From contig DLUH01000001.1 of assembly GCA_002742845.1 (NCBI GenBank), forward strand, positions 124,001 through 188,000: a stretch of DNA of 64,000 nucleotides. Direction: 5' to 3'. The stretch comes from Sulfurovum sp. UBA12169 (GTDB lineage: Bacteria; Campylobacterota; Campylobacteria; Campylobacterales; Sulfurovaceae). Of this stretch, positions 1 to 64,000 are shown piece after piece. Position 1 is the first letter of the stretch, and each line of letters opens with the position of its first letter. The notes under the pieces are model-generated. The model ran no database searches, was not told where the DNA came from, and was given only the letters and a program-made list of their open reading frames with translations. A program made the translations under genes and the position numbers.

Positions 1-497
1 GTAAGACGTTTGTCTATACGAAGAGTACTAAGGTTTTGAAGTGCTTCTTTGGTCTCAAGAGAGATGTGCAGCTCTTTGCCGGGCTCAAGAAGAGTAAGCG
101 CCTGAGCGATCTGTGTATGATTTTTAATTTTGGCTACGCGCACTGCATCAAAACCAAAGTCATTTAAAAAGGTGATCTCTTCTTCTCCTCCTTCACCCAA
201 GGGATTGGTTCGTACGATGATAAAACTGTTTGAATGCTCCATATGTGAGAGAAAAAGCCCAATAGTATAAAGCGCCTCTTTTTTGCGGCTTGGAGCGATG
301 GCATCTTCAAGGTTGAGCGTGATCATATCTGCATCCATTTCGTCGATGCGGTTGAGATGCTTGAGATTGAGGGGATTTAGCATCATATTTGAGCGTCTGA
401 GGGGTTGCTTAAAAGGTGATTTATAAGCAGTGCCAAAGTGTACCGGCAGCATATCCGTCTTAATGCCGTTTAAAAAATCCAATGAATCAAAAATCAT
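1..497 (-). CDS. HpcH/HpaI-type CoA ester lyase (partial, 3' end off window)
   Basis: Only the first 165 codons are present; the gene runs off the left edge. The ATG at 497 is the first good start, and the 66-bp divergent gap to the next gene would hold its promoter. The N-terminus reads as the HpcH/HpaI aldolase / citrate lyase beta family: an RRSNMMLNP stretch (about residues 34-42), then ADMITLNLEDAIAPSRKKEAL, the usual acidic metal/CoA-binding strand of these TIM barrels, and a VRTNPLGEGGEEE segment resembling the family's VRVNP motif. Family members cleave or condense CoA thioesters such as citramalyl- or malyl-CoA; the substrate cannot be read here because the C-terminal half is missing. 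Family call fairly safe, function open. Confidence 0.7.
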   Translation of the reverse strand, partial: MIFDSLDFLNGIKTDMLPVHFGTAYKSPFKQPLRRSNMMLNPLNLKHLNRIDEMDADMITLNLEDAIAPSRKKEALYTIGLFLSHMEHSNSFIIVRTNPLGEGGEEEITFLNDFGFDAVRVAKIKNHTQIAQALTLLEPGKELHISLETKEALQNLSTLRIDKRL

Positions 498-549
498 ATT
501 CGTACTTTTTGCTTATTGTACACTATGGGAAGTAATTTATGACTAAAAT

Positions 550-558
550 GGCTATAAT
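550..558 (+). promoter_or_regulatory. Extended -10 promoter (GGCTATAAT) next to the start codon
   Basis: GGCTATAAT occupies 550-558 and the ATG of the next gene begins at 564. A transcription start 6-7 bases past the hexamer would fall on or beside the start codon, so the mRNA would be leaderless. No Shine-Dalgarno sequence lies between hexamer and ATG. The same arrangement occurs at 14719-14735. Confidence 0.5.
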
Positions 559-563
559 GTGCT

Positions 564-1073
564 ATGCTGAAATATTTAAACGGATACGATAGCCAAATCC
601 TTGCAAAGGTGCAGATGCTCATAGAGCAGAAGCGTTTGGGAGAGCATCTCCTCTCTCGTTATCACCAAAATGATATTCATAAATATACAACCGATAAAGC
701 ACTGTATGATTATATCCAAGAACTCAAAACCAGCCATCTAAAAAGTTCTCCTCCGATAGCTAAAGTACTGTATGATGCCAAGATACACGATCTCAAATCG
801 GCCCTGGGAACGCATACATTTATTACAAGGGTGCAAGGCGGCAAACTTAAAGCCAAAAATGAAATACGCATCTCGCATCTCTTTAAAAAGGTGCCGGAAG
901 CGTTTTTACGCATGATCGTTGCGCATGAATTGGCGCATCTTAAAGAAAAAGAACACAACAAAGCATTCTATAAACTTTGCACCCACATAGAGCCCGCATA
1001 TCATCAGCTTGAATTTGATGTAAGGCTTTATTTGATTCATTTGGAGCATTTTGGAAAGCTTTACGAGTCTTAG
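564..1073 (+). CDS. YgjP-like (DUF45) zinc metallopeptidase
   Basis: A 169-residue protein with HELAHLKEKEHNKAFY near residues 121-136. This is the gluzincin-like HExxH signature followed by a conserved His that defines the YgjP/DUF45 (WLM-related) metallopeptidase family. Known members are small cytosolic proteins of roughly this size; some are found beside type I restriction genes, others are housekeeping orphans. No signal peptide. The gene is a singleton diverging from the lyase gene. The TATAAT hexamer lies so close to the ATG at 564 that translation may start leaderless. The active-site residues (two His and Glu) are intact, so it is probably catalytically competent; the natural substrate is unknown. 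Confidence 0.72.
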   Translation: MLKYLNGYDSQILAKVQMLIEQKRLGEHLLSRYHQNDIHKYTTDKALYDYIQELKTSHLKSSPPIAKVLYDAKIHDLKSALGTHTFITRVQGGKLKAKNEIRISHLFKKVPEAFLRMIVAHELAHLKEKEHNKAFYKLCTHIEPAYHQLEFDVRLYLIHLEHFGKLYES

Positions 1074-1224
1074 AAGGAGTTGGCGATATTTGATAGGATA
1101 AAAGTATACTGTATGGCTTATTTACAAATAAGCCATATCTGCTTTTGCCGCCGGGGATAATCCCGGCCGGCTTTGAGTCAGTGTCAAATATTTTTGACTT
1201 TTTCGTTTATTTTAAATATACGAA

Positions 1225-3147
1225 TCAATAGACATCATGGGCCGTGTTGTGGACGTTGAATTTGCCTGTCGGGGTTTGCAAGCCGATGATTTTGTCAATT
1301 TCAGTAAGCGATTGGCCGTCAAGGATGATGATCGCACCATCCGTTGCCCAATCAGATATCCATACTTCACTGCCGTCTTTGTTGAACTCAAAGTGTACGG
1401 CTCGACCGTTTTGCGCCACATCAAAACATCTGTCAATAGCGGCATTTTCTTTAGAGTAGGCGCAGATCTGTCTATGGGATGTGCCGTTTGCGCTTAATGT
1501 CATATCCATGAGTACCCATGGAGAATTTGGGTGGGTCTTTACAAATAATGATCCTGCCGAAGGAAGTGTGATTTCGCGTACAACAGACCAAGCATATTGC
1601 GGGTGGTTGACCGGATCTGCACCGTAAACGGTCATTTTTCCTTCACCGATATGCGTTGAGGCATTGACCCATCCGTACACAGGATCTAACCAGTTGGCAC
1701 CGCGTCCGGGATGCGGAGTGTTTCCTGTTGAAATGATCGCTTCAAGGCTTCGGTCGGCGACATCTATGATGGCCATTTTGTTATTGGCGTTTGCGGCAAC
1801 CATAAAGTAGCGTTTGGTGCTATCCCAGCCTCCGTCATGCAAAAATTTTTCAGCGGCAATGCTTGACACTGTCGGAAAGTTTGGCTGCGAATAATCTACG
1901 ATATTTACATAGCCTGCTTCTTTGAGCGATACCACCCAGATAGGCTCAGTATGCGATGCGATGATGGCAGCAACACGGTTTTCTTTAAGTGTTTCGCCGT
2001 GAATGTCGGTCATCGGCAGATCGGCACGTGTCAGCGGTTCAAGCGTCAATCCGTCAAACGTCACATACTGCGGCGGCCAATAACAGCCTTCAATAAGATA
2101 TTTGTCTTCATATCCGGGAGACTTGCTTCCATCAACACTTCGTGCGTCATGGCAGCCTTTTGCTGTCGCTACAACCGTCGGTGTTTCGGTCCAAAGATCG
2201 ATGAGGGTAACCAGTCCGTCGCGTCCGATAGCATAAAAATAGCGCCCTGTTGAGGAGGAGCGTAAAATATGAACGGCAAAGCCGACATCCACACGCGATA
2301 CAAGTTCATGGGTGCTGCCATCAAAAATGGAGATCTTTCCGGCATCTCGCTCCACAACACCAAAGAAATTTTCCCAGTCACGCGAATGGGCAGGCTGTGT
2401 GGGGCGCTCGCTTACCGGGACGATGAGATTCCAGCTTGCACGGATATCTTCCATAGGTAACGGAGGTGCATCAGGCGGCGGTAGCTGAAGATATGATGCC
2501 AAGTTTGTGATTTGTGTTTCAGTCAAGATCCCGCTGTGGCCAAAGTTTGGCATGCCTCTTGGGGTACCGTAGCGCAATAGGGCAGCAAGTCCGTCTGTAC
2601 CGATCCACTCAGAACGTGTTTCATCAATCAGCGGTCCGGTTGCACCTGTACGGTAAAGTCCATGGCAGCCTGCGCAACGATCAAAGTAGATATTTTTTGT
2701 TGCTTCAAATTGAGTATCGGTCAATTCTGCCGGAGATGTATGTTTTAAAGGGCCAAGACTGTCTTGCGCATTAAGAAAAGCGATAATATTCTCAATCTCT
2801 TGGTTGGAAAGATCAAAATCCGGCATGACGTATCCCCATTTTTCCAAGAGCTGTTTGCCGTAATTTGTGTTGGTTGTAGACCACTCGGGATCGGAGATAA
2901 AGTTTCTTAACCATCCGTCTTGGTTGTGGCGATTGGCAAGATCAGGTCCAAGATGGTCGCCGTGGCCGAAAGTATGGCAGCCGCTGCATTTATACCTAAA
3001 GAGCTGTTCTCCTGCTGCAGGATCTCCGCTTCCTCCGGGAGATCCTCTCCATTGTGCCGCCTGAAGCGGCATGCTAACGGTTGCAAGCACTGCAAACAAA
3101 GCTGTTGCAGCCGCATACTTGGTTATTGTTTTTATCGATAGTTTCAT
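1225..3147 (-). CDS. nirS: Cytochrome cd1 nitrite reductase (NirS) with two haem-c modules
   Basis: Periplasmic reduction of nitrite to nitric oxide in denitrification. The 640 residues comprise a signal peptide (about 1-30, ending PLQAA), a haem-c domain with CSGCH at 54-58, a second haem-c domain with CAGCH at 158-162, and an eight-bladed d1-haem propeller from about 240 to the end. Propeller landmarks typical of NirS are visible: GFAVHILRSS (proximal His), EGCYWPPQ, the catalytic-pocket KFLHDGGWD and HPGRGANW. Classical NirS has one c-domain and about 560-600 residues, so the additional N-terminal haem domain is notable. A purine-rich ribosome site (AAAAAGGAAAA) precedes the ATG. No nirE/F/J/C or nor genes lie in the window, so d1 assembly must be encoded elsewhere. 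Confidence 0.93.
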   Translation of the reverse strand: MKLSIKTITKYAAATALFAVLATVSMPLQAAQWRGSPGGSGDPAAGEQLFRYKCSGCHTFGHGDHLGPDLANRHNQDGWLRNFISDPEWSTTNTNYGKQLLEKWGYVMPDFDLSNQEIENIIAFLNAQDSLGPLKHTSPAELTDTQFEATKNIYFDRCAGCHGLYRTGATGPLIDETRSEWIGTDGLAALLRYGTPRGMPNFGHSGILTETQITNLASYLQLPPPDAPPLPMEDIRASWNLIVPVSERPTQPAHSRDWENFFGVVERDAGKISIFDGSTHELVSRVDVGFAVHILRSSSTGRYFYAIGRDGLVTLIDLWTETPTVVATAKGCHDARSVDGSKSPGYEDKYLIEGCYWPPQYVTFDGLTLEPLTRADLPMTDIHGETLKENRVAAIIASHTEPIWVVSLKEAGYVNIVDYSQPNFPTVSSIAAEKFLHDGGWDSTKRYFMVAANANNKMAIIDVADRSLEAIISTGNTPHPGRGANWLDPVYGWVNASTHIGEGKMTVYGADPVNHPQYAWSVVREITLPSAGSLFVKTHPNSPWVLMDMTLSANGTSHRQICAYSKENAAIDRCFDVAQNGRAVHFEFNKDGSEVWISDWATDGAIIILDGQSLTEIDKIIGLQTPTGKFNVHNTAHDVY

Positions 3148-3464
3148 TTTTTTCCTTTTTTTGTATTGAGTTGATGATAATGTTATTGGGTATTAACCTG
3201 TTGAAAATTGATTTTTGTCTCCTCCTTTTTTGGATTTTATGCAGGATATTTTGATAAAAATATTCGTTACGGATGTTGTGCTTGCAATGATTTTTTTGGA
3301 TTTTATATAAATCTTATATATCAATTGTTAAATTTATGTTAAATTAAATTGTATATTGTTTTTTATTGAAAGATTTGCTTGGATGTGCTGCCTGAGGTAT
3401 CTTTACGGATATGCCCGAAAATTTTTAGTGTATAATTCGCCAAAATTATCCGAAGGCCTTATCG
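3148..3464. other. Divergent intergenic region between nirS and the RNase T2 gene
   Basis: 317 bases of AT-rich DNA without a credible gene. The nirS ribosome site lies at its left end. At the right end a TATAAT hexamer (3431-3436) and a GAAGG ribosome site (3452-3456) serve the RNase T2 gene. FNR/CRP-type half-sites (TTGAT near 3249) occur but no convincing full dyad was found; a redox or NO-responsive regulator of nirS would be expected to bind here. Confidence 0.5.
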
Positions 3465-4448
3465 ATGAATAAATTTTTTATCATGTTGTTATTTTTTACT
3501 GCAGTACTGTCTGCCAGATATGAATCCTATCCTCTCGAAGCATGTCAGGCATTTGACAATATGAAACATACCAAAAACACCGATAATCTTTATTTGGATC
3601 CAAATCGCCGCTATACGATACTTGAGCGTCACCATAAAAACCAAACATTGGTGCTGATACAAGGAGAAAATCCCGCACAGCGCTGGGTAGACTATAGGTG
3701 TTTTCCGGATGAAGCTCCAAAGAATGTTTCTTCCCAAAATAGCCGAAGCGATGCCAAAGAAGTATTAAATACTAAAAAATATAAATATACCGGCCCCGCT
3801 GAAATCTCCAAAGATAATATTTTGGCGCTTAGCTGGCATCATGCGTTTTGCCAAACGCATCGGTACAAAAAAGAGTGCAAAAGAAACCTAGATACATTGT
3901 TTCGGTTTAAGCAAAAAGAACATTATTTTGTACTGCACGGACTTTGGCCGCAGCCCAAAAGCAAAATGTATTGCGGCGTGCCTTCGCATTGGGTCAAACT
4001 TGACAGAGATAAACGGTGGGACCGTCTTCCTGATCCCGAGTTAAGCGATGAGGTTGAAAAGGCGCTGCAAGAAGCGATGCCCGGATATGTATCGCATTTG
4101 CATAAACACGAATGGATCAAACACGGCACGTGCTACGGGACAGATGCGGATACCTACTTTGAAACGGCTGTCAAACTGCTTGATCAGCTTAACCGATCCG
4201 AGATAAAAAGGTTTTTTGTGCAAAATGCAGGAAAAGTCGTGTCTATCAAGGAGGTAAGGGCACAGTTTGACCGAGCTTTTGGCTTGGGTACAGGCCATCA
4301 TATGCAAATGGAATGCAAAGGAGGGCTTATTACCGAGTTGTGGCTTCATATCGGGGGGCAAAGCGATGATTTGGCGATCGGGCTCAAAAAAGGCAAGCGC
4401 GCACCAAGCAGATGTTCCCAAGGCCGCATCGACAGGGCAGGGTTTTAG
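3465..4448 (+). CDS. Secreted ribonuclease T2 family protein
   Basis: A 327-residue protein with an N-terminal signal sequence (about 1-17, cleavage near LSA). The catalytic domain carries both RNase T2 signatures: CAS I FVLHGLWP at 155-162 (His158) and CAS II HEWIKHGTC at 215-223 (His215, Glu216, His220). The early WHHAFCQT motif (124-131) is also typical. These enzymes cleave single-stranded RNA through 2',3'-cyclic phosphates in the periplasm or outside the cell, for nutrient scavenging or stress. The segment before the catalytic domain (about 20-110) is extra and unrecognised. A TATAAT box and GAAGG ribosome site precede the ATG, so it is transcribed alone; it ends at a palindromic terminator-like element shared with the convergent flavin reductase. 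Confidence 0.88.
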   Translation: MNKFFIMLLFFTAVLSARYESYPLEACQAFDNMKHTKNTDNLYLDPNRRYTILERHHKNQTLVLIQGENPAQRWVDYRCFPDEAPKNVSSQNSRSDAKEVLNTKKYKYTGPAEISKDNILALSWHHAFCQTHRYKKECKRNLDTLFRFKQKEHYFVLHGLWPQPKSKMYCGVPSHWVKLDRDKRWDRLPDPELSDEVEKALQEAMPGYVSHLHKHEWIKHGTCYGTDADTYFETAVKLLDQLNRSEIKRFFVQNAGKVVSIKEVRAQFDRAFGLGTGHHMQMECKGGLITELWLHIGGQSDDLAIGLKKGKRAPSRCSQGRIDRAGF

Positions 4449-4523
4449 AGCGCGTTTTACAATATAAGTATCATATTTTAAAATATGATACGAAGCTCAG
4501 CAGCACAATTTTATCAACGCGCT
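4449..4523. terminator. Nested palindrome between convergent genes
   Basis: A perfect 24-bp palindrome at 4468-4491 (GTATCATATTTT and its complement) lies inside an outer 8-bp inverted repeat, AGCGCGTT at 4449-4456 and AACGCGCT at 4516-4523. It sits between the ends of the RNase T2 and flavin reductase genes, so a bidirectional terminator is the simplest reading. The AT-rich core without a clear U-tract makes this tentative; a protein-binding dyad is an alternative. Confidence 0.45.
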
Positions 4524-4529
4524 AATGCA

Positions 4530-5072
4530 TTACACTCCGGGCGGAATTTTTGAGCGCATCATTTCTTTTCTATCCAGCTTGCGCCCGTCTACGATGAAGG
4601 TACCGTCACCGATGGCGTGAAAAGTTCGTTTCTCTTTGCGTGCGCTGTTGAAGTAAGCGGCGACGCCTTCGAGGACGACGATATCGTGCTTTTTGATGAT
4701 ATCTATCACTTTGCACTCGATATTTGCCAGACATTCTTTGATGAGGGGCGCTTGGACATATTTTCCTTTCACCGGGGTCAGTGCGAACTTTTCAAATTTG
4801 TCTGTCTCTTTGCCCGAACAGGTCCCGATCCCAATGACTTTATCAAGCATGTCAACCGCGGGGATCGCGATAACGCACTCTTTCTTTTTCTCAAGAGCGG
4901 CGAATGAATGGTTCCATGGGCCTGTGGTGATGGCGAAAATCGGTGTAAAGTCCATCACCATAGTCCACGAAATGGTCATGATGTTCTGCTTTTCCCCGTC
5001 GTTGGTGGTAACAAGCACAACCGGGCCCGGTTCCATCAGCGTGAACGCTTTACTGATCTGCATTTCTTCCAT
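4530..5072 (-). CDS. Flavin reductase-like FMN-binding split-barrel protein
   Basis: A 180-residue cytosolic protein of the flavin reductase / flavoredoxin family (FMN-binding split barrel). The N-terminal part shows the family pattern PGPVVLVTT, then MTISWTMVMDFTP and GPWNHSFAALEKKKECVIAIP, which form the FMN-contacting strands. Such proteins pass electrons from NAD(P)H or ferredoxin to flavin, or act as flavoredoxins. The ribosome site GGAGGG lies just before the ATG. Its promoter appears to be the TTGAAA/TATACT element at 5165-5189, placed right after the last attC-like site, so the gene marks the downstream edge of the cassette array. GC content looks higher than in the array genes. Confidence 0.8.
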   Translation of the reverse strand: MEEMQISKAFTLMEPGPVVLVTTNDGEKQNIMTISWTMVMDFTPIFAITTGPWNHSFAALEKKKECVIAIPAVDMLDKVIGIGTCSGKETDKFEKFALTPVKGKYVQAPLIKECLANIECKVIDIIKKHDIVVLEGVAAYFNSARKEKRTFHAIGDGTFIVDGRKLDRKEMMRSKIPPGV

Positions 5073-5161
5073 GATAACCCTCCGGCTTTAGTTGTCGATG
5101 AGAGGAATTTTGTTTGCATCCTCTATGAGGCACTCTCCTCATTTTCATCAAGTGGTATAAA

Positions 5162-5190
5162 AGTAGTATATAAAAAATGTTCGGCTATTT
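5162..5190 (-). promoter_or_regulatory. Sigma70-type promoter facing the flavin reductase gene
   Basis: On the minus strand TTGAAA and TATACT are separated by exactly 17 bases, a near-ideal spacing, followed about 90 bases later by the flavin reductase ATG. The 29 bases 5162-5190 match 8391-8419 at 27 positions, and that copy faces the first cassette. The segment lies inside a 72-codon open frame (5123-5341) that I reject as a gene. Confidence 0.6.
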
Positions 5191-5258
5191 CAACCGCTAT
5201 GAGAATTTTATGGTTGAGATGTGCTGCTTTCTCTCTATGAAACTCCAGCTTGGAGACA

Positions 5259-5330
5259 AGGGAACGTTTAAAATGAGCAATCAAAAAGCCGCTCGCGGGT
5301 TTTTGATTGGTCTCCTTTGAATTGTTATGT
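5259..5330 (-). repeat. attC-like recombination site, end of the array
   Basis: Read on the minus strand: an ACATAACAATTC R''-side box (the TAACAATTC matches what I recall of the aadA1 attC), a perfect 10-bp inner stem (5300-5309 with 5278-5287) around a 12-base GC-rich loop, then AAACGTTCCC containing the GTT core (5265-5263). Total 72 bp, in the same orientation as the upstream gene, which ends 11 bases away. The core triplet is followed by CCCTTGT, close to the CCCTCGT after the attC-like site at 7730-7797. A chance 72-codon frame runs through it. Confidence 0.7.
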
Positions 5331-5340
5331 TCACTAGTCA

Positions 5341-5892
5341 TTATTGTTTTAGTAATTTTTTTGATGACATTAATACGAATATATTATTAATGAGCAATTC
5401 TGATGCCTTCTTATAAACTGGCTGGTAATTTGTTTCAACTTCAAATGTATGGGCAGGTGCATGTCCTAACAAGGGTTCATAAAGCCTAAAAGTAAGGCCG
5501 TGTGCAACAGGATTGCGTATGTCAGTATAAAATGTGTCATAGTCTAATTTTTCCTTATCTGTTAAAACAGCAGTTTCAAGAAGCTTTGTGGTTATTTTTC
5601 TGAAGGAGAGTTTCTCTTTATTAATAATCTCGTCTTCTCTATTCATTAGATTTTGAAGTTGTTCTTCAATATTTTCTTTGCTTGGAATGAAGCCATCAGG
5701 ATTAGCCGTTTGCCGAACTAGACGAGTTGTAAAAATCATCTCATAAAGAGTCGCACATAGACTGGCGCACGTACTAAACTTTCTATCCATGTAAAACATT
5801 AGTGCGTCGCGAAACATATCATTTTCAATTGCTCTGTGAAATTTCACATGTCCAAGTAAAAACTCTGAATATATCTCATTTATAGGCTTCAT
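5341..5892 (-). CDS. Cassette gene, HEPN-like protein of unknown function
   Basis: 183 residues, predicted all-alpha and soluble, with no recognised family. The segment DIRNPVAHG (about 125-132) contains R-x4-H (Arg126, His131), the catalytic pattern of many HEPN-fold ribonucleases and of RiboL-PSP/AbiF-type defence or toxin proteins. That is a motif match only, and the rest gives no firm family. A good ribosome site (AAAGGAAAG) precedes the ATG. It is the only gene between two attC-like sites (5911-5979 upstream, 5259-5330 downstream), the form expected for a single-gene integron cassette. No promoter of its own is evident; expression would come from upstream in the array. A helical scaffold without RNase activity is equally possible. 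Confidence 0.6.
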   Translation of the reverse strand: MKPINEIYSEFLLGHVKFHRAIENDMFRDALMFYMDRKFSTCASLCATLYEMIFTTRLVRQTANPDGFIPSKENIEEQLQNLMNREDEIINKEKLSFRKITTKLLETAVLTDKEKLDYDTFYTDIRNPVAHGLTFRLYEPLLGHAPAHTFEVETNYQPVYKKASELLINNIFVLMSSKKLLKQ

Positions 5893-5910
5893 TACTGTGC
5901 TTTCCTTTGA

Positions 5911-5979
5911 ACATAACGTTTGAATTGAGCCAATAAATTAGCCGCAGGGTAATTTATTGGCTCCACTGATTTGTTAGCA
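5911..5979 (-). repeat. attC-like recombination site (strong)
   Basis: Read on the minus strand this 69-bp element starts TGCTAACAAATC and ends AATTCAAACGTTATGT. The inner stem is perfect over 14 bp (5950-5963 with 5927-5940, GAGCCAATAAATTA type) with a 9-base loop. The frame TAACAA...GCC-loop-GGC...CAA-CGTTA is that of known attC sites such as aadA1. It aligns closely with the site at 7730-7797, including the CCCT-GCGG loop. It lies 3-4 bases past the stop of one gene and 18 bases before the start of the next. Confidence 0.82.
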
Positions 5980-5982
5980 CCA

Positions 5983-6324
5983 CTACCCAAGTTTTTTGTT
6001 TATAGCTTTGCTCAAAGTATTAAGTGGATCTAATTCTTCTTCAACCTTGGTCCCAAACAATGACTCAAAACCTTTAAACCTAAACCAACCTTTTACTTTG
6101 ACACAAGTTATGTACCCATCATTTACAGGGCATGCCAAAACTAACCGCATTTTTGTTAACTCCCTTAAAACTGCTACGTTAAGAGAATCGAAATCATGGA
6201 TTTGACCACAAGCACACTCAAAAGGATGACCGTCATAAGCAGATGTATCCATTTGGCTAGGTCTACCTCCTAAAGTTTCTGCAAAAAAATCAGTTGGCTC
6301 TAATATTCTCATTTGTTTTCTCAT
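5983..6324 (-). CDS. Cassette gene, small protein with zinc-ribbon-like Cys pair
   Basis: About 113 residues from the ATG at 6324 (MRKQMRI); an internal ATG at 6312 is also possible, and neither has a strong ribosome site. An open frame extends to 6408 but would overlap the preceding gene by 41 bases, so I reject that start. FECACGQIHDF carries a Cys-x-Cys pair, and one further Cys follows in each of LACPVN and ITCVK, a possible metal site. No family recognised. It follows the 6368-6910 gene after 43 bases and ends within the start of an attC-like site, so the two genes probably form one two-gene cassette. Confidence 0.5.
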   Translation of the reverse strand: MRKQMRILEPTDFFAETLGGRPSQMDTSAYDGHPFECACGQIHDFDSLNVAVLRELTKMRLVLACPVNDGYITCVKVKGWFRFKGFESLFGTKVEEELDPLNTLSKAINKKLG

Positions 6325-6367
6325 CGATTTAGTATTAACCAGCTCAAGCAGTAAGATTGAGTGGTAA

Positions 6368-6910
6368 TTATGAATAAAACCTCTTTTGCTCTTTTGCCAG
6401 TACTGCAATTACTGGAACCCATTGAGTTAAATACATTGTTTGAGCCAGCAAATCGTGCGCTTCATTTTTTGGATATAAATACTGAGCATACTGACTACAC
6501 AGTGTAAACAAATATTCTCCCGGAGTTTTTGAAGACATATCAATTGAAGCTAATTTGTTCTCAAAATAAGATATGCTCTCGATAAACTCATTCCATCTAG
6601 ATTGTTTATCCATCCCCTCGTATCTCACTAAAATGAGCATCAGTATTTGTTGATGGTAATCTTCTTCTTGCTCATTAAATTGTAGATCATCACTGAATTT
6701 TGCAAAAATATTGGCCAAAACGATGTAGATATTATCATTTTGGTGATAGTCAAATGAAGTTTCAAAACCTTTTGAACAATCATCAACATTTGTAGCGACG
6801 AAGTTGGCATATTCTTCAATGGAGTGCATGTCTGCAAGTATTTTTTTTGTAACACTTACCAAGTCATCTTTCTTTTTTTGCCCAAAAAGATTTTTTATGA
6901 AGCCGAGCAT
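6368..6910 (-). CDS. Cassette gene of unknown function
   Basis: 180 residues, soluble. It begins with a basic, slightly hydrophobic MLGFIKNLFGQKKK segment that could touch the membrane, followed by predicted alpha-helix rich in acidic and aromatic residues. I do not recognise a family. AAAGGAC before the ATG is a good ribosome site, and the start lies 15 bases after a GTTAGC core at 6931-6926, as expected for the first gene of a cassette. It precedes the 5983-6324 gene on the same strand. The AT-rich composition is like the other array genes and unlike the flanking flavin reductase and methyltransferase. Confidence 0.6.
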   Translation of the reverse strand: MLGFIKNLFGQKKKDDLVSVTKKILADMHSIEEYANFVATNVDDCSKGFETSFDYHQNDNIYIVLANIFAKFSDDLQFNEQEEDYHQQILMLILVRYEGMDKQSRWNEFIESISYFENKLASIDMSSKTPGEYLFTLCSQYAQYLYPKNEAHDLLAQTMYLTQWVPVIAVLAKEQKRFYS

Positions 6911-6924
6911 CTTTGTCCTTTTTT

Positions 6925-7017
6925 TGCTAACTATTTATTCAACAAACATTATATAACAAACAGCTTGACATTTGACAGATAAACGGATGCTGAAAATGTT
7001 CATTTAAGTGGTTAAAA
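6925..7017 (-). repeat. attC-like site (weak candidate) after the transposase gene
   Basis: The right half is good: AATAAATAGTTAGC on the minus strand (GTTAGC core at 6931-6926) is shared with the site at 8336-8394. The left half is degenerate: a TTTTAAC box near 7017-7011 and short complementary pieces (AACATT/AATGTT, CAGC/GCTG). Position and orientation are right for the 3' end of the transposase cassette, but the fold is not convincing by eye. Confidence 0.4.
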
Positions 7018-7064
7018 TATGACAAATTGCAATATTTTTACTGTTTTCTATCTAAAATCTTTTT

Positions 7065-7094
7065 CTCGTTCCCATCGTCCCCGATGGGAATGCA
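7065..7094. repeat. REP palindrome, right of the RAYT gene
   Basis: CTCGTTCCCATCGTCCCCGA and the following ten bases form a hairpin (TTCCCATCG / CGATGGGAA around a short loop). The 30-bp element is the exact reverse complement of 7700-7729 (30 of 30 positions). It lies 16 bases beyond the transposase stop codon. The layout is that of REP sequences bracketing their own RAYT gene. Confidence 0.8.
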
Positions 7095-7109
7095 GACTAG
7101 AATTTTGCA

Positions 7110-7643
7110 TCACCAGAACCTCTCGATCTCTATGAGTCCATCGATTCCCTCATAATTTCTGGCACTGGAGTATCTCCAATGTTTTGCCTCATCCACATAG
7201 CCTCTTTTAACAGGGTTCTGATGGATATAGTTTATCTTGTTTATCATCATAGCATCTGTTTGTATAAGTTTGGGTTGGGTGCCTTCCTGCCATATCTGAT
7301 AGCTTGCTGTAGTCTTATGTGCTTTCTTATAAAAAGCAAACTGTTCGAGTAATGTTGTAGCATTTTCTTTTTGAAGCAGCTTTAGTATCTCTTTGGCGGT
7401 AAATGATTTAAAATGCTTCATACTTCTTGCGATATCATCACTGCCGGCTATCAAGTGCATATGGTTTTCAAGAATGACATAAGCGTAAAGTTTGAGATTC
7501 TCTTCTGTTTGCAGATATCTTAGGCTGTCAAGAATGATATCTACGCTTTCCGGTCTTGTAAATACAGGAAGCCAGTTGAGTATCGTACAGGTAAAGAAAT
7601 GAGGATGTGTTGTTTCATAAATTTTGTAGCGACTTCTTCCCAT
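7110..7643 (-). CDS. REP-associated tyrosine transposase (RAYT, Y1/HUH family)
   Basis: 177 residues of the IS200-like Y1 transposase fold. The HUH metal site is His-Met-His at 61-63 (ENHMHLI), and the nucleophile is Tyr139 in NKINYIHQNPVKRGYV, the C-terminal motif characteristic of RAYT proteins. RAYTs nick and rejoin single-stranded DNA at REP hairpins and are thought to spread REPs through genomes. Both catalytic motifs are intact. The gene is flanked by perfect inverted REP copies (7065-7094 and 7700-7729). The whole module occupies one slot of the attC array: one REP begins two bases after the GTT core of the attC-like site at 7730-7797. No clear ribosome site precedes the ATG. Confidence 0.9.
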   Translation of the reverse strand: MGRSRYKIYETTHPHFFTCTILNWLPVFTRPESVDIILDSLRYLQTEENLKLYAYVILENHMHLIAGSDDIARSMKHFKSFTAKEILKLLQKENATTLLEQFAFYKKAHKTTASYQIWQEGTQPKLIQTDAMMINKINYIHQNPVKRGYVDEAKHWRYSSARNYEGIDGLIEIERFW

Positions 7644-7699
7644 TTGTTTATTGTATCTTATTTTTGTTTATGGTGTTATGTGCGACTGACCTTGGGGTA

Positions 7700-7729
7700 T
7701 GCATTCCCATCGGGGACGATGGGAACGAG
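7700..7729. repeat. REP palindrome, left of the RAYT gene
   Basis: TGCATTCCCATCGGGGACGA plus ten further bases; exact inverted copy of 7065-7094. Its outer end abuts the attC-like core: on the minus strand GTT (7734-7732), CC, then CTCGTTCCC of the REP. Confidence 0.8.
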
Positions 7730-7797
7730 GGAACGGTTGAGTATAGCTAATAAGTTATACCGCTAGGGAACTTATTAGCTACTATGTTTTGTTAGCA
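7730..7797 (-). repeat. attC-like recombination site (strong)
   Basis: On the minus strand it runs from TGCTAACAAAACATAG to CTCAACCGTTCC. The inner stem is perfect over 13 bp (7769-7781 with 7744-7756, TAGCTAATAAGTT type), with a 12-base loop containing CCCTAGCGG. It aligns along its length with the site at 5911-5979, as expected for attC sites of one array. The stop codon of the AbiV-like gene (7784-7782) lies inside it, a common cassette arrangement. Confidence 0.8.
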
Positions 7798-8327
7798 AGC
7801 TTACTTAGTATTGGATTCGTAAGTGTTTCTGAATGCCAATGTGCTCGTAAACATTTAAATGCAAAATCAACTAATTCTTTGCATTCATCTTTTGTGATTT
7901 GTTCAGATGGAAGCAAAAATTCTTTATTTTTAGCATCTACATATGTAGCTAAGTTCTTTTTTTCAAAAAAACTGCCAACTGAAATGTTAGCTTTTTTTAA
8001 CCATTCCACATCACTATTGTTTTGTAGGTCAGTTTCCAAACCAAACATATAGTAATGAAAGTTTTGAGATGTAATTTTTTTTGTATGATTATAGAAGCGT
8101 TTTTTTAATTTCTTCCAATCAATAGTTTCACCTAACTCAATTTTTGCAATAGCCCCAACTATAATTGGAATTTTCCCTAATTCTTCAAAACAAAAATAAG
8201 CAAGGAGATAAGCTCTGCTGAACATTTCATGGTCAAGTAACAGCTTGGCTTCTTTTTGCAAATTCTCTGCGTTGTCAAATATTGCTATACGAAGTGAATG
8301 TAATTCTTTAATTGTTAAATTTTCCAT
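7782..8327 (-). CDS. AbiV-family abortive-infection protein
   Basis: 181 residues matching the AbiV (HEPN-AbiV) family pattern as I know it: an N-terminal helix with EAKLLLDHEMFSRAYLLAYFCFEELGK (the A..LA..a.EElGK core, residues 26-52), a central WKKLKKRFYNHTKK with R77-x3-H81 and following Lys pair, and a C-terminal KNLATYVDAKNKEFLLPSEQIT corresponding to the family's YVD...P block. AbiV of Lactococcus blocks phage multiplication by interfering with translation of late genes; family members are found in many phyla. It is the first gene of the attC array, starting 9 bases after the GTTAGC core of 8336-8394, with GGA as ribosome site. A promoter at 8391-8419 points into it. Confidence 0.8.
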   Translation of the reverse strand: MENLTIKELHSLRIAIFDNAENLQKEAKLLLDHEMFSRAYLLAYFCFEELGKIPIIVGAIAKIELGETIDWKKLKKRFYNHTKKITSQNFHYYMFGLETDLQNNSDVEWLKKANISVGSFFEKKNLATYVDAKNKEFLLPSEQITKDECKELVDFAFKCLRAHWHSETLTNPILSKLANKT

Positions 8328-8335
8328 AAATGTCC

Positions 8336-8394
8336 AGCTAACTATTTATTAGAGGAACACAATATCCTCTATCCCCTTTATTGAAGTGTTAGTA
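8336..8394 (-). repeat. attC-like site at the head of the array
   Basis: 59 bp on the minus strand, from TACTAAC (8394-8388) to GTTAGCT (8342-8336). It has a 6-bp inner stem, AGAGGA/TCCTCT, with an 8-base loop. The arms between inner stem and boxes pair poorly, so this is weaker than 5911-5979. The right end AATAAATAGTTAGC matches 6925-7017. It could be an attC whose gene was lost, or the attachment site at which the array grew. Confidence 0.55.
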
Positions 8395-8419
8395 GTATAT
8401 AAAAAATATCCGGCTATTT
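8391..8419 (-). promoter_or_regulatory. Promoter reading into the cassette array
   Basis: Minus-strand TTAAAA and TATACT with a 17-base spacer, immediately upstream of the first attC-like site and the AbiV gene. Identical at 27 of 29 positions to 5162-5190. This is the place an array promoter should occupy. Confidence 0.5.
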
Positions 8420-8456
8420 TAATAAATATTACAATTTATCATATTTTTTTATTTTT

Positions 8457-8488
8457 CCTCGTACCCAAGCCGGAACTTAGGTACGAGG
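8457..8488. repeat. REP-like hairpin after the methyltransferase gene
   Basis: CCTCGTACC and GGTACGAGG (9-bp perfect arms) enclose CAAGCCGGAACTTA. It shares the CTCGT-CCCA start with the REP pair around the RAYT gene. It lies 14 bases past the methyltransferase stop, so it may also serve as a terminator for that gene. Confidence 0.55.
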
Positions 8489-8502
8489 GAAATATACTGT
8501 CG

Positions 8503-9069
8503 TTAGAGAACAGCGCTAACGGTATACCGCCATTTATGCTTATTGATCTGCACCGTAAAACCGTGACCTTCAAGCACTTCTTTCAGTACGCTCGGCTCAT
8601 AAAAATTGGCAGGTTCCCCGAAGAGTTTTTCCATCCGGCAGATGCTTTTGCCCAAAAACGTGCCTTTGTCAAAATCGTAGATAAAAAGCCTTCCGCCGTT
8701 TTTGAGTACCCGCACGACCTCTTTGAATGCGGCGTCGGGGTTGTTGAAATGGTGCAGCGACTCCCCCATGAAAACCGCATCAAAACTCTCTTTTTCAAAC
8801 GGCAGGGCTTCCGCGATCCCTACGTGTACCTCCAGATAGGGCGGCGCGTATTTGAGCATCCCCTCGGCCGGGTCTAGAGCTGTATACTTCAGCGTGTCGT
8901 TGCACCTGTAGGCGAACTCGCTCATCACTCCCGTGCCCGCCCCGATATCCAAAACGCTCTCTTTGTCGGTAAAACCCCGCAAAAATACACACAGGTCGTC
9001 CAATATGGGTTTGGAGTATACCAGCGAGCCCAAATGTTTAAATATAAACCCCAGATTGTTAAAAGACAT
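8503..9069 (-). CDS. Class I SAM-dependent methyltransferase
   Basis: 188 residues from the ATG at 9069, chosen because AAGGAG lies five bases upstream; the adjacent ATG at 9072 is too close to it, and the longer frame up to 9156 would translate a REP-like hairpin. SAM motif I is VLDIGAGTGVMSE, motif II region TALDPAEGML, then AEALPFEKESFDAVFMGESLHHF and VLKNGGRLFIYDF, a UbiE/COQ5-like small-molecule methyltransferase pattern. The acceptor is unknown. Codon use is distinctly more GC-rich than the adjacent array genes (many GCC, CGC, GGC). A hairpin of REP type follows it and another precedes it, so it may be a separate acquisition. Confidence 0.78.
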   Translation of the reverse strand: MSFNNLGFIFKHLGSLVYSKPILDDLCVFLRGFTDKESVLDIGAGTGVMSEFAYRCNDTLKYTALDPAEGMLKYAPPYLEVHVGIAEALPFEKESFDAVFMGESLHHFNNPDAAFKEVVRVLKNGGRLFIYDFDKGTFLGKSICRMEKLFGEPANFYEPSVLKEVLEGHGFTVQINKHKWRYTVSAVL

Positions 9070-9082
9070 CATAACTCCTTCC

Positions 9083-9113
9083 CTCATCCCCAAGCTCCGG
9101 CTTGAGGATGCGT
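9083..9113. repeat. REP-like hairpin before the methyltransferase gene
   Basis: CATCCCCAAGC (9085-9095) and GCTTGAGGATG (9100-9110) pair with one mismatch around a TCCG loop. The sequence resembles the widespread CTCGTTCCCAAGCTCC type of REP. It is close to the methyltransferase ribosome site and might affect translation. Confidence 0.5.
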
Positions 9114-9261
9114 GCGCACATATCGGTTTTGACCAAAACTTTTCAGCATTCAGCAATCCTTTTTCCTCTTTATGACCTCCGACTCGGGCGACGAGAGGAA
9201 ATTTTTACTTTTCTTCTGTCGGGAGCAAAAGATGCTTTGATGTGTTAATATGGTAGCATTA

Positions 9262-9290
9262 TTGATGTAGTATAATAAAAGTATTTATCT
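9262..9290 (-). promoter_or_regulatory. Third copy of the promoter module, facing the methyltransferase
   Basis: AAAATAG, 14 bases, then TATACTAC on the minus strand, the same frame as 8391-8419. It lies about 190 bases before the methyltransferase start. The opposite strand of the same stretch carries GTATAATA, a possible -10 for the DsrE-like gene, so this may be a divergent promoter. Confidence 0.4.
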
Positions 9291-9325
9291 ATTTTGCTAA
9301 ATATAAAATCAGAAAAGGACTTTTG

Positions 9326-9682
9326 ATGAAAAACCTCATGATCTTAAATCACCAACCCTATGACGGCACCGATGTAACATGGAATGCTTTGCGTCTGGCC
9401 AAAACCCTACATGAAAGAGGGGAGATTGTTAAAATATTTTTAATGAATGATGCTGTTGATTTGGTGCGTGATGTGACAAAAAAACCTGAGTCGTATGAGT
9501 ATGATTTGGTTGAGATGCTTAAGAGTCTTTACAATAGCGGTGTTGATCTTAGCGTTTGCGGAACATGTATTACTCGCTGCGGCATTAATAAAAATAAGCC
9601 GTATTTCAATGATGAAATAAAGGGAACTATGAGTAAACTCGCTGAGTGGGTAATGGAGTGCGATAAGGTATTGACATTCTAA
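9326..9682 (+). CDS. DsrE/DsrF-like sulfur-relay family protein
   Basis: 118 residues from the ATG at 9326, which has AAAGGAC upstream; a TTG three bases earlier is less likely. The fold pattern fits the DsrE/YchN family: N-terminal strand MILNHQPYDGTDVTWNALRLAKTL, KIFLMNDAVDL, and a cysteine-bearing loop VCGTCITRCGI. Members form homo- or hetero-oligomers and carry persulfides on a conserved cysteine in sulfur oxidation or tRNA thiolation. The three cysteines in this loop are a candidate sulfur-carrying or metal site. It stands alone; no other dsr/tus genes are nearby, so the pathway is not evident. A degenerate REP-like stretch (9688-9721) follows. Confidence 0.72.
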   Translation: MKNLMILNHQPYDGTDVTWNALRLAKTLHERGEIVKIFLMNDAVDLVRDVTKKPESYEYDLVEMLKSLYNSGVDLSVCGTCITRCGINKNKPYFNDEIKGTMSKLAEWVMECDKVLTF

Positions 9683-9797
9683 ATTTCTCTTGCTGCAAGG
9701 TTCCTGTTTGGGGACGAGAGAATGTGTGGAGTCCCATGGTCCTGCCATAAAAGAATTTCTGTATAATACGCAAAACAGAGTTCAAAAGGAGGGCATG

Positions 9798-11078
9798 ATG
9801 GATAAAACGGATATACTCGAAGCCCTCAAACACTCCAATGTCTTTCTCACCGGCGGGGCCGGGGTAGGGAAAAGCTATATTACCAATGAAGTCATCAGCG
9901 ACTACCGTAAGCGCGGCAAGCAGGTTGTTGCGCTTGGTTCTACCGGTGTGAGTGCAGTAAATATCGGGGGTTTTACGGTACACAGTTTTTTTGATTTTGG
10001 TATTGCCGGTAATTTTGAAGAGCTTTTGGTCCATGATAAGCGGGCCAAAAAGCGCCTTGCTGATCTTAAAAAAGTGCTTCAGGCCACGGATCTTGTCATT
10101 ATCGATGAAATTTCGATGGTGAGTGCGGATTTGTTAGATATGGTCGCCTATAGACTTAACCATTTTGGTTATTTGGGGAAATTGCTTTTTGTGGGGGATT
10201 TTTTCCAGCTTCCTCCTGTGCAGAAATCAGCTTCCAATCATCTTTTTGGTGACAGGCTTTATGCTTTTGAGAGCAATGCGTGGGAAGCTTTTGCGTTAAA
10301 GGTCATTGAACTTACCCAAATGAAGCGTACCCATGATGCAGAGTTTACCCATATTTTAAATAAGGTACGATGCGGCATATGTGATGATGAGGTCATTCTC
10401 TACATGCAAAGACTTTGGAACACCCAAATTTCAGATAAAGATTCTACCTATCTTTTTGGACGCAACCTTGAAGCCGAACGGACCAATAGAGCCAAGATTA
10501 ATGAACTTGATACAGAAGAGACGATCCTTTTTGCCAATTTGGAGATGTTTCAAAAAGTACATGAAAAGAAGCTCTCAGGATGGAAAAATTTGCTTCCTGT
10601 TTCTGAGTATCTCACTCTTAAAGAAGGCGTTCCTGTACTTTTTACGGTAAACAAATGGGGAAAATTCGTCAACGGGGAGCGCGGTATTTTGCGAAAGATA
10701 GCAGACGAATATCTCATTGTCGAAAAAGAAGAAGGCTGTGTTCGGGTAGAACGTCATGACTTTGACCTGTTGGATATAGCAGTCAGGGAGGACGGTGGAG
10801 TTGAAGCGGTCTCTTTGGCCACACTTTCACAGTTTCCTTTAAAACTGGCCTATGCGGTAACGATACACAAAAGTCAAGGCATGAGCATCAATAATCTGGT
10901 TTGCAATGTAGACAATATCTTTGCGCCCAGTCAGTTTTATGTAGCAATCTCACGCGCAATAGATCCTAAAAAACTGCGTATTGATTTTAATAAAGGCGAC
11001 TTGACGCATTATCTTAAGCGGGTGATTCATGTCGATAAAAGAGTGGCGGAATACTACGATAAAATTTCTAAAAACTAG
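9798..11078 (+). CDS. PIF1-like SF1 DNA helicase
   Basis: 426 residues from the ATG at 9798, four bases after the strong ribosome site GGAGGG; the ATG at 9795 is nearly as good, whereas the frame upstream to 9690 crosses noncoding repeat. Motifs of the Pif1/RecD2 superfamily 1B group are clear: Walker A TGGAGVGKS (18-26), Walker B VIIDEISM, GDFFQLPPV (motif III), IHKSQGMS (motif V) and VAISRA (motif VI). Such helicases move 5'-3' and resolve G-quadruplexes and stalled forks; bacterial versions of this size are common in Campylobacterota. No partner genes nearby. Confidence 0.88.
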   Translation: MDKTDILEALKHSNVFLTGGAGVGKSYITNEVISDYRKRGKQVVALGSTGVSAVNIGGFTVHSFFDFGIAGNFEELLVHDKRAKKRLADLKKVLQATDLVIIDEISMVSADLLDMVAYRLNHFGYLGKLLFVGDFFQLPPVQKSASNHLFGDRLYAFESNAWEAFALKVIELTQMKRTHDAEFTHILNKVRCGICDDEVILYMQRLWNTQISDKDSTYLFGRNLEAERTNRAKINELDTEETILFANLEMFQKVHEKKLSGWKNLLPVSEYLTLKEGVPVLFTVNKWGKFVNGERGILRKIADEYLIVEKEEGCVRVERHDFDLLDIAVREDGGVEAVSLATLSQFPLKLAYAVTIHKSQGMSINNLVCNVDNIFAPSQFYVAISRAIDPKKLRIDFNKGDLTHYLKRVIHVDKRVAEYYDKISKN

Positions 11079-11099
11079 AGAAAATATCATTTTACAGAT

Positions 11100-11447
11100 T
11101 TAAAAGTATTTTTTAATTTTATCAATCAATTTTTCTTTTGTTGTGATCTCTTCTTCTGTGTGATCTGTAAAGTAGTGTTCGGGGAGTTTATTTTCTTTTG
11201 ATCCGTCCACATTGATAACATTGAGCTCCGGGTGGATCAGCTCTCGAAGCTGCCTTTGAACGACCATCTTGGTTGTCATCAGACTCATGCTGCATCCGTG
11301 GCATGTGCCGGTGAGTTCTATGTAGACCGTGCCGTCACTTACCCCCAGTAACTTTATGGCCCCTCCGTGAGAATTCACATACATATTTACTTTTGGCAGA
11401 TTGATCTTTACCGCGTGATATATCTCTTCGTCTGAAAATGGTATCAT
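11100..11447 (-). CDS. NifU C-terminal domain (Fe-S scaffold/carrier) protein
   Basis: 115 residues. The Nfu/NifU C-terminal domain covers the first 80 or so, with LTGTCHGCSMS providing the CxxC (Cys49, Cys52) that binds a [4Fe-4S] cluster between two subunits. The C-terminal 35 residues are a charged tail (EEEITTKEKLIDKIKKYF). It acts in the cytosol, accepting clusters from IscU/NifU-type scaffolds and delivering them to apo-enzymes. Monocistronic, with an AT-rich leader. Convergent with the helicase gene. Confidence 0.86.
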   Translation of the reverse strand: MIPFSDEEIYHAVKINLPKVNMYVNSHGGAIKLLGVSDGTVYIELTGTCHGCSMSLMTTKMVVQRQLRELIHPELNVINVDGSKENKLPEHYFTDHTEEEITTKEKLIDKIKKYF

Positions 11448-11524
11448 AGTGATTATCCTTTGTTATAAATATATTAATTTTTTATAATATAAATTGTTTT
11501 TCCTTAAAAAGGATTAAATTACTC

Positions 11525-12742
11525 CTATTTAATCTTTTTGAGCCTTAAACTTAAAAAAAATCCGATCAGCAGCAGCGTGATGGTCAGGAGATATATCACG
11601 GTATAACTCTCTACAAATTTAAGAATGACCCCTCCCAGAATAGGAAAGAAAAGCCCAATTGAAGTGATATTGGTCTGAATAGCGGTGTAAACCGGCCGTT
11701 TTTCTTCGGGAGCAATCTCTATAACCAAATTCATACCGCTGTTGTTGAATCCATCCAAAGCTACGCCGAACAATAAAAAGATGAGAGCATAACCATAAGC
11801 GTCTTTTGCAAAAAGAGCAATAACAAAAGCGATAATGATAAATAAAAAACTAAGTGAAAGCATTTTTTCGTAGTTGTCAATGCGTGTCCACAATAAACTG
11901 CTTCCTATGATGCTTCCAAGCATTTGTACCGTGATGAAGCCGCCTAGCATCCATCCGGTCAAGGTAAAGGAGTTGTTGGCATTTAAAATGACAAAAGGCA
12001 TGGCTAAAAGATAACTGAAACTCAAAAAAATGACGATGATTTGCTGCTGAAGTCTTGCATCACTCTTTAAGAGAAGTTTGGAATTTTTCATAAAAATCTT
12101 AAAACTTTTTTCTTTTACGGAAACATTTTGTTTTATCGGCTCTTCTATGGTCGAAAACACAACAAAGCCTATTGCCATAAGCAGGCTGCTTACGATAAAA
12201 AGATAAGCGTAATTAAGCGGCGCATCAAAATGGTGAAGCACATATCCGGCAACACCTCCGCTTATGATGGAGGCTACAGAGCCTGCAATCTGCCTGTGCG
12301 CCATGCTTTTACCGCGATATGTTTTTGAAAAAAGCTTCGCTTGAAGTTCTTTAAAATAGATGGCGCCAAATCCTGCCGTAAACGAAAAGAAAAAGAGTCC
12401 AACCCCGATAAAAAACAGCGTCAAAGGTTTGTTAGTTTCCCCAAAGAGAAAAATGCTTACCCCTATCATCAGCCATGAAAGGAATCTAAAGAAAAATACT
12501 TTGCTTAGATAAGGCAAAACACGCTGATAGGCTTGCGCATGAAAGGCTGCATAAAGCTGTATCACTATAGCCCCGCCACGAAGCAGGGAAGCAAAAATCC
12601 CTACGATGATAACGCTGTCGCTGAAATGATGCACCATCAGCGGTAAAATCGTAGAGGGTTCGGCTATCGTGATGGCAAGCGAAAGAAAAAATGCATGAAT
12701 CACATTTTTATAATTATTTTTAGGGTCATCAAGTTTGAACAT
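11525..12742 (-). CDS. MFS-type membrane transporter
   Basis: 405 residues with about 12 hydrophobic segments in two halves joined by a basic loop (EEPIKQNVSVKEKSFKIF, about 200-217), the plan of major facilitator superfamily carriers. No substrate signature is recognisable; the loop between TM2 and TM3 has only a loose version of the MFS motif. Sugars, drugs or amino acids are all possible. It ends with a basic tail (LRLKKIK), giving cytoplasmic termini. It stands alone between the NifU-like gene and the NifX pair. Confidence 0.72.
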   Translation of the reverse strand: MFKLDDPKNNYKNVIHAFFLSLAITIAEPSTILPLMVHHFSDSVIIVGIFASLLRGGAIVIQLYAAFHAQAYQRVLPYLSKVFFFRFLSWLMIGVSIFLFGETNKPLTLFFIGVGLFFFSFTAGFGAIYFKELQAKLFSKTYRGKSMAHRQIAGSVASIISGGVAGYVLHHFDAPLNYAYLFIVSSLLMAIGFVVFSTIEEPIKQNVSVKEKSFKIFMKNSKLLLKSDARLQQQIIVIFLSFSYLLAMPFVILNANNSFTLTGWMLGGFITVQMLGSIIGSSLLWTRIDNYEKMLSLSFLFIIIAFVIALFAKDAYGYALIFLLFGVALDGFNNSGMNLVIEIAPEEKRPVYTAIQTNITSIGLFFPILGGVILKFVESYTVIYLLTITLLLIGFFLSLRLKKIK

Positions 12743-12770
12743 TATCTGCCGTTTTTATAGAATTGTCATA

Positions 12771-13136
12771 TCAGTGTGCCGAACACGTGCCGTTGCTGTT
12801 TATTTTTTCCAATTTTCCTTGAATAAAAAGCATCACGCTCTCTTGAACGTTTTGAGAAATATTGTCAAAGTAAAGGTCAAGCCCGGCCTGCGCAAAGCCC
12901 TGAGCAGGCGATCCGCCTATGCCGCTGACGATTAAGGCATCGGGATGGAGGCTCATGATATTGGCCACTGCGTTGCCGCATTCGCCTCCGCTATGGCCAG
13001 GGTTTTGAACGACCTCCACCTCTTTAATCTTTTGATCCTCCAATGTAATGATCGTATAGAATTTTGCTTTGCCAAAATGGGCACCTCGTTTGCTAAGGTA
13101 TCCCATGTTTTCGTCTGTGGGAAAAATCAGTTTCAT
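12771..13136 (-). CDS. NifX/NifB-type iron-molybdenum cofactor-binding protein
   Basis: 121 residues of the NifX/NifY/NafY-like fold (dinitrogenase FeMo-cofactor biosynthesis family, ribonuclease-H-like). Typical features: FPTDENMGYLSKRGAHFGKAKFYTI at the start, NPGHSGGECGNAVANIM, and a C-terminal DALIVSGIGGSPAQGFAQAGL strand-loop-helix. The start overlaps the end of the previous gene by four bases, so the two are co-translated. No nitrogenase genes are in view. Proteins of this class are also widespread in non-diazotrophs, so handling of another metal or Fe-S cluster is likely. Confidence 0.8.
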   Translation of the reverse strand: MKLIFPTDENMGYLSKRGAHFGKAKFYTIITLEDQKIKEVEVVQNPGHSGGECGNAVANIMSLHPDALIVSGIGGSPAQGFAQAGLDLYFDNISQNVQESVMLFIQGKLEKINSNGTCSAH

Positions 13137-13831
13137 TTTGTCTCCTTGTGTGAATGTTTATTTTCATGATGTTTTATGATATCGGCCATTTGTGCTTCGT
13201 CAAGCAGGGTTAAAGAATTTTCTTCAAAATTTTTCAATACTTCCTCGAGGGTAATGCGCTCAAACCCCGAATGATAAATCTTTATGCCTTCTTGTGTTTT
13301 TAGTAACTTATAAGGCATCATTCCCATTTGCTGTATGATAAGCGTATCGGCACCTTCGTCTGTAAGCCATTGTACAACGGCTTGTCCGCCCTCTGCACTG
13401 TTTTGTTTTATGGATATTTCTCCGTCTTGGATAAATGCAAACCATTTTGCTTTCCCAAAAAGCGGTGCAACGGCAGGATTTTCTTTGTTTGTTTTGACCG
13501 GTATGGCAATTTTCATCGTTTGTCCTTCTTTTTGTTTGGGGAATTCATTTCTTTGTGAAATGATAATGGCTTTACCATTGAGGAGGGCATCTGCTACTTT
13601 TTTGTGTGCACCTACCAATATCCTTGAAAATGTAGTTCTTGAAATCCCCATGCGTTCTGCGCATTCTTGCTGATATAAATTTTCATAATCACTTAGTCGT
13701 ATCGCTTCCATTTCGTCATGTTCAAGTATGGTTTTTTCAATGCATTTGGTTTCTATCCCGCAAGGTTTAAAGCATACTTTGTTATGATTTTTTTCGATAT
13801 TCCGTATAATTTTTTTCCGGCCCAGTAACAT
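13133..13831 (-). CDS. DUF134 DNA-binding domain fused to NifX-type domain
   Basis: 232 residues. Residues 1-95 match DUF134: a Cys-containing start (VCFKPCGIE), EMEAIRLSDYENLYQQECAERMGISRTTFSRIL (a helix-turn-helix, 41-71), and KVADALLNGKAI. Residues 106-215 are a NifX/NifB C-terminal-type domain (MKIAIPVKTNKENPAVAPLFGKAKWF). A metal- or cofactor-sensing transcription regulator is plausible. The promoter upstream is near ideal (TTGACT, 17 bases, TATAAT) and contains a 12-bp dyad between the hexamers, so autoregulation is likely. AGGAG serves as ribosome site. Overlaps the second NifX-like gene by four bases. Confidence 0.8.
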   Translation of the reverse strand: MLLGRKKIIRNIEKNHNKVCFKPCGIETKCIEKTILEHDEMEAIRLSDYENLYQQECAERMGISRTTFSRILVGAHKKVADALLNGKAIIISQRNEFPKQKEGQTMKIAIPVKTNKENPAVAPLFGKAKWFAFIQDGEISIKQNSAEGGQAVVQWLTDEGADTLIIQQMGMMPYKLLKTQEGIKIYHSGFERITLEEVLKNFEENSLTLLDEAQMADIIKHHENKHSHKETK

Positions 13832-13872
13832 TTGGGAAACTCCTCGTCTTTAATTCGCCTTTGACAAAAACT

Positions 13873-13901
13873 ATTATAACGGACATATGTTCAAAAGTCA
13901 A
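13873..13901 (-). promoter_or_regulatory. Promoter with internal 12-bp dyad for the DUF134-NifX operon
   Basis: Minus strand: TTGACT (13901-13896), 17-base spacer, TATAAT (13878-13873). The spacer contains GAACATATGTCC (13892-13881), an inverted repeat with one mismatch. A repressor bound there would block RNA polymerase; the DUF134 HTH protein is the obvious candidate. Confidence 0.65.
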
Positions 13902-13957
13902 GTTTTTTGTTTTTACAATAGCTGTATTTAACACGATTGCAATGCGGCAGGCGAGTG

Positions 13958-14641
13958 TTATCGGGTAACAATAGACACATAACCTGCCTGTCTGATATGA
14001 AGGTATCTGCTGTGAATGGCTACAATATCGCCATCAAGTTCAAGCAGGTTGTACTCATATTCAAGGTCTATCCGCATCTCTTTTTTTACTTCGCCATAAA
14101 AACTTCCCAGTTTTTTGATGAATTTAAAAGGTGTAAAAATAAAAAAACGTTTAGAACTTAGCAGCATAAACGGTGTCATTATGAGATGAACAGGCAAAAG
14201 AAAAATAACAGCAAGCAGATATTTCAAAAGACCTTTTTCCAGAATGCCAAAACGCAGTGTCTCAGAAAGAAAGATGTGCTGAAGATCACCCATATTTCCG
14301 GCGGAAAAAAGAAAAAGTTCATCGTTGAGTGTAAAGATTTGATGCTTCTCAATTTTAGGCTTTTTGCCATCTGCAAGCAGCTCCAGGACTGTCTGGATTT
14401 TTGGTGTACGGTGCAGTTTGGCAACAACATTGAAAGAGCCTATGGGATTAAGGATAAAGACGGGCAAATGATTTAAAGAGTGAAGCTTTTTGAGTACTCT
14501 TCGGATCGTTCCGTCGCCTCCGTTGATAATGATATAAGCATATTGCTCTATGGTGCGGCAATTTGCAAGAGAGGATTCTTGTATGGATGTGATTTCAAGA
14601 GCAGGGTGATAAAGTTTTCCTCCCACCGAAAGAATTTTCAT
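13958..14641 (-). CDS. Diacylglycerol/sphingosine kinase-like protein
   Basis: 227 residues with the catalytic core of the DAGK/YegS/NAD-kinase-like fold: IINGGDGTIRRVL (36-48) is the nucleotide-binding GGDGT motif and LNPIGSFNVVAK (about 63-74) corresponds to the family's P-x-G-T-x-N-D. The latter is altered (SFNVVAK instead of TxNDxAR), so substrate or activity may differ. Full-length lipid kinases have about 300 residues; this one is short at the N-terminus. A hydrophobic segment near 140-160 could tether it to the membrane. Phosphorylation of a lipid is the likely role, substrate unknown. Confidence 0.65.
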   Translation of the reverse strand: MKILSVGGKLYHPALEITSIQESSLANCRTIEQYAYIIINGGDGTIRRVLKKLHSLNHLPVFILNPIGSFNVVAKLHRTPKIQTVLELLADGKKPKIEKHQIFTLNDELFLFSAGNMGDLQHIFLSETLRFGILEKGLLKYLLAVIFLLPVHLIMTPFMLLSSKRFFIFTPFKFIKKLGSFYGEVKKEMRIDLEYEYNLLELDGDIVAIHSRYLHIRQAGYVSIVTR

Positions 14642-14718
14642 AAGTTAACCTTTTGTGATGTTTTGCGAAAATTAGGGCTTGTTTTATTCTCCGCAAACAG
14701 CCGAAATTCTTTGATATT

Positions 14719-14734
14719 GGCTATAATTATAGCC
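14719..14734. promoter_or_regulatory. 16-bp perfect palindrome containing a -10 hexamer
   Basis: GGCTATAATTATAGCC directly abuts the ATG at 14735. It contains TATAAT at 14722-14727, placing the transcription start on or beside the ATG (leaderless). Because the dyad includes the -10 element it could also be an operator for the pqi operon. Confidence 0.45.
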
Positions 14735-15388
14735 ATGATACTTGAAAATGAAGATGCGTTGGATCACTATATTATTTGTCGCAAATGCCATACATTGCAT
14801 GAAGAGATACCTATACGTGACGGCACAAAAGCATGTTGCAGCGAATGCGGAGGAGTATTGTACAAATACGACAGCAGGCTCACAGAACATGGCTTGGCGT
14901 TAAGTGTCAGCGGACTTATTATGTTTGTTTTGGCCAACATTTTTCCTTTAGTTAAGATAGAAATACTCGGACATGAGCAATTTATTACAATTTCAAAAAC
15001 TATTTTAAGCCTTTTTGAGAGCGGTTTTTATCTTGTGGGCCTCATTTGTGCTTTTCTTATTTTTGTCTTTCCTTTGATGATATTTTTGATTTACAGTACT
15101 CTTTTTGTTTTGCTTAAACTAGAAAGAGGAGAAAAAACGATCAAGGAGCTGCTTGTTTTGCTGTCCCGTATTTTGCCATGGAGCATGAGCGATATATTTT
15201 TTGTCAGTATTTTGGTGGCATTGGTTAAGCTTATCGGGTACGCGCAGATACATATAGGGGTTTCTTTTTGGGCGCTGATAGGTTTTGTGGTGCTGGATCT
15301 GTATATCACAAAAAACTTGCACATTTACGAGATATGGATGTTGCGAAAACGTACTTTTTCCAAAGAGAGAAGCAATGATAGAGATTGA
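14735..15388 (+). CDS. pqiA1: PqiA-like membrane protein, first subunit
   Basis: 217 residues from the ATG at 14735; upstream in-frame codons lie in the reading of the divergent gene and are rejected. The N-terminus has the PqiA zinc-ribbon pattern, CRKCH (about 14-18) and CSECGG (about 34-39), then four hydrophobic helices with the family's LANIFPLVKIEILG and LPWSMSDIFFVSILVALVKL motifs. E. coli PqiA has both halves in one chain; here each half is a separate gene. It works in the inner membrane with PqiB and PqiC to move lipids between membranes. Overlaps the next gene by 14 bases. Confidence 0.85.
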   Translation: MILENEDALDHYIICRKCHTLHEEIPIRDGTKACCSECGGVLYKYDSRLTEHGLALSVSGLIMFVLANIFPLVKIEILGHEQFITISKTILSLFESGFYLVGLICAFLIFVFPLMIFLIYSTLFVLLKLERGEKTIKELLVLLSRILPWSMSDIFFVSILVALVKLIGYAQIHIGVSFWALIGFVVLDLYITKNLHIYEIWMLRKRTFSKERSNDRD

Positions 15389-15974
15389 TGAAAAGAAGCT
15401 TATCAGATGTCCGGTTTGTGAAGCGGTCAATATTGACAGAGGAACAAACAGTTCTTGCCGCCGCTGCGGATGCACGATCTATAGGCACCAAAAATTTACG
15501 ACACAAAAAAGCTGGGCATATCTTATAACGGCTATTGTCGCATACATTCCCGCCAATCTTTATCCGATGCTTATTACCAAACAATTCGGATCAGGAGAGA
15601 GCAGCACGATTTTGGGCGGCATTGTAATGCTGTGGGAACACGGTTCGTATCCCATCGCTATGGTGATCTTTGTTGCTTCTATTGTTATTCCTGTTTTAAA
15701 ATTTCTTATTTTAATTTATCTGCTTGTTAGTGTAAAATACCCTTTGGGAAAAGATAAAAAGATCAATAAGCATAAAATGTATTTTTTAACAGAAGCAGTA
15801 GGTCCGTGGTCCATGATCGATGTATTTGTTGTTGCTATACTTGCAGCACTTATACACCTTGCCAATATTCAGATCATCGCCGGAACCGCTGCAACCGCAT
15901 TTGCGCTCTCTGTGTTTTTTACACTTTTGGCTGCCCATGCATTTGATGAACGATTGATTGAAGGAAGAAGTTAA
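15375..15974 (+). CDS. pqiA2: PqiA-like membrane protein, second subunit
   Basis: 199 residues. It repeats the architecture of the preceding gene: CPVCEAVN and CRRCGCTIYRH form the zinc ribbon, followed by four membrane helices with IPANLYPMLI and VGPWSMIDVFVVAILAALIHL. The pair therefore equals the N- and C-terminal halves of a canonical PqiA. The ATG at 15375 is preceded by AGAGAGAAG and lies inside the end of the first gene, so the two are translationally coupled and presumably form a heterodimer. It is followed after 57 bases by pqiB. Confidence 0.85.
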   Translation: MIEIDEKKLIRCPVCEAVNIDRGTNSSCRRCGCTIYRHQKFTTQKSWAYLITAIVAYIPANLYPMLITKQFGSGESSTILGGIVMLWEHGSYPIAMVIFVASIVIPVLKFLILIYLLVSVKYPLGKDKKINKHKMYFLTEAVGPWSMIDVFVVAILAALIHLANIQIIAGTAATAFALSVFFTLLAAHAFDERLIEGRS

Positions 15975-16031
15975 GTGCATAGAATGATAGTGCCGGAATT
16001 TGGAGTCAAAAGAATAAAGGAAAAAAGATAG

Positions 16032-17669
16032 ATGCCAAAACAGATACCCGTAATAGAAGAGTCAACAAAATTTAATTTTATCACCTCCATATGGATTGTT
16101 CCATTTGTTGCATTGCTTATAGCCGGCTGGCTGGCATTTCAATATTTTGCTCAACTGGGTCCGGAGATTAGGATTATTTTTCCTAAAAATGAAGGTTTGC
16201 AAGCCGGACAAAGTCAAATAAAATACAGAGATGTGCCAATAGGCACCGTAAAGAAGATCGAATTGCAAGAAGATGGGGACGGAGTAGTTGTTGTTGCAAG
16301 AATGGATAAAAATATTAAAAAATATCTTGATGGCGATACAAAATTTTGGATTGTAAAGCCAGAAGTGGGTTTAGGAGGAGTAAGCGGACTAGACACTTTG
16401 ATTTCCGGGACTTATATCAAAATGCATAGAGGCAAAGAGGCAACAACAAAAAGGAGATTCAAAGATAAATTTGAAGGACTTAGCCGTGCCTACAAACAAA
16501 CAGGTGAAGGAGAATTTTTTCAACTCAATGCCCCCTTTTCGTATAATATAACCAAGGGTACTCCGGTTTATTTTAAAAATATTGAAGTGGGCCAAGTGGA
16601 GCATGTGACTATTGCGCTTGATGGCAATTCAATTGATTTTGTTGTTTTTATTGAAAATCAATACGCCGCTTATGTGCATGAAGATTCAAAATTCTGGGTG
16701 ATGAGTGCTTTTGATGTAGATTTTTCCAATGGAAGACTGGACGTCAATATCGCTCCGGTAACCCACTTGATTCATGGAGGCATTGCTTTTTCTTCCATGG
16801 GAAAAAATACAGAAGACAAAGTAAGGGATAAGTTTATTTTTCCTCTTTATAAAAATTACAGTATGGCCCAAAACAAGACGGGAAAGGGCGGTAAATCACG
16901 CAATATGTTTAAAATTTTTGTTGAAAAATCCATTGCCAAGCTGAAAGCAAATGCTTCGGTTCGTTATGACGGTTTTGATGTGGGGGAGGTCAAAGAGGTA
17001 AAGACATCTTACGACGCCCAAACGCACAAGATGACCGGAAGTGTTTTGCTGCAGATTGATACTTCGTTTTTTGAAGACGAAAAAGATCAAAATCTTTCAG
17101 GAAAGAACAATTTTTATAAGGCAGTAGAAGAGGGTTTGCGTGCAAAAATTACATCGTCAGATCCGTTGACGGGAATGCTTTATGTGGATTTGATTTTTGA
17201 AAAAAATGCGACCAATCAAAAAATAATACAAAAAGAGCATTATGCGGTATTGCCTACGGTAGAGCCTGATGATTCAGACATCATAGGTTCGGTGCAAAAT
17301 GTATTGGCAAAACTTAATGCTTTGCCGTTAGAAAAATTGCTTACATCAGTTAACAATGTTGTTGATGATAATGCTGAGCCTTTACATCAAGTGATGGTTG
17401 ATCTTCAAAAAACGGTAAGCAATCTCAATGCGATGACAGACCAAAAATCGTTCAAAGCAATGCCTGATGAACTCACACAAACAATGCAAGAACTCACCAG
17501 AACCCTTAAGGCTACCAGACAGCTGGTGAAGGGATACGATAAGGATTCACTGCTAACGCAGCAGATCGCACAGACGTTGAAAGTGGTAGCGGAAACATCT
17601 AAAGAGATGCAAGAGTTTATAAGAATGCTAAACAGAAAGCCTACCTCAATGATATTTGGAGACAAATAA
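16032..17669 (+). CDS. pqiB: PqiB-like MCE-domain transport protein
   Basis: 545 residues: a short cytoplasmic start, one membrane helix (about 17-37), then three MCE domains, recognisable at IRIIFPKNEGLQAGQSQIKYRDVPIGTV (about 45), SYNITKGTPVYFKNIEVGQV (about 165) and AKLKANASVRYDGFDVGEV (about 300). A helical C-terminal region (about 420-545, VQNVLAKLNALPLEKLL onward) would form the needle that spans the periplasm in PqiB. The count of three MCE domains fits PqiB rather than MlaD (one) or YebT (seven). AAGGAAAAAAG precedes the ATG. The stop codon overlaps the ATG of pqiC by one base. Confidence 0.9.
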   Translation: MPKQIPVIEESTKFNFITSIWIVPFVALLIAGWLAFQYFAQLGPEIRIIFPKNEGLQAGQSQIKYRDVPIGTVKKIELQEDGDGVVVVARMDKNIKKYLDGDTKFWIVKPEVGLGGVSGLDTLISGTYIKMHRGKEATTKRRFKDKFEGLSRAYKQTGEGEFFQLNAPFSYNITKGTPVYFKNIEVGQVEHVTIALDGNSIDFVVFIENQYAAYVHEDSKFWVMSAFDVDFSNGRLDVNIAPVTHLIHGGIAFSSMGKNTEDKVRDKFIFPLYKNYSMAQNKTGKGGKSRNMFKIFVEKSIAKLKANASVRYDGFDVGEVKEVKTSYDAQTHKMTGSVLLQIDTSFFEDEKDQNLSGKNNFYKAVEEGLRAKITSSDPLTGMLYVDLIFEKNATNQKIIQKEHYAVLPTVEPDDSDIIGSVQNVLAKLNALPLEKLLTSVNNVVDDNAEPLHQVMVDLQKTVSNLNAMTDQKSFKAMPDELTQTMQELTRTLKATRQLVKGYDKDSLLTQQIAQTLKVVAETSKEMQEFIRMLNRKPTSMIFGDK

Positions 17670-18244
17670 TGAAAGAAATAGTTATAAAAAGATCAGTATG
17701 GTTTGCGGTGATACTAATGATGATGCATGGATGTGTGACAACGGGCAGTTATTATGTTCTCTCAACGGTACCCTCACCTGCAGCAACGTATATGCAAAAC
17801 AAAAAAACAATAGGTATTGAAAAGATAAGTGTTCCCAAATATCTTTTTAAAAGAGAGATAGCGATAGCCAAATCAAACAGTGAAGTGGTTTTTTTGAACG
17901 ACGGCACATGGGCAGAGGATATGAATGAAGGTTTGACACATCGGCTTATCGGTTTCATCCAAAAAAAGTTTCACCAGCCTCAAGTTTACGCCTATCCATG
18001 GGGGGTAGATACGCAGCCAAACATTAAAGTACGGGTACAAATTACACGCTATATCGCGCAAGGGAATTTTGTATACCTTGATGCCAATTGGCACATTGAA
18101 GATTTGCAAACACACAAAAGTGATGCGCAATTGTTTAGTGTTAGCGTCCCGACAAAACATGATACTAAAAATATAGTAGATGCGATGGATAAAGCATTTG
18201 GAAAACTTGAAGAGGATATTGCAAAGGGTATTCATCGCTTTTAA
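17669..18244 (+). CDS. pqiC: PqiC-like outer-membrane lipoprotein
   Basis: 191 residues with a lipoprotein signal: a hydrophobic helix then MMMHGC, Cys22 being the lipidated residue. The mature part fits the ABC-transport auxiliary lipoprotein family (PqiC/YmbA): YYVLSTVPSP near the start, IGIEKISVPKYLFKREIAIA and a C-terminal helical end. In E. coli PqiC sits in the outer membrane and docks to the PqiB needle. The TAATG junction with pqiB shows coupled translation. A short GC hairpin (CCCGC-T-GCGGG, near 18284-18294) after the stop may terminate the operon. Confidence 0.84.
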   Translation: MKEIVIKRSVWFAVILMMMHGCVTTGSYYVLSTVPSPAATYMQNKKTIGIEKISVPKYLFKREIAIAKSNSEVVFLNDGTWAEDMNEGLTHRLIGFIQKKFHQPQVYAYPWGVDTQPNIKVRVQITRYIAQGNFVYLDANWHIEDLQTHKSDAQLFSVSVPTKHDTKNIVDAMDKAFGKLEEDIAKGIHRF

Positions 18245-18373
18245 TTTTTTAATATCCGATAAATAAAAAACTATATTTATCGACCCCGCTGCGGGATCTC
18301 TGTCGTGGGTAAAGAATAAATTTTATAGTTATGTTACAATAACGTCCGTATGGAATTTAAATGAAGGAATTAA

Positions 18374-19444
18374 ATGTCGCTTTTAAATCTATTCAAAATT
18401 ATTTGTTTATCTTTTTTTGTATTGACTGTTGCGGCACCGGGTGCAAATAAGGATTTTAAAATATATGAGATAGAGTCCGGACAGGTGCTTTATGAGTTGA
18501 GCGGGGGCGGACAGCTTACCCGGGAGACAAATCTTACTGTTTCTGGAAAAGCTCGTTTGCGTTTTAAAGAGTGGGGGGCTGTTGCGCTGGTTGAGGAGAG
18601 AGGCGCTGTAACGGCGGCTGGAGCGATCAGAGAGAAGCAGGCTTTTCGCAGTTTGGTCAAGCAGGAAAAAGATACAACACTTCACGCCTATTATAAAACT
18701 GAAAAAGTTTTGGAACGAAAAAGCAGCAGTAAATACAGTGTCCACGGAGAGGCCCAAATTCGAAATTTGAAAAAAACCGGAACAATGGAAATAGCCGGTT
18801 TGTCATGTGATGTATGGGAGGGGCCGGGAATAAAAAAGTGTCTTTACGAAGGAGTGCCCCTTTTGCTTGAAATCCGACTTCACGGTATTGCATATACCAA
18901 AAAAGCTTCCGATGTAAATTTTGATATTAATGTTTCAGATGACAAATGTACGGTGCCGGATTTTTCCATAGAAGAATTTGGTCTTATCAGAGGGATTGGT
19001 ATGACAAAAAACAAACGCAAACCTAAAGAGGTTATTGAGATATTTAAAGATATATTAAAGGGTAATTTTGTGGTCAGCGGGATGGATGTAAACGATACAA
19101 ATCAAAGCAGTGATAAGACAAAAATAGAATTTCTCAATCGTGTGGGGCAAAGTATGCATGAAAATCAAAAAGAACGTTTGCCTCAATTACTTCTTAGTTT
19201 AGAAAAAAGCAGAGAATGCATACAGCGTGTCGAGAGCCTCAGGGAGGCTAACGAATGTATCAGGGAACTTAGAGCTATTAAAAAAGAAATGGGAGAAAAA
19301 ATGCCTTTTATCTATTTTTGGAATGATAAGGAAGAAAATGCCCACCTTGAGAGAATGGATAAAGAGATTTCAAACTTAAAATCGAGGATGTCATGCATTA
19401 GTCGCGCACAAAATATCACAGAACTTTCTGCATGTATGAAATAG
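18374..19444 (+). CDS. Secreted protein with paired CX12C motifs, unknown function
   Basis: 356 residues with a signal peptide (about 1-22, cleaved near VAAPG). I do not recognise a family. The N-terminal two thirds look beta-rich (DFKIYEIESGQVLYELSGGG, repeated short strands) with a Cys pair CDVWEGPGIKKC. The C-terminal 100 residues are helical and contain two similar motifs, C-I-Q-R-V-E-S-L-R-E-A-N-E-C and C-I-S-R-A-Q-N-I-T-E-L-S-A-C, each CX12C with matching Ile, Arg and Leu/Ile positions. Such pairs could staple a helical hairpin by disulfides in the periplasm. The following radical SAM gene starts four bases after the stop codon, so the two are probably co-translated. Confidence 0.68.
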   Translation: MSLLNLFKIICLSFFVLTVAAPGANKDFKIYEIESGQVLYELSGGGQLTRETNLTVSGKARLRFKEWGAVALVEERGAVTAAGAIREKQAFRSLVKQEKDTTLHAYYKTEKVLERKSSSKYSVHGEAQIRNLKKTGTMEIAGLSCDVWEGPGIKKCLYEGVPLLLEIRLHGIAYTKKASDVNFDINVSDDKCTVPDFSIEEFGLIRGIGMTKNKRKPKEVIEIFKDILKGNFVVSGMDVNDTNQSSDKTKIEFLNRVGQSMHENQKERLPQLLLSLEKSRECIQRVESLREANECIRELRAIKKEMGEKMPFIYFWNDKEENAHLERMDKEISNLKSRMSCISRAQNITELSACMK

Positions 19445-19448
19445 TCTT

Positions 19449-20333
19449 GTGAAATTTTATCGTATTTATATAGAACTTACTAATGTGTGTGGTTTGCATT
19501 GCAGTTTTTGTCCTACGAAAAATTTGCCTTCAAAACACATGGATCTCATTTTCTTTGAATCCATCATAGAGCAGGCAAAAGCTTACACAAAAGAGATAGC
19601 CTGTCACGTGGTGGGTGATCCGTTGACACTCTCAAATCTTTATGACTATCTGGAAATTATCCATAAGCATGGCCTCAAAGCGATACTTACGACCAGCGGA
19701 TATTTTCTTAAAAAGCATACATACAATACACTTTTCCATCCGTGCGTAAAGCAGATCAATCTATCGCTTAACAGTTTCAATAAAAATGATACAGCCCTGA
19801 CATTTGATCAGTATATTGCTCCCATCTTGGATCTATGCGAGGCAAAGCTCAAAAGAACAGAGGAGCTGTTTATCAATCTTCGAATATGGAATCTCGATGA
19901 GGCGATGAGTGAGCGCAATTTTAATCAAATGCTTTTTGGGGCTTTTTCTGAACATTTCAATTTTACACTTGATTTGGATGCTGTCTGTCGGGAGCGCCCC
20001 AAATCAATTCGTTTGGCCCCCAAGATACGTTTGCATTTTGATACCTATTTTGAGTGGCCCTCTTTGAAGAATCAAAACTATGGAGACGGAACCTGCCAGG
20101 GCCTGCAGTCTCATATCGCTATCCTGGCCGGCGGAAAAGTGGTGCCATGCTGTCTTGACTGTGACGGAGTTATGGAGCTGGGAGATCTGCATAAACAGAG
20201 TTTGAAAGAGATAGTCAATTCCTCTCGGGCTTTGGAGATAGCTGCAGGCTTCAAGGAGAATAGGGCAACAGAAGAATTGTGTCAAAAATGCAGTTACAAA
20301 AAAAGGTTTGAATCTAAAGTATCATTTTTATAA
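19449..20333 (+). CDS. Radical SAM/SPASM-domain enzyme
   Basis: 294 residues starting with GTG at 19449, four bases after the upstream stop; no separate ribosome site, consistent with coupling. The radical SAM cluster motif is Cys14-x3-Cys18-x2-Cys21 (TNVCGLHCSFCPTKN). The C-terminal region holds further cysteines typical of a SPASM/twitch auxiliary [4Fe-4S] cluster: GTCQGLQSHIAILAGGKVVPCCLDCDG and EELCQKCSYKKRFE. SPASM enzymes commonly modify peptides or act on small molecules such as in cofactor formation. Substrate unknown; the upstream secreted cysteine protein is a possible partner but would have to be modified before export. Confidence 0.83.
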   Translation: MKFYRIYIELTNVCGLHCSFCPTKNLPSKHMDLIFFESIIEQAKAYTKEIACHVVGDPLTLSNLYDYLEIIHKHGLKAILTTSGYFLKKHTYNTLFHPCVKQINLSLNSFNKNDTALTFDQYIAPILDLCEAKLKRTEELFINLRIWNLDEAMSERNFNQMLFGAFSEHFNFTLDLDAVCRERPKSIRLAPKIRLHFDTYFEWPSLKNQNYGDGTCQGLQSHIAILAGGKVVPCCLDCDGVMELGDLHKQSLKEIVNSSRALEIAAGFKENRATEELCQKCSYKKRFESKVSFL

Positions 20334-20373
20334 AAACCTTTGCTCCGAAAAAGAGATCGCTTCTGCCACTCTG

Positions 20374-20407
20374 CCTTCTTCAAAAATTTTTCTTGTCAAG
20401 AAGAAGG
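20374..20407. terminator. Hairpin between convergent genes
   Basis: CCTTCTTC (20374-20381) and GAAGAAGG (20400-20407) form an 8-bp stem. Alternatively TTCTTGTCAAGAA forms a smaller one followed on the minus strand by AAATTTTT. It lies between the radical SAM gene and the convergent YSC84 gene. Confidence 0.4.
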
Positions 20408-20419
20408 TCTTTGGAGGTA

Positions 20420-20968
20420 TTAATGGGGAACGATTCTGGTAAATTTCGTTCCTTCGAGTGTAAGATTGTACATGAGTCCTTTTTGGTTAAACACGAATGC
20501 AACGATAGGCTTTTCAAAACTAATAGAACTTACATCTTTGCCTGCTCCCCAATCTGCAACAGCAATGGATCCATCAACTCCGGCTTCCCATCCGTTGCTT
20601 TTGATAAAATTGTTTAGTGCGCCCTGCGTTACAAAGACGATGATGTAAGAAGTTTTTTGTACTCCAAGCTGAAAACCGACAGAACCTGAAGCTATATTAT
20701 AATAGTATTTTGATCTGCCATTTACGCGCAACACTCCCTCTCCATATTCGGCACCCACGACAAATCCGCCTTTGTAGACGCCTGGGAAAACAAGATAGCC
20801 TTTAGATTGAGCCAAAAACCTTTCGCCGCCTTTTACCTTCTGCGTAAATTGTCTGATTGCTTCATTGGCTTTAGCATCTATCACAGAAGCCGGCTCAGCC
20901 ATCCCAAAACCGCTCAATAGAACCAATACCGCCATTAGTAACATCGGTTTGAATTGATTAAATCTCAT
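20420..20968 (-). CDS. YSC84/SYLF-domain lipid-binding protein, exported
   Basis: 182 residues with a signal peptide (about 1-24, FGMAEPAS). The mature protein is the SYLF/Ysc84 domain: a helix (IDAKANEAIRQFTQ), ERFLAQSKGYLVFPGVYKGGFVVGAEYGEGVLRVNGRSKYYYNIASGSVGFQLGVQ, then the Val-Val-rich strand IIVFVTQGALNNFI. Bacterial members are secreted proteins that bind phospholipids and in eukaryotes actin. Length and order are complete. The function in bacteria is mostly unknown; envelope maintenance is a reasonable guess. Confidence 0.83.
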   Translation of the reverse strand: MRFNQFKPMLLMAVLVLLSGFGMAEPASVIDAKANEAIRQFTQKVKGGERFLAQSKGYLVFPGVYKGGFVVGAEYGEGVLRVNGRSKYYYNIASGSVGFQLGVQKTSYIIVFVTQGALNNFIKSNGWEAGVDGSIAVADWGAGKDVSSISFEKPIVAFVFNQKGLMYNLTLEGTKFTRIVPH

Positions 20969-21060
20969 ACTCTCGCCTTTTTATTAATTTTTTTTATTAT
21001 AGCAAAGAAAGATGAATGAACTGTGTATAAGCTAAAGGGATGAGGCTAAAAAATTTTTCT

Positions 21061-21122
21061 GTCATCCCGAACTTGATTCGGGGGTCAAGATAATGAAATT
21101 TTCGTCATTGCAGACTTGACCC
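21061..21122. repeat. Double-hairpin intergenic repeat
   Basis: CCCGAA-CTTGA-TTCGGG forms a first small hairpin, overlapping a larger one whose arms are GGGTCAAG (21082-21089) and CTTGACCC (21115-21122). The start GTCATCCCGAACTTGATTCG belongs to a type of dispersed bacterial repeat I have seen in many genomes. It lies in the 202-bp gap between the YSC84 and adk genes, both on the minus strand. Confidence 0.5.
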
Positions 21123-21170
21123 TTATCTAGTCTATGATTTAATCAGGACTTTAACTCCAAAAAAGAAAAG

Positions 21171-21758
21171 TTAAATTTTGCTTTGGACAAATGCATCCAT
21201 ATCGTCAACAATGACTTCAAGTGTTCTTTCGCCGTCAATAACTTTGAGTAAATTTTTCTCTGTGTAGAAAGCTTGAATTTGTGCCAAGGGATCTGTATAG
21301 ATTTTCATTCTATCATAAAAAACTTCTACGCTGTCATCGCTTCTTACAACCTCAGCTTCAGCAGCACGTCCGAGGATTCTTTCTTTGGCAATCTCTTCGC
21401 TTACCCTTACTTCTATAACAGAACTAAGTTCTATTTCATGGTTTCCGGCAAGAATTTCATCCAGTGCCGTCATCTGCTCCACGCTTCTAGGATATCCATC
21501 AATAAGTACCACATCAACGGGTGCATTGTTGATCGCTGAGATGATGGTGTCGATAATGATATTGAGCGGCACCAAAGCACCTTTGGAAATAAAGCCTTCA
21601 ATAGTCTTGCCGAGTTCGCTTCCGCTGGCTACTTCTTCCCTGAGCATGTCACCGGTTGAATAGTGTACGATTTTATCTGTATGTTTTTTGGCAATGATGC
21701 TGGCGTCTGTTGTCTTGCCCGAACCGGGAGCTCCGATGATGAGAAATAGTTTTTTCAT
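21171..21758 (-). CDS. adk: Adenylate kinase
   Basis: 195 residues from the ATG at 21758, preceded by AAAGGA; an upstream frame to 21812 lacks a ribosome site. Catalyses ATP + AMP to 2 ADP. The P-loop is IIGAPGSGKTTDAS, then the AMP-binding YSTGDMLREEVASGSELG, DGYPRSVEQM and the core RILGRAAEA with a short LID (no Cys4 zinc site). Short-LID adenylate kinases of about 190 residues are normal for Campylobacterota. It is followed upstream by aspS on the same strand with a gap of about 65 bases. Confidence 0.93.
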   Translation of the reverse strand: MKKLFLIIGAPGSGKTTDASIIAKKHTDKIVHYSTGDMLREEVASGSELGKTIEGFISKGALVPLNIIIDTIISAINNAPVDVVLIDGYPRSVEQMTALDEILAGNHEIELSSVIEVRVSEEIAKERILGRAAEAEVVRSDDSVEVFYDRMKIYTDPLAQIQAFYTEKNLLKVIDGERTLEVIVDDMDAFVQSKI

Positions 21759-21823
21759 AATATAATCCTTTCTGGTAAAATTGTATCTTTTGTGATTTTG
21801 AAACGGAGCCAAAATCTATAGTT

Positions 21824-23575
21824 TTATATGGCTGCTGTTTGTCTCATTCTTAGCCCTAACTCTTTGAGCTGTTCATTATCGACAGTGCTTGGTGCTTGGG
21901 TAAGAAGGCATTGCGCTCTTTGCGTTTTAGGGAATGCAATGACATCTCGGATGCTGTCCGTACCTGCCATGAGCATAATGAGTCTATCAAGTCCCAGTGC
22001 AAACCCGCCGTGCGGAGGCGCACCATACTTAAGCGCATCAAGTAAAAAACCAAATTTTTCTTGCGCTTCTTCTTCGCCGATACCTAGAAGTTTGAAGATC
22101 TCTGACTGCATTGCTTCTTTGTGGATACGAATAGATCCTCCGCCAAGCTCTGTTCCATTGAGAACAATGTCATACGCAATGGATTCTATCTCTTCGATAT
22201 CTTCATAATCTAGTGATTTTGGTTGGGTGAACGGATGATGAAGCGCTTTGACTCTGCCGTCTTCAACTTCAAACATGGGGAAGTCAACGACCCACAAGAA
22301 TTCAAATGTACCTTTGGGGATGATTTCCATCGTTTCTGCAAGATAGATGCGGAAACGGCCCATATAATCAAGCACTAGTTTTTTCTCGCCTGCGCCGAAG
22401 AATACAGCATCTCCCACCTCAAGTTCGCATCGGTCTATAATGGCCTGAAGATCCGTATCGGTGAAAAATTTGGCAAGAGGCCCTTTAAGTCCGTCTTCTT
22501 TCATCTGGAAATAGCCAAGACCCTGTGCGCCAAATTTGCGTACATAGTCCTCAAAGCCTTTCATTTGGCGTTTTGAAAAGATAGTATCCCCGTTTGGCAC
22601 CTTGAGCGCTTTGATGCGGTTTTTCTTAGGTGCTTTGGCAATAGCTGAAAAGATTTCATTGTCGCATCTTTCAAAGATATCAATCACATCAACCATGGCC
22701 ATATCATAACGCATATCCGGTTTGTCTGAACCGTATTTTTCCATTGCATCATGGTGAGTCATACGTTTGAAGGTGCGGGGAATTTCAAATCCGCATTTTG
22801 TAAAAACATTGTAGATCAGTTTTTCGGCGATTTGAATCACATCTTCTTGATTGCAGAAGCTCATTTCAACATCTATTTGCGTAAATTCCGGTTGTCTGTC
22901 TGCACGAAGATCTTCATCGCGAAAACATTTGGCTATCTGAAAATATCTGTCAAAACCGCTCACCATTAAAAGCTGTTTAAAAAGCTGCGGAGATTGCGGA
23001 AGAGCATAAAATTCACCATGATGTACGCGGCTTGGTACGAGATAATCCCTTGCTCCTTCCGGAGTTGATTTGGTGAGAATAGGGGTTTCTACTTCTAGAA
23101 AACCTAGTTCGTCAAGCGCATTTCTTGCTGCAATCGTTGCTTTGGATCTCAGTTTGAAAATAGTATAAGACCGTTGGCTTCGCAGTTCAAGATATCGGTG
23201 CTTAAGGCGAATCTCTTCATTTACTTTTTCATCCCCGATTTCAAAAGGCATCGGTTTTGAGCGGTTTTCAATGACTAGCTTGTCGACGACCATTTCTATT
23301 TTGCCCGTTTTAAGATTTGGATTTTCCAATCCTTCTCCCCTGGGTCTTATCGTGCCTGTAGCGATAAGCACAAACTGGTCTCTGACATCTTCAGCAATTT
23401 TGTGGGCCGCAGCATTGTCTGCAGGGTCACAGACAAGCTGCAGTACTTCGTCTTTGTCGCGAAGGTCGATAAATATAACCCCGCCATGGTCTCTGCGGCT
23501 GGAAACCCAACCGGCCACGGTAACTACTTCACCATTATGTTGTTCATTGATCTGGGCACAATAATGTGTTCTCAC
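21824..23575 (-). CDS. aspS: Aspartyl-tRNA synthetase
   Basis: 583 residues, class II synthetase, starting with GTG (AGAGGA six bases upstream). OB-fold anticodon-binding domain about 1-105 ([23 protein letters not shown]), catalytic core with motif 2 [21 protein letters not shown] (about 215-235), bacterial GAD insertion domain (about 290-410) and motif 3 [15 protein letters not shown] (about 525-539). The bacterial long form; Campylobacterota usually carry a non-discriminating enzyme that also makes Asp-tRNA(Asn) for the GatCAB route, which I infer from the group and not from this sequence. Complete. Confidence 0.96.
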
Positions 23576-23732
23576 GGAAAATCCTCTAACTTAAGTTTGT
23601 TGCGATTATATCGAATAGTTGTTTAGATACAAATTCGGATTCCTCTTGGATGCGAATATACAATAAAAGAACAGAAAAACAAATTTTAAAGTACATTTAT
23701 GTTACCCTGCTAACAACAATTAAATAAAGTGC

Positions 23733-24611
23733 ATGGAGCAGGATATCTTGAAACCATTAGAGCAGATACAGACTGCAGGGTTTGTGCTTAAGCCAAATAC
23801 ACCGCAGATTAAACCCCTCTACGAGCAGATCAAAAAACAATTTGAAGCAAGAGGAATTGAAGTGTTGATTGCAGAGCGGTCAGCAAAGATGATAGGTATA
23901 AAAGGCCTCCCTTTTGAAACGATTTGTGAGAAAGCAGATTTTTTAGTCTCTTTGGGCGGAGATGGAACATTGCTATCTTTAGTTCGCCGAAGTTATGGGC
24001 ACCACAAGCCGGTTATGGGGATCAATGCAGGCCATTTGGGTTTTTTGGCCGATATCACAATCGATGAAGTAGATGATTTTTTAATTAAAATGCAGCAAGG
24101 CAACTATCGTATTGATGAGCGCATGATGATAGAAGGCTACATTAAAACATCCAAAGGAACGAAAAGTTTTTATGCTTTCAACGATGTCGTCATTACGCGC
24201 CCTACGATTTCAAAGATGGTAAAAATAGATGCTTCCATTGATGGAGATTGGTTTAACACGTACCGCGGAGACGGACTTATTATCTCCACGCCCACCGGTT
24301 CCACCGCATACAATCTTGCAGCGGGCGGACCGGTGATGTATCCCTTAACCAAAGCATTTATCATGACTCCTATTTGTGCGCATTCTTTGCGGCAAAGACC
24401 GCTGGTCGTGCCGGCAGATTTTACGATAGAGCTTGCTTCGACCGAAGACAGGGTAGTTGCTATGATAGATGGGCAGGATGCTTATGAAATGCAGCCGGGC
24501 GATGTATTGGTTGTCGAAGGCGCAAAGATAGGAGCCAAACTTTTGCACAGAAAAGAGAGGAGTTATTTTGGCGTGCTTCGTGAAAAACTTTTATGGGGGG
24601 ATAAAAGTTGA
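23733..24611 (+). CDS. nadK: NAD kinase
   Basis: 292 residues from the ATG at 23733. A TTG at 23748 has a better-spaced GGAG/AGGA site and may be the true start, giving 287 residues (MKPLEQIQTAGFVLKP). Phosphorylates NAD to NADP with ATP in the cytosol. The LVSLGGDGTLLSLVRR motif (about 69-84), GINAGHLGFLADI and the GDGLIISTPTGSTAYNLAAGGP block are diagnostic and intact. The stop codon overlaps the TTG start of recN by four bases, so nadK and recN are one transcription and translation unit, an arrangement common in bacteria. Confidence 0.94.
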   Translation: MEQDILKPLEQIQTAGFVLKPNTPQIKPLYEQIKKQFEARGIEVLIAERSAKMIGIKGLPFETICEKADFLVSLGGDGTLLSLVRRSYGHHKPVMGINAGHLGFLADITIDEVDDFLIKMQQGNYRIDERMMIEGYIKTSKGTKSFYAFNDVVITRPTISKMVKIDASIDGDWFNTYRGDGLIISTPTGSTAYNLAAGGPVMYPLTKAFIMTPICAHSLRQRPLVVPADFTIELASTEDRVVAMIDGQDAYEMQPGDVLVVEGAKIGAKLLHRKERSYFGVLREKLLWGDKS

Positions 24612-26140
24612 TCAAGAGATTGTACCTGCGTGAACTTGTCGGTTTTGATGAAGTAGAACTAGAGTTCGATCAAGGCTTGGTGGTTTTGACCGGACCCAGC
24701 GGAGCAGGAAAATCCGTTTTGATATCTTCAATACTTTCAAGTTTTGGATACAGCGCTTTAGGGACTGCATCGTTGTGCGAAGTGACACTTCAAAAACCGA
24801 CGGAACTTCAAAGTGAACTGTATGCGCTTGAAGAGGAAGTAACGCTCAAAACACTTAAAAAGGATAAAGTGCGGTCTTATCTTGATGGTCAAAATATCTC
24901 CAAAAAAACATTGGCCGAACTTTTTGCGCCTTATGTGCAGTATCTAAGCGTACGGGACAAGGGCGGTTTTGAATCCGCCGCACTTTTGGGATTGATAGAC
25001 AGCAGTTTGGACGATAAAAATCCTGTTTTTAAAAAATTACTCAAAGAGTACAAAAAACGTTATGTTTTTTATAAAATTCAAGCAGAGCAGCTTAAAAAAA
25101 TCAAAGAGAATGAAACAAAACTTGCTGAACGTATCGAATTTGCTGCGTATGAAATAGAAAAAATAGAACGGATCAATCCCCGCATAGACGAGGAAGAAGA
25201 ACTGATGCAAATCAAACAGCAGCTTTCCAAAATTGACAAGATCAAAGATGCTTTGCAAAATGCAAATGAGCTTTTTGCTTATGAGGCAAGCGTGGAAGAA
25301 GCATATCGTTTGCTCAATAAAGATATTTCTTTTTTTTCCGAAGCAATGAATCAGCTAAGGAGTGATTTTGAAGAAGCCCAGGCTTTAACCGATGAGCTTG
25401 AAGAGATTGATATAGAGAAGGTTTTAGATAGACTGGGAGATCTGAACGGGCTTAAAAATCGTTATGGTTCCATTCAGGAAGCCCTAAATTACAAGAATCA
25501 AAAAAAAGAAGAACTTGCAGGATATAAAAATAGCGAACAAAACAAAAGTGCGCTGGAGTCTTTTTTGGCGAGAGAGTTTTCTGAGTTGCATATGATTGCA
25601 CAGCAAATTTCGGTGTTGCGCCAAAAAGAGGCCAAAAGTCTTCAAAATGCTTTAGATGTATATTTGCAGGCATTAAAACTGCCTTGCGTTGAATTTATTT
25701 TTGACAATACTTTGCTGTGTGAAAACGGTGTTGATCATGCAGACATAATGCTTGGCGGTTCAAAAACAGCTACATTGAGCGGGGGGGAGTTCAATCGTAT
25801 GCGTTTGGCATTGATGGCGGTTTGTATTGATGAAACCAGACAAGCACAGGGGGTGTTGATTCTTGATGAAATAGATGCAAATGTCAGCGGAGACGAATCG
25901 ATTGCTATTGCTCAGATGATCGCAAAACTTTCTAAAGCTTATCAGGTATTTGCTATCTCTCATCAGCCGCATCTTTCTGCACAGGCGAGGCAGCATATTT
26001 TGGTGACAAAAGAGGGTGCAAAAAGCCGGATAAAAGAACTTGATGAGGAGGAAAGAGTGCAAGAGATTGCCCGTATTATAGGAGGCGAAAATCCCACTCC
26101 CCAAGCTCTTGCTTTTGCAAAAAAATTGAGAAATGTCTAG
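24608..26140 (+). CDS. recN: DNA repair protein RecN
   Basis: 510 residues, TTG start after GGGGGGATAAAAG. SMC-like ATPase needed for double-strand break repair. Walker A GPSGAGKSV (about 30-38), a long coiled-coil central section (about 150-360), ABC signature TATLSGGEFNRMRLALM (about 386-402) and Walker B GVLILDEIDANVSG (about 414-427). A little shorter than the 550-residue E. coli protein, because the coiled coil is reduced. The 3' end overlaps the convergent Hpt gene by four bases. Confidence 0.93.
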   Translation: MIKRLYLRELVGFDEVELEFDQGLVVLTGPSGAGKSVLISSILSSFGYSALGTASLCEVTLQKPTELQSELYALEEEVTLKTLKKDKVRSYLDGQNISKKTLAELFAPYVQYLSVRDKGGFESAALLGLIDSSLDDKNPVFKKLLKEYKKRYVFYKIQAEQLKKIKENETKLAERIEFAAYEIEKIERINPRIDEEEELMQIKQQLSKIDKIKDALQNANELFAYEASVEEAYRLLNKDISFFSEAMNQLRSDFEEAQALTDELEEIDIEKVLDRLGDLNGLKNRYGSIQEALNYKNQKKEELAGYKNSEQNKSALESFLAREFSELHMIAQQISVLRQKEAKSLQNALDVYLQALKLPCVEFIFDNTLLCENGVDHADIMLGGSKTATLSGGEFNRMRLALMAVCIDETRQAQGVLILDEIDANVSGDESIAIAQMIAKLSKAYQVFAISHQPHLSAQARQHILVTKEGAKSRIKELDEEERVQEIARIIGGENPTPQALAFAKKLRNV

Positions 26141-26667
26141 TCGTATTGTTCTTTCAGCATTTTTAAATAGTATTTCAAGTGTGCAAAATAGGTTTGCGCA
26201 GCAGAAAAATCTCGCCCGCCTTTAAGATAGGTATTGAAGTCCACCAAAAGGTCCGAAATACCTCCGTTTCCCAGATTTGTCGCAGAACCTTTGAGGCTGT
26301 GTGTCAGTCGTTCCATTCGGTTAAAATCCGGTATTTTCATGGCTTCATCAATCAGAGGTATTTGTGCGTCTATTTGGGATATTAATTCGTTGACAAATTC
26401 TTTGGCATCCTCTTGCGAGAGACCCATGGCAATAAGCCGCGCATGGTTAAAAGGCGGATAATTAAATTGAGGAAAAGACGTGACCGGTTTAATTCGGATT
26501 GAAGGAGAAGGGGCGTTTGTTGTAATTTTTGATTCGTTTTGTCGAGTATTTTGATAACGCTTCCTCTCCCGTTCTTTTTTATAGTTTTTTTCATTTTTGT
26601 ATTCATTGTAGATAATTAAAATTATTAATAAAATAAATATAAGCAAAGTGCCATAAAAAAACATCAC
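26137..26667 (-). CDS. Membrane-anchored Hpt (histidine phosphotransfer) protein
   Basis: 176 residues: an N-terminal transmembrane helix (about 3-20), a basic low-complexity linker (NEKNYKKERERKRYQNTRQ), then an Hpt domain (about 75-176) with the phospho-accepting His in RLTHSLKGSATNLGNGG (about 125). Such domains relay phosphoryl groups between response regulators in phosphorelays. No kinase or regulator gene is adjacent, so its partners are elsewhere. Membrane anchoring of a stand-alone Hpt is less common than soluble forms. The gene converges on recN, sharing four bases. Confidence 0.8.
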   Translation of the reverse strand: MMFFYGTLLIFILLIILIIYNEYKNEKNYKKERERKRYQNTRQNESKITTNAPSPSIRIKPVTSFPQFNYPPFNHARLIAMGLSQEDAKEFVNELISQIDAQIPLIDEAMKIPDFNRMERLTHSLKGSATNLGNGGISDLLVDFNTYLKGGRDFSAAQTYFAHLKYYLKMLKEQYD

Positions 26668-26778
26668 ATTCCCCTCTCTTTTCCAGAATAAACTATATCT
26701 TATTTCGTTTTACAATAAGGTTCATTTGCGTAAAATAAGCGTTAAATAGGTTATAATTTATCTAAAAATAGGTGACGC

Positions 26779-27549
26779 ATGATAATAGATACACATTGCC
26801 ATTTGGATGATTCACGGTACAAAGAAGATCTTGAAGAGGTGTTGGAGCGTGCAAAAGACAAAGGCGTTGAGAGATATATCATTCCGGGCGCGGACCCCCA
26901 AACATTAGAGCGGGCATTTGAGATCGCCCAAAAATATGAGAATGTTTATTTTGCTGTCGGGATTCATCCGTATGATGCGATGCACTATGATAAGAGCAAA
27001 CTCGAGCCTTTTGCTTCTCACCCCAAATGTGTAGCTATCGGTGAGTGCGGATTGGATTATTCCAGGCTGCCAGAGGATCAAAAAAAAAGGGAAGCCTATA
27101 AAAATTTGCAAAAAGAAGTTTTTACAGATCAAATACTTTGGGCCAAAGCATTGAAAAAACCTTTGATCGTGCATATAAGGGAAGCCGGCACAGATAGTCT
27201 GGCGCTGCTTGAGCAGTATGCCGGAGAACAAGGCGGTGTGTTGCACTGCTATAATGCCGATGAACAGCTTTTAAAACTTGCAAAAAGAAATTTTTATTTT
27301 GGGATCGGAGGGGTTCTTACTTTTCAAAATGCCCGCAAGCTTATCGAAGTCTATCCTAAGATACCAAAAGAAAGATTGCTGATAGAAACAGATGCGCCTT
27401 ATCTTACGCCCCATCCGCACAGAGGAGAGAGAAATGAGCCTGCCTATACAACATTTATAGCAGAGAAGATGTCTGCATTGAGTGATCTCCCAAGAGGGGA
27501 GATTGAGGCAATTACCACGCAAAACGCTTATCGTCTTTTTGGTATCTAA
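26779..27549 (+). CDS. tatD: TatD-family metal-dependent DNase
   Basis: 256 residues, TIM-barrel metallohydrolase. Metal ligands are visible: DTHCHLDD (3-10), GIHPYD (about 78), GECGLDYSR (about 90), HIREAG (about 133), HCYNAD (about 154) and ETDAPYLTPHPHRG (about 205). TatD enzymes act as 3'-5' exonucleases on DNA/RNA. AGGTG lies before the ATG and a TATAAT hexamer about 25 bases upstream. It is followed after three bases by the lytic transglycosylase; in Campylobacter these two genes also sit together, as I recall. Confidence 0.9.
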   Translation: MIIDTHCHLDDSRYKEDLEEVLERAKDKGVERYIIPGADPQTLERAFEIAQKYENVYFAVGIHPYDAMHYDKSKLEPFASHPKCVAIGECGLDYSRLPEDQKKREAYKNLQKEVFTDQILWAKALKKPLIVHIREAGTDSLALLEQYAGEQGGVLHCYNADEQLLKLAKRNFYFGIGGVLTFQNARKLIEVYPKIPKERLLIETDAPYLTPHPHRGERNEPAYTTFIAEKMSALSDLPRGEIEAITTQNAYRLFGI

Positions 27550-27552
27550 AAT

Positions 27553-28644
27553 ATGTCGATAAAAAAAGGTATCAGTAAAATTATTTTGATTGCAGGGGTG
27601 TTTCCTCTGTTTTCTTTTGCTTTTTCTGTTGCTCAAAAGTATCCCAGCTATACCTATGTTTTTTCAGAATTTGGAGTCGATCAGTCTTATGTTTATGATG
27701 AGGATTTTGAACGTTTTGTTTTAATGCATGAGAGCCAGATTATGTCGTTTTATCAGTGCTCTCTCAAAAAAGGCAAAAATTTCTTGCCGATGATGAGAGG
27801 GTATTTGCTTGAAGATGGCCTTTCGGATCTTTTTGTTTATCTTTCAATGGTCGAGTCAGGCTTTTCTCCTTCTGCCGCTTCGCATAAAAATGCCGTAGGA
27901 TTGTGGCAATTTATTCCGGCAACGGCAAAACATTACAACCTTGAAGTATGTCAAAGATTTGATGAAAGATGTGATCCGATCAGCTCAACGAATGCGGCCA
28001 TAGCATATTTGCAAAAACTTCATGATCGGTTTGGCAAATGGTATTTGGCCGCTTTGGCATATAACTGCGGAGAAGGAAGGCTGGCAAAAGCTATCGAAAA
28101 GGCCGGCAGCGATGCCTTGCCGATTTTGCTTGATGAGAAAGAAAAATATCTTCCGCCGGAAACACGCGAGTATATCAAGAAAATTCTGCTTGCCGCTATG
28201 ATAGGAGAAGGACTGGCTTTGGAATTTTCATCAACCAATGGAGGGGTGCTTGAAGTTGAAGTGGAAGGGGGTGCAAAGCTAAGCGAACTGGCAAAACTTC
28301 TTGAGATGAAACCCAAAGAGCTGCTTGGCTTAAATCCGCAGTTTAAAAATGAAACAATTCCTTCAGATAGGTTTAGCTATAAGGTGATGATCCCGGAAGA
28401 GAAGATGATTCTTTTTTATCTGCGCTATGAATTACCGGAAAAGAAAAATCCCATCAAGCCTTTTATGGTTTCCCACTATGTTGCACTTGGCGAAACACTG
28501 GAGGATATAGCTGCAAACTATGAAACGACCGCCGAAGAGATCAAGATTGTCAATCATCTCAGCGAAGAGTATTTATCGGTAGATCAGTTTTTGGTGATCC
28601 CTGTGAATCATAAGGTATTTGTCTCCTGTTCTCAAAAAAAGTAA
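27553..28644 (+). CDS. mltD: Membrane-bound lytic transglycosylase D-like, LysM
   Basis: 363 residues with an N-terminal signal or anchor (about 6-25). The transglycosylase domain (about 85-200) has the catalytic Glu in SMVESGFSPSAASHKNAVGLWQFIPATAKHYNLEV and the ALAYNCGEGRLAKAI motif. Two LysM-type repeats follow: one about 245-280 (LSELAKLLEMKPKELLGLNP), one about 315-355 (VALGETLEDIAANYETTAEEIKIVNHL). It cleaves peptidoglycan glycan strands in the periplasm, forming 1,6-anhydro ends. Only three bases from tatD; its stop codon lies in one arm of a perfect hairpin. Confidence 0.9.
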   Translation: MSIKKGISKIILIAGVFPLFSFAFSVAQKYPSYTYVFSEFGVDQSYVYDEDFERFVLMHESQIMSFYQCSLKKGKNFLPMMRGYLLEDGLSDLFVYLSMVESGFSPSAASHKNAVGLWQFIPATAKHYNLEVCQRFDERCDPISSTNAAIAYLQKLHDRFGKWYLAALAYNCGEGRLAKAIEKAGSDALPILLDEKEKYLPPETREYIKKILLAAMIGEGLALEFSSTNGGVLEVEVEGGAKLSELAKLLEMKPKELLGLNPQFKNETIPSDRFSYKVMIPEEKMILFYLRYELPEKKNPIKPFMVSHYVALGETLEDIAANYETTAEEIKIVNHLSEEYLSVDQFLVIPVNHKVFVSCSQKK

Positions 28645-28664
28645 AATGCTTTACTTTTTTTGAG
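28631..28664. terminator. Bidirectional terminator with 15-bp arms
   Basis: CTCAAAAAAAGTAAA (28631-28645), loop ATGC, TTTACTTTTTTTGAG (28650-28664): perfect complementarity over 15 bp, with a T-rich arm in each direction. Stop codons of the two convergent genes lie within the arms, so the terminator doubles as coding sequence. Confidence 0.65.
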
Positions 28665-30273
28665 TGATTTTTTTATGCTCCAGACGATCATATAATGCCA
28701 ATATATTGTGATAATCCTGATGAAAGGCTGTATCTATAAGAAATGCTTCTCCTTTAAGTATGCGTTGGGCTTTTTCGACTTTTTGAGGAGTAAAAACAGC
28801 AAACAAAGCCTCTTTGTACTCTTTAAAAAGACAACCTTCTTTTTCCATCCGAATCAATTCTGCAACGATATGCCCCATACGGTCGGATCCAAATTCAAGC
28901 AGTATCAGCGCATTTTCAGTATAGCCTAAGAGCAGATACATTTGTGCTTTAAGTTGGGCTAATGTAAAACCATTTTCAAAAATAACACCGATATAATTTC
29001 CCACATCCAGTGATTCATCCAGCGGTTCTATGGTATCAAGTATCTCTTCTGGATCATGCTCTGTAAAATGCAATACCATGTCACGGATTTGTTTGCCGGC
29101 ATTTTTGTTATTGTAGACCAGATCTTCTATCGGATAGACCTCCGATACTCCCGGAATAATGATTTGGCACGAATAAAACCCGAGATAATCATACTCTCTA
29201 AGATACATCTCTTTGTCCATGGAATGTAAAATTCCGACGAGGTAGTCAAGTTCATCTTGAGTTGTGGCGCCATCATACGCCCACGGAGTATAGGCAAAAC
29301 TTTTGCGGGCACTCAAAAAACCAAACCCCAGTTTACCGTTAGAGTCTATAAAGTGTGATTCAAGATTGAAATTGTCTGCAACAAGACTCATATCAAATGT
29401 AGGCGTTTCAAACGTATTGAGATTTTCCAGTCCGCGGCCCTGCATGAGCTCAGTCAGTGTTCTCTCAAGCGATACTTCCAAAAGAGGATGTGCACCAAAA
29501 GAGACAAATAGGGTTCCGTTGCGAGGATTGATAAGAGAAATGGCGGTGACGGGATATTTTCCTTCCAGCGATGCATCAAGCACTTCTACAATATAGCCCG
29601 ATTGCCTTAATGCCGCCACATCATGATAAACTTTTTCAAATGAGCTTAGAATGTCTTCCGGGTAAGCGGGGAGCGCGTAACCTTTTTTGATAATCTCCAA
29701 TTTGACGTAACGTTCGTAGATTTCACTGAGTGCCTGTACTTGGGCTTCTTGTGGTGTATTTCCCGTTGCCAAACCATTGCTTGTATAGAGATTGTTGAGA
29801 ATATTAAGAGGAAAATAGACCCGCTCTTTGGTTGTATGATTAGTAAAAGGCAATGAGACAATCTTGTCTTCATAGTCGCTGTTGTAGTCTACAAGATCTT
29901 CATCATGGAGTTCTTGATGGGGGTCATAGATCTGTCGCAACGTATTATTGAGGCAATCTTTTCCAAAATCAAATGCAACCTGATCGGGATAATAGTTTCG
30001 GCCGGGCAGATAAAAGTCGGTAAAAAAATTATTGGTCTGCAGGCGTTCGATATATTCACCTAAAGCGCTTGCCATTGACGCTTCAGAACATATTCCTTTT
30101 CCGTTGGAATAGATATGCTTTGGCGCTTCCGCAGAAGAAAGATTGACCCAATAGCAATATTCCAAAGGATGCTTTTCTTCAGAAAAAGTGATTTTGCACC
30201 CTGCATCTGCCAAAACAGCTTTCATTTTTGCAATTGATTGCTCCAGAGGCGCATTTTTTGATAAAAGGTTCAT
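28651..30273 (-). CDS. ycaO: YcaO-domain protein (S12 methylthiolation accessory type)
   Basis: 540 residues from the ATG at 30273; a longer frame to 30384 crosses the promoter. The YcaO domain spans about 60-400: KGICSEASMASALGEYIERLQ (ATP/Mg-binding helix with Glu residues), TSNGLATGNTPQEAQVQALSEIYERYVK, and a C-terminal helical region (TPR-like, about 430-540). E. coli YcaO is similar in length and domain order and is reported to assist RimO in S12 methylthiolation; other YcaO enzymes form azolines or thioamides. No RiPP precursor or azole dehydrogenase is adjacent, so the housekeeping role is favoured. Confidence 0.85.
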   Translation of the reverse strand: MNLLSKNAPLEQSIAKMKAVLADAGCKITFSEEKHPLEYCYWVNLSSAEAPKHIYSNGKGICSEASMASALGEYIERLQTNNFFTDFYLPGRNYYPDQVAFDFGKDCLNNTLRQIYDPHQELHDEDLVDYNSDYEDKIVSLPFTNHTTKERVYFPLNILNNLYTSNGLATGNTPQEAQVQALSEIYERYVKLEIIKKGYALPAYPEDILSSFEKVYHDVAALRQSGYIVEVLDASLEGKYPVTAISLINPRNGTLFVSFGAHPLLEVSLERTLTELMQGRGLENLNTFETPTFDMSLVADNFNLESHFIDSNGKLGFGFLSARKSFAYTPWAYDGATTQDELDYLVGILHSMDKEMYLREYDYLGFYSCQIIIPGVSEVYPIEDLVYNNKNAGKQIRDMVLHFTEHDPEEILDTIEPLDESLDVGNYIGVIFENGFTLAQLKAQMYLLLGYTENALILLEFGSDRMGHIVAELIRMEKEGCLFKEYKEALFAVFTPQKVEKAQRILKGEAFLIDTAFHQDYHNILALYDRLEHKKITQKK

Positions 30274-30303
30274 GGGTATATTTCTTCTTTTAAATTTAAT
30301 TGC

Positions 30304-30321
30304 AGAGTATAGCCGAAAATA
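30304..30321 (-). promoter_or_regulatory. Promoter element for ycaO
   Basis: TATTTTCGGCTATACTCT on the minus strand gives an extended -10 (GGCTATACT), about 30 bases before the ATG. The identical 18 bases recur at 36037-36054, upstream of the 35336-35938 gene in the same orientation, so it is a promoter type of this genome. Two further GGCTAT copies lie just upstream. Confidence 0.45.
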
Positions 30322-30489
30322 GCCAAAACTTTTTGGATGATAGCCAAGGATGTAATATCTTCTCAAAGTATTGCATAAGCGCATAAAATTTATTTCTTAC
30401 GTGATATAATCAATAAAGCAAGAAAGTAGAAAGTGCACAAAATATGATCGGGTGATTTTGGTTTTAGAGAGAATAAAGAGGGAAGCAAG

Positions 30490-31494
30490 TTGAAAAAAAT
30501 TATAAAAATTGTGTTGTATGTTCTGGCGGGTGTGGCCGGTATATTTGCTTTTTACGCTGCATATAACGCGATCAACAAACCTAAAATTCCTGAAAATTTC
30601 GCTTACGGAAACGGAAGGATCGAAGCGGCACAAATCAATCTTGCACCAAAAGTTTCGGGCAGATTGCTTGAAATCTACGTAGAAGAGGGCGATATCGTCG
30701 AAAAGGGTCAAATGCTTGCAAGGCTTGATACGACGGAGCTTGAGGCCAGATGGGAAGTGGCAAGCGCTCAGATAAAACAGGCAGAACAAAACAAAAATCG
30801 CACAATGGCGATTGTAGAGCAAAAAAAAAGCGAATTGGCATTGGCGCAGGAGAATCACAAAAGAGGCGAATCTCTTTATCAAAGCAAAAGCATTTCATTG
30901 CTCCAGTATCAGCAATATGAAACCGCTTATAAAATTGCATTGGCAAATCTCAAATCGGCCGAAGCAGACGTAGAAGCGTCCCATGCGGCCATAGAAGCTG
31001 CCCGGGCTCAAGCGCAGGCCATTAGGGTCACTATCGATGACAGTACGCTTTATGCGCCAAAAAAAGGAAGAGTATTATACAAGTTGTTACAGCCCGGAGA
31101 AGTGGTCGCAGGCGGCCAAAGAGTGTTGGTGATCCTTGATTTGCTTGATACGTTTATGACCATTTTTTTGCCCACGGCCCAAGCAGGCGTTATAAACTAT
31201 GATTCGGAAGCAAGAATCGTGCTGGATGCGTTTCCCCGTATCGCGATTCCGGCAAAAGTAACATTTATATCGCCTCAAGCACAATTTACTCCCAAGCAGA
31301 TAGAAACACAAAATGAACGAGAAAAGCTGATGTTTAGAGTAAAGGTGGCGATCGATAGCGATTTGCTAAAAGAGCATATCGACAAGATCAAAACCGGATT
31401 GCCCGGGGTTGCGTATATCCGTATCGATCAGACGATTCCTTGGCCGGAACAACTCCGCAATGTGCCAAAAAGCTATAGAGAAGATTCTCGTTAA
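30490..31494 (+). CDS. yhiI: HlyD-family periplasmic adaptor (YhiI-like)
   Basis: 334 residues, TTG start with AGAGGGAAG upstream. One N-terminal membrane helix (about 8-26), then a membrane-fusion-protein plan: lipoyl half GRIEAAQINLAPKVSGRLLEIYVEEGDIVEKGQML (about 42-78), a long coiled coil (about 85-180), second lipoyl half STLYAPKKGRVLYKLLQPGEVV and a beta-barrel region. It bridges inner-membrane exporter and outer membrane. Arrangement followed by a two-ATPase fused ABC protein and a second permease matches E. coli yhiI-rbbA-yhhJ. One base separates its stop codon from the next start. Confidence 0.86.
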   Translation: MKKIIKIVLYVLAGVAGIFAFYAAYNAINKPKIPENFAYGNGRIEAAQINLAPKVSGRLLEIYVEEGDIVEKGQMLARLDTTELEARWEVASAQIKQAEQNKNRTMAIVEQKKSELALAQENHKRGESLYQSKSISLLQYQQYETAYKIALANLKSAEADVEASHAAIEAARAQAQAIRVTIDDSTLYAPKKGRVLYKLLQPGEVVAGGQRVLVILDLLDTFMTIFLPTAQAGVINYDSEARIVLDAFPRIAIPAKVTFISPQAQFTPKQIETQNEREKLMFRVKVAIDSDLLKEHIDKIKTGLPGVAYIRIDQTIPWPEQLRNVPKSYREDSR

Positions 31495-31495
31495 A

Positions 31496-34201
31496 ATGGA
31501 TGCCATCGCCAAAATAACAAATTTGTCTCACGTCTACGGCAAAACAACAGCCCTCGATGCCATTACATTAGAAATCCCTTCAAACTGTACGGTGGGATTT
31601 ATCGGGCCGGACGGTGTAGGAAAATCTACGTTACTATCGATCATCGCAGGTGTTCGCAAGGTTCAAGCAGGAAAAGTGGAGGTTCTGGGGGGAGACATCG
31701 ATAAGGCCGCATACCGCAGCAGTATCCACCCCAAAATAGCGTATATGCCCCAAGGGTTGGGTAAAAATCTTTATATGTCGCTTTCGGTATATGAAAATAT
31801 CGAATTTTTCGGGCGGCTGTTTAAGCAGGATCGCAGCGAGAGACAAATAAGAATTCATGAACTTTTAAAGGGTATCGGGCTTTTGGAGTTTAAAGACAGG
31901 CCCGCAGGAAAGCTTTCAGGCGGAATGAAGCAAAAACTCGGGCTTTGCTGTGCATTGATCCATGATCCCGATCTGCTCATCTTGGATGAGCCTACAACCG
32001 GGATCGATCCGTTATCCAGAAGGCAATTTTGGCAGATTGTAGATCAAATCAGGCATATACGGAAAAACATGAGCGTGTTGGTTGCAACGGCATATATGCA
32101 GGAAGCACAGGAGTTTGATCATATTGTTGCGATGAACGAGGGCAAAATACTTGCAAGCGGTACACCTGAAGACATAATGTGCCAGACCGGCACAAAGAAT
32201 TTGGACTCGGCCTTCATATATCTGCTGCCAAAAGAGGAAAGAAACAATCACAATGAGTTAAAAATCGTACCGTACCCTCAAACAGATTCGTATGATGCCT
32301 ATGCGATAGAAGCTGAAAATCTTACGATGAAATTTGGTGATTTTACCGCTGTGGATCACGTGAGCTTTCGGATCAGGGAAGGCGAAATTTTCGGTTTTTT
32401 AGGCTCCAACGGATGCGGAAAGACAACCACCATGAAGATGCTTACGGGTTTGCTGAACCCTACTGAGGGAAATATCCGGCTTTTTGGAAAGCCCGTTCAA
32501 AAAAACGATATAGAAACAAGAAAAAACGTAGGGTATATGACCCAATCATTTTCGCTTTACGGCGAACTTACGGTGGGGCAAAATATGCTCCTGCATGCCA
32601 GGCTGTATCAAATAGACAAACAACTCATCCGCGAAAGAACCCAAGAGATGCTTGCGCGGTTTCATCTTCAAAAATATGAAAATACACTCACTGCCGATTT
32701 GCCTTTGGGGTTAAAACAGCGTCTTTCACTGGCTGTCGCGGTAATCCATAAGCCAAAAATGCTGATACTCGATGAGCCTACCTCCGGAGTTGATCCGATC
32801 TCAAGAGATCAGTTTTGGCGCTATTTGATCGATCTTTCAAGAAAAGACAATGTTACGATATTTGTTTCTACGCATTTTATGAACGAAGGCGAAAGGTGCG
32901 ACAGGATTTCCCTGATGCATCAGGGAAAGGTACTGGCAAGCGATGCGCCCTCGGTTTTGGCACAAACAAAAAACAAAGATAGCCTTGAAGAGGCTTTTGT
33001 AGAGTATATGTACGATGAGATTGCGCAAGAAGACAGGCCGGGCGAAATGATTGCCATGCAGCAAAGCGCTAAAAAAGAAAAAAATGAGTTTTTTTCTTTG
33101 ATCAGATTTTTGGGCTATGCTTACCGGGAATCTTTGGAACTGCTGCGCGATCCGATCCGATTGACGTTTGCGCTGATGGGTACGGTGATTTTGATGTTCG
33201 TGATGGGATACGGTATCAATATGGATGTTGAAAATTTAAAATTCTCGGTTCTTGACCACGATCAAACACCGCAAAGCAGAGAGTATATCCAGCATATTTC
33301 CGGGTCAAGGTATTTCATGGAAGATGAGCCGCTTGTTTCACAAACCCATTTAGATGAAAAGATGAGAAGCGGAAAAATAAGCATAGCGATTGAAATTCCT
33401 CCGGATTTTGGGAGAAGTTTGAAAAAAGGCAGCGGAGTTGAAGTGGGCGTTTGGATCGATGGGACAACCGTCTTTAGGGCCGAAACGATCAAAGGCTATA
33501 TTGAGGGACTTCACGGGGATTATTTGAGGCAATCATCCCAGGCGGATGCTTTTTCGGCGCTTGATATACAGATGCGGTATCGTTATAATCAAGATTTTAA
33601 AAGCATATTTTCCATGGTGCCTGCCGTCATCCCGATGTTGCTGATCTTTATCCCTTCCATCTTGATGGCGCTAAGTGTCGTGAGAGAAAAGGAGCTGGGG
33701 TCGATTATCAATTTTTATGCTACCCCTGTTACAAGGCTCGAGTTTTTACTGGGCAAACAGCTCCCCTACATTGCGGTAAGCATGATAAGTTTTTTAGGGT
33801 TGATTGTATTGGCTGTTTTTGTTTTTGGGGTGCCGATCAAAGGAAATTTTGCCATTTTATTTTTTGCTGCACTTTTGTACGTTACGGCAACAACCGGGAT
33901 CGGTTTTTTGATGTCCGCTTTTACAAAAACACAGATAGCCGCATTGGGCTCAACGGCGATCCTCACAATGCTTCCAACCATCAGTTTTTCAGGCCTGAAA
34001 GATCCTGTCAGTTCGCTTGAGGGGGTCGGGGCAGTGATCGGAAACATTTTTCCTGCGACCTATTTTATCAATGTCAGCAGAGGGATTTTTAGCAAGGATG
34101 TAGGATTGTCGGGCCATTATTTTGACTTTGCGGCGCTGTTTGCTGCAATCGTTGTGATCACGGCACTTAGCTTGATCACGCTAAAAAAACAGGAGCGATA
34201 A
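31496..34201 (+). CDS. rbbA: RbbA/YhiH-type ABC protein: two ATPase domains fused to permease
   Basis: 901 residues from the ATG at 31496. NBD1 about 1-235: Walker A GPDGVGKST (37-45), signature LSGGMKQKLG, Walker B LLILDEPTTGID. NBD2 about 270-495: Walker A GSNGCGKTT, a degenerate signature LPLGLKQRLSLA, Walker B MLILDEPTSGVD. ABC-2 permease about 535-901 with six helices and a large extracytoplasmic loop. E. coli RbbA has the same order and was described as ribosome-associated, while the gene cluster also looks like an exporter. Its last base overlaps the first base of the next gene (TAATG). Confidence 0.88.
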   Translation: MDAIAKITNLSHVYGKTTALDAITLEIPSNCTVGFIGPDGVGKSTLLSIIAGVRKVQAGKVEVLGGDIDKAAYRSSIHPKIAYMPQGLGKNLYMSLSVYENIEFFGRLFKQDRSERQIRIHELLKGIGLLEFKDRPAGKLSGGMKQKLGLCCALIHDPDLLILDEPTTGIDPLSRRQFWQIVDQIRHIRKNMSVLVATAYMQEAQEFDHIVAMNEGKILASGTPEDIMCQTGTKNLDSAFIYLLPKEERNNHNELKIVPYPQTDSYDAYAIEAENLTMKFGDFTAVDHVSFRIREGEIFGFLGSNGCGKTTTMKMLTGLLNPTEGNIRLFGKPVQKNDIETRKNVGYMTQSFSLYGELTVGQNMLLHARLYQIDKQLIRERTQEMLARFHLQKYENTLTADLPLGLKQRLSLAVAVIHKPKMLILDEPTSGVDPISRDQFWRYLIDLSRKDNVTIFVSTHFMNEGERCDRISLMHQGKVLASDAPSVLAQTKNKDSLEEAFVEYMYDEIAQEDRPGEMIAMQQSAKKEKNEFFSLIRFLGYAYRESLELLRDPIRLTFALMGTVILMFVMGYGINMDVENLKFSVLDHDQTPQSREYIQHISGSRYFMEDEPLVSQTHLDEKMRSGKISIAIEIPPDFGRSLKKGSGVEVGVWIDGTTVFRAETIKGYIEGLHGDYLRQSSQADAFSALDIQMRYRYNQDFKSIFSMVPAVIPMLLIFIPSILMALSVVREKELGSIINFYATPVTRLEFLLGKQLPYIAVSMISFLGLIVLAVFVFGVPIKGNFAILFFAALLYVTATTGIGFLMSAFTKTQIAALGSTAILTMLPTISFSGLKDPVSSLEGVGAVIGNIFPATYFINVSRGIFSKDVGLSGHYFDFAALFAAIVVITALSLITLKKQER

Positions 34202-35322
34202 TGTTACGAACAATTTTTAACATTTATCATCTGGGGATTAAAGAGCTAAGAACGCTTTTGAGAGATAAAATCATGCTGTTTCTCATCATTCATTCGTTTA
34301 GTTTTGCGATATATATCAGTGCTACCGCTTCCTCGACAGAGCTGCATAACGCCCCTATCGCTTTTGTAAACGAAGATCGGTCCATGCTTTCTCAAAAAAT
34401 AATGGACGCATTTTATAAGCCGAGGTTTCTTCCGCCAAAAACAATTTCGTACAATGAGATGGATAAAGGAATGGATGCGGGTGTCTATACGTTTGTGGTG
34501 GTTATCCCAAGCCATTTTGAAAGAGATATCCTAAAAGGCATAAAAACCGAAGTACAGCTGAACATCGATGCGACAAGAATGACGCAAGCAGGCATAGGGG
34601 CGGGATACATTCAGCAGATTATAGCCCAAGAGGTCGGCGTTTTTTTAAAAGCACCGTCGCAAAAACCGGAGATTTCTTTGGCGGTGAATTATCAATACAA
34701 CCCAAATTTGGAAAGCAGCTGGTTTGGAAGCATCAATGAGGTTATCAGCAATATCATGACATTGTCCATATTGCTCTCAGGTGCAGCGCTTATGAGGGAG
34801 CGGGAACACGGAACCATTGAGCATCTTTTGGTCATGCCTTTAAGCGCCGTTGAGATTATGCTGGCAAAAGTCTGGTCGATGGGGCTTGTGATTTTGCTGG
34901 GGATTGTTCTTTCGTTGAAAATCGTAGTTGAAACCATCCTGCAGGTTCCGTTATCGGGTTCCATGCCGCTTTTTTTGTTCAGTTCGTTTTTGGTTCTTTT
35001 TTCTACGTCATCCATAGGTATTTTCATGGGATCTGTTACAAAATCAATGCCGCAGCTGGGGATGATGTTTATTTTGGTTATTTTGCCACTACTTATGCTC
35101 TCCGGCGGTGTAACGCCCTATGAGAGCATGCCGGTGAGCTTGCAGTATCTTATGTCTTTATCGCCGACTAGCCATTATATCAATGTCGCACAGGCAATAC
35201 TGTTTAGAGGAGCCGGATTTGAGATCGTCTGGAAAGATTTGGTTGCCATCTTTTTTATAGGTTTATTCTTTTTTTTATTTTCGCTGCTTGTTTTCAAGAA
35301 GAGTTTAAAATCGCAAAGTTGA
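34201..35322 (+). CDS. yhhJ: ABC-2 type permease (YhhJ-like)
   Basis: 373 residues: N-terminal helix (about 25-45), a periplasmic domain of about 140 residues, then five helices in the C-terminal half (about 175-370), the ABC-2 membrane plan. Typical ABC-2 features are REREHGTIEHLLVMPLSAVEIMLAKVW, LMLSGGVTPYESMP and LSPTSHYINVAQAILFRG. It would pair with the permease half of the preceding protein to form the exporter pore. Third gene of the yhiI-rbbA-yhhJ type operon, starting inside the previous stop codon. The exported compound is unknown. Confidence 0.86.
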   Translation: MLRTIFNIYHLGIKELRTLLRDKIMLFLIIHSFSFAIYISATASSTELHNAPIAFVNEDRSMLSQKIMDAFYKPRFLPPKTISYNEMDKGMDAGVYTFVVVIPSHFERDILKGIKTEVQLNIDATRMTQAGIGAGYIQQIIAQEVGVFLKAPSQKPEISLAVNYQYNPNLESSWFGSINEVISNIMTLSILLSGAALMREREHGTIEHLLVMPLSAVEIMLAKVWSMGLVILLGIVLSLKIVVETILQVPLSGSMPLFLFSSFLVLFSTSSIGIFMGSVTKSMPQLGMMFILVILPLLMLSGGVTPYESMPVSLQYLMSLSPTSHYINVAQAILFRGAGFEIVWKDLVAIFFIGLFFFLFSLLVFKKSLKSQS

Positions 35323-35335
35323 GAATCAGTACGGT

Positions 35336-35938
35336 TTAGATAGTATCTTTTTCTTTAAGATCCTTAAAATCGCTTCTTCTTTCTTCAAGCTCCTTTCTGT
35401 AAGTCGCATAGTCTCCGTATTCAAAAAAATAGCCATACCTTGAATGTTTGTCTTTGATGTTTTTTGAATGCTTGATGGGGCACCAAAACTGTTCGGTTCG
35501 TGCGGCGATCTCTCTGACATAGTAGATAACGCCGTTGAAGTATTCGCAATACCAGCAGTTTATTTTTTCGACTTGATCCAAATAAAAAAGAGTGTATCTG
35601 TCCATAACGATATAATCACTTCTTTTTACTTTTGGAATTTTGTATATAGGAAAGCAAATATATTGAAAAATGGTCACAAAGATATCAACCAGAAATGCCG
35701 GTATCATCATGGCCCAAATAAAAGGAATGGTTAAAACAGCAAGCATCGAAAACGAAGAAAGATACTCCAATGAACTAATAATTTTAGCTCTTCCTTCATT
35801 GATCACTTTTTGCTCAAAGACAGCTTTGCTGTTCTCGATCCTGTAAAAAAAATCTGATTGTTTTTTCTTGAGTTCCGTTTCTAATTCGACTTGCAGCTCT
35901 CTGATTTGTTGTGCAATGCCATTAATTTTTTCATTCAT
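35336..35938 (-). CDS. Membrane protein of unknown function with coiled coil
   Basis: 200 residues from the ATG at 35938, which has AAAAGG before it; a longer frame to 35968 does not. A coiled coil (about 1-50, INGIAQQIRELQVELETELKKKQ) is followed by two hydrophobic segments (about 60-110) and a Trp/Tyr-rich C-terminal half with INCWYCEYFNGVIYYVRE. A Cys pair (CWYC) and a later Cys could bind metal or form a disulfide. I know similar uncharacterised proteins from sulfur bacteria and Campylobacterota but no assigned role. It converges on the ABC operon with a gap of 13 bases. Confidence 0.6.
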   Translation of the reverse strand: MNEKINGIAQQIRELQVELETELKKKQSDFFYRIENSKAVFEQKVINEGRAKIISSLEYLSSFSMLAVLTIPFIWAMMIPAFLVDIFVTIFQYICFPIYKIPKVKRSDYIVMDRYTLFYLDQVEKINCWYCEYFNGVIYYVREIAARTEQFWCPIKHSKNIKDKHSRYGYFFEYGDYATYRKELEERRSDFKDLKEKDTI

Positions 35939-36036
35939 ATTTAACCTTTTTGATTTAAAACTATTCATGGCGAATAATATTATATTAACTTATCATTTTC
36001 TTATGCCTATTTTTGTCATTGGCAACCAAACAGAGT

Positions 36037-36054
36037 AGAGTATAGCCGAAAATA
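36037..36054 (-). promoter_or_regulatory. Promoter element for the 35336-35938 gene
   Basis: Minus-strand TATTTTCGGCTATACTCT with extended -10 GGCTATACT, about 100 bases before the ATG; the same 18 bases as at 30304-30321. Confidence 0.4.
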
Positions 36055-36196
36055 TCCGATTTTTCATTCTTTCATACCAAGAAGCCGCAGAAAGTTATTG
36101 TCCCCTATAAAATTTAAGGTACAATATAAGCAGCAATTATAAAAAAGAGGGGTTGTCCGGTTTTAGTTTAGACCTAGACAAAAGAGAGAGGTTACT

Positions 36197-37462
36197 TTGA
36201 TTTTAAATAATGGAAATTTAGAGCTAAATCCATTTGAGCTCACTATATTTGAACAATCATACAGTCCAATGGTCATCACAACCCCTTTCCTGGAAGACGA
36301 TCACCCAAAAATCATATATGTGAATGATGCTTTCACAAAAATGAGTGGCTACACAAAAGAGGAAATTTTAGGCCAAACCCCCAGAATACTCCAGGGCGAA
36401 AAAACGGACAAAGAGGTCTTGAAAAGGCTCAAAGAGTGTCTAAAAAATGAAGCGTATTTTGAAGGTAAAACTATAAACTACACCAAGAATAAAGAAGAAT
36501 ATTGGGTGGAGTGGAATATATCGCCGGTTTATGATGAAAATAAAAATTTGATAGCTTTCATTTCCATCCAAAAAGATGTCTCAATCGCCCAGAAACTACT
36601 TGATCATATAAAGCTTTTTAAAAAAGCGATTGACCAAAACCATGATTCCATAGCTTTGTTTAATGCAGGGGGAGAGTATATCCATGCCAATGCTTCTTAT
36701 TTAAAAAGGTGCGGCTATGATATCTCTCAACTTGTGGGGCAAAAAACAAAAATCTTACATTCTGGGGATCATTCAGATAATTTTTATTCTAATTTATGGA
36801 AAAAACTTCTCAACAAAGAGTCGGTTGAAGCACTTTTTTGCAATAGAAATTCAAGGGGTGAGATATATTATGAAAAACAAACTATTACTCCTATTGTTAA
36901 AAACGAAAGTGTTATAGGATTTGTTTCTATTGGTAAAAATTATGATGAAGAAATGGAAAATAAGCAACAGTTAAATAGAGATCTTTATCTGGACGTGCTC
37001 ACAAAACTCTTTAATCGAAAAATGCTTGACTTGAAATTAAATGCAGCGGTTGACAGATATGAAACGACAGGTGAAAATTTTTCAATGATGTTTGTGGATC
37101 TTGATAATTTCAAGATGGTCAATGACACCATGGGGCATGAAGAGGGAGATGAAGTGCTTAGGCTCATTGCAAAATTTTTAAAACAATATGTCAGAAAAAA
37201 TGATGATATATTTAGATACGGCGGGGATGAATTTGTGATTTTGCTGTATTCCATAACAGAAGAAAATGCTCAAAAAATAACACAAAAACTCGAAGATCTC
37301 TTTGATCTTTCGGATATTAAAAAACGTTATTCGATAGGATTGAGTATTGGGGTTGGCCAATATGAGGGGCAGAGTATTTATGATTTTTTCAAGCAGACAG
37401 ATAAAAAAATGTATACCAAAAAAAGAGAAAATAAACTTAATTTTTATGGAAATGATTTATAA
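36197..37462 (+). CDS. PAS-PAS diguanylate cyclase
   Basis: 421 residues with a TTG start after AGAGAGAGG. Two PAS domains, about 15-125 (ITTPFLEDDHPKIIYVNDAFTKMSGYTKEEILGQTPRIL, PAS plus PAC) and about 130-245 (KKAIDQNHDSIALFNAGGEYIHANASYLKRCGYD), precede a GGDEF domain (about 255-415). The active site is RYGGDEFVIL. Five residues before it, R-K-N-D forms an intact RxxD inhibitory site, so the enzyme is probably an active, product-inhibited c-di-GMP synthase. The first PAS has the LOV-like neighbourhood but no Cys, so flavin photochemistry is unlikely. No membrane segment, hence cytosolic. Confidence 0.92.
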   Translation: MILNNGNLELNPFELTIFEQSYSPMVITTPFLEDDHPKIIYVNDAFTKMSGYTKEEILGQTPRILQGEKTDKEVLKRLKECLKNEAYFEGKTINYTKNKEEYWVEWNISPVYDENKNLIAFISIQKDVSIAQKLLDHIKLFKKAIDQNHDSIALFNAGGEYIHANASYLKRCGYDISQLVGQKTKILHSGDHSDNFYSNLWKKLLNKESVEALFCNRNSRGEIYYEKQTITPIVKNESVIGFVSIGKNYDEEMENKQQLNRDLYLDVLTKLFNRKMLDLKLNAAVDRYETTGENFSMMFVDLDNFKMVNDTMGHEEGDEVLRLIAKFLKQYVRKNDDIFRYGGDEFVILLYSITEENAQKITQKLEDLFDLSDIKKRYSIGLSIGVGQYEGQSIYDFFKQTDKKMYTKKRENKLNFYGNDL

Positions 37463-37600
37463 ATAATATAATTTATTTGACTTCAATGCTTTTTTGTTTG
37501 CCGAGAAAGAGCAAGAATAAAGAGGTACGGTTTTCGGATTAACGCGAGATAGCATAGATATATTTACATTTAATCCGATTTTGTTTTATTGTTGACGGCG

Positions 37601-38071
37601 TCAGCGGTCATGATGCTCAAGTATCTCCTTGATAGCCTCTTCGTTTATCTCCTGAATTTCTTCAACTGATCCTTCAAAAGTGAGACTGATGCCTGCAAGC
37701 GGGTGATTTGCATCCAATACGGCATAGTCAGAATGAATCTCGGTGACTGTATAGATAAGGATATCCTCGGGAGCATCCTCCATGTATCCGTCTACTTCCA
37801 TGCCAATAAAGAGATCTTCGGGGAGTTCGCTGAGTGCTTCGGTGACAACCAGGTCTTCTTGATACCCGCCAAATGCTTCAAGCGGAGATAGTGTGACACA
37901 AAAGGTGTCCCCTTCTGATTTTCCTTCCAGTTTTTCTTCCAGGGCCGTAAAAATATGTCCATAGCCGCCGTGCAAATAGATAACGGACTCCTGGCCTTCG
38001 TTGAGGAGATTGCCTTCGGTATCGGCAAGACGATACTCCAGAGCGACAAGTCTGTTTTTGGTAATAACCAT
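37601..38071 (-). CDS. slyD: SlyD-like FKBP-type peptidyl-prolyl isomerase
   Basis: 156 residues. FKBP fold interrupted by the IF (insert-in-flap) domain, as in SlyD: VALEYRLADTEGNLLNE at the start, YLHGGYGHIFTALEEKLEGKSEGDTF (about 29-54), then the insert FGGYQEDLVVTEALSELP and a return strand LDANHPLAGISLTFEGSV. Catalyses proline isomerisation and acts as a chaperone; in E. coli it also delivers nickel to hydrogenase. The His/Cys-rich nickel tail is missing here, only HHDR remains at the end, so strong nickel binding is not expected. AAAGGA precedes the ATG. Confidence 0.88.
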   Translation of the reverse strand: MVITKNRLVALEYRLADTEGNLLNEGQESVIYLHGGYGHIFTALEEKLEGKSEGDTFCVTLSPLEAFGGYQEDLVVTEALSELPEDLFIGMEVDGYMEDAPEDILIYTVTEIHSDYAVLDANHPLAGISLTFEGSVEEIQEINEEAIKEILEHHDR

Positions 38072-38224
38072 AAGGGTCCTTTTTTTTCAATAAAATTATT
38101 ATACTGTAAAAATACAGAGGAGGAGAAGTGAACCGGATTTTAGACTGAGCCTGCAAGCTTTTGTTCTCTTGCAATTGCGCAAGAACAAGAGTGCTGCGGC
38201 AGGCAGAAAGAGCTTCTGCGCCTT

Positions 38225-39199
38225 TTACTCATTTTCTTTTTTATTTTTCCAGACAGAGTGTAAAAATGCGATCGTGATTAGCCCTATGCCGATTGTTCCT
38301 GTTACGATTTCGCTGATGTGCATTGTGATTTTGGCAAGCATAATGAAGGCCAAAATACCGATGGCATAGTGCGCACCGTGTTCAAGATAACGGAAGGCAG
38401 CAAGAGTTTTGTGTGCCACAAAGTAGAGAGTGATGCTACGCACAAACATAGCGCCCACACCAAGTCCTATCATGATGATAAAAATATTACTTGTAAGCGC
38501 AAATGCTCCAATGACGCCATCAAAACTAAAACTTGCGTCAAGAACTTCAAGATAGATAAATCCGGCAATTCCGCTCTTAACTGTCTCAGAAGAGAGAAAA
38601 TGATCGAGCATTCCCAGAAGCGAATGAAGCAGTACGCCATACATAAATGCGAGCAAAACATTAAAATCCTGAGTGATGTGCCCCAATACAATCCCGGTCA
38701 TAATGGCCATGATCAGTTCGATGTTTGCTACACCCGAAAAGCGTTCCATAACCCTTGAACCCTCGATGAAGGTAACCCATTTTATATCCCGTTCTTCAAA
38801 AAAGAAATCTAAAAAAACCATCAATAAAAAAGCACCGCCAAAGGCAAAAATGGTTTTTTCTGTTGATTTTAAAACCGCTTCATACTGTTCAGGCTGATTC
38901 ATGGCAACATCAAACGTCTCAAAAATTCCCATACCTGTCGCTATTGCAACGATAGCCAAAGGAAAGATAAAACGCATTCCAAAAACAGCAATCGGTATAC
39001 CAAAAACGATAAATCGTTTTTGCCAGACAGGATCCATTGTGTCGAGCACTTTGGCATTTACTACCGCATTATCAAAAGAAAGCGATATCTCAAGAATAAT
39101 GAGCAAAAAAGTGATATAAAGAGCAGCGAGACCACCCAAAAAGTAAGCCGCAAAAAGACCTGTTGCCATTATGATAAATGAACCGTAAAAGTAACGCAT
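38225..39199 (-). CDS. TerC-family/DUF475 membrane protein
   Basis: 324 residues, about nine hydrophobic segments. The motif EISLSFDNAVVNAKVL (about 37-52), and its counterpart EVLDASFSFDGVIGAFAL (about 220-237), are the paired acidic D-N/D-G motifs of the TerC superfamily (DUF475 branch). Recent work links TerC proteins to manganese efflux and metalation of exported proteins; the DUF475 branch is less studied. Promoter and ribosome site (AAAGGGTATAT) lie before the ATG. An imperfect hairpin around 38158-38190 follows the gene. Confidence 0.83.
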   Translation of the reverse strand: MRYFYGSFIIMATGLFAAYFLGGLAALYITFLLIILEISLSFDNAVVNAKVLDTMDPVWQKRFIVFGIPIAVFGMRFIFPLAIVAIATGMGIFETFDVAMNQPEQYEAVLKSTEKTIFAFGGAFLLMVFLDFFFEERDIKWVTFIEGSRVMERFSGVANIELIMAIMTGIVLGHITQDFNVLLAFMYGVLLHSLLGMLDHFLSSETVKSGIAGFIYLEVLDASFSFDGVIGAFALTSNIFIIMIGLGVGAMFVRSITLYFVAHKTLAAFRYLEHGAHYAIGILAFIMLAKITMHISEIVTGTIGIGLITIAFLHSVWKNKKENE

Positions 39200-39367
39200 A
39201 TATACCCTTTAAAATTGATGTGCAATTGTAGCCAAATTTTTTTATTTTATCGTGCAGACATTGCCCGGTGAGCCAAGTATGCCTTTGGCTGCTGCCTTGT
39301 ATTTTAAACAAGGAAAGCTAAAGTCAAATAAAGGGATAATAATATCCAATAATACAGCAGAGGCCTT

Positions 39368-40156
39368 ATGAAAAAATTGAATATCATTTTATCTTTATTT
39401 GTATTTTTAGTGGCGGTATTTTTAAATACGGGATGCTCTCAAAAATCGAGTATGCATAAGCCAAAAGCCACAAAATTTACAAGTGCCGCACGTCATAAAT
39501 GGACGATGAAAGAGTATTGCGTATTGGGAAAAAACTATAAGCCCACTTATGTGAGTGTAGGGCAAACGATGAATGGTATCTCAAGTTGGTATGGGCCTGA
39601 TTTTCACGGAAAAATGACGAGTAATGGCGAAGTGTATAATATGCATGGCCAAACCGCAGCGCACAAAACATGGCCGATGGATACCATGGTAAAAATTAAA
39701 AATCTTCAAAATGGAAAAAGCACGATAGCGAGGATCAATGACAGGGGACCGTTTGTGCAAGGCAGGATCATTGATTGCAGTTATGCGGCAGGAAAAGCGA
39801 TTGGACTTGACAGGATGGGGATTGCCAAAGTGCAAATCAAGGTAGTAGGATTCGCGGGAGAAGTTCAGTCAGATGCTACAATCGCCAGAAATATCAGAGA
39901 ACACACAGAAGCGCGTGTTGTCATTACCGACTTTGGTATACAAGTCGGAGCATTTAGACGCTTTGAGGGCGCACAGATTTATAAGAAAAAATATGCTCAA
40001 CTTGACAAACGCTATCAGCCGATCGTTAAACGTTTCGATGATGTAGAGGGTGCCCCACTTTATCGCGTATGGCTGATGGGCTTTAAAACTGAAGATGAGG
40101 CTAAAGATTTTATCCTGTGTCATGGTCTTGAGGGTGCGTTTATTGTAAGAAATTAA
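39368..40156 (+). CDS. rlpA: RlpA-like lytic transglycosylase with SPOR domain
   Basis: 262 residues with a lipoprotein signal ending LNTGCS (Cys about 23). Double-psi beta barrel of RlpA about 70-160: GISSWYGPDFHGKMTSNGEVYNMHGQTAAHKTWPMDT, then the catalytic-pocket block VKIKNLQNGKSTIARINDRGPFVQGRIIDCSYAAGKAIGL. SPOR domain about 185-262 (FGIQVGAFRRFEGAQIYKKK). RlpA is anchored in the outer membrane, binds denuded glycans at septa through SPOR, and in Pseudomonas cleaves them. It heads the nine-gene envelope cluster that runs to 45598; the next gene starts 17 bases on. Confidence 0.92.
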   Translation: MKKLNIILSLFVFLVAVFLNTGCSQKSSMHKPKATKFTSAARHKWTMKEYCVLGKNYKPTYVSVGQTMNGISSWYGPDFHGKMTSNGEVYNMHGQTAAHKTWPMDTMVKIKNLQNGKSTIARINDRGPFVQGRIIDCSYAAGKAIGLDRMGIAKVQIKVVGFAGEVQSDATIARNIREHTEARVVITDFGIQVGAFRRFEGAQIYKKKYAQLDKRYQPIVKRFDDVEGAPLYRVWLMGFKTEDEAKDFILCHGLEGAFIVRN

Positions 40157-40173
40157 AAAATATGGAGTGTTCA

Positions 40174-40746
40174 ATGATAGAAATATGTAGAACCACAAAA
40201 GAAACCGACATTTGCATAAAGCTTAATATGTATGGGACGGGTCAGTCTAAGATCAATACGGGTGTTGGCTTCTTTGATCATATGCTTGAAGCGTTTGTTA
40301 AGCATGCGCATATGGATATGGAAGTATTTTGCAAAGGAGATATTCATATTGATGACCACCACAGTGTTGAAGATGTAGGTATTGCTATAGGCCAAGCACT
40401 TCATAAAGCGCTTTATCCTGTGCAAAGCATAGAGCGCTTTGGAAATGCAACGGTAGTGATGGATGAAGCCAGTGTAACATGCGATATGGATATATCAAAT
40501 CGCGGTTTTCTTTTTTTTGATCTTCCGGTAGGGGGAAAGGTGGGCCAATTTGACGTTGAGCTTGTCGAAGAATTTTTTAGAGCACTTGCGTTTAATGCAC
40601 CCTTTACGATGCATTTGGTTTACAACCGCGGTAAAAACAAACACCATATTATAGAAGCAGCATTCAAGGCGCTTGCTGTGGCGCTTAGAAGAGCTGCAGC
40701 TATCAATGAAAATGCCGGAATCCCAAGCACAAAGGGTGTATTGTGA
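40174..40746 (+). CDS. hisB: Imidazoleglycerol-phosphate dehydratase
   Basis: 190 residues from the ATG at 40174 (GGAGTGTTCA upstream); a frame from 40162 would use codons inside the ribosome site. Sixth step of histidine synthesis: imidazoleglycerol phosphate to imidazoleacetol phosphate. Mn-binding His clusters are present: GVGFFDHMLEAFVKHAHMDM (about 29-48), DDHHSVEDVGIAIGQAL (about 60-76) and the repeated half later (NKHHIIEAAFKALAVALRRA). It is the monofunctional type without phosphatase domain. An isolated his gene inside an envelope operon; it overlaps kdsC by four bases. Confidence 0.95.
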   Translation: MIEICRTTKETDICIKLNMYGTGQSKINTGVGFFDHMLEAFVKHAHMDMEVFCKGDIHIDDHHSVEDVGIAIGQALHKALYPVQSIERFGNATVVMDEASVTCDMDISNRGFLFFDLPVGGKVGQFDVELVEEFFRALAFNAPFTMHLVYNRGKNKHHIIEAAFKALAVALRRAAAINENAGIPSTKGVL

Positions 40747-41240
40747 GTATTGAATTAATTGTTTTGGATGTAGACGGCACAATGACGGACAGCCGTATTA
40801 CCTACAGTGAAATGGGGGATGAAATTAAATCATTTAACGTAAAAGATGGATTGGCAATTGCCAGTTGGAAAAAATTGGGAAAACAAGTAGCCATCATTAC
40901 AGGAAGAAGTTCAGCGATTGTTGCGCGCCGCGCAAAAGAGTTGGGCATTGAATATTTTTATCAAGGCGTACACAATAAAAAAGAAATTCTAGAATCGCTT
41001 TTGGCCGAACTTCATTTGACAATGGAAAATGTGGCTGCCATAGGAGATGATCTCAATGATTTGCAAATGCTTAAATCTGCTAAAATCTCATTTGTGCCAC
41101 AGGATGCAAGTGCTTATGTTGACAAAATGGCTACCGTTGTCCTTGGTAAAAAAGGCGGAGATGGCGCTGTTCGCGAAATGATAGAATATCTTATTAAAAA
41201 AGAAGGTCTTGAAGCAAAGTATTTGGCATTATGGGAGTAA
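40743..41240 (+). CDS. kdsC: 3-deoxy-D-manno-octulosonate 8-phosphate phosphatase (KdsC)
   Basis: 165 residues, GTG start overlapping the hisB stop. HAD-family phosphatase without cap: nucleophile motif VLDVDGTMTDSRITY (7-21), motif II ITGRSS, Lys in NKKEIL, and motif IV AAIGDDLNDLQML. Hydrolyses KDO-8-phosphate to KDO for the lipopolysaccharide inner core. It acts as a tetramer in the cytosol. The neighbouring lptC and lptA genes, which carry finished LPS across the periplasm, confirm the pathway. The stop overlaps the lptC start by ten bases. Confidence 0.94.
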   Translation: MSIELIVLDVDGTMTDSRITYSEMGDEIKSFNVKDGLAIASWKKLGKQVAIITGRSSAIVARRAKELGIEYFYQGVHNKKEILESLLAELHLTMENVAAIGDDLNDLQMLKSAKISFVPQDASAYVDKMATVVLGKKGGDGAVREMIEYLIKKEGLEAKYLALWE

Positions 41241-41743
41241 GATTGGAGTTAGTGCTCCTATTTATAATGGGAGCCATATTGGTATTGACTTTTGGCATAA
41301 AAGTAAGTGATATTGATATCAAAAAGCAATTCTCCGGCAAAGAGATTGAATTTACGGATACCACTTTGATCGAAGTTGATATGAAGGCAATGCAAAGTAT
41401 TGCCCATAGCGGTTATGGTGTTAGAGCGGATGGTGTTTTGATGCTTAATGAGTTAAATTATCACAGCAGCAATTTAGAACGTTTACGTGCAAAAAAAGGC
41501 ACTTACCGTGATGATAAGATTTTTTTGGACGGTGATGTTTTTGTTCGCCAAAAAGAAGGATTTGAATATAGAGCACAACATGCCGTATATGACAAAGCAA
41601 TAGAGATACTTGATGTTACTTCGCCTTTTTTTGCCAAAATGAATAAAAACACAATACGGGGGAATTCTATGCGTTATAATTTGCGCCAAAAAGAGGTGCT
41701 TGCCAAAGATATCGCAGCTGTGATTTATACTGCAGAAAAGTAA
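41231..41743 (+). CDS. lptC: LPS export protein LptC-like
   Basis: 170 residues: one N-terminal membrane helix (about 5-24) and a beta-jellyroll periplasmic domain (about 45-165). The sequence is divergent, as usual for LptC, but the pattern of short strands (KEIEFTDTTLIEVDMKAMQSIAHSG, YHSSNLERLRAKKGTYRDDKIFLDGDVFVRQK, HAVYDKAIEILDVTSPFFAKM) and the position before lptA support it. It connects the LptBFG exporter to LptA. Family call relies on context as much as on sequence. Confidence 0.82.
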   Translation: MGVRLELVLLFIMGAILVLTFGIKVSDIDIKKQFSGKEIEFTDTTLIEVDMKAMQSIAHSGYGVRADGVLMLNELNYHSSNLERLRAKKGTYRDDKIFLDGDVFVRQKEGFEYRAQHAVYDKAIEILDVTSPFFAKMNKNTIRGNSMRYNLRQKEVLAKDIAAVIYTAEK

Positions 41744-41784
41744 TATCATGGTACAATATAGCGATTTTTCTGAAAGGTTTTGCA

Positions 41785-42255
41785 TTGTATTTTTTTAAAT
41801 GGATACTTTTACTTTGTTTTGGTTTTGCCACTTTTTTAATGGCTGAGAAGATAGAAATTACTTCAGAGTCTATGAATGCGCGGGAGTTGCAAAAAGAGGT
41901 TCATTTTATCGGCAATGTTATGATTAAGCAGTCGCAGAGCTGGTTGCATGGAGAGAGAGTGATTGTTTATTTTGACGAAAACAATGAAACCAAAATGTAT
42001 GAAGCTTCCGGCGGGGTTACTTTTGAACTTAAAAACGAAAAAAATTTTTACAAAGGCAGTGCACAGAAAGTAATCTATTATCCTCAAAAATCCTATTATA
42101 TGCTTCAGGGTAATGCGGTAATAGATGATTTGCTAAATAAGCGCCGTGTAAATGGCGAGGCGATTACCTTAGATATGATGACGGGTAATGCAGATGTCCA
42201 GGGAAGCAAGAAAAAACCTGTGAAATTTATCTTCGATATGGAGGAGAAAAAATGA
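41785..42255 (+). CDS. lptA: LPS transport periplasmic protein LptA
   Basis: 156 residues, TTG start with GAAAGG eight bases upstream. Signal peptide about 1-20 (FATFLMAEKI). OstA/LptA jellyroll with the repeating hairpins IEITSESMNARELQKEVHFIGNVMIKQSQSWLHGERVIVYF and YEASGGVTFELKNEKNFYKGSAQKVIYYP. Forms the filament that carries LPS from LptC to LptD. The 3' end overlaps engB by four bases. Confidence 0.88.
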   Translation: MYFFKWILLLCFGFATFLMAEKIEITSESMNARELQKEVHFIGNVMIKQSQSWLHGERVIVYFDENNETKMYEASGGVTFELKNEKNFYKGSAQKVIYYPQKSYYMLQGNAVIDDLLNKRRVNGEAITLDMMTGNADVQGSKKKPVKFIFDMEEKK

Positions 42256-42875
42256 GTATGCCCCGAATTGTAGAGGCTAAATTTATAAAATCCGCGCAAA
42301 GTATTGCAGATAGTCTGCCAGAAGATATGAGTGAGGTTGTTTTTTTGGGGCGATCTAATGTAGGGAAAAGCTCTACGCTTAATTCTCTTACGAACAGAAA
42401 AAATTTGGCAAAAAGTTCGGCAACACCGGGAAAAACACAACTAATCAATTTTTTTGAAACACGATACAGATATAACGAAGAAGAGTATCCTGTCCGTTTT
42501 GTGGATTTGCCAGGTTTTGGATATGCCAAGGTATCCAAGTCGCTCAAAGAGGTATGGCAGAAAAATCTTGTTGAATTTATTCAGCAGCGTATTTCTATAC
42601 GTCTTTTTATTCATCTTAGGGATGCGAGACATCCTCATGCAAAAATCGATCATGAGGTGGAAAAGTATATTAAAGAGTTTATAAGACCTGATCAGCGCTA
42701 TCTTACCGTCTTTACTAAGATTGACAAGCTTAACCAAAAAGAACGGGCAAAGCTCAAAAATGATTTTCCCGGTTGTATTGTGCTGTCCAATCTTAAGACG
42801 AAAGGGCACGACAAAGTTCATTTGGAGATATTGCAAACGATATTCGGTATAGAAAAAGAAGGAGTTAAAATTTGA
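42252..42875 (+). CDS. engB: Ribosome biogenesis GTPase YihA/YsxC (EngB)
   Basis: 207 residues. GTPase motifs: G1 GRSNVGKSS (about 29-37), G3 DLPGFGYAKV (about 79-88), G4 TKIDK (about 143-147), G5 LSNLKTKG. The K-S-S-T-L-N-S-L-T context and the length of about 200 residues are typical of EngB, needed for late assembly of the 50S subunit. It lies between lptA and an acetyltransferase gene with four-base overlaps on both sides. Confidence 0.95.
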   Translation: MSMPRIVEAKFIKSAQSIADSLPEDMSEVVFLGRSNVGKSSTLNSLTNRKNLAKSSATPGKTQLINFFETRYRYNEEEYPVRFVDLPGFGYAKVSKSLKEVWQKNLVEFIQQRISIRLFIHLRDARHPHAKIDHEVEKYIKEFIRPDQRYLTVFTKIDKLNQKERAKLKNDFPGCIVLSNLKTKGHDKVHLEILQTIFGIEKEGVKI

Positions 42876-43336
42876 TTTCACTTGTAAAAGCAACGCTGGA
42901 TGATATTCCCCAAATGCAAGCCATGGTAATTGCAGAGGTACAAAAAGGCGTCATTCTTAAGCGAACCGAAGACGAAGTCGCAACGAATATACGTTCGTAT
43001 GTTTTAGCAAAAGAAGGGGAGAAACTTGTTGGGTATACAGCGTTGCATATCCATTCAAAACGTCTTGCAGAAATTCGCAGCCTCGTTGTTGACCAGCCCT
43101 ATCGAGGTCAGAAAATAGGACAGCGCATGGTTCAATTTGCTCTGGATGAAGCAAAAGCCTTAAAGGTAGAAGAAGATGTGCTTGCACTAACATATGTGCC
43201 GCAATTTTTTGAAAAATTAGGCTTTCATGAAATTAATAAAGAAGCGATCCCGGAACATAAAATTTGGGCAGACTGCATCAAGTGTATACATTTTCCGGTA
43301 TGCAACGAGGTCGCGCTGATTTATAAATTATCATAA
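42872..43336 (+). CDS. GNAT acetyltransferase, short N-acetylglutamate synthase type
   Basis: 154 residues, TTG start overlapping the engB stop. A single GNAT domain: VVDQPYRGQKIGQRMVQFALDEAKAL carries the acetyl-CoA pyrophosphate loop (R/QxxGxG/A type). The C-terminal segment IWADCIKCIHFPVCNEVALIYKL, with three closely spaced Cys, is the hallmark of the short NAGS group that replaces ArgA in some bacteria. If so, it makes N-acetylglutamate for arginine synthesis. No kinase-like domain is present, so feedback control by arginine would differ from E. coli ArgA. Assignment by motif memory. Confidence 0.7.
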   Translation: MISLVKATLDDIPQMQAMVIAEVQKGVILKRTEDEVATNIRSYVLAKEGEKLVGYTALHIHSKRLAEIRSLVVDQPYRGQKIGQRMVQFALDEAKALKVEEDVLALTYVPQFFEKLGFHEINKEAIPEHKIWADCIKCIHFPVCNEVALIYKLS

Positions 43337-43343
43337 AAGGTTG

Positions 43344-43811
43344 ATGCGTAATATTATGGGCAGATTTTATACAGCCATACAGCATCCCATTCTTTGGACG
43401 CTGATTGTTTTGTTTATTGCCTTTTATCCTATGTTTATCTCCATTTATGTTTTTTTGCCTTTGCTGATAGGCGTTATGGGATACCTGTTGCTAGAAGGGA
43501 TAGAAAAAGGAAAAATAACTTATGTGCTCATTGCATCGCTTTATTATATTAATTTAGAGGTAAACCTCTCTTTGCCTTTTTTCTTAACTTTTATTTCTGC
43601 CTTATTGATTTATGTATTATTTTACCCTTATTTGAGACATTTTAGGAGATGTGTTGCGTGCGCGCGAATACTAACCGTGTTGCTTTTGGATGGTTTCTAT
43701 TTGGGATTTTTGCTTTTTTACGATTTTTTATTTGAAGATACAAGCGTCATTTTGGATTCAATATTGCTCTATTCATTGATAGTAGATCTGCTGATCGTGG
43801 TTATATTATGA
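43344..43811 (+). CDS. Small integral membrane protein (MreD-like position)
   Basis: 155 residues from the ATG at 43344 (AAAAGG upstream; a TTG at 43341 is adjacent). Four or five hydrophobic helices with few polar residues and a short Arg/Cys-rich loop (PYLRHFRRCVACARI, about 95-109). No family recognised, but size, hydropathy and position directly before the PBP2 gene are those of MreD, and a protein of unknown function occupies this place in Campylobacter. A role with the elongasome is an inference from position. It overlaps mrdA by four bases. Confidence 0.6.
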   Translation: MRNIMGRFYTAIQHPILWTLIVLFIAFYPMFISIYVFLPLLIGVMGYLLLEGIEKGKITYVLIASLYYINLEVNLSLPFFLTFISALLIYVLFYPYLRHFRRCVACARILTVLLLDGFYLGFLLFYDFLFEDTSVILDSILLYSLIVDLLIVVIL

Positions 43812-45598
43812 GATATAAAATTGCATTGGGCGTGTTTTTGCTCTTTTGGGGGGTAATGATAGTTAGATTATATCATGTGAGTATTAAATCAAATTTTTAT
43901 TATCAAAAGCTTGCCAAAGAAAATATCGAGAGAAAACAATTTATCAAGCCTGTAAGAGGGGAGATAATGGATACCCATGGTAATCTTCTTGCAATGAACC
44001 AGATAGGTTTTTCTATCTCCATCGAACCCCATCTAAAAGCACAATCAGCTATGCTGGAGAGTGTTGTTGATACATTGGTTGCCAGTTTTCCCGATCTCAA
44101 TAAAACGGTTATGATGAAAGTTTATGAAAAAAATAATTCTCCCTATAATCATAAATTTATTAAAGTGGTGGATTTTATCCATTACCCGGACATGATGGGT
44201 GCTTATCCTAAACTAAGCCTTATGCCTCAAATCCAAATAGAGGCTGAAACAAAACGTTACTATCCATACGGAAAATATTGTTCACATATTGTGGGCTACA
44301 CGGGGAGGTCTAATGAAAAAGAAAATAAAGAAGACCCTGTTGTCAATGAGGTAGGCAAGGTGGGCAAAAGCGGATTGGAAAAATATTATAATGATGTTTT
44401 GCAGGGTGAACTTGGATATGAAGTCAGTAAAGTAACAGCAACCAATCAGGCAATTGACATTTTAGAAAAAGAAGATCCCAAAGACAATAAAAATCTTAAG
44501 CTTAATATTGATATTAATTTACAAAAGATGATCCACGAAGAGTTTGCAGATAAAACAGGCGTTGCCATAGTGATGCGAACCAATGGAGAGGTTCTGGCTG
44601 CGGTGAGTTACCCTTCTTTTGATCCCAATCTTTTTGTCGGAGGCATCAGCAGTAAAGACTGGAGAGCGCTTCAGGAAGATCTTGCCCATCCTTTTACCAA
44701 CAAATTTATACATGGGACCTATCCTCCCGGCTCAACCATAAAAATGGGAATGGCGCTGGCTTTTTCCAAAGCCAAAAAAGGAATTTTGGATACAAGTGAA
44801 TTTTGCAGCGGACATATCAAATTAGGGACAAGTAATCATAAGTTCAGATGCTGGTCAACATGGGGGCATGGCAGTGTAGATTTACGAAAAGCTATTCGTG
44901 AAAGCTGCGATGTTTATTTTTACAACAAGAGTTTAAAGGTAGGCATTGACGCAATGGCAAAATACCTTAGGTCTTTTGGTTTGGGTGTATCTACAGGGGT
45001 TGATCTGCCTGATGAATATGCAGGCGTAATTCCGGATAAGGCATGGAAGATGAAACGCTATAAGCAGCCTTGGTATTTAGGCGAGACCGTCATCGCGTCT
45101 ATAGGCCAGGGGTACGATCTGGTGACGCCATTGCAATTGGTGCGGCATACCAATCTGATCGCGACTTCTAATCTCGTGATACCGCATATTACAAAACAGG
45201 TGGACAACAAAGAACTTAATGCAAGCATCACCCCTGTCTCTTTTAACCCGTATTATTTAAGTGAAATCAGAAAAGGTATGTATGATGTCTGCAATACAAG
45301 AAAAGGGACAGCATTTTCCGCAATGGGAAGTCTGCCTGTAGTTGTTGCCGGTAAAACGGGAACCTCTCAGGTAACATCCATCCCTCAGGCAGCTGTTAAA
45401 AGGCTCAAAGAAGAAGAGTTGGCTTATTTCCATCGATCTCATGCCTGGATCACCACCTATGCCCCCTATGAAGATCCGCAATATATTGTGACTGTACTTG
45501 TTGAACATGGCGGACATGGGGGCAGTACAGCCGGACCGATTGCTGCAAACATTTATAGATGGCTTTATAAAAATGGATACTTCAAGAAACAAGAGTAG
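43808..45598 (+). CDS. mrdA: Penicillin-binding protein 2
   Basis: 596 residues: N-terminal membrane helix (about 5-22), PBP dimerisation domain (about 40-220, FIKPVRGEIMDTHGNLLAMNQ and YYPYGKYCSHIVGYTGRSN), transpeptidase domain (about 245-590). Active-site motifs: S-x-x-K as STIK in HGTYPPGSTIKMG, S-x-N equivalent in SCDVYFYN, and KTG in VAGKTGTSQV. Cross-links peptidoglycan with RodA during elongation. It is the last gene of the envelope cluster; the next gene is on the opposite strand. Confidence 0.94.
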   Translation: MRYKIALGVFLLFWGVMIVRLYHVSIKSNFYYQKLAKENIERKQFIKPVRGEIMDTHGNLLAMNQIGFSISIEPHLKAQSAMLESVVDTLVASFPDLNKTVMMKVYEKNNSPYNHKFIKVVDFIHYPDMMGAYPKLSLMPQIQIEAETKRYYPYGKYCSHIVGYTGRSNEKENKEDPVVNEVGKVGKSGLEKYYNDVLQGELGYEVSKVTATNQAIDILEKEDPKDNKNLKLNIDINLQKMIHEEFADKTGVAIVMRTNGEVLAAVSYPSFDPNLFVGGISSKDWRALQEDLAHPFTNKFIHGTYPPGSTIKMGMALAFSKAKKGILDTSEFCSGHIKLGTSNHKFRCWSTWGHGSVDLRKAIRESCDVYFYNKSLKVGIDAMAKYLRSFGLGVSTGVDLPDEYAGVIPDKAWKMKRYKQPWYLGETVIASIGQGYDLVTPLQLVRHTNLIATSNLVIPHITKQVDNKELNASITPVSFNPYYLSEIRKGMYDVCNTRKGTAFSAMGSLPVVVAGKTGTSQVTSIPQAAVKRLKEEELAYFHRSHAWITTYAPYEDPQYIVTVLVEHGGHGGSTAGPIAANIYRWLYKNGYFKKQE

Positions 45599-45628
45599 TT
45601 TTTTGTAAACCGTTTAAATATAAAACAC

Positions 45629-46561
45629 CTAAATGTTTTGCAGGGTATTATTGAGAAAAAGTCCTAAAATAATGATCAATCCAATACCTGCTGATTTGTT
45701 ATAGAGTTTGTTTGCTGTGATAAAAACAAGCAGAAATGTTGCTATGATCATTGTGGCAATGTCAAACATATGGGTCATACCCTCGATAGGCATCGGTTTT
45801 GCCAAAGCCGCAGTTCCCAATACAACCGAAGTATTTGCCATATTCGAGCCGATGATATTTCCAATCGCCATATCTACTTTGCCTCTTGCGGCTGCCGAGA
45901 TACTCACAGCCAGCTCCGGCAAAGAAGTTCCAAATGAAATCATAATAATACCGATAATCCACTCACTAATACCAAAGTTTTTGGCGATTTCGGATGCGCT
46001 TTCTATGGTAAAATGGGCGCCGATAATAACCAAAATCAAACCCGCAAACAGCAAAAGGAGCGTTTTTATCCAAGAAAATTGAAGCATATCTATTTCGCTG
46101 AGATGCTCTTGTACTATATTTTTGGCATCTTGTGTCAAAAAAAGAAGATATGCTCCCATTAGCAGCAGCAAAAGGATTGCATCAAATCTGGAAATTATTC
46201 CATCCAATATCATCAAAAGAAAAATTAATGCGGGCATCAATGCCCATGTGCTGTCTTTTGCAAAAAAGTCTCTGCTGGGGTTTATTTTTTTTGCCACAAG
46301 AAATACTGAAGCTAAAACAAGAGTAATGTTGATGATATTGCTTCCTATGACGTTGGAAATGGCAATTTGCGGTTTATTTGTATAGCTTGCAGCGATAGAG
46401 GCAGCCATTTCGGGCAAACTGGTTCCAAAAGCAATAAGTGTGGCCCCAATGATAAACTCCGGCATATTGAATTTCAATGCAATGCGTTCACTCTGATTGA
46501 TGAGTAGCTCGACTCCCCAAATCAAGGAACCCATCGCAATAACGAAAATCAAAAAATTCAT
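45629..46561 (-). CDS. Sodium/calcium exchanger family protein (YrbG-like)
   Basis: 310 residues, ten hydrophobic helices in two inverted halves. Each half carries an alpha-repeat signature of the CaCA superfamily: FIIGATLIAFGTSLPEMAASI with NVIGSNIINITLVL (about 36-90), and WIIGIIMISFGTSLPELAVSI with NIIGSNMANTSVVLG (about 190-245). Exchanges Ca2+ for Na+ or H+ in the inner membrane. The start codon overlaps the stop codon of ybeY (ATGA), so both are co-translated. Confidence 0.9.
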   Translation of the reverse strand: MNFLIFVIAMGSLIWGVELLINQSERIALKFNMPEFIIGATLIAFGTSLPEMAASIAASYTNKPQIAISNVIGSNIINITLVLASVFLVAKKINPSRDFFAKDSTWALMPALIFLLMILDGIISRFDAILLLLLMGAYLLFLTQDAKNIVQEHLSEIDMLQFSWIKTLLLLFAGLILVIIGAHFTIESASEIAKNFGISEWIIGIIMISFGTSLPELAVSISAAARGKVDMAIGNIIGSNMANTSVVLGTAALAKPMPIEGMTHMFDIATMIIATFLLVFITANKLYNKSAGIGLIIILGLFLNNTLQNI

Positions 46562-46995
46562 TCAGCTTCCTGGGCATCTGTTCTAACAATAAGGCTTGTC
46601 GGCAAACCAAAAACTTCGATAAGCTCTTTTTCTTTGGCACGCATTTCTCCCCGGTCGCATTCATGATCGAAGCCAAGCAAATGAAGCAGTCCGTGAATAA
46701 AAAGTAAATTCAATTCATCCTGTATGGTGTGGCCATAGAGTTTGGATTTATTTTTAACAAATTCTTCAGAGATAACTATGGAGCCCAAAGGCATTCCCGA
46801 AAAGGCATCCTCCAGAGGAAAACTGAGTACGTCAGTGGGGGCATCTTTGCCTCTATGTATTTGATTGAGCGATTGTATCGTGTTGTTATCGGTAATGATA
46901 AGTTCTATGTGTTTGGCGGTAAGACTTGCAGCAATCTTCTCCAATATTTCCAATTCAAATGGCAATGATGTTTGGTTCTCTAGGTCTATTAGCAT
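46558..46995 (-). CDS. ybeY: Endoribonuclease YbeY (16S rRNA maturation)
   Basis: 145 residues. The zinc site is HGLLHLLGFDHE (about 106-117), the H-G-x-L-H-x-x-G-x-D-H signature of the UPF0054/YbeY family; RGKDAPTDVLSFPLE is the other conserved block. Single-strand-specific RNase involved in 16S rRNA 3' end maturation and ribosome quality control. Size as usual for the family. First gene of a two-gene unit with the exchanger, divergent from queC. Confidence 0.93.
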   Translation of the reverse strand: MLIDLENQTSLPFELEILEKIAASLTAKHIELIITDNNTIQSLNQIHRGKDAPTDVLSFPLEDAFSGMPLGSIVISEEFVKNKSKLYGHTIQDELNLLFIHGLLHLLGFDHECDRGEMRAKEKELIEVFGLPTSLIVRTDAQEAE

Positions 46996-47047
46996 GCTCT
47001 AAGTTTACCTGAATCTTGGTAAAATGAGATTAAAAAATAGGATCAAA

Positions 47048-47719
47048 ATGAAAAAGAAAAAAGCAGTATGTATCATTTCCGGAGGCATGGATAGCGCTTT
47101 GAGTGCAAAAATTGCCCAAAAAGAAGGGTATGAGATAATTGCTTTGCATTTTAATTATGCGCAACGCACCCAAACCAAAGAGTTGGAATGTTTTAGATAT
47201 GTTGCCAAAGATATTAATGCTGCATGCTCTTATGAGATAGATTTAAATTTTTTTAAGCAGATAGGTGCTTCGGCATTAACGGATAATAATATTGCCGTGC
47301 CTACCGGTGGTTTGCAAGAGGGGGTTCCTGTGACGTATGTGCCTTTTCGAAATGGTATTTTTCTATCCATAGCAACTGCTATAGCAGAAAAACACGGCGC
47401 AACTGTTTTGTTTATCGGCGTAGTGGAAGAAGACAGCAGCGGATACCCCGATTGCACTGAGGTATACATAAAGCAGATGCAAAAAGCGATCAATCTGGGA
47501 ACCAAAAAAGAAACAAACTTAGAGATTAAAATGCCTTTGGTGAGACTTAGCAAAAGCCAGATTGTACAAAAAGCATTGGAGTTGGGCGTACCATTGGAGC
47601 ACACCTGGAGTTGTTATCAGTCCGAAGAAAAGGCTTGCGGAGTTTGCGATAGTTGTCGATTGCGATTGCGAGGATTTGCAAATGCGGGAGTGACCGATCC
47701 CATCAGCTATCAAAGCTAA
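47048..47719 (+). CDS. queC: 7-cyano-7-deazaguanine synthase (QueC)
   Basis: 223 residues from the ATG at 47048, with AGGATC before it; the longer frame from 47024 lacks a site. PP-loop ATPase [17 protein letters not shown] (about 8-24), [29 protein letters not shown], and a C-terminal zinc cluster [20 protein letters not shown]. Converts 7-carboxy-7-deazaguanine to preQ0 for queuosine. No queD/E/F genes are adjacent. A GGGGCT/AGCCCC hairpin follows (47742-47762), overlapping the end of the next gene. Confidence 0.94.
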
Positions 47720-47745
47720 TCCGTATTTTTCAACGCAGGTTGGGG

Positions 47746-48108
47746 CTAGAAACTAAAGCCCCGTATGACAAATTCAAATTCATAGCGATGTGTTGGATAT
47801 TTTTCTAGTCCTTCTTCCATGAATTGATCTGCGGTGATCTGTCGATCCCAAAGTCTGTAAGTTAAATCTTTAAACCAAGATTTTTTCTCCGGTGTATCAA
47901 GTATGATTCTATCGTATTTTGGATCATCTTTTATTCCTGATGCTACTTCCATCATTTTTTGTTGATAGCGTTCGAGTTTTTCTGGCGTAGGAGCTTTATA
48001 TGTCTTTTGAATAGTTGAGGCCCCTGAAGGTCCGGAGAGATCTAGACTCGGAGTACAAGCCGTAAAAGCAAATCCTGCCAATGCAGTTATATATAGTTTA
48101 TAGTTCAT
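47746..48108 (-). CDS. Small lipoprotein of unknown function
   Basis: 120 residues from the ATG at 48108, chosen for AAAGGAGAAAAA directly before it; a frame to 48144 is open but has no ribosome site. Lipoprotein signal: KLYITALAGFAFTACTPS, Cys at about 18. The mature part is helical and ends in a strand-like EFEFVIRGFSF. No family recognised. Its final codons lie in a GGGGCT...AGCCCC hairpin shared with the end of queC. Location in outer or inner membrane not predictable with confidence (Thr at +2 argues for the outer membrane). Confidence 0.62.
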   Translation of the reverse strand: MNYKLYITALAGFAFTACTPSLDLSGPSGASTIQKTYKAPTPEKLERYQQKMMEVASGIKDDPKYDRIILDTPEKKSWFKDLTYRLWDRQITADQFMEEGLEKYPTHRYEFEFVIRGFSF

Positions 48109-48255
48109 TTTTTCTCCTTTGATTATTTTTTGTATTGTAGCCAAATGGACTAAAATCTTTACAGTAAAACCATCTTTTATCTAAAAGATATCGTTTGGTT
48201 TTTTGGGTAACATGATTTTGATTGCCGCATTATAGACAGAAAAATTGGCCGCTCT

Positions 48256-48753
48256 TTAATATTTTACGATAAATTTGCCTTCCGTTCTTTCTTTTATCAC
48301 GGCATCATGGGGGCCAAATACACCATTCATTGCAATATAAATACCCCATTCGTTTAGATTTTGCATGTATCCCCAAGCCGAGGCAAGGTTGGCAGTGGCT
48401 TCGATGGGATCAATTGAAAAAGGCACCATGGATCCTGCAAGAACGATACGTTTTTCCAAATCGGCATCGGCAAGATAGCGTGCGGTAACATCCATAGTAT
48501 CTGTTCCGTGAACAATAAGTATATCTTCTTCTTTTGCGAGGTTGATGGTTGCAAGCAGCAGGAGTCTGTCCTCGTTGGTTATGTCAAGACTGTCTTTTCC
48601 GATAATATTGACTATCTCAAAGTTGCAAAGCCATCGCTTGCTTATTTCTTCTAATGCCAAAGAGCGAGTATCTATTTCAAGTTTTCCGTTAAGAGGATTA
48701 TAATGTTTATTAAAAGTGCCACCGGTGCTAATAAGCAGTATTTTTTTCTTCAT
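48256..48753 (-). CDS. Short asparaginase-domain protein
   Basis: 165 residues, half of a standard L-asparaginase (about 330). The N-terminal domain is complete: LLISTGGTFNKHYNP with the first catalytic Thr, DEDRLLL-type region, IVHGTDTMDVTARYL with the second Thr-Asp pair, and IVLAGSMVPFSIDPIEATANLASA. The C-terminal domain, which completes the active site in the dimer of type I/II enzymes, is absent. Single-domain versions occur in Campylobacterota as I recall, so this is probably a stable family and not a recent truncation. Activity on asparagine is uncertain. Confidence 0.75.
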   Translation of the reverse strand: MKKKILLISTGGTFNKHYNPLNGKLEIDTRSLALEEISKRWLCNFEIVNIIGKDSLDITNEDRLLLLATINLAKEEDILIVHGTDTMDVTARYLADADLEKRIVLAGSMVPFSIDPIEATANLASAWGYMQNLNEWGIYIAMNGVFGPHDAVIKERTEGKFIVKY

Positions 48754-48848
48754 AAGTGATGATTGCCTTGAATTGTTAAATAGTTTATTTTACATTCTAT
48801 CGCATTCATGGTAAAATAACACCATTAAATTTTTGGAGAAAGCAAAGT

Positions 48849-49670
48849 ATGATAATGAAAGGCAAAAAAGGTGTTATTTTAGGCATCGCAAATAAAAAAT
48901 CTATCGCTTACGGGATTGCAAAAGCATGTCAAGAGCAGGGCGCCCAGATGGCAATTACATTTCTTAATGAACGATTTGAGCAAAAACTTGCACCCGTTGC
49001 CGATGAATTGGAATGCGGGGGAAGATTTTATCCATGTGATGTAAGCAAGCCTGAAGAAATCAAAGCATTAAGAGCATCACTTGAAAAAGAGATGGGACAG
49101 ATAGATTTTATTGTGCATTCTATTGCCTTTGCACCCAAAGAAGGACTTAGCGGTCGGTTTATGGATATTTCCAAAGAGGCATTTGATGTGGCGATGGATA
49201 TTTCTGTGTATTCACTTATAGAAGTGGTAAGGGAACTAAAACCTATTCTATCGGGCAACGCTTCAGTATTGACATTGAGTTATTACGGCGGTGTAAAATA
49301 TATTCCCAACTACAATCTTATGGGTGTCGCCAAAGCAGCATTGGAAATGACAACCAAATATCTTGCCGAAGATTTAGGCAAAGACGGTATTCGTGTCAAT
49401 GCAATCTCTGCGGGACCTATCAAAACACTTGCCGCTGCGGGTATCGGAGATTTTGGTTTTATGCTCAAATGGAATGCTGCACATTCTCCGCTAAAGCAGA
49501 ATGTAACGATCGAGCAGGTAGGAAATTCGGGGATGTATCTTCTTTCTGATTTGAGTTCGGGTGTCACGGGTGAAATTCATTATGTGGATGCCGGATTTAA
49601 CATTATGGGGATGCCGGCAGTTGAATTTGACGAAAACGGAAGACCAAAAATTGCCTGGAATGGAGAGTGA
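48849..49670 (+). CDS. fabI: Enoyl-[acyl-carrier-protein] reductase (NADH), FabI
   Basis: 273 residues, atypical short-chain dehydrogenase. NAD-binding KKGVILGIANKKSIAYGIAKACQEQGA (about 5-31), catalytic YGGVKYIPNYNLMGVAKAALE with Tyr and Lys in the FabI spacing (Y-x6-K: YNLMGVAK), and C-terminal SGVTGEIHYVDAGFNIMGM. Final reductive step of fatty acid elongation and target of triclosan. Promoter with TAAAAT and ribosome site GGAGAAAG before the ATG. Followed after five bases by the rRNA methylase gene. Confidence 0.95.
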   Translation: MIMKGKKGVILGIANKKSIAYGIAKACQEQGAQMAITFLNERFEQKLAPVADELECGGRFYPCDVSKPEEIKALRASLEKEMGQIDFIVHSIAFAPKEGLSGRFMDISKEAFDVAMDISVYSLIEVVRELKPILSGNASVLTLSYYGGVKYIPNYNLMGVAKAALEMTTKYLAEDLGKDGIRVNAISAGPIKTLAAAGIGDFGFMLKWNAAHSPLKQNVTIEQVGNSGMYLLSDLSSGVTGEIHYVDAGFNIMGMPAVEFDENGRPKIAWNGE

Positions 49671-49675
49671 GCTAG

Positions 49676-50431
49676 GTGAGAGATTCTGATCAATACCTTG
49701 CCAAAAAAGCATTTTTTGACAAGGTGCTCACGATTTATGGCCGCAATGCCGTGCACGAGGCACTGGAGGATAAAAGTATTGCTGTCCATAAATTGCATCT
49801 TTCTTCTTCCAATAAACCTTCTTTTGAGTTAGATAAAATGGTAAGCATCGCCAAAGAAAGAGGGATTGAAATTGCCTATCATGACAAGCAGGCACTTTCG
49901 CGCATCTCAAAAAATGCCAAACAAGATCAGGGGGTGGCTCTTGATATTGTATTGGAATATTCAAACGATGCAGCGCATTTCCTCTCGGTTCATGAAAAAT
50001 ACCGTATCGTGGCGCTTGATGGGGTAACCAATCCCCAGAATCTTGGCATGATTATTCGTTCTTGTGCCGCGGGGAATGTAGATGCAATTTTGCTTCCTGT
50101 TAAAGGTGCGGCACAGATTTCACCCTTGGTAATCAAGGCAAGCGCGGGAACACTTTTTAAAATACCAATTATTCAAACACCCAATCTCAAAAAAACATTG
50201 GAATATTTTAAAGCACACGGCGCAATGCTCTATACGCTCTCTTCCCATGCCGGCAAAAGCTATAAGCATGAGAAGTATGGCCATAAAACCATATTTGTTT
50301 TGGGTAACGAGAGCGAGGGTGTGAGCCGCGATGTTGAGTCTGTATGTGATGGGGGCATCTCTATCCCGATGCAGCGAGATGTTGAATCACTCAATGTGGC
50401 TGTTGCGGCTTCACTTTTAGCTTTTTTATAG
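49676..50431 (+). CDS. rlmB: SpoU-family RNA 2'-O-methyltransferase (RlmB-like)
   Basis: 251 residues; the start at 49676 is a GTG. N-terminal substrate-binding domain about 15-95 (IYGRNAVHEALEDKSIAVHKLHLS), SPOUT catalytic domain about 100-250 with the three SpoU motifs: LDGVTNPQNLGMIIRSCAA, FVLGNESEGVSRDVESVCDGGISIPM, and ESLNVAVAASLLAF. Methylates a ribose in 23S rRNA (G2251 in E. coli) or, for relatives, tRNA. Likely co-transcribed with fabI. Confidence 0.88.
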   Translation: MRDSDQYLAKKAFFDKVLTIYGRNAVHEALEDKSIAVHKLHLSSSNKPSFELDKMVSIAKERGIEIAYHDKQALSRISKNAKQDQGVALDIVLEYSNDAAHFLSVHEKYRIVALDGVTNPQNLGMIIRSCAAGNVDAILLPVKGAAQISPLVIKASAGTLFKIPIIQTPNLKKTLEYFKAHGAMLYTLSSHAGKSYKHEKYGHKTIFVLGNESEGVSRDVESVCDGGISIPMQRDVESLNVAVAASLLAFL

Positions 50432-50497
50432 ATGAGTATTTAGAGTTTTTGGGCGTTCAAATATGATATACTTTGCAAAAAAAGGAGAGGAGCGGCC

Positions 50498-50803
50498 ATG
50501 AAAAAAGAGAATGAAGAATTGCTTTCAAAAGTAGGTTTGCAAATAGGTAATGATGAGATCAATATAGATTTGGCCAAAACAAAAGATTTTTTCGGAACTA
50601 TGCAAAAGCAGTTCGAGGAGACTGCCCAAAACATTAGTGAAGGCAAAATGGACATGCCTGAAACTGTCGGGATTACAGTGAATGAAGAGCAGATTCATGT
50701 GGATCTAAATAAAGCCAAAAGTTTTATAGAAGATTTAGGAAAAAAGATCGAAAAATTTTTGGGTGAGATAGATAAAGCCGTGGATAAGTTGGATCACAAG
50801 TGA
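50498..50803 (+). CDS. Small acidic protein with an internal duplication
   Basis: 101 residues, no family recognised. The sequence consists of two similar units: GLQIGNDEINIDLAKTKDFF (about 14-33) and GITVNEEQIHVDLNKAKSFI (about 56-75), each a short strand pair then an amphipathic helix, with 9 to 10 identities in 20 positions. No signal peptide, no cysteine. AGGAGAGGAGC before the ATG is a strong ribosome site. It stands alone after the rlmB-like gene. Composition suggests a helical, possibly oligomeric cytosolic protein. Confidence 0.65.
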   Translation: MKKENEELLSKVGLQIGNDEINIDLAKTKDFFGTMQKQFEETAQNISEGKMDMPETVGITVNEEQIHVDLNKAKSFIEDLGKKIEKFLGEIDKAVDKLDHK

Positions 50804-50854
50804 TTGTGTTTCAAAAAATTGCTACTTTCCTTTATCCTGAGGGTGCAGGCCGTT

Positions 50855-51952
50855 TCATCCTCTGATTTCCAAGAAGTTTTTTGTGCTGATGTCATCCCAC
50901 GGCTTGTTAAGGCTGCTAAAAGTTTCATAGCTTTTTAAGACACGTTTAAAGTCTTCGCTTTTTGCACTTTCTTGTGCCAAAACATCTTTTAACGCTTTTT
51001 TGGCAGCATCGATCACTTCCGGAGGAAACGTTTTGATCTCAACAGCCGAGGAAAGACTTTGATATGCTTTTGCATTTTCGTATCTAAACTCTTGAAGCAT
51101 CGTGCTTGTCATCTCTTCGCTTGCTGCAGTAATGATGGCTTGATGCTGAGGAGTTAGTTTTTCCCATCTTGTTTTGTTAAAAGTCAGCTCCAAAATCGAA
51201 CCCGGCTCATGCCAGCCTGTGTAGTAGTAGGGCGCAACTTTGGAAAAACCCATCATATTATCCAGCGCCGGCCCCACCCATTCTGTAGCATCAATGGTGC
51301 CTCGCTCAAGTGCAGTATAGATATCCCCTGCAGGCAAAAGAACGGGATTAACGCCTAGATGTTCCATGACTTCGCCCGCAAGTCCCGGTATACGCATTTT
51401 AAGCCCTTGAAGGTCAGCCAGGGAGTTGATCTGTTTTTTAAACCATCCGCCCATTTGCGGTCCTGTGGTCCCTCCCACTAACGGATAGAGATTGAACTTT
51501 CCGTACAGCTCTCTCCATAGTGCATATCCGCCCCCAAATTTAAGCCAGGTAATCATCTCTTCGCTCGTAAATCCAAGAGGCATTCCTCCGAAGATAGAAA
51601 ATGCCGAATTTTTACCTTTCCAATAATAGACACCGGAGTGAAAAGCATCAATCTGTGCCGCCGAAGTTGCATCAAAAACCTGTAAGGCCGGAACAAGAAT
51701 GTTTTTCGGATAGACTTTGATCTCGAGTGTGCCATCACTAAGTTCGGCACATCGCTCGACAAACTTATCAACGCCGGTTCCCATTATGGGAAAATGTGCA
51801 GGCCATGATGTTGCAAGCTTAAGAGTGACTTTTTTTGCTTTATTGATAGTTGCTAAACTCCCTTTCTTGGCCTCATCCTCTCTGTGGCAAGCGTTCAGCG
51901 CAAAAGCAGTTGCACCCAGTGCGGCGGATGTTATAAAGTCTCGTCTTTGCAT
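50855..51952 (-). CDS. TRAP transporter substrate-binding protein (DctP-type), Tat signal
   Basis: 365 residues. The N-terminus MQRRDFITSAALGATAFALNAC combines a twin-arginine motif (RRDF) with a possible lipobox (LNAC). The mature part fits DctP-like TRAP periplasmic receptors: KVTLKLATSWPAHFPIMGTGVDKF, LKMRIPGLAGEVMEHLGVNPVLLPAGDIYTALERGTIDATEWVGP with the conserved Arg that binds the carboxylate. Ligands of this group are often 2-oxo acids or similar carboxylates. The matching DctQM permease is not in the window, so this is an orphan receptor here. Confidence 0.88.
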   Translation of the reverse strand: MQRRDFITSAALGATAFALNACHREDEAKKGSLATINKAKKVTLKLATSWPAHFPIMGTGVDKFVERCAELSDGTLEIKVYPKNILVPALQVFDATSAAQIDAFHSGVYYWKGKNSAFSIFGGMPLGFTSEEMITWLKFGGGYALWRELYGKFNLYPLVGGTTGPQMGGWFKKQINSLADLQGLKMRIPGLAGEVMEHLGVNPVLLPAGDIYTALERGTIDATEWVGPALDNMMGFSKVAPYYYTGWHEPGSILELTFNKTRWEKLTPQHQAIITAASEEMTSTMLQEFRYENAKAYQSLSSAVEIKTFPPEVIDAAKKALKDVLAQESAKSEDFKRVLKSYETFSSLNKPWDDISTKNFLEIRG

Positions 51953-52067
51953 AAAATAATAATCCTTATTAGAAAATACCGTTTAAATTTTCATGGAAAA
52001 TAAAAACAGTATAGGTAGTGTTAATAGTTTAAATAGTAACATAACAATCGTTTTAAAAGGATGAAAA

Positions 52068-52745
52068 TTGAAGTGTCACATTTGCAGCCAAGAGACTTTG
52101 TCTTTTGCAGATCCAAAAACAACTATTCTCTATTATCAGTGCAGGGAGTGCGAGTATATATTTAAATCCCCTAAATACTATCAGGATTTGGCTGTTCAGC
52201 AAAAGAGATATGATCTGCATCAAAATAACGAAAACGATGCAGGATATCGCGAGTACTATCGGCGCTTTTTGAATTTTATCTTGCCTTTTGCCGGTCATGC
52301 AAAAAATGGATTGGATTTTGGGTGCGGCGCCACCTCTCTTCTGTCGGATATGATTGCAAAAAACAATATAGTGTGCGACTACTATGATCCTATCTATCAT
52401 TCCGATCTGATTGATAAAAATAAAAAATATGATCTTATCGTCTCGACGGAAGTGTTTGAGCATTTGCATCATCCTAAATTAGTCTTTGAGTCCCTTTTAA
52501 ATAGATTGAGTGATAATGGGATACTGGCAGTACAAACGCAATTTCATACCAACAATAGAGAAGATTTTTTACGTTGGTACTATCATCATGACGCAACACA
52601 TATTGTTTTTTTTACAGCCAAGACTTTTATGGTACTCAGTGAACAGTTTAATTGCAAGCTTGTGGGGAATAATGGAAAAAATATAGTAGTGATCAGGAAA
52701 AATTCTACTAAAATCCCAAAAATATTTGAATCTGGCAAGATTTAA
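52068..52745 (+). CDS. Class I methyltransferase with N-terminal zinc ribbon
   Basis: 225 residues, start TTG at 52068. An N-terminal four-cysteine knuckle (KCHICSQETLSF ... YYQCRECEYIF, Cys about 2, 5, 27, 30) precedes a SAM domain: GLDFGCGATSLLSDMI (motif I, about 85-100), VCDYYDPIYHS, IVSTEVFEHLHHPKLVFESLLNRLSDNGILAVQT. The architecture resembles methyltransferase_23 proteins found in cell-surface glycan or tRNA pathways. The acceptor is unknown. Isolated gene between the TRAP receptor (divergent) and a convergent gene. Confidence 0.8.
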   Translation: MKCHICSQETLSFADPKTTILYYQCRECEYIFKSPKYYQDLAVQQKRYDLHQNNENDAGYREYYRRFLNFILPFAGHAKNGLDFGCGATSLLSDMIAKNNIVCDYYDPIYHSDLIDKNKKYDLIVSTEVFEHLHHPKLVFESLLNRLSDNGILAVQTQFHTNNREDFLRWYYHHDATHIVFFTAKTFMVLSEQFNCKLVGNNGKNIVVIRKNSTKIPKIFESGKI

Positions 52746-52801
52746 TTCATGAAACAAAAAGATGGAAAGTTGAAAAAATACAGGCAGTGAAATCGCATAG
52801 C

Positions 52802-53782
52802 CTAAAATAGACTATACTCTTTTTGAATCGTATTGAGGATGCTTTTGTCTGCATTATAGATAAATGCATAATTAAAGTGAATGCTTTTGAGTATCTCTCT
52901 TACCTCTTCTTCGGTTTTAAACCAGTGCGGACGGTCAATGCCTTCTACTTTAGTTTTTGGGGGAGTGAGCACAATGCCTTTTACCCAAGTGTTGCTGTGT
53001 CTGATATATTCTCTGGCCTTGATAATATCCGGAATATTGTCGCAAAATATTGCCACTTTGTCACTTTTGCTCGCCTGTGTGCTTTTGAGCGATCCATCGA
53101 TAAATACCGGGATAAAATGTTTAGTGTATTTGACGCGGTCGATAGAGTAGGGAAGCGAGAAAGACTCACAAAAAGCAACGACACGCAACAGATATTCTAG
53201 ATGAAAAGGGATTAGTTCTTTCTCCTGATAAGCATAGCCTCCTACTTTAAAAGTGCTTCTAAAGAGAGTGTCAGAAATTGCATAGCCTTCCACGTCGCTT
53301 TCAAGTCTTTGTATGTCCGGCTTGATGAGTTCCATCAATTCTTTATTTGTGCCCACAAAAAGTGAATCGTTTGAGTTGAGTATCTGCTCAAATGCTTTAC
53401 GCCAATCATTTGCAATAAAAGCAATATTGCTTTTTTGAAGCAGTATCATTTTCAAAAAACTCATTTCATGTGCCGAGAGCAGAAAAAATTTTGCCTCTTT
53501 TTTAATGATCGCATAACGGATAAGTTTAAAGGCCGCCAATTGAATATCTCTAACTTTGATCCATGCGATCTCTTCATCGTTTTTAGTGATATTTTCATCA
53601 TCATAAACAATTGCATAGGCACCGTTTTTAATGGCGATGTCTATCTCTTCCTGGCTTGAGGAAAAGAAAAGATCACCATGCTCCACTTTGGAAGGATACA
53701 CGGTTGCAGCCTCTATAGCTTGAACTTTTGGTATATTAGTAAGGGTTCCCTCTGTGAGGTTTACGATGTCTTCTATCTTCAT
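52802..53782 (-). CDS. Protein with Mur-ligase-like N-terminus, unknown function
   Basis: 326 residues. The start resembles the uridine-binding N-terminal domain of MurE/MurF: ATVYPSKVEHGDLFFSSSQEEIDIAIKNGAYAIVYDD follows the GDLFvA...A...GA.aivvd pattern. The rest has no P-loop or central ligase ATPase domain that I can see, so it is not a working Mur ligase. A gene of this type next to metG is something I recall from other Campylobacterota. It starts two bases after the metG stop and is probably co-transcribed. Function open; binding of a UDP-sugar or nucleotide is possible. Confidence 0.6.
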   Translation of the reverse strand: MKIEDIVNLTEGTLTNIPKVQAIEAATVYPSKVEHGDLFFSSSQEEIDIAIKNGAYAIVYDDENITKNDEEIAWIKVRDIQLAAFKLIRYAIIKKEAKFFLLSAHEMSFLKMILLQKSNIAFIANDWRKAFEQILNSNDSLFVGTNKELMELIKPDIQRLESDVEGYAISDTLFRSTFKVGGYAYQEKELIPFHLEYLLRVVAFCESFSLPYSIDRVKYTKHFIPVFIDGSLKSTQASKSDKVAIFCDNIPDIIKAREYIRHSNTWVKGIVLTPPKTKVEGIDRPHWFKTEEEVREILKSIHFNYAFIYNADKSILNTIQKEYSLF

Positions 53783-53784
53783 TA

Positions 53785-55743
53785 TTATCCTATGGGGGTG
53801 CCCGCTGTTTTTGGTTTTTCCGGGCGGATGAGGGAGAGTCCCTCGCTGTCTTTGGCTGCAAGAAGCATGCCTTCGCTTTTTAGGCCCATAAGTTTTGCAG
53901 GCTTAAGATTTGCAACCATGCAGACTTGGGTACCAAGAATATCTTCGGGACTATACCACTCTTTAATTCCTGCGACAACCTGGCGCGGGCTTTCTTCGCC
54001 TATATCGACCTGAAGCAAAAGAAGCTTGCTGCTTTTGGGTACCTCTTCAGCTTCTATGACGGTCCCCACTTTTAGTGAAGTTTGAAAGAATTGGTCGATG
54101 CCTATAAGTGCAATGCCTGCATTTTTTTGTTCCGTTGTTTTTTGCTCTTCTTTCTTTGTTGCTTTTGCTTCAAGCTTTTTATTTTCAGGCTCAGTCTGTG
54201 CAAGCAGAGGTTCTTCAATGCGAGGAAACAGGGGAGGGATCTTTTCAAGCATAAAAGGACTTAAGAGATTTTTCTGCTTAATGAGATGATTCCAGTTCGC
54301 GTGATCTATCTTGAAGCCCAGTACATTGGCAATCTTGACAGAAGTTTCCGGCATCACGGGGTAGAGCATGGTGGACACTTTGGCCAGAATAACCGCTACA
54401 AGCCCATTGAGTGCCATAACCTCTTCTGTTTTGCCTTCCTTCATAAGTGTCCATGGCTGATATCTGTCGATTGCTTTGTTTGCTATTGAAAGCGGTCTCC
54501 AGAGTTCTTCGAGGTATCGATGGATTTGCATTTCAAAAAGCATAGGTTCAAGTTTTTCCAAAGAAGCTTCCATTTCATCGAGTTCGGTCTGATAAAATTT
54601 ATAGATATCGGTACAATCGACGTTGCCTTCAAAATATTTTTCACTCATGCCTATAAGGCGGTTGAGCAGGTTGCCAAGGTCATTGCCAAGATCTGAGTTA
54701 ATGCGGTCTATGAGGGCTTTCTGGGAAAAGTCGCCATCTCCGCCAAAAGGCACTTCCCTGAGCAGGAAGTAGCGAAAATTATCCAAACCATAAGCATGGG
54801 CTACTTCTCTTGGATTTACAACATTGCCTTTGGATTTGCTCATCTTCTCGCCGTCTCTTGTCCACCATCCGTGTGCCGCGATATGTTTAGGCAAAGGCAA
54901 GTCGAGGCTCATCAAAAATGCCGGCCAATAAATAGCATGGAAACGCAAGATATCTTTTCCTATAAGGTGCACATGTGCAGGCCAGTAACGCATATTTTTC
55001 TCATCTGTACCGTATCCCAGCGCGGTAACGTAATTCATCAAAGCATCCAGCCATACATACATCACATGTTTGGGATCATTGAAATTTTCAGGCAGCTTTA
55101 CACCCCAGTCAAAGCTTGTGCGCGTGATAGAGAGGTCATCCAGTCCTCCTTCTACAAAACGAATTACTTCATTTCTTTTGCTTTTTGGAAGGATGCAATC
55201 AGGGTTATTGTGATACCACTCTAAGAGTTTCTCTTGGTATTTTGAAAGTTTAAAAAAATAACTCTCTTCCTCGACAATTACTGTGCTTTTTCCGCATTCG
55301 GGACAAAACTCATCATCCACAAGTTGTGTTTTTGGAAAAAAAGTCTCACATGAGATACAGTAATGCCCCTTATAGACATCTTTATAAATATCTCCATTGC
55401 CATGCATGACAGAAAAAGCTTTTTGCACACCTGTTTTGTGGTCTTTATCGGTGGTTCGAATAAACTTATCGTAGGAGATATGAAAATCATCCCAAAGGTT
55501 TTTAAAGGTTGCAGAGATCTCATCAGCATAGGCCTGTGTACTTTTTCCTTTGGTTTTGGCTGACTCTTCGATTTTTTGACCGTGCTCATCAGTGCCGGTA
55601 AGAAAGAAAGTGTCAAGACCGCTCATACGGGAGTAGCGCGCTAAAGTATCTGCAATGATTGTTGTATAGGCATGACCAATGTGTGCAATATCGTTGACAT
55701 AGTAGATGGGGGTTGTAATGTAGACATTTTTATAACAAGGCAT
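53785..55743 (-). CDS. metG: Methionyl-tRNA synthetase
   Basis: 652 residues, class I synthetase of the Cys-zinc type. HIGH motif in YYVNDIAHIGHAYT (about 20-24), zinc knuckle CISCETFFPKTQLVDDEFCPEC (about 128-149), KMSKS motif in GEKMSKSKGNV (about 297), anticodon-binding helices about 380-500. A linker rich in Lys/Glu (about 515-545) leads to a C-terminal OB-fold tRNA-binding domain (DQFFQTSLKVGTVIEAEEVPKSSKLLLLQVDIG, about 553-652), the dimerising Trbp111-like module. Complete. It is followed by the Mur-ligase-like gene. Confidence 0.96.
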   Translation of the reverse strand: MPCYKNVYITTPIYYVNDIAHIGHAYTTIIADTLARYSRMSGLDTFFLTGTDEHGQKIEESAKTKGKSTQAYADEISATFKNLWDDFHISYDKFIRTTDKDHKTGVQKAFSVMHGNGDIYKDVYKGHYCISCETFFPKTQLVDDEFCPECGKSTVIVEEESYFFKLSKYQEKLLEWYHNNPDCILPKSKRNEVIRFVEGGLDDLSITRTSFDWGVKLPENFNDPKHVMYVWLDALMNYVTALGYGTDEKNMRYWPAHVHLIGKDILRFHAIYWPAFLMSLDLPLPKHIAAHGWWTRDGEKMSKSKGNVVNPREVAHAYGLDNFRYFLLREVPFGGDGDFSQKALIDRINSDLGNDLGNLLNRLIGMSEKYFEGNVDCTDIYKFYQTELDEMEASLEKLEPMLFEMQIHRYLEELWRPLSIANKAIDRYQPWTLMKEGKTEEVMALNGLVAVILAKVSTMLYPVMPETSVKIANVLGFKIDHANWNHLIKQKNLLSPFMLEKIPPLFPRIEEPLLAQTEPENKKLEAKATKKEEQKTTEQKNAGIALIGIDQFFQTSLKVGTVIEAEEVPKSSKLLLLQVDIGEESPRQVVAGIKEWYSPEDILGTQVCMVANLKPAKLMGLKSEGMLLAAKDSEGLSLIRPEKPKTAGTPIG

Positions 55744-56167
55744 AGTGTAGCATTTCCTTAAACAAATGAGTTTTTGGTTTACGTAGTGTAAATTTGATAG
55801 ATATTTTAACTAAATGATGCTGTAGTGTGGGTAAATCATTTAAAATGATCTGATATTATCACTATTCTTTCACCCGTAATTTTGTTTTTCTCTTGCCGAT
55901 TTATTAAAAGTTTTTGCGCAGAAATCCCATTGGATACCGGAGTTTTAAGATGATGCTTTTACTTAAAAATTTTGCCAAATAGTGACCGAATATAACATCT
56001 CGTAAACCTTTATATATTTTAATTAATTGTTTCTTTATGTATATAAAATATACATGTATTGCAAGGGGCCGAATATGCAAACGATGATCGATTATGTTTT
56101 TACGGATGGTCTCATTTTTTTAGTCAATTGTACTATAATTCCCATTATAAAAAATAGGCAGATTAAG
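55744..56167. other. Divergent intergenic region between metG and the SulP gene
   Basis: 424 bases. The metG ribosome site (AAGGAA) is at the left. A TATAAT hexamer at 56134-56139 lies 28 bases before the SulP ATG and excludes upstream in-frame starts. Otherwise AT-rich DNA without recognisable RNA genes or repeats. Confidence 0.5.
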
Positions 56168-57814
56168 ATGAAAAATATTTTTCAACCAAAGCTTTTTACT
56201 CTCTTGAAAGAAGGTATCTCCAAAGAGCAGATCATGTCGGATGTATTTGCAGGCATTATTGTGGGTATTGTTGCTCTTCCACTTGCGATAGCTTTTGCTG
56301 TTGCCTCGGGTGTTTCTCCCGAGAAAGGATTGATTACTGCAGTTATTGCCGGTTTTCTTATCTCATTTTTGGGGGGGAGCAGAGTTCAAATCGGAGGTCC
56401 AACCGGTGCTTTTGTGGTTATTATTTATGCGTTAGTTGAGCAGTACGGTATTGACGGGCTTATCATTTCTACGATTATGGCCGGAATTATTTTGATCATT
56501 TTTGGACTTTTGAAACTCGGCGCACTGCTAAGATATTTTCCACACCCTCTCATAGTCGGCTTTACAAGCGGGATTGCAGTTGTTATTTTTTCAACACAAA
56601 TCAAAGATGCTTTTGGGCTGGACATAGAAAAATTACCATCGGAATTTATAGAAAAATGGCAAGTCTATTTTTTGCATAGCGCAGATATAAATTTCTACGC
56701 ACTCATAATTGCAATAATTACTATTTTGATTGTGGTTTATTCTAAACATATTACAACAAAAGTTCCCGGTTCATTTATAGCTATTATTGTGGTTACCGCC
56801 GTTGTTGCCGTTGCAGACATTCCTGTTTCAACTATAGAATCTTTTTTCGGAACCATTCCTAATGATATAAATTTTACTCTTCCGAATTTAGATTTGAGCA
56901 ATCTGTCTATGTATATTGCTCCGGCACTTACTATCGCTCTTCTAGGAGGGATAGAATCACTTTTGTCTGCGGTTGTCGCTGATGGCATGATAGGATCAAA
57001 CCATCGCTCAAACACTGAGCTGATTTCACAAGGTATAGCAAATGTGGTCACGCCGTTTTTTGGCGGGATTCCGGCAACCGGCGCGATTGCACGAACGGCA
57101 ACAAATGTAAAAAATGGGGGACGAACTCCTATTGCCGGCATAGTTCATGCTTTAACACTTTTCTTAATCATGATTTTGTTTGCAGATTTGGCAAAACTTA
57201 TTCCGATGGCATGTTTGGCCGGTATTCTGATTGTTGTTTCATACAATATGAGTGAATGGCGCTCTTTCGTGTCTATTTTGAGAGGTTCGCCGTTTGATAT
57301 AGCTGTTTTGCTTTCTACCTTTTTCTTAACGGTACTGGTGGATTTAACCATTGCTATAGAGGTCGGCGTTGTTTTGGCCTCACTCTTATTTATGAAGCGT
57401 ATGGCGGACATTGGAGGCATGATCCCGGAAAATACGGACAGCGACGAAATGGAAAACTACTCCAATATTCCCGAGGGGATCTCCGTTTATGAGATAGGCG
57501 GACCGCTTTTTTTTGCATCAGCAAAACAATATGCAGAAACGATAAAAAATATTGGATTTTCAAGTAACATTTTGATTATCCGTATGCGCCATGTTCCCTT
57601 TATTGATTCAACCGCCCTTCATAATCTTGAAGAAACCGTAAAAACATTAAAAAACGCCGGAGTTACCATAATAATGTCCGGAACTAACGATAAGGTATAC
57701 AAAGATTTAAAGCAACACAATATCATCTCATTGATAGGCGAAAATCATATATCGAAGTCTTTTGAAAAAGCGTTAATTCATGCAAAAAGCATACTCAACG
57801 CAGAGAGTAAGTAA
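56168..57814 (+). CDS. SulP-family anion transporter with STAS domain
   Basis: 548 residues from the ATG at 56168; the open frame begins at 56027 but a promoter hexamer lies within that stretch. Eleven to fourteen membrane segments with SulP motifs: IIVGIVALPLAIAFAVASGVSPEKGLITAVIAG, GPTGAFVVI, and AIARTATNVKNGGRTPIAGIVHAL. The cytosolic STAS domain (about 435-545, EIGGPLFFASAKQYAETI, IIRMRHVPFIDSTALHNLEETV) has the Asp-Ser-Thr phosphorylation-type loop. SulP proteins carry sulfate, bicarbonate or dicarboxylates; in an autotroph bicarbonate uptake is attractive but unproven. Confidence 0.9.
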   Translation: MKNIFQPKLFTLLKEGISKEQIMSDVFAGIIVGIVALPLAIAFAVASGVSPEKGLITAVIAGFLISFLGGSRVQIGGPTGAFVVIIYALVEQYGIDGLIISTIMAGIILIIFGLLKLGALLRYFPHPLIVGFTSGIAVVIFSTQIKDAFGLDIEKLPSEFIEKWQVYFLHSADINFYALIIAIITILIVVYSKHITTKVPGSFIAIIVVTAVVAVADIPVSTIESFFGTIPNDINFTLPNLDLSNLSMYIAPALTIALLGGIESLLSAVVADGMIGSNHRSNTELISQGIANVVTPFFGGIPATGAIARTATNVKNGGRTPIAGIVHALTLFLIMILFADLAKLIPMACLAGILIVVSYNMSEWRSFVSILRGSPFDIAVLLSTFFLTVLVDLTIAIEVGVVLASLLFMKRMADIGGMIPENTDSDEMENYSNIPEGISVYEIGGPLFFASAKQYAETIKNIGFSSNILIIRMRHVPFIDSTALHNLEETVKTLKNAGVTIIMSGTNDKVYKDLKQHNIISLIGENHISKSFEKALIHAKSILNAESK

Positions 57815-57823
57815 AATATTCTT

Positions 57824-58069
57824 ATGTATCACGTTTATATTCTCAGATGTGCAGATGACACGCTCTATACGGGTATTGCTACAGAGTTGCAACGTCGTAT
57901 TGATGAACACAATCACTCTCCAAAAGGAGCGAAATACACAATGTGCAGACGACCTGTAATGCTTGTTTATAGTGAAATGCATGAAGATAGAAGCAGTGCT
58001 TCCAGAAGAGAATATGAAATTAAAAAAAAGATGACCAGGGCGCAAAAACTAAATCTTATAAAAGATTAA
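57824..58069 (+). CDS. GIY-YIG nuclease domain protein (UPF0213 type)
   Basis: 81 residues, just the GIY-YIG domain: VYILRCADDTLYTGIATELQRRIDEHNHSP. The canonical GIY/YIG pair appears as VYI and YTG, with Arg in RRIDEH and the metal-binding Glu further on in SRREYEIKKKM. UPF0213 proteins of this size are widespread and uncharacterised; nuclease activity in DNA repair or recombination is assumed. Starts nine bases after the SulP stop, so probably co-transcribed. It converges on the small gene downstream of fbp with a four-base overlap. Confidence 0.84.
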   Translation: MYHVYILRCADDTLYTGIATELQRRIDEHNHSPKGAKYTMCRRPVMLVYSEMHEDRSSASRREYEIKKKMTRAQKLNLIKD

Positions 58070-58275
58070 AACTCAAATCCTCCGCTTTCTCCTTTATTCA
58101 TACTCTCATAAACACTTATAACGTAGGCATCTCTTAGTTCACACTTTAAGACGAGTTCGCATTTGAGGCAGCTGTTGAGCTCTCGTGAAACTTGACAGGC
58201 TTGCAACTCTTCTTGCTTCACGGTTAGTGCGATTTCCCACTGGTCAGGCATTTTCTTTTGCACATTTTTTTGCAT
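58066..58275 (-). CDS. Small Cys-containing protein co-translated with fbp
   Basis: 69 residues from the ATG at 58275, which shares a base with the fbp stop (TAATG); a longer frame to 58338 would lie inside fbp. Sequence [20 protein letters not shown]..., with an SCLKCELVLKCELR segment holding three Cys (C-x2-C-x6-C) that could bind metal. No family recognised. The coupling suggests dosage linked to fructose-1,6-bisphosphatase or simply operon membership. Confidence 0.55.
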   Translation of the reverse strand: MQKNVQKKMPDQWEIALTVKQEELQACQVSRELNSCLKCELVLKCELRDAYVISVYESMNKGESGGFEF

Positions 58276-59126
58276 TAGGCTTTGATTCCATAGGCTTTTT
58301 TGAGTGCTTCTATCTCGTAGTCTGAACCAAAAAAGCAAGGGGTAGTGTCATGGGGATGTTCTGGGATAAGCTCAAGAAGCCTGACACCATTACTGTTGAT
58401 TGCTTTACCGCCTGCTTGTTCATACATGAGTGCGAAAGGGATAACTTCGAAAAGCTGTCTGAGTTTACCTTCCGGTTTGTCAGAGGTGCCGGGATAAGAG
58501 AAGAGTCCGCCGCCTTTAAGCAGGATTTGGTGGAGGTCCGGCACCATGCCTCCGGAATAACGCAGCCTATATCCTTTCGCAAAAAGATCATCTACAAAAT
58601 TTTTGTGGCAGGTGCTCCAGTTTTGTTGTGTGCCGCCCGGTGCGTTGAGTTTGCCTTTTTGACCCAGTGAAACTTCGCCAATGAGATTAAACTCTTCTCC
58701 CTGCGCTCTGTAGTGAAGCGGTTTGCCCTTTTTGGTGGCAACCATGAGTTCAATGCGCGGTCCATAGACAACATATGCCGATGCAATGAGATTTTCGCCT
58801 TTAAGCTCCCCTTCATAGATACCAAAAATAGATCCGACAGAAAGGTTGACATCAGCCAAGCTGGAGCCATCAAGAGGGTCATAGCAGATCGTGTATTTTC
58901 CATCCTTATTTATCTCCAAAATCCCTTCTTTTTCTTCGCTCACCAGCGCTTTGACAATGGAAACTTCCATGAAAGCCTGTTCAACGATGTAGTCGCTTTT
59001 TACGTCCAGCTTGAGTTGTTCTTCACCGGAAGAATTCTCCGTGTTGCTGTATCCAAGATCTTCTGTTTTTATGGCGTGATCTATTTTGAGAGCAATAGTT
59101 TTGATGGTGTTAAAAATAGTTTGCAT
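58275..59126 (-). CDS. fbp: Fructose-1,6-bisphosphatase, class I
   Basis: 283 residues from the ATG at 59126, which overlaps the mobB stop (TAATG); the extra ten codons of a longer frame would lie within mobB. Hydrolyses fructose-1,6-bisphosphate in gluconeogenesis and, in some autotrophs, the Calvin cycle (absent in Campylobacterota, which use the reverse TCA cycle). Metal site: [10 protein letters not shown] and [23 protein letters not shown] (about 98-120). Substrate-binding [13 protein letters not shown] and [11 protein letters not shown] near the C-terminus. Slightly short for the class, but all core motifs are present. Confidence 0.94.
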
Positions 59127-59623
59127 TATATCTCTTTGGCGTGATGATTGATCCATTCAATGATCGCATTTGTATCATTGAGATCAAGTATATTTATGGA
59201 TGAAGGTATAGTATAGCAGCTTGTATCGATTGAATCATCAATTGCGATGGCTTCACTGCAATCAAAATAGCTTTCATCTATCTTATTCCTAAAAATGGCA
59301 ATGCGCGGAAGCGGAAGTGTTTTTAGCCCCTCAACAAGCAGGATATCAAAGTCTCTTATCATGTGAACAATGTCATCCAAATTTTTTTCTTTTTGCGAAA
59401 AGTAGGTGGTGCGGGTAGGTGAGGTGACGACCACTTCCGCGCCTGTTTGTGAAAAGATATAGCTGTCTTTACCTTCGATATCAAACCTTGCTTTGTCTTT
59501 GGGGTCGTTTTTAATAATGGCAACTTTATAATTTTTAATTAGTTCTTTTGCAATTTTTTCAATCAGTGTTGTTTTGCCGCTATTTGACGGACCCGTAAAG
59601 GCTACCGCAACTCTTTTATGCAT
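59126..59623 (-). CDS. mobB: Molybdopterin-guanine dinucleotide biosynthesis protein MobB
   Basis: 165 residues. P-loop [14 protein letters not shown] (about 10-23), [40 protein letters not shown], and [18 protein letters not shown]. MobB is a GTP-binding partner of MobA in forming the bis-MGD cofactor of molybdoenzymes such as nitrate reductase Nap. First gene of a mobB-fbp-small-gene operon with one-base overlaps. Confidence 0.92.
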
Positions 59624-59763
59624 CTTATTGGTTCCTCGTATAGATTTTTACATCCCTGCACCAAGAGGGTATCTTGGGGTATTGTCGGGAGATTTGTATG
59701 AAAAAGATTATACTTAAAACTTTATTGAAACTATGTTAAAATCACTACAATAAAGGAGGGTCG

Positions 59764-60288
59764 ATGCGCAATATCACATTTATGGTCATCGCAGCAACTT
59801 TCCTGACGGCCTGTACGCAAAAAGAAGAGATATCTCTTGTCCGGGAATTTGAAAAACACAAGCCTTTCCATAAAAATTTGAGCAAGACCGAAAAGGTTCA
59901 GCTTTACAATTTGGCAGGAGAGACCAGGGCACTTCTTGTTGCAACATATCTTTATACTCAGACATCGCACAAAAAAGACGAAAGAGATGAAGTTTTTATC
60001 ATAGGAATCTACGCAGAAGACGGTACGGGGAACGATGATTTTACAAAGTCAGAATATGCGCTTACGCTTAATGGACAGCCGCCCAAAAAGATACAAAAGC
60101 TTAACTATAAAGATATCAGACTGAAAGATATCTCTTTTGTAACGGAGTGGGGAAGTTATTATCTGATGACTTTTTCTCATGTTGAAAGCAAAAGCTTTGA
60201 TCTTGTCTTTGAAAGTAAAAATTATGCGAGAGGCACACTGCATTTTGCAAAAGTAGCGAAATATGTATTGACTCAAAAGGCGGATTAA
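59764..60288 (+). CDS. Lipoprotein of unknown function
   Basis: 174 residues with a lipoprotein signal MRNITFMVIAATFLTACTQK (Cys about 17). The mature part looks mixed alpha/beta: a charged helix near the start (LVREFEKHKPFHKNLSKTEKVQLY), then strands such as TRALLVATYLY, DEVFIIGIYAED, YYLMTFSH and FDLVFES. No family recognised. Strong ribosome site AAAGGAGGG. It is a single gene diverging from mobB and converging on the slt gene. Confidence 0.68.
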   Translation: MRNITFMVIAATFLTACTQKEEISLVREFEKHKPFHKNLSKTEKVQLYNLAGETRALLVATYLYTQTSHKKDERDEVFIIGIYAEDGTGNDDFTKSEYALTLNGQPPKKIQKLNYKDIRLKDISFVTEWGSYYLMTFSHVESKSFDLVFESKNYARGTLHFAKVAKYVLTQKAD

Positions 60289-60331
60289 AGCCCTTTGTTT
60301 TTTTGGAATATTTTTTATGGTCTAGCGGAGA

Positions 60332-61891
60332 CTACTGTCTAAACTTGTCTGTTTTGGAGGGTGTGGTGAGTGACTCAAGAAAGGGTAAAAGTCTCGTCGG
60401 CTGTCCGAGTTTATTCATGTAGATCACATAGTTAGTAAGGACATGCTTGCCGTATTCTTTTGCTTCTTCGTTTTGTATTGTCTCCATACTCCAATAAGGT
60501 TGATAGGCGCCGGGTCTAAAATACTTTTGTGTTGTGATAAGATTTCTGGTAAACCCTATGCCCCCATTATATGCATATGCGACAAAAAGCGGATGATAAA
60601 GATATGTGGTGAGATAGTCTAAATGAAAATTGGCATAATCTAAAGCTTTATAGGGATTAAACATCTCATCGAGATCTATTTTTTCGCCTTTTTTCATAGC
60701 TATATCTTCGACCAAAAACGGCATGATTTGCATCATGCCAAGCGCAAATGAACGCGAAACCGAAGCGGGTACAAAACGACTTTCTTGTCTGGCGATTGCA
60801 TACAAAAGCGCCTGGCGTTTTGGGCTAAGATTTTTCATTATATTGCGGTAAGGCATTGGAAAGTATGATTCTTTGAAGTTGGATGCTTTGGCTTTGATGT
60901 AAGTATAGGGTCCAATGGTTTCATCAGATTTATATTCATCGGCTAAATGCTGCAGGTTGTATCTGCCCGAAAAGAGTTTTTCTTTAAGCGCTGCCCAATG
61001 AATAGGATCTTGTATGTTGAAATGACCAATGCGAGCAGGGGAAAGCTTTGGGGTGATCGTCTTTGGGTATTTCATTTTCATGATATCACGTGCGGCAAGA
61101 GTATACATATTGACATGATAGCCGTTGAGCAGATTTTTTAGATATCCCTTGTCTTTGCTGACTAGATACAGCCAAAAATTAGCTTTGTCTTTGTCTTTTC
61201 TTTCGGTAAATTTTTTTCTGGCTTGTCCAAAATAGAGTAATGCGATTTTAGGCTTATTTTGCGAAAGTGCATAAAGGCCAAGTTTAAAATGCGTTTGAGG
61301 GGAGATGAGATTGCCTTCTGCCGGCGGCTGCATTAGTGACTGACGTAGTTTGGGCAGATCCTCTGAGAGTATAATCCGAATACTTTGGTCAAATTTTTCA
61401 TCCATAGTCATGAGTCGATACTCTTTTGAGGAGAGAAGCTTGTCAAATCTTTGTTTGCGTATGGTATGTCCGCAATTGTTGAAAAGGTAGCACTCCATTT
61501 GCGGCGTGCTTGCTACCCATGCCGGAGCAATAAGCTTGCCTTGTTTGAGTGCCTGAAGTTTTTGGTGGTTGGCTTTCCATTGCTGCTTCTCGGCTTCGGT
61601 TGCCTTGCGTCTTACGGGAGCACTTGCTGCTTGCACATGAGGGGCTAAACCGGTTTTTCGCCTATAAACTTCTCGCAGTTTTTTGTTGAGAAAACTGGCT
61701 TCTTGAATAATGGATTTTGCTTCCGAGGCAGTCGTAGTGCTTTGAGACAAAAAACGCCAAATATAATAATCTTTTTCTATGCTTTTGGGCATATTGTGTA
61801 TTTGCCAATATTCAAAGGTTTTCGCATTCAGACTTATTGTGCCCAAGGTCAATACAATGGCTGCAGCAGCATAAATAGCACGAATTTTCAT
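60332..61891 (-). CDS. Soluble lytic transglycosylase (Slt-type)
   Basis: 519 residues with a signal peptide (about 1-23, LNAKTF). A long helical region (about 30-330) with alpha-superhelical (Slt70 U-domain-like) repeats precedes the transglycosylase domain (about 355-500): AIARQESRFVPASVSRSFALGMMQIMPFLVEDIAM has the catalytic Glu, and FVAYAYNGGIGFTRNLI the GxN-like motif. Periplasmic peptidoglycan turnover. The three genes gltX, yggT and this one form an operon, with gaps of eight bases here and a four-base overlap before. Shorter than E. coli Slt70 (645) as usual in this group. Confidence 0.9.
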   Translation of the reverse strand: MKIRAIYAAAAIVLTLGTISLNAKTFEYWQIHNMPKSIEKDYYIWRFLSQSTTTASEAKSIIQEASFLNKKLREVYRRKTGLAPHVQAASAPVRRKATEAEKQQWKANHQKLQALKQGKLIAPAWVASTPQMECYLFNNCGHTIRKQRFDKLLSSKEYRLMTMDEKFDQSIRIILSEDLPKLRQSLMQPPAEGNLISPQTHFKLGLYALSQNKPKIALLYFGQARKKFTERKDKDKANFWLYLVSKDKGYLKNLLNGYHVNMYTLAARDIMKMKYPKTITPKLSPARIGHFNIQDPIHWAALKEKLFSGRYNLQHLADEYKSDETIGPYTYIKAKASNFKESYFPMPYRNIMKNLSPKRQALLYAIARQESRFVPASVSRSFALGMMQIMPFLVEDIAMKKGEKIDLDEMFNPYKALDYANFHLDYLTTYLYHPLFVAYAYNGGIGFTRNLITTQKYFRPGAYQPYWSMETIQNEEAKEYGKHVLTNYVIYMNKLGQPTRLLPFLESLTTPSKTDKFRQ

Positions 61892-61899
61892 ACCTGTTC

Positions 61900-62169
61900 C
61901 TAAAAGTAAGCCATCATAAAATTGTCTATAAGCTGCAATCCTAAAATTACGATCAATGGAGAGAGATCAATCCCGGAAAAAACAACAAATGGCAATTTGT
62001 CTCTTATCCACCGGAATACAGGTTCTGTCAAACGAGAAAGTATCTGCACAATAGGATTTCGAGGATCAGGCCTGACAAAACTAAGCAAAGCGGCAATAAT
62101 TACTATCCAGATATACAGCGAGATAACCGTATGCAGAGTCTGTACGATAGCATAGATTAGGGCATTCAT
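61900..62169 (-). CDS. yggT: YggT-family membrane protein
   Basis: 89 residues with two membrane helices (about 8-32 and 60-85) and the conserved connecting segment FVRPDPRNPIVQILSRLTEPVFRWIRD, hallmark of one YggT unit (E. coli YggT has two). Members are linked to cell division or osmotic response and to plastid thylakoid organisation; the mechanism is unknown. It overlaps gltX by four bases and lies eight bases before the slt gene. Confidence 0.88.
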   Translation of the reverse strand: MNALIYAIVQTLHTVISLYIWIVIIAALLSFVRPDPRNPIVQILSRLTEPVFRWIRDKLPFVVFSGIDLSPLIVILGLQLIDNFMMAYF

Positions 62170-63476
62170 GAAGCAATCTCCAATAAGTATGATTTGATTA
62201 ACGGATAAATTTCACTAAGTTCAGGACCATGTTCGGCACCTGTAAGCAAAAGTCTAAGAGGCTTAAAAAAATATTTACCCTTAAGTCCGCTTTTCTCCAT
62301 GAGATATGATTTAAATTCGTCAAATGTGCCGATCATGGGTGCATCAGCAATGATCTCTTCCAATGTGCGCATCTGTTCAGCCCATTCTCCCTCAAATCGT
62401 TTAGGAGTAAAAATAGGTTTTATTTTGCTCTCTAGTTCATTGACGGTGCTGGCTTCTTCAAGATAAATCTTGGCAAGTTTACCTATATTTTCATCGGCAA
62501 AACCAAAGAGAGAAGAGAGCGCCTTATCTTCCATCATCTTGAGATGTTCTCTATTGATGAAGCGCAGTTTATCTATATCGAATCTAGCAGCACTTCTGGA
62601 AATATCTTCCAATCTAAACCATTCTATAGCTTCAGGAAGCGTAAAAATCTCCTTTGGTGCCTTGGTGTTGCCAAGCAGCAGAAGATAATTCGCAATAGCA
62701 TCAGGAATAAATCCTTGTTCGAAGAGCCATTTTACTGAACTGGCATCATCCCTTTTGCTCATTTTTTTACCTTCATTGTTGAGAATTATGGGCAGATGCG
62801 CGTATATTGTTTCTTTTGTAAAGCCTAGTTGTGTTTTGATGTGCATTTGTTTGGGGGTATTGGAAAGGTGGTCTTCCCCTCTAATAATGAAATCTACATC
62901 GCTAAGCATGTCATCGCATGCGCAGGCAAAATTATAGGTGGATGTTCCGTCAGTTCTAAGGATAACAAAGCTGTCAACTTCATTGGGCGAAGTAACGATA
63001 TCGCCCTTGATAAGGTCGTGATTGATGATCTGTGCTGCAGGTTTTTTGATGCGGACAACAAAAGGTATGCCATTTTCTTTAAGCAGGGCAAGTTCTTTTT
63101 TGTCGACATCCATACATTGACCGCTGTAGCGATAGGCAATTTTTTGTTCTATGGCTTTTTCTCTATGGCTTTCGAGTTCTTCAGCTGTGCAGGTACAGAC
63201 AAATGCTTTTCCTTCTTCGAGCAGTTTCATGGCAAACATTTGGTGCATATGTAGATTTTCGCTTTGATGAGAAACACTGTCGTGCTTAAGTGCAAATTTT
63301 TCCAAAATTTGCATAATTTCTGTATCTTTTCCTTCAATATTGCGTGCTTTATCTGTATCTTCTATGCGAATGATAAAACGTTCATGACGTTGTTGCGCAA
63401 CCAAATAATTGAGTATGGCAACACGAAGGTTTCCTATGTGCATATCGCCTGTAGGCGACGGGGCAAATCTTAACAT
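62166..63476 (-). CDS. gltX: Glutamyl-tRNA synthetase
   Basis: 436 residues from the ATG at 63476 (GGAGC eight bases upstream); a longer frame to 63608 is not supported, as the family starts with this MLRFAPSPTGD. Class I synthetase: HIGH-type PSPTGDMHIGNLR, KMSKS-type GKKMSKRDD, and a helical anticodon-binding domain at the C-terminus. Campylobacterota usually have two GltX paralogues, one serving tRNA(Gln); which of the two this is cannot be decided here. First gene of the gltX-yggT-slt operon. Confidence 0.94.
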   Translation of the reverse strand: MLRFAPSPTGDMHIGNLRVAILNYLVAQQRHERFIIRIEDTDKARNIEGKDTEIMQILEKFALKHDSVSHQSENLHMHQMFAMKLLEEGKAFVCTCTAEELESHREKAIEQKIAYRYSGQCMDVDKKELALLKENGIPFVVRIKKPAAQIINHDLIKGDIVTSPNEVDSFVILRTDGTSTYNFACACDDMLSDVDFIIRGEDHLSNTPKQMHIKTQLGFTKETIYAHLPIILNNEGKKMSKRDDASSVKWLFEQGFIPDAIANYLLLLGNTKAPKEIFTLPEAIEWFRLEDISRSAARFDIDKLRFINREHLKMMEDKALSSLFGFADENIGKLAKIYLEEASTVNELESKIKPIFTPKRFEGEWAEQMRTLEEIIADAPMIGTFDEFKSYLMEKSGLKGKYFFKPLRLLLTGAEHGPELSEIYPLIKSYLLEIAS

Positions 63477-63621
63477 ATTTTTTAGCTCCAATAGTGGGTA
63501 ATTTAACGATGATATTATAGGCTCTTTTACTGAAAATGCACTAAGAACGCAAAAGGAGCCGCCGAAAATAAATTTGTTTTTTTGGTTTATTTCGGCATTG
63601 TTTAGCAAAGTGACGAAGGGG

Positions 63622-64000
63622 TTACTTTAGATAAAAGTCCAAAGTAAACTGCATATCTTCATCAAGTTCCAGATTGTTTCTCATCCATCTTAGATATCCC
63701 ATATCTTCGTGGGCTATTTCTTCGATTTCTCTCTCTTTGTATTTGCCAAATTTAAATGTTTTCATCATTACGGGGGTGTTGGTCAATTCTGAGAGTTTAT
63801 GCATTACATCGACGCCGGGATGAGTCTCTTTTGTGGTTTGCACCAACTTGGAGAGCAGCAATTTCATCACCAAAACATCACCTATAGCATCATGCGCTTT
63901 TATGGTGATATGCAGCTTGTCTGCCTCTTCCTGCTCTGTTTTGTAAAGGTTCAGCGCATACCGCAAATATTGCAAACGATGGTAAGGCATATTCGGCAAA
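63622..64000 (-). CDS. DnaQ-like 3'-5' exonuclease (partial, 5' end off window)
   Basis: Only the C-terminal 125 or so residues are present. The Exo III motif HDAIGDVLVMKLLLSKLV identifies the DEDDh exonuclease fold. The C-terminus TFKFGKYKEREIEEIAHEDMGYLRWMRNNL is the DUF3820-like extension commonly found on Campylobacterota DnaQ-type exonucleases. The start and Exo I/II motifs lie to the right of the window. The stop codon is at 63622-63624. Confidence 0.8.
   Translation of the reverse strand, partial: LPNMPYHRLQYLRYALNLYKTEQEEADKLHITIKAHDAIGDVLVMKLLLSKLVQTTKETHPGVDVMHKLSELTNTPVMMKTFKFGKYKEREIEEIAHEDMGYLRWMRNNLELDEDMQFTLDFYLK

Follow-up and report, generated by a model that had tools for sequence, protein, structure and literature searches.

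A Probably Mobile RAYT/REP Unit Repeatedly Found in Integrons, Which It May Help to Erode

Introduction

RAYT genes (REP-associated tyrosine transposases) are found in a standard layout, in which the gene is flanked by two inverted REPs (Nunvar 2010, PMC2817692). Movement of such REPtrons as units is not apparent in one survey (Quentin 2018, PMC6006769), and another reported no evidence of mobility for tnpAREP genes (PMC8266576). Mobile elements of other kinds are known at attC sites, among them group IIC-attC introns and IS1111-attC elements (PMC7923331, PMC11187229). In addition, one published case places an IS200/IS605 element at an end of a CALIN (cluster of attC lacking an integron integrase), and its authors remarked on the clustering of elements that use single-stranded DNA (PMC7923331). 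Our literature search found no paper that connects RAYTs with integrons; they are mentioned together once, incidentally (PMC3390384).

Here we describe a REP-RAYT-REP module of Sulfurovum sp. UBA12169 that starts two bases past the core of an attC. It lies in a stretch of 64,000 nucleotides, which we call the window and whose first letter is position 1. Like the REPtrons of RAYT or TnpAREP type, the module combines an HUH Y1 transposase of the NF047646 family with two inverted REP hairpins. It departs from them in the feet of its REPs, in belonging to a clade with several unit copies per genome at unrelated sites, whereas REPtrons are reported immobile, and in the repeated placement of that clade in integrons. 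As in the case of the IS605-type element mentioned above, an HUH Y1 element lies beside an attC array without intI; that was, however, a single case with tnpA and tnpB, whereas here a RAYT/REP unit is found in several genomes and is compared with controls.

Results

Read 5' to 3' on the minus strand, the locus begins with a methyltransferase gene (9156-8503). It is followed by a decayed REP-like palindrome, read from the sequence (CTCGTACCC...GGTACGAG, 8458-8487), and by a first attI without intI (attI-A, 8340-8437, minus strand; E 4e-18), on whose intI side the palindrome lies. This attI shares 90% identity with the attI region that precedes an intI in another genome (G065:C117; G, C and L numbers are our own handles for genomes, contigs and loci). 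The first cassette comes next, with a gene for an AbiV-family abortive-infection (HEPN) protein (7782-8327, minus strand; TIGR04498 110 bits, PF18728 109 bits, PADLOC AbiV) and its attC (7732-7797, minus strand), the GTT core of which is at 7734-7732. Past this core and two further bases, CC, lie the outer (5') REP (7700-7729, minus strand), the RAYT gene (7110-7643, minus strand), the inner (3') REP (7065-7094, plus strand) and a second attI without intI (attI-B, 6929-7031, minus strand; E 3e-14), homologous to attI sites that adjoin intI elsewhere (G012:C30, G020:C31, G028:C1 and G090:C35). Behind attI-B there are, all on the minus strand, two ORFs (6368-6910, without a relative among the loci compared, and 5983-6408) with an attC (5912-5979; E 7e-16; 90-91% identical to attC in G001:C2), one ORF (5341-5892) with the last attC of the array (5263-5330; E 4e-11), whose core is followed by CCCTTGTCTCC, and a remnant like the upstream part of attI-A (5151-5207; E 6e-4; 81% identical to 8391-8437).

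Some further observations were made on this arrangement. The AbiV-family protein (7782-8327) represents a phage-defence gene travelling as an integron cassette. Next to the last attC core, at 5243-5262, the minus strand reads CCCTTGTCTCCAAGCTGGAG, which resembles a decayed REP with the same 2-nt spacing, being too decayed for certainty. The two attI differ in type; together with an attI-like remnant as a third (5151-5207) they lie within 3.4 kb, and the locus has no intI.

The RAYT is an intact protein of 177 aa, which scores 99 bits with NF047646 (cut-off 80). Its H61-x-H63 and Y139 are invariant across 25 homologues, bearing out the preliminary description of this DNA, which had reported intact HUH and Tyr residues. 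In a phmmer comparison with the PDB, TnpAREP (4er8) was the only match, and a weak one (E 0.0011). The two REPs had also been called exact inverted copies of 30 bp, and they are identical at 30/30 positions, the minus strand at 7729-7700 and the plus strand at 7065-7094 both reading CTCGTTCCCATCGTCCCCGATGGGAATGCA. As single-stranded DNA, both fold at about -10 kcal/mol, with z about -5 to -6. The canonical 5' GT[AG]G foot of REPtrons is absent from them: the outer foot reads CTCG and the inner one TGCA (GTATGCA). With up to three mismatches allowed, the REP has two copies only in the 1.86-Mb genome, so that the dispersal of REPs in many genomic copies is not seen here; a relative, G012, has up to about 60 pattern matches. 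The placement of RAYT between two inverted REPs is the same in dozens of homologues.

The neighbouring site, at first described only as attC-like, is a real attC according to our profile (E 2e-10 locally and 1.2e-11 genome-wide), and it aligns at 78-83% with attC from other arrays of Sulfurovum. Equally accurate was the observation that the outer REP begins two bases past the GTT core: the minus-strand junction is CTCAACC-GTT-CC-CTCGTTCCC. The profile was built from 29 sites and is a sequence-only model, because RNAalifold found no common base pairs in the attC alignment. A folding-based scan for attC, which gave many false positives, was dropped in its favour, and Rfam returned no attC family and nothing above gathering for the locus.

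Across 78 genomes of the genus, which hold about 240 attC (sum of per-genome counts), the link between RAYT modules and integrons is real. Within 2 kb of an attC, a distance of the analyst's choice applied to genomes that are mostly MAGs, we found 8 of the 28 RAYT modules (18 genomes), three of which, from G024, may not be independent, against at most 0.25 expected (P 4e-11). Counted per genome, 6/18 have a module near attC (P 2.6e-8), and a ninth module, in G012, lies near an attI, with 18 nt between its end and the attI core. Just one of 59 IS3-type (rve) transposase matches lay within 2 kb of an attC among those listed (Fisher P 4e-4); this comparison slightly favours RAYT, because for one RAYT module (G024, 690 kb) the attC came from the local profile, whereas IS3 was scored on the attC listed. 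None of 19 distant Y1 relatives was near an attC, again among those listed. Mapped on the RAYT tree, the integron label changes eight times, and at least six of these changes are forced by well-supported branches. The label is not clustered on the tree, and a single special lineage of integron-borne RAYTs was accordingly rejected.

Related REP-RAYT-REP units occur by the dozen in Sulfurovum, Sulfurimonas, Sulfuricurvum and other Campylobacterota. Two copies from the same genome, G089 (L142, 9751-10445, and L239), are 695 nt long and 92.5% identical. Their alignment begins at CTCG and stops at CGAG; the sequences on either side are unrelated, and a duplicated target is not visible. Same-genome copies at two sites in G024 (L150 and L228) are 91-95% identical, and their homology stops at the REP edges. 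These comparisons show that the edges of the unit are exactly CTCG and CGAG, and they are evidence that the whole REP-RAYT-REP unit is mobile. On the minus strand of the window, with a slash for the edge, these read GTTCC/CTCG at the outer REP and CGAG/AAAAAG at the inner one. Next to 44 left and 42 right ends the sequence obeys the rule TT(T)YY/RRAAA, that is, a T-rich stretch and two rarely-G bases before the unit, and purines followed by an A-rich stretch after it: there is a T at position -3 in 37/44, G is rare at -1 and -2, and A makes up about 72% at +3 and +4.

In the genome studied here, no match to the integron integrase model TIGR02249 was found over the cut-off; 20 of the 78 genus genomes have an integron integrase over the family cut-off. 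The three attC sites of the window stand without intI, as expected of a CALIN or a decayed integron. With its attC array in a genome without intI the window is like a CALIN, and it is better named a decayed double integron, because two attI sites remain. Since these attI sites match regions in front of intI elsewhere and the genome is without intI, the locus is a decayed Sulfurovum-type integron, in which two integron platforms were probably joined. G034 and G001, which share the synteny of flavin reductase and methyltransferase, have retained attI-A there and have no intact intI beside it; in G093, attI-A is found next to the flavin reductase. On the upstream (intI) side of attI-B, homology reaches to about 10 nt from the REP, and the edge of the module is 34 nt from attI-B. 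In other integrons, matches to intI begin 78-153 nt upstream of the attI, and the module here occupies the place where the intI of attI-B would be expected to start.

Discussion

Our preferred reading, to which we give a probability of roughly 0.7, is that a mobile RAYT/REP unit was inserted in a decayed integron at a T-rich/A-rich junction. The RAYT and its two inverted REPs would form the mobile unit, with CTCG and CGAG as edges, and this unit would most likely move as a single strand, as IS200/IS605 elements do. The HUH tyrosine transposase would cut at the REP hairpins, and insertion would take place at TTYY/RRAA without target duplication. Contact with the attC would then arise from the core's own TT satisfying the target rule, and intI may have disappeared together with the insertion or afterwards, when REP copies recombined. 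Against the mobility of the unit stand the published surveys, in which REPtrons and tnpAREP genes were reported as immobile (PMC6006769, PMC8266576). An empty site for the window's module was looked for among relatives and none was found, because the window's cassette genes are without relatives among the loci compared; insertion at this exact spot is therefore what we infer.

The two attI of the window and those of G034, G093, G024 and G012 lack intI and end, on the intI side, at a REP or REP-like palindrome (REP borders at 8458-8487 of the window, L133 9885-9910, L134 8650-8670, L150 7802-7830 and L222 4937-4962). Among the attI sites examined that have an adjoining intI, none has a REP or REP-like palindrome on the intI side. 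Moreover, intI remnants are found near RAYTs in G001, G073 and G018, and an intI lies beside a RAYT fragment in G025. Together, these associations suggest that intI was removed by REP insertion or by recombination between REPs. Many other attI without intI have no REP on the intI side, so that REP-linked loss is at most one route. A possible, though tentative, later history is that two modules, one near or at the attC and the other upstream of attI-B, recombined through their REPs, removed intI and left one bridging module, the tight contact with the core being secondary. This is compatible with our preferred reading and agrees with the six cases of REP borders, with the place of the module where the intI of attI-B is expected, and with the remnants just mentioned. 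However, no intermediate with two modules and an intI was found, and the window's REPs are identical, as for one intact module, although identical copies could still recombine.

A different account is given by the preliminary description, in which the attC core was offered as a landing site. The transposase, or the single-stranded attC hairpin, would direct the unit to the 3' foot of attC, in a way that recalls group IIC-attC introns and IS1111-attC elements, which reach attC by their own means. Part of this stands. In addition to the window's module, which starts 2 nt past the core, two cases with a spacing of 3 nt were found, namely a G024 module behind an attC core and, in G020, a solo REP palindrome behind the GTT of an attC-like sequence. 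The last two came from a looser search for CGTT...CTCGTTCC, the exact-pattern search for attC plus REP in the 78 genomes having yielded only this site and one chance match, because TAACAA was demanded. Two starts at 2-3 nt from the core exceed uniform placement within arrays (P 0.004-0.04, according to the space assumed), and an attC piece lies within 80 nt of 5 of the 86 module ends versus 35 of 8000 control windows (P 6e-5). In G070 and G093, the module abuts what appears by eye to be a truncated attC piece, and the strong clustering of modules near attC points in the same direction.

On the other hand, the remaining in-array modules, a small sample with both orientations, lie at 28 nt and 45 nt (both in G024), about 90-120 nt (G019 and G073) or hundreds of nt from the core. 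With distances from 2 to more than 100 nt, the independent copies do not share one place of insertion relative to attC. This variation sets RAYT modules apart from group IIC-attC introns and IS1111-attC elements, which are likewise mobile elements found at attC and enter it at a defined point. The large majority of the 86 module ends have no detectable attC, and the TTYY/RRAA rule holds without it. Homologous modules free of attC contact, the very observation that the preliminary description had named as speaking against its proposal, turned up when looked for across relatives. Because GTTCC/unit/AAAAAG fits the flank rule, the core is an acceptable target without being recognized as attC. The contact with the core is thus probably a by-product of the rule, a preference for the foot of attC is not needed to explain the data, and we consider guided landing unlikely.

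Capture of the module as a cassette was also put forward in the preliminary description. IntI would have taken up the module with the core as its beginning, which is very improbable and largely refuted by the missing attC: the module does lie directly behind the core in the sense orientation, like a cassette gene, and a G024 module is found between two attC sites, but where a cassette would carry its own attC after the gene the window has attI-B (7031-6929), the G024 module directly behind a core is antisense, modules within arrays are in the same orientation as the array in five cases and opposite in four, the G019 module breaks a cassette ORF close behind the start codon, and related modules are also found far from integrons, most of them with no detectable attC at their edges.

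Our preferred reading bears on both of the systems that meet at this locus. RAYTs have been described as immobile, domesticated transposases, and the comparative evidence gathered here suggests that one clade moves as REP-RAYT-REP with exact edges. Its recurrent placement in integrons, beyond that of IS3-type transposases, ties together two systems that work on single-stranded hairpins. On this reading the RAYT/REP unit repeatedly lands in integrons and may help to erode them, and this adds a candidate route, open to testing, for the loss of integrases and the origin of CALINs from integrons. A broader and doubtful proposal is that the RAYT/REP clade of Sulfurovum and its relatives, moving as whole units, prefers integron DNA, attracted by exposed single strands of attC and attI, and that it removes integrases by insertion and REP recombination and so makes CALINs.

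A syntenic flavin reductase-methyltransferase locus is present in another genome (G034:C11; L133, 7380-10560). It holds a RAYT fragment that is 95% identical to the window's RAYT and lies at another position, together with an IS3-type transposase and cassettes that differ from those of the window.
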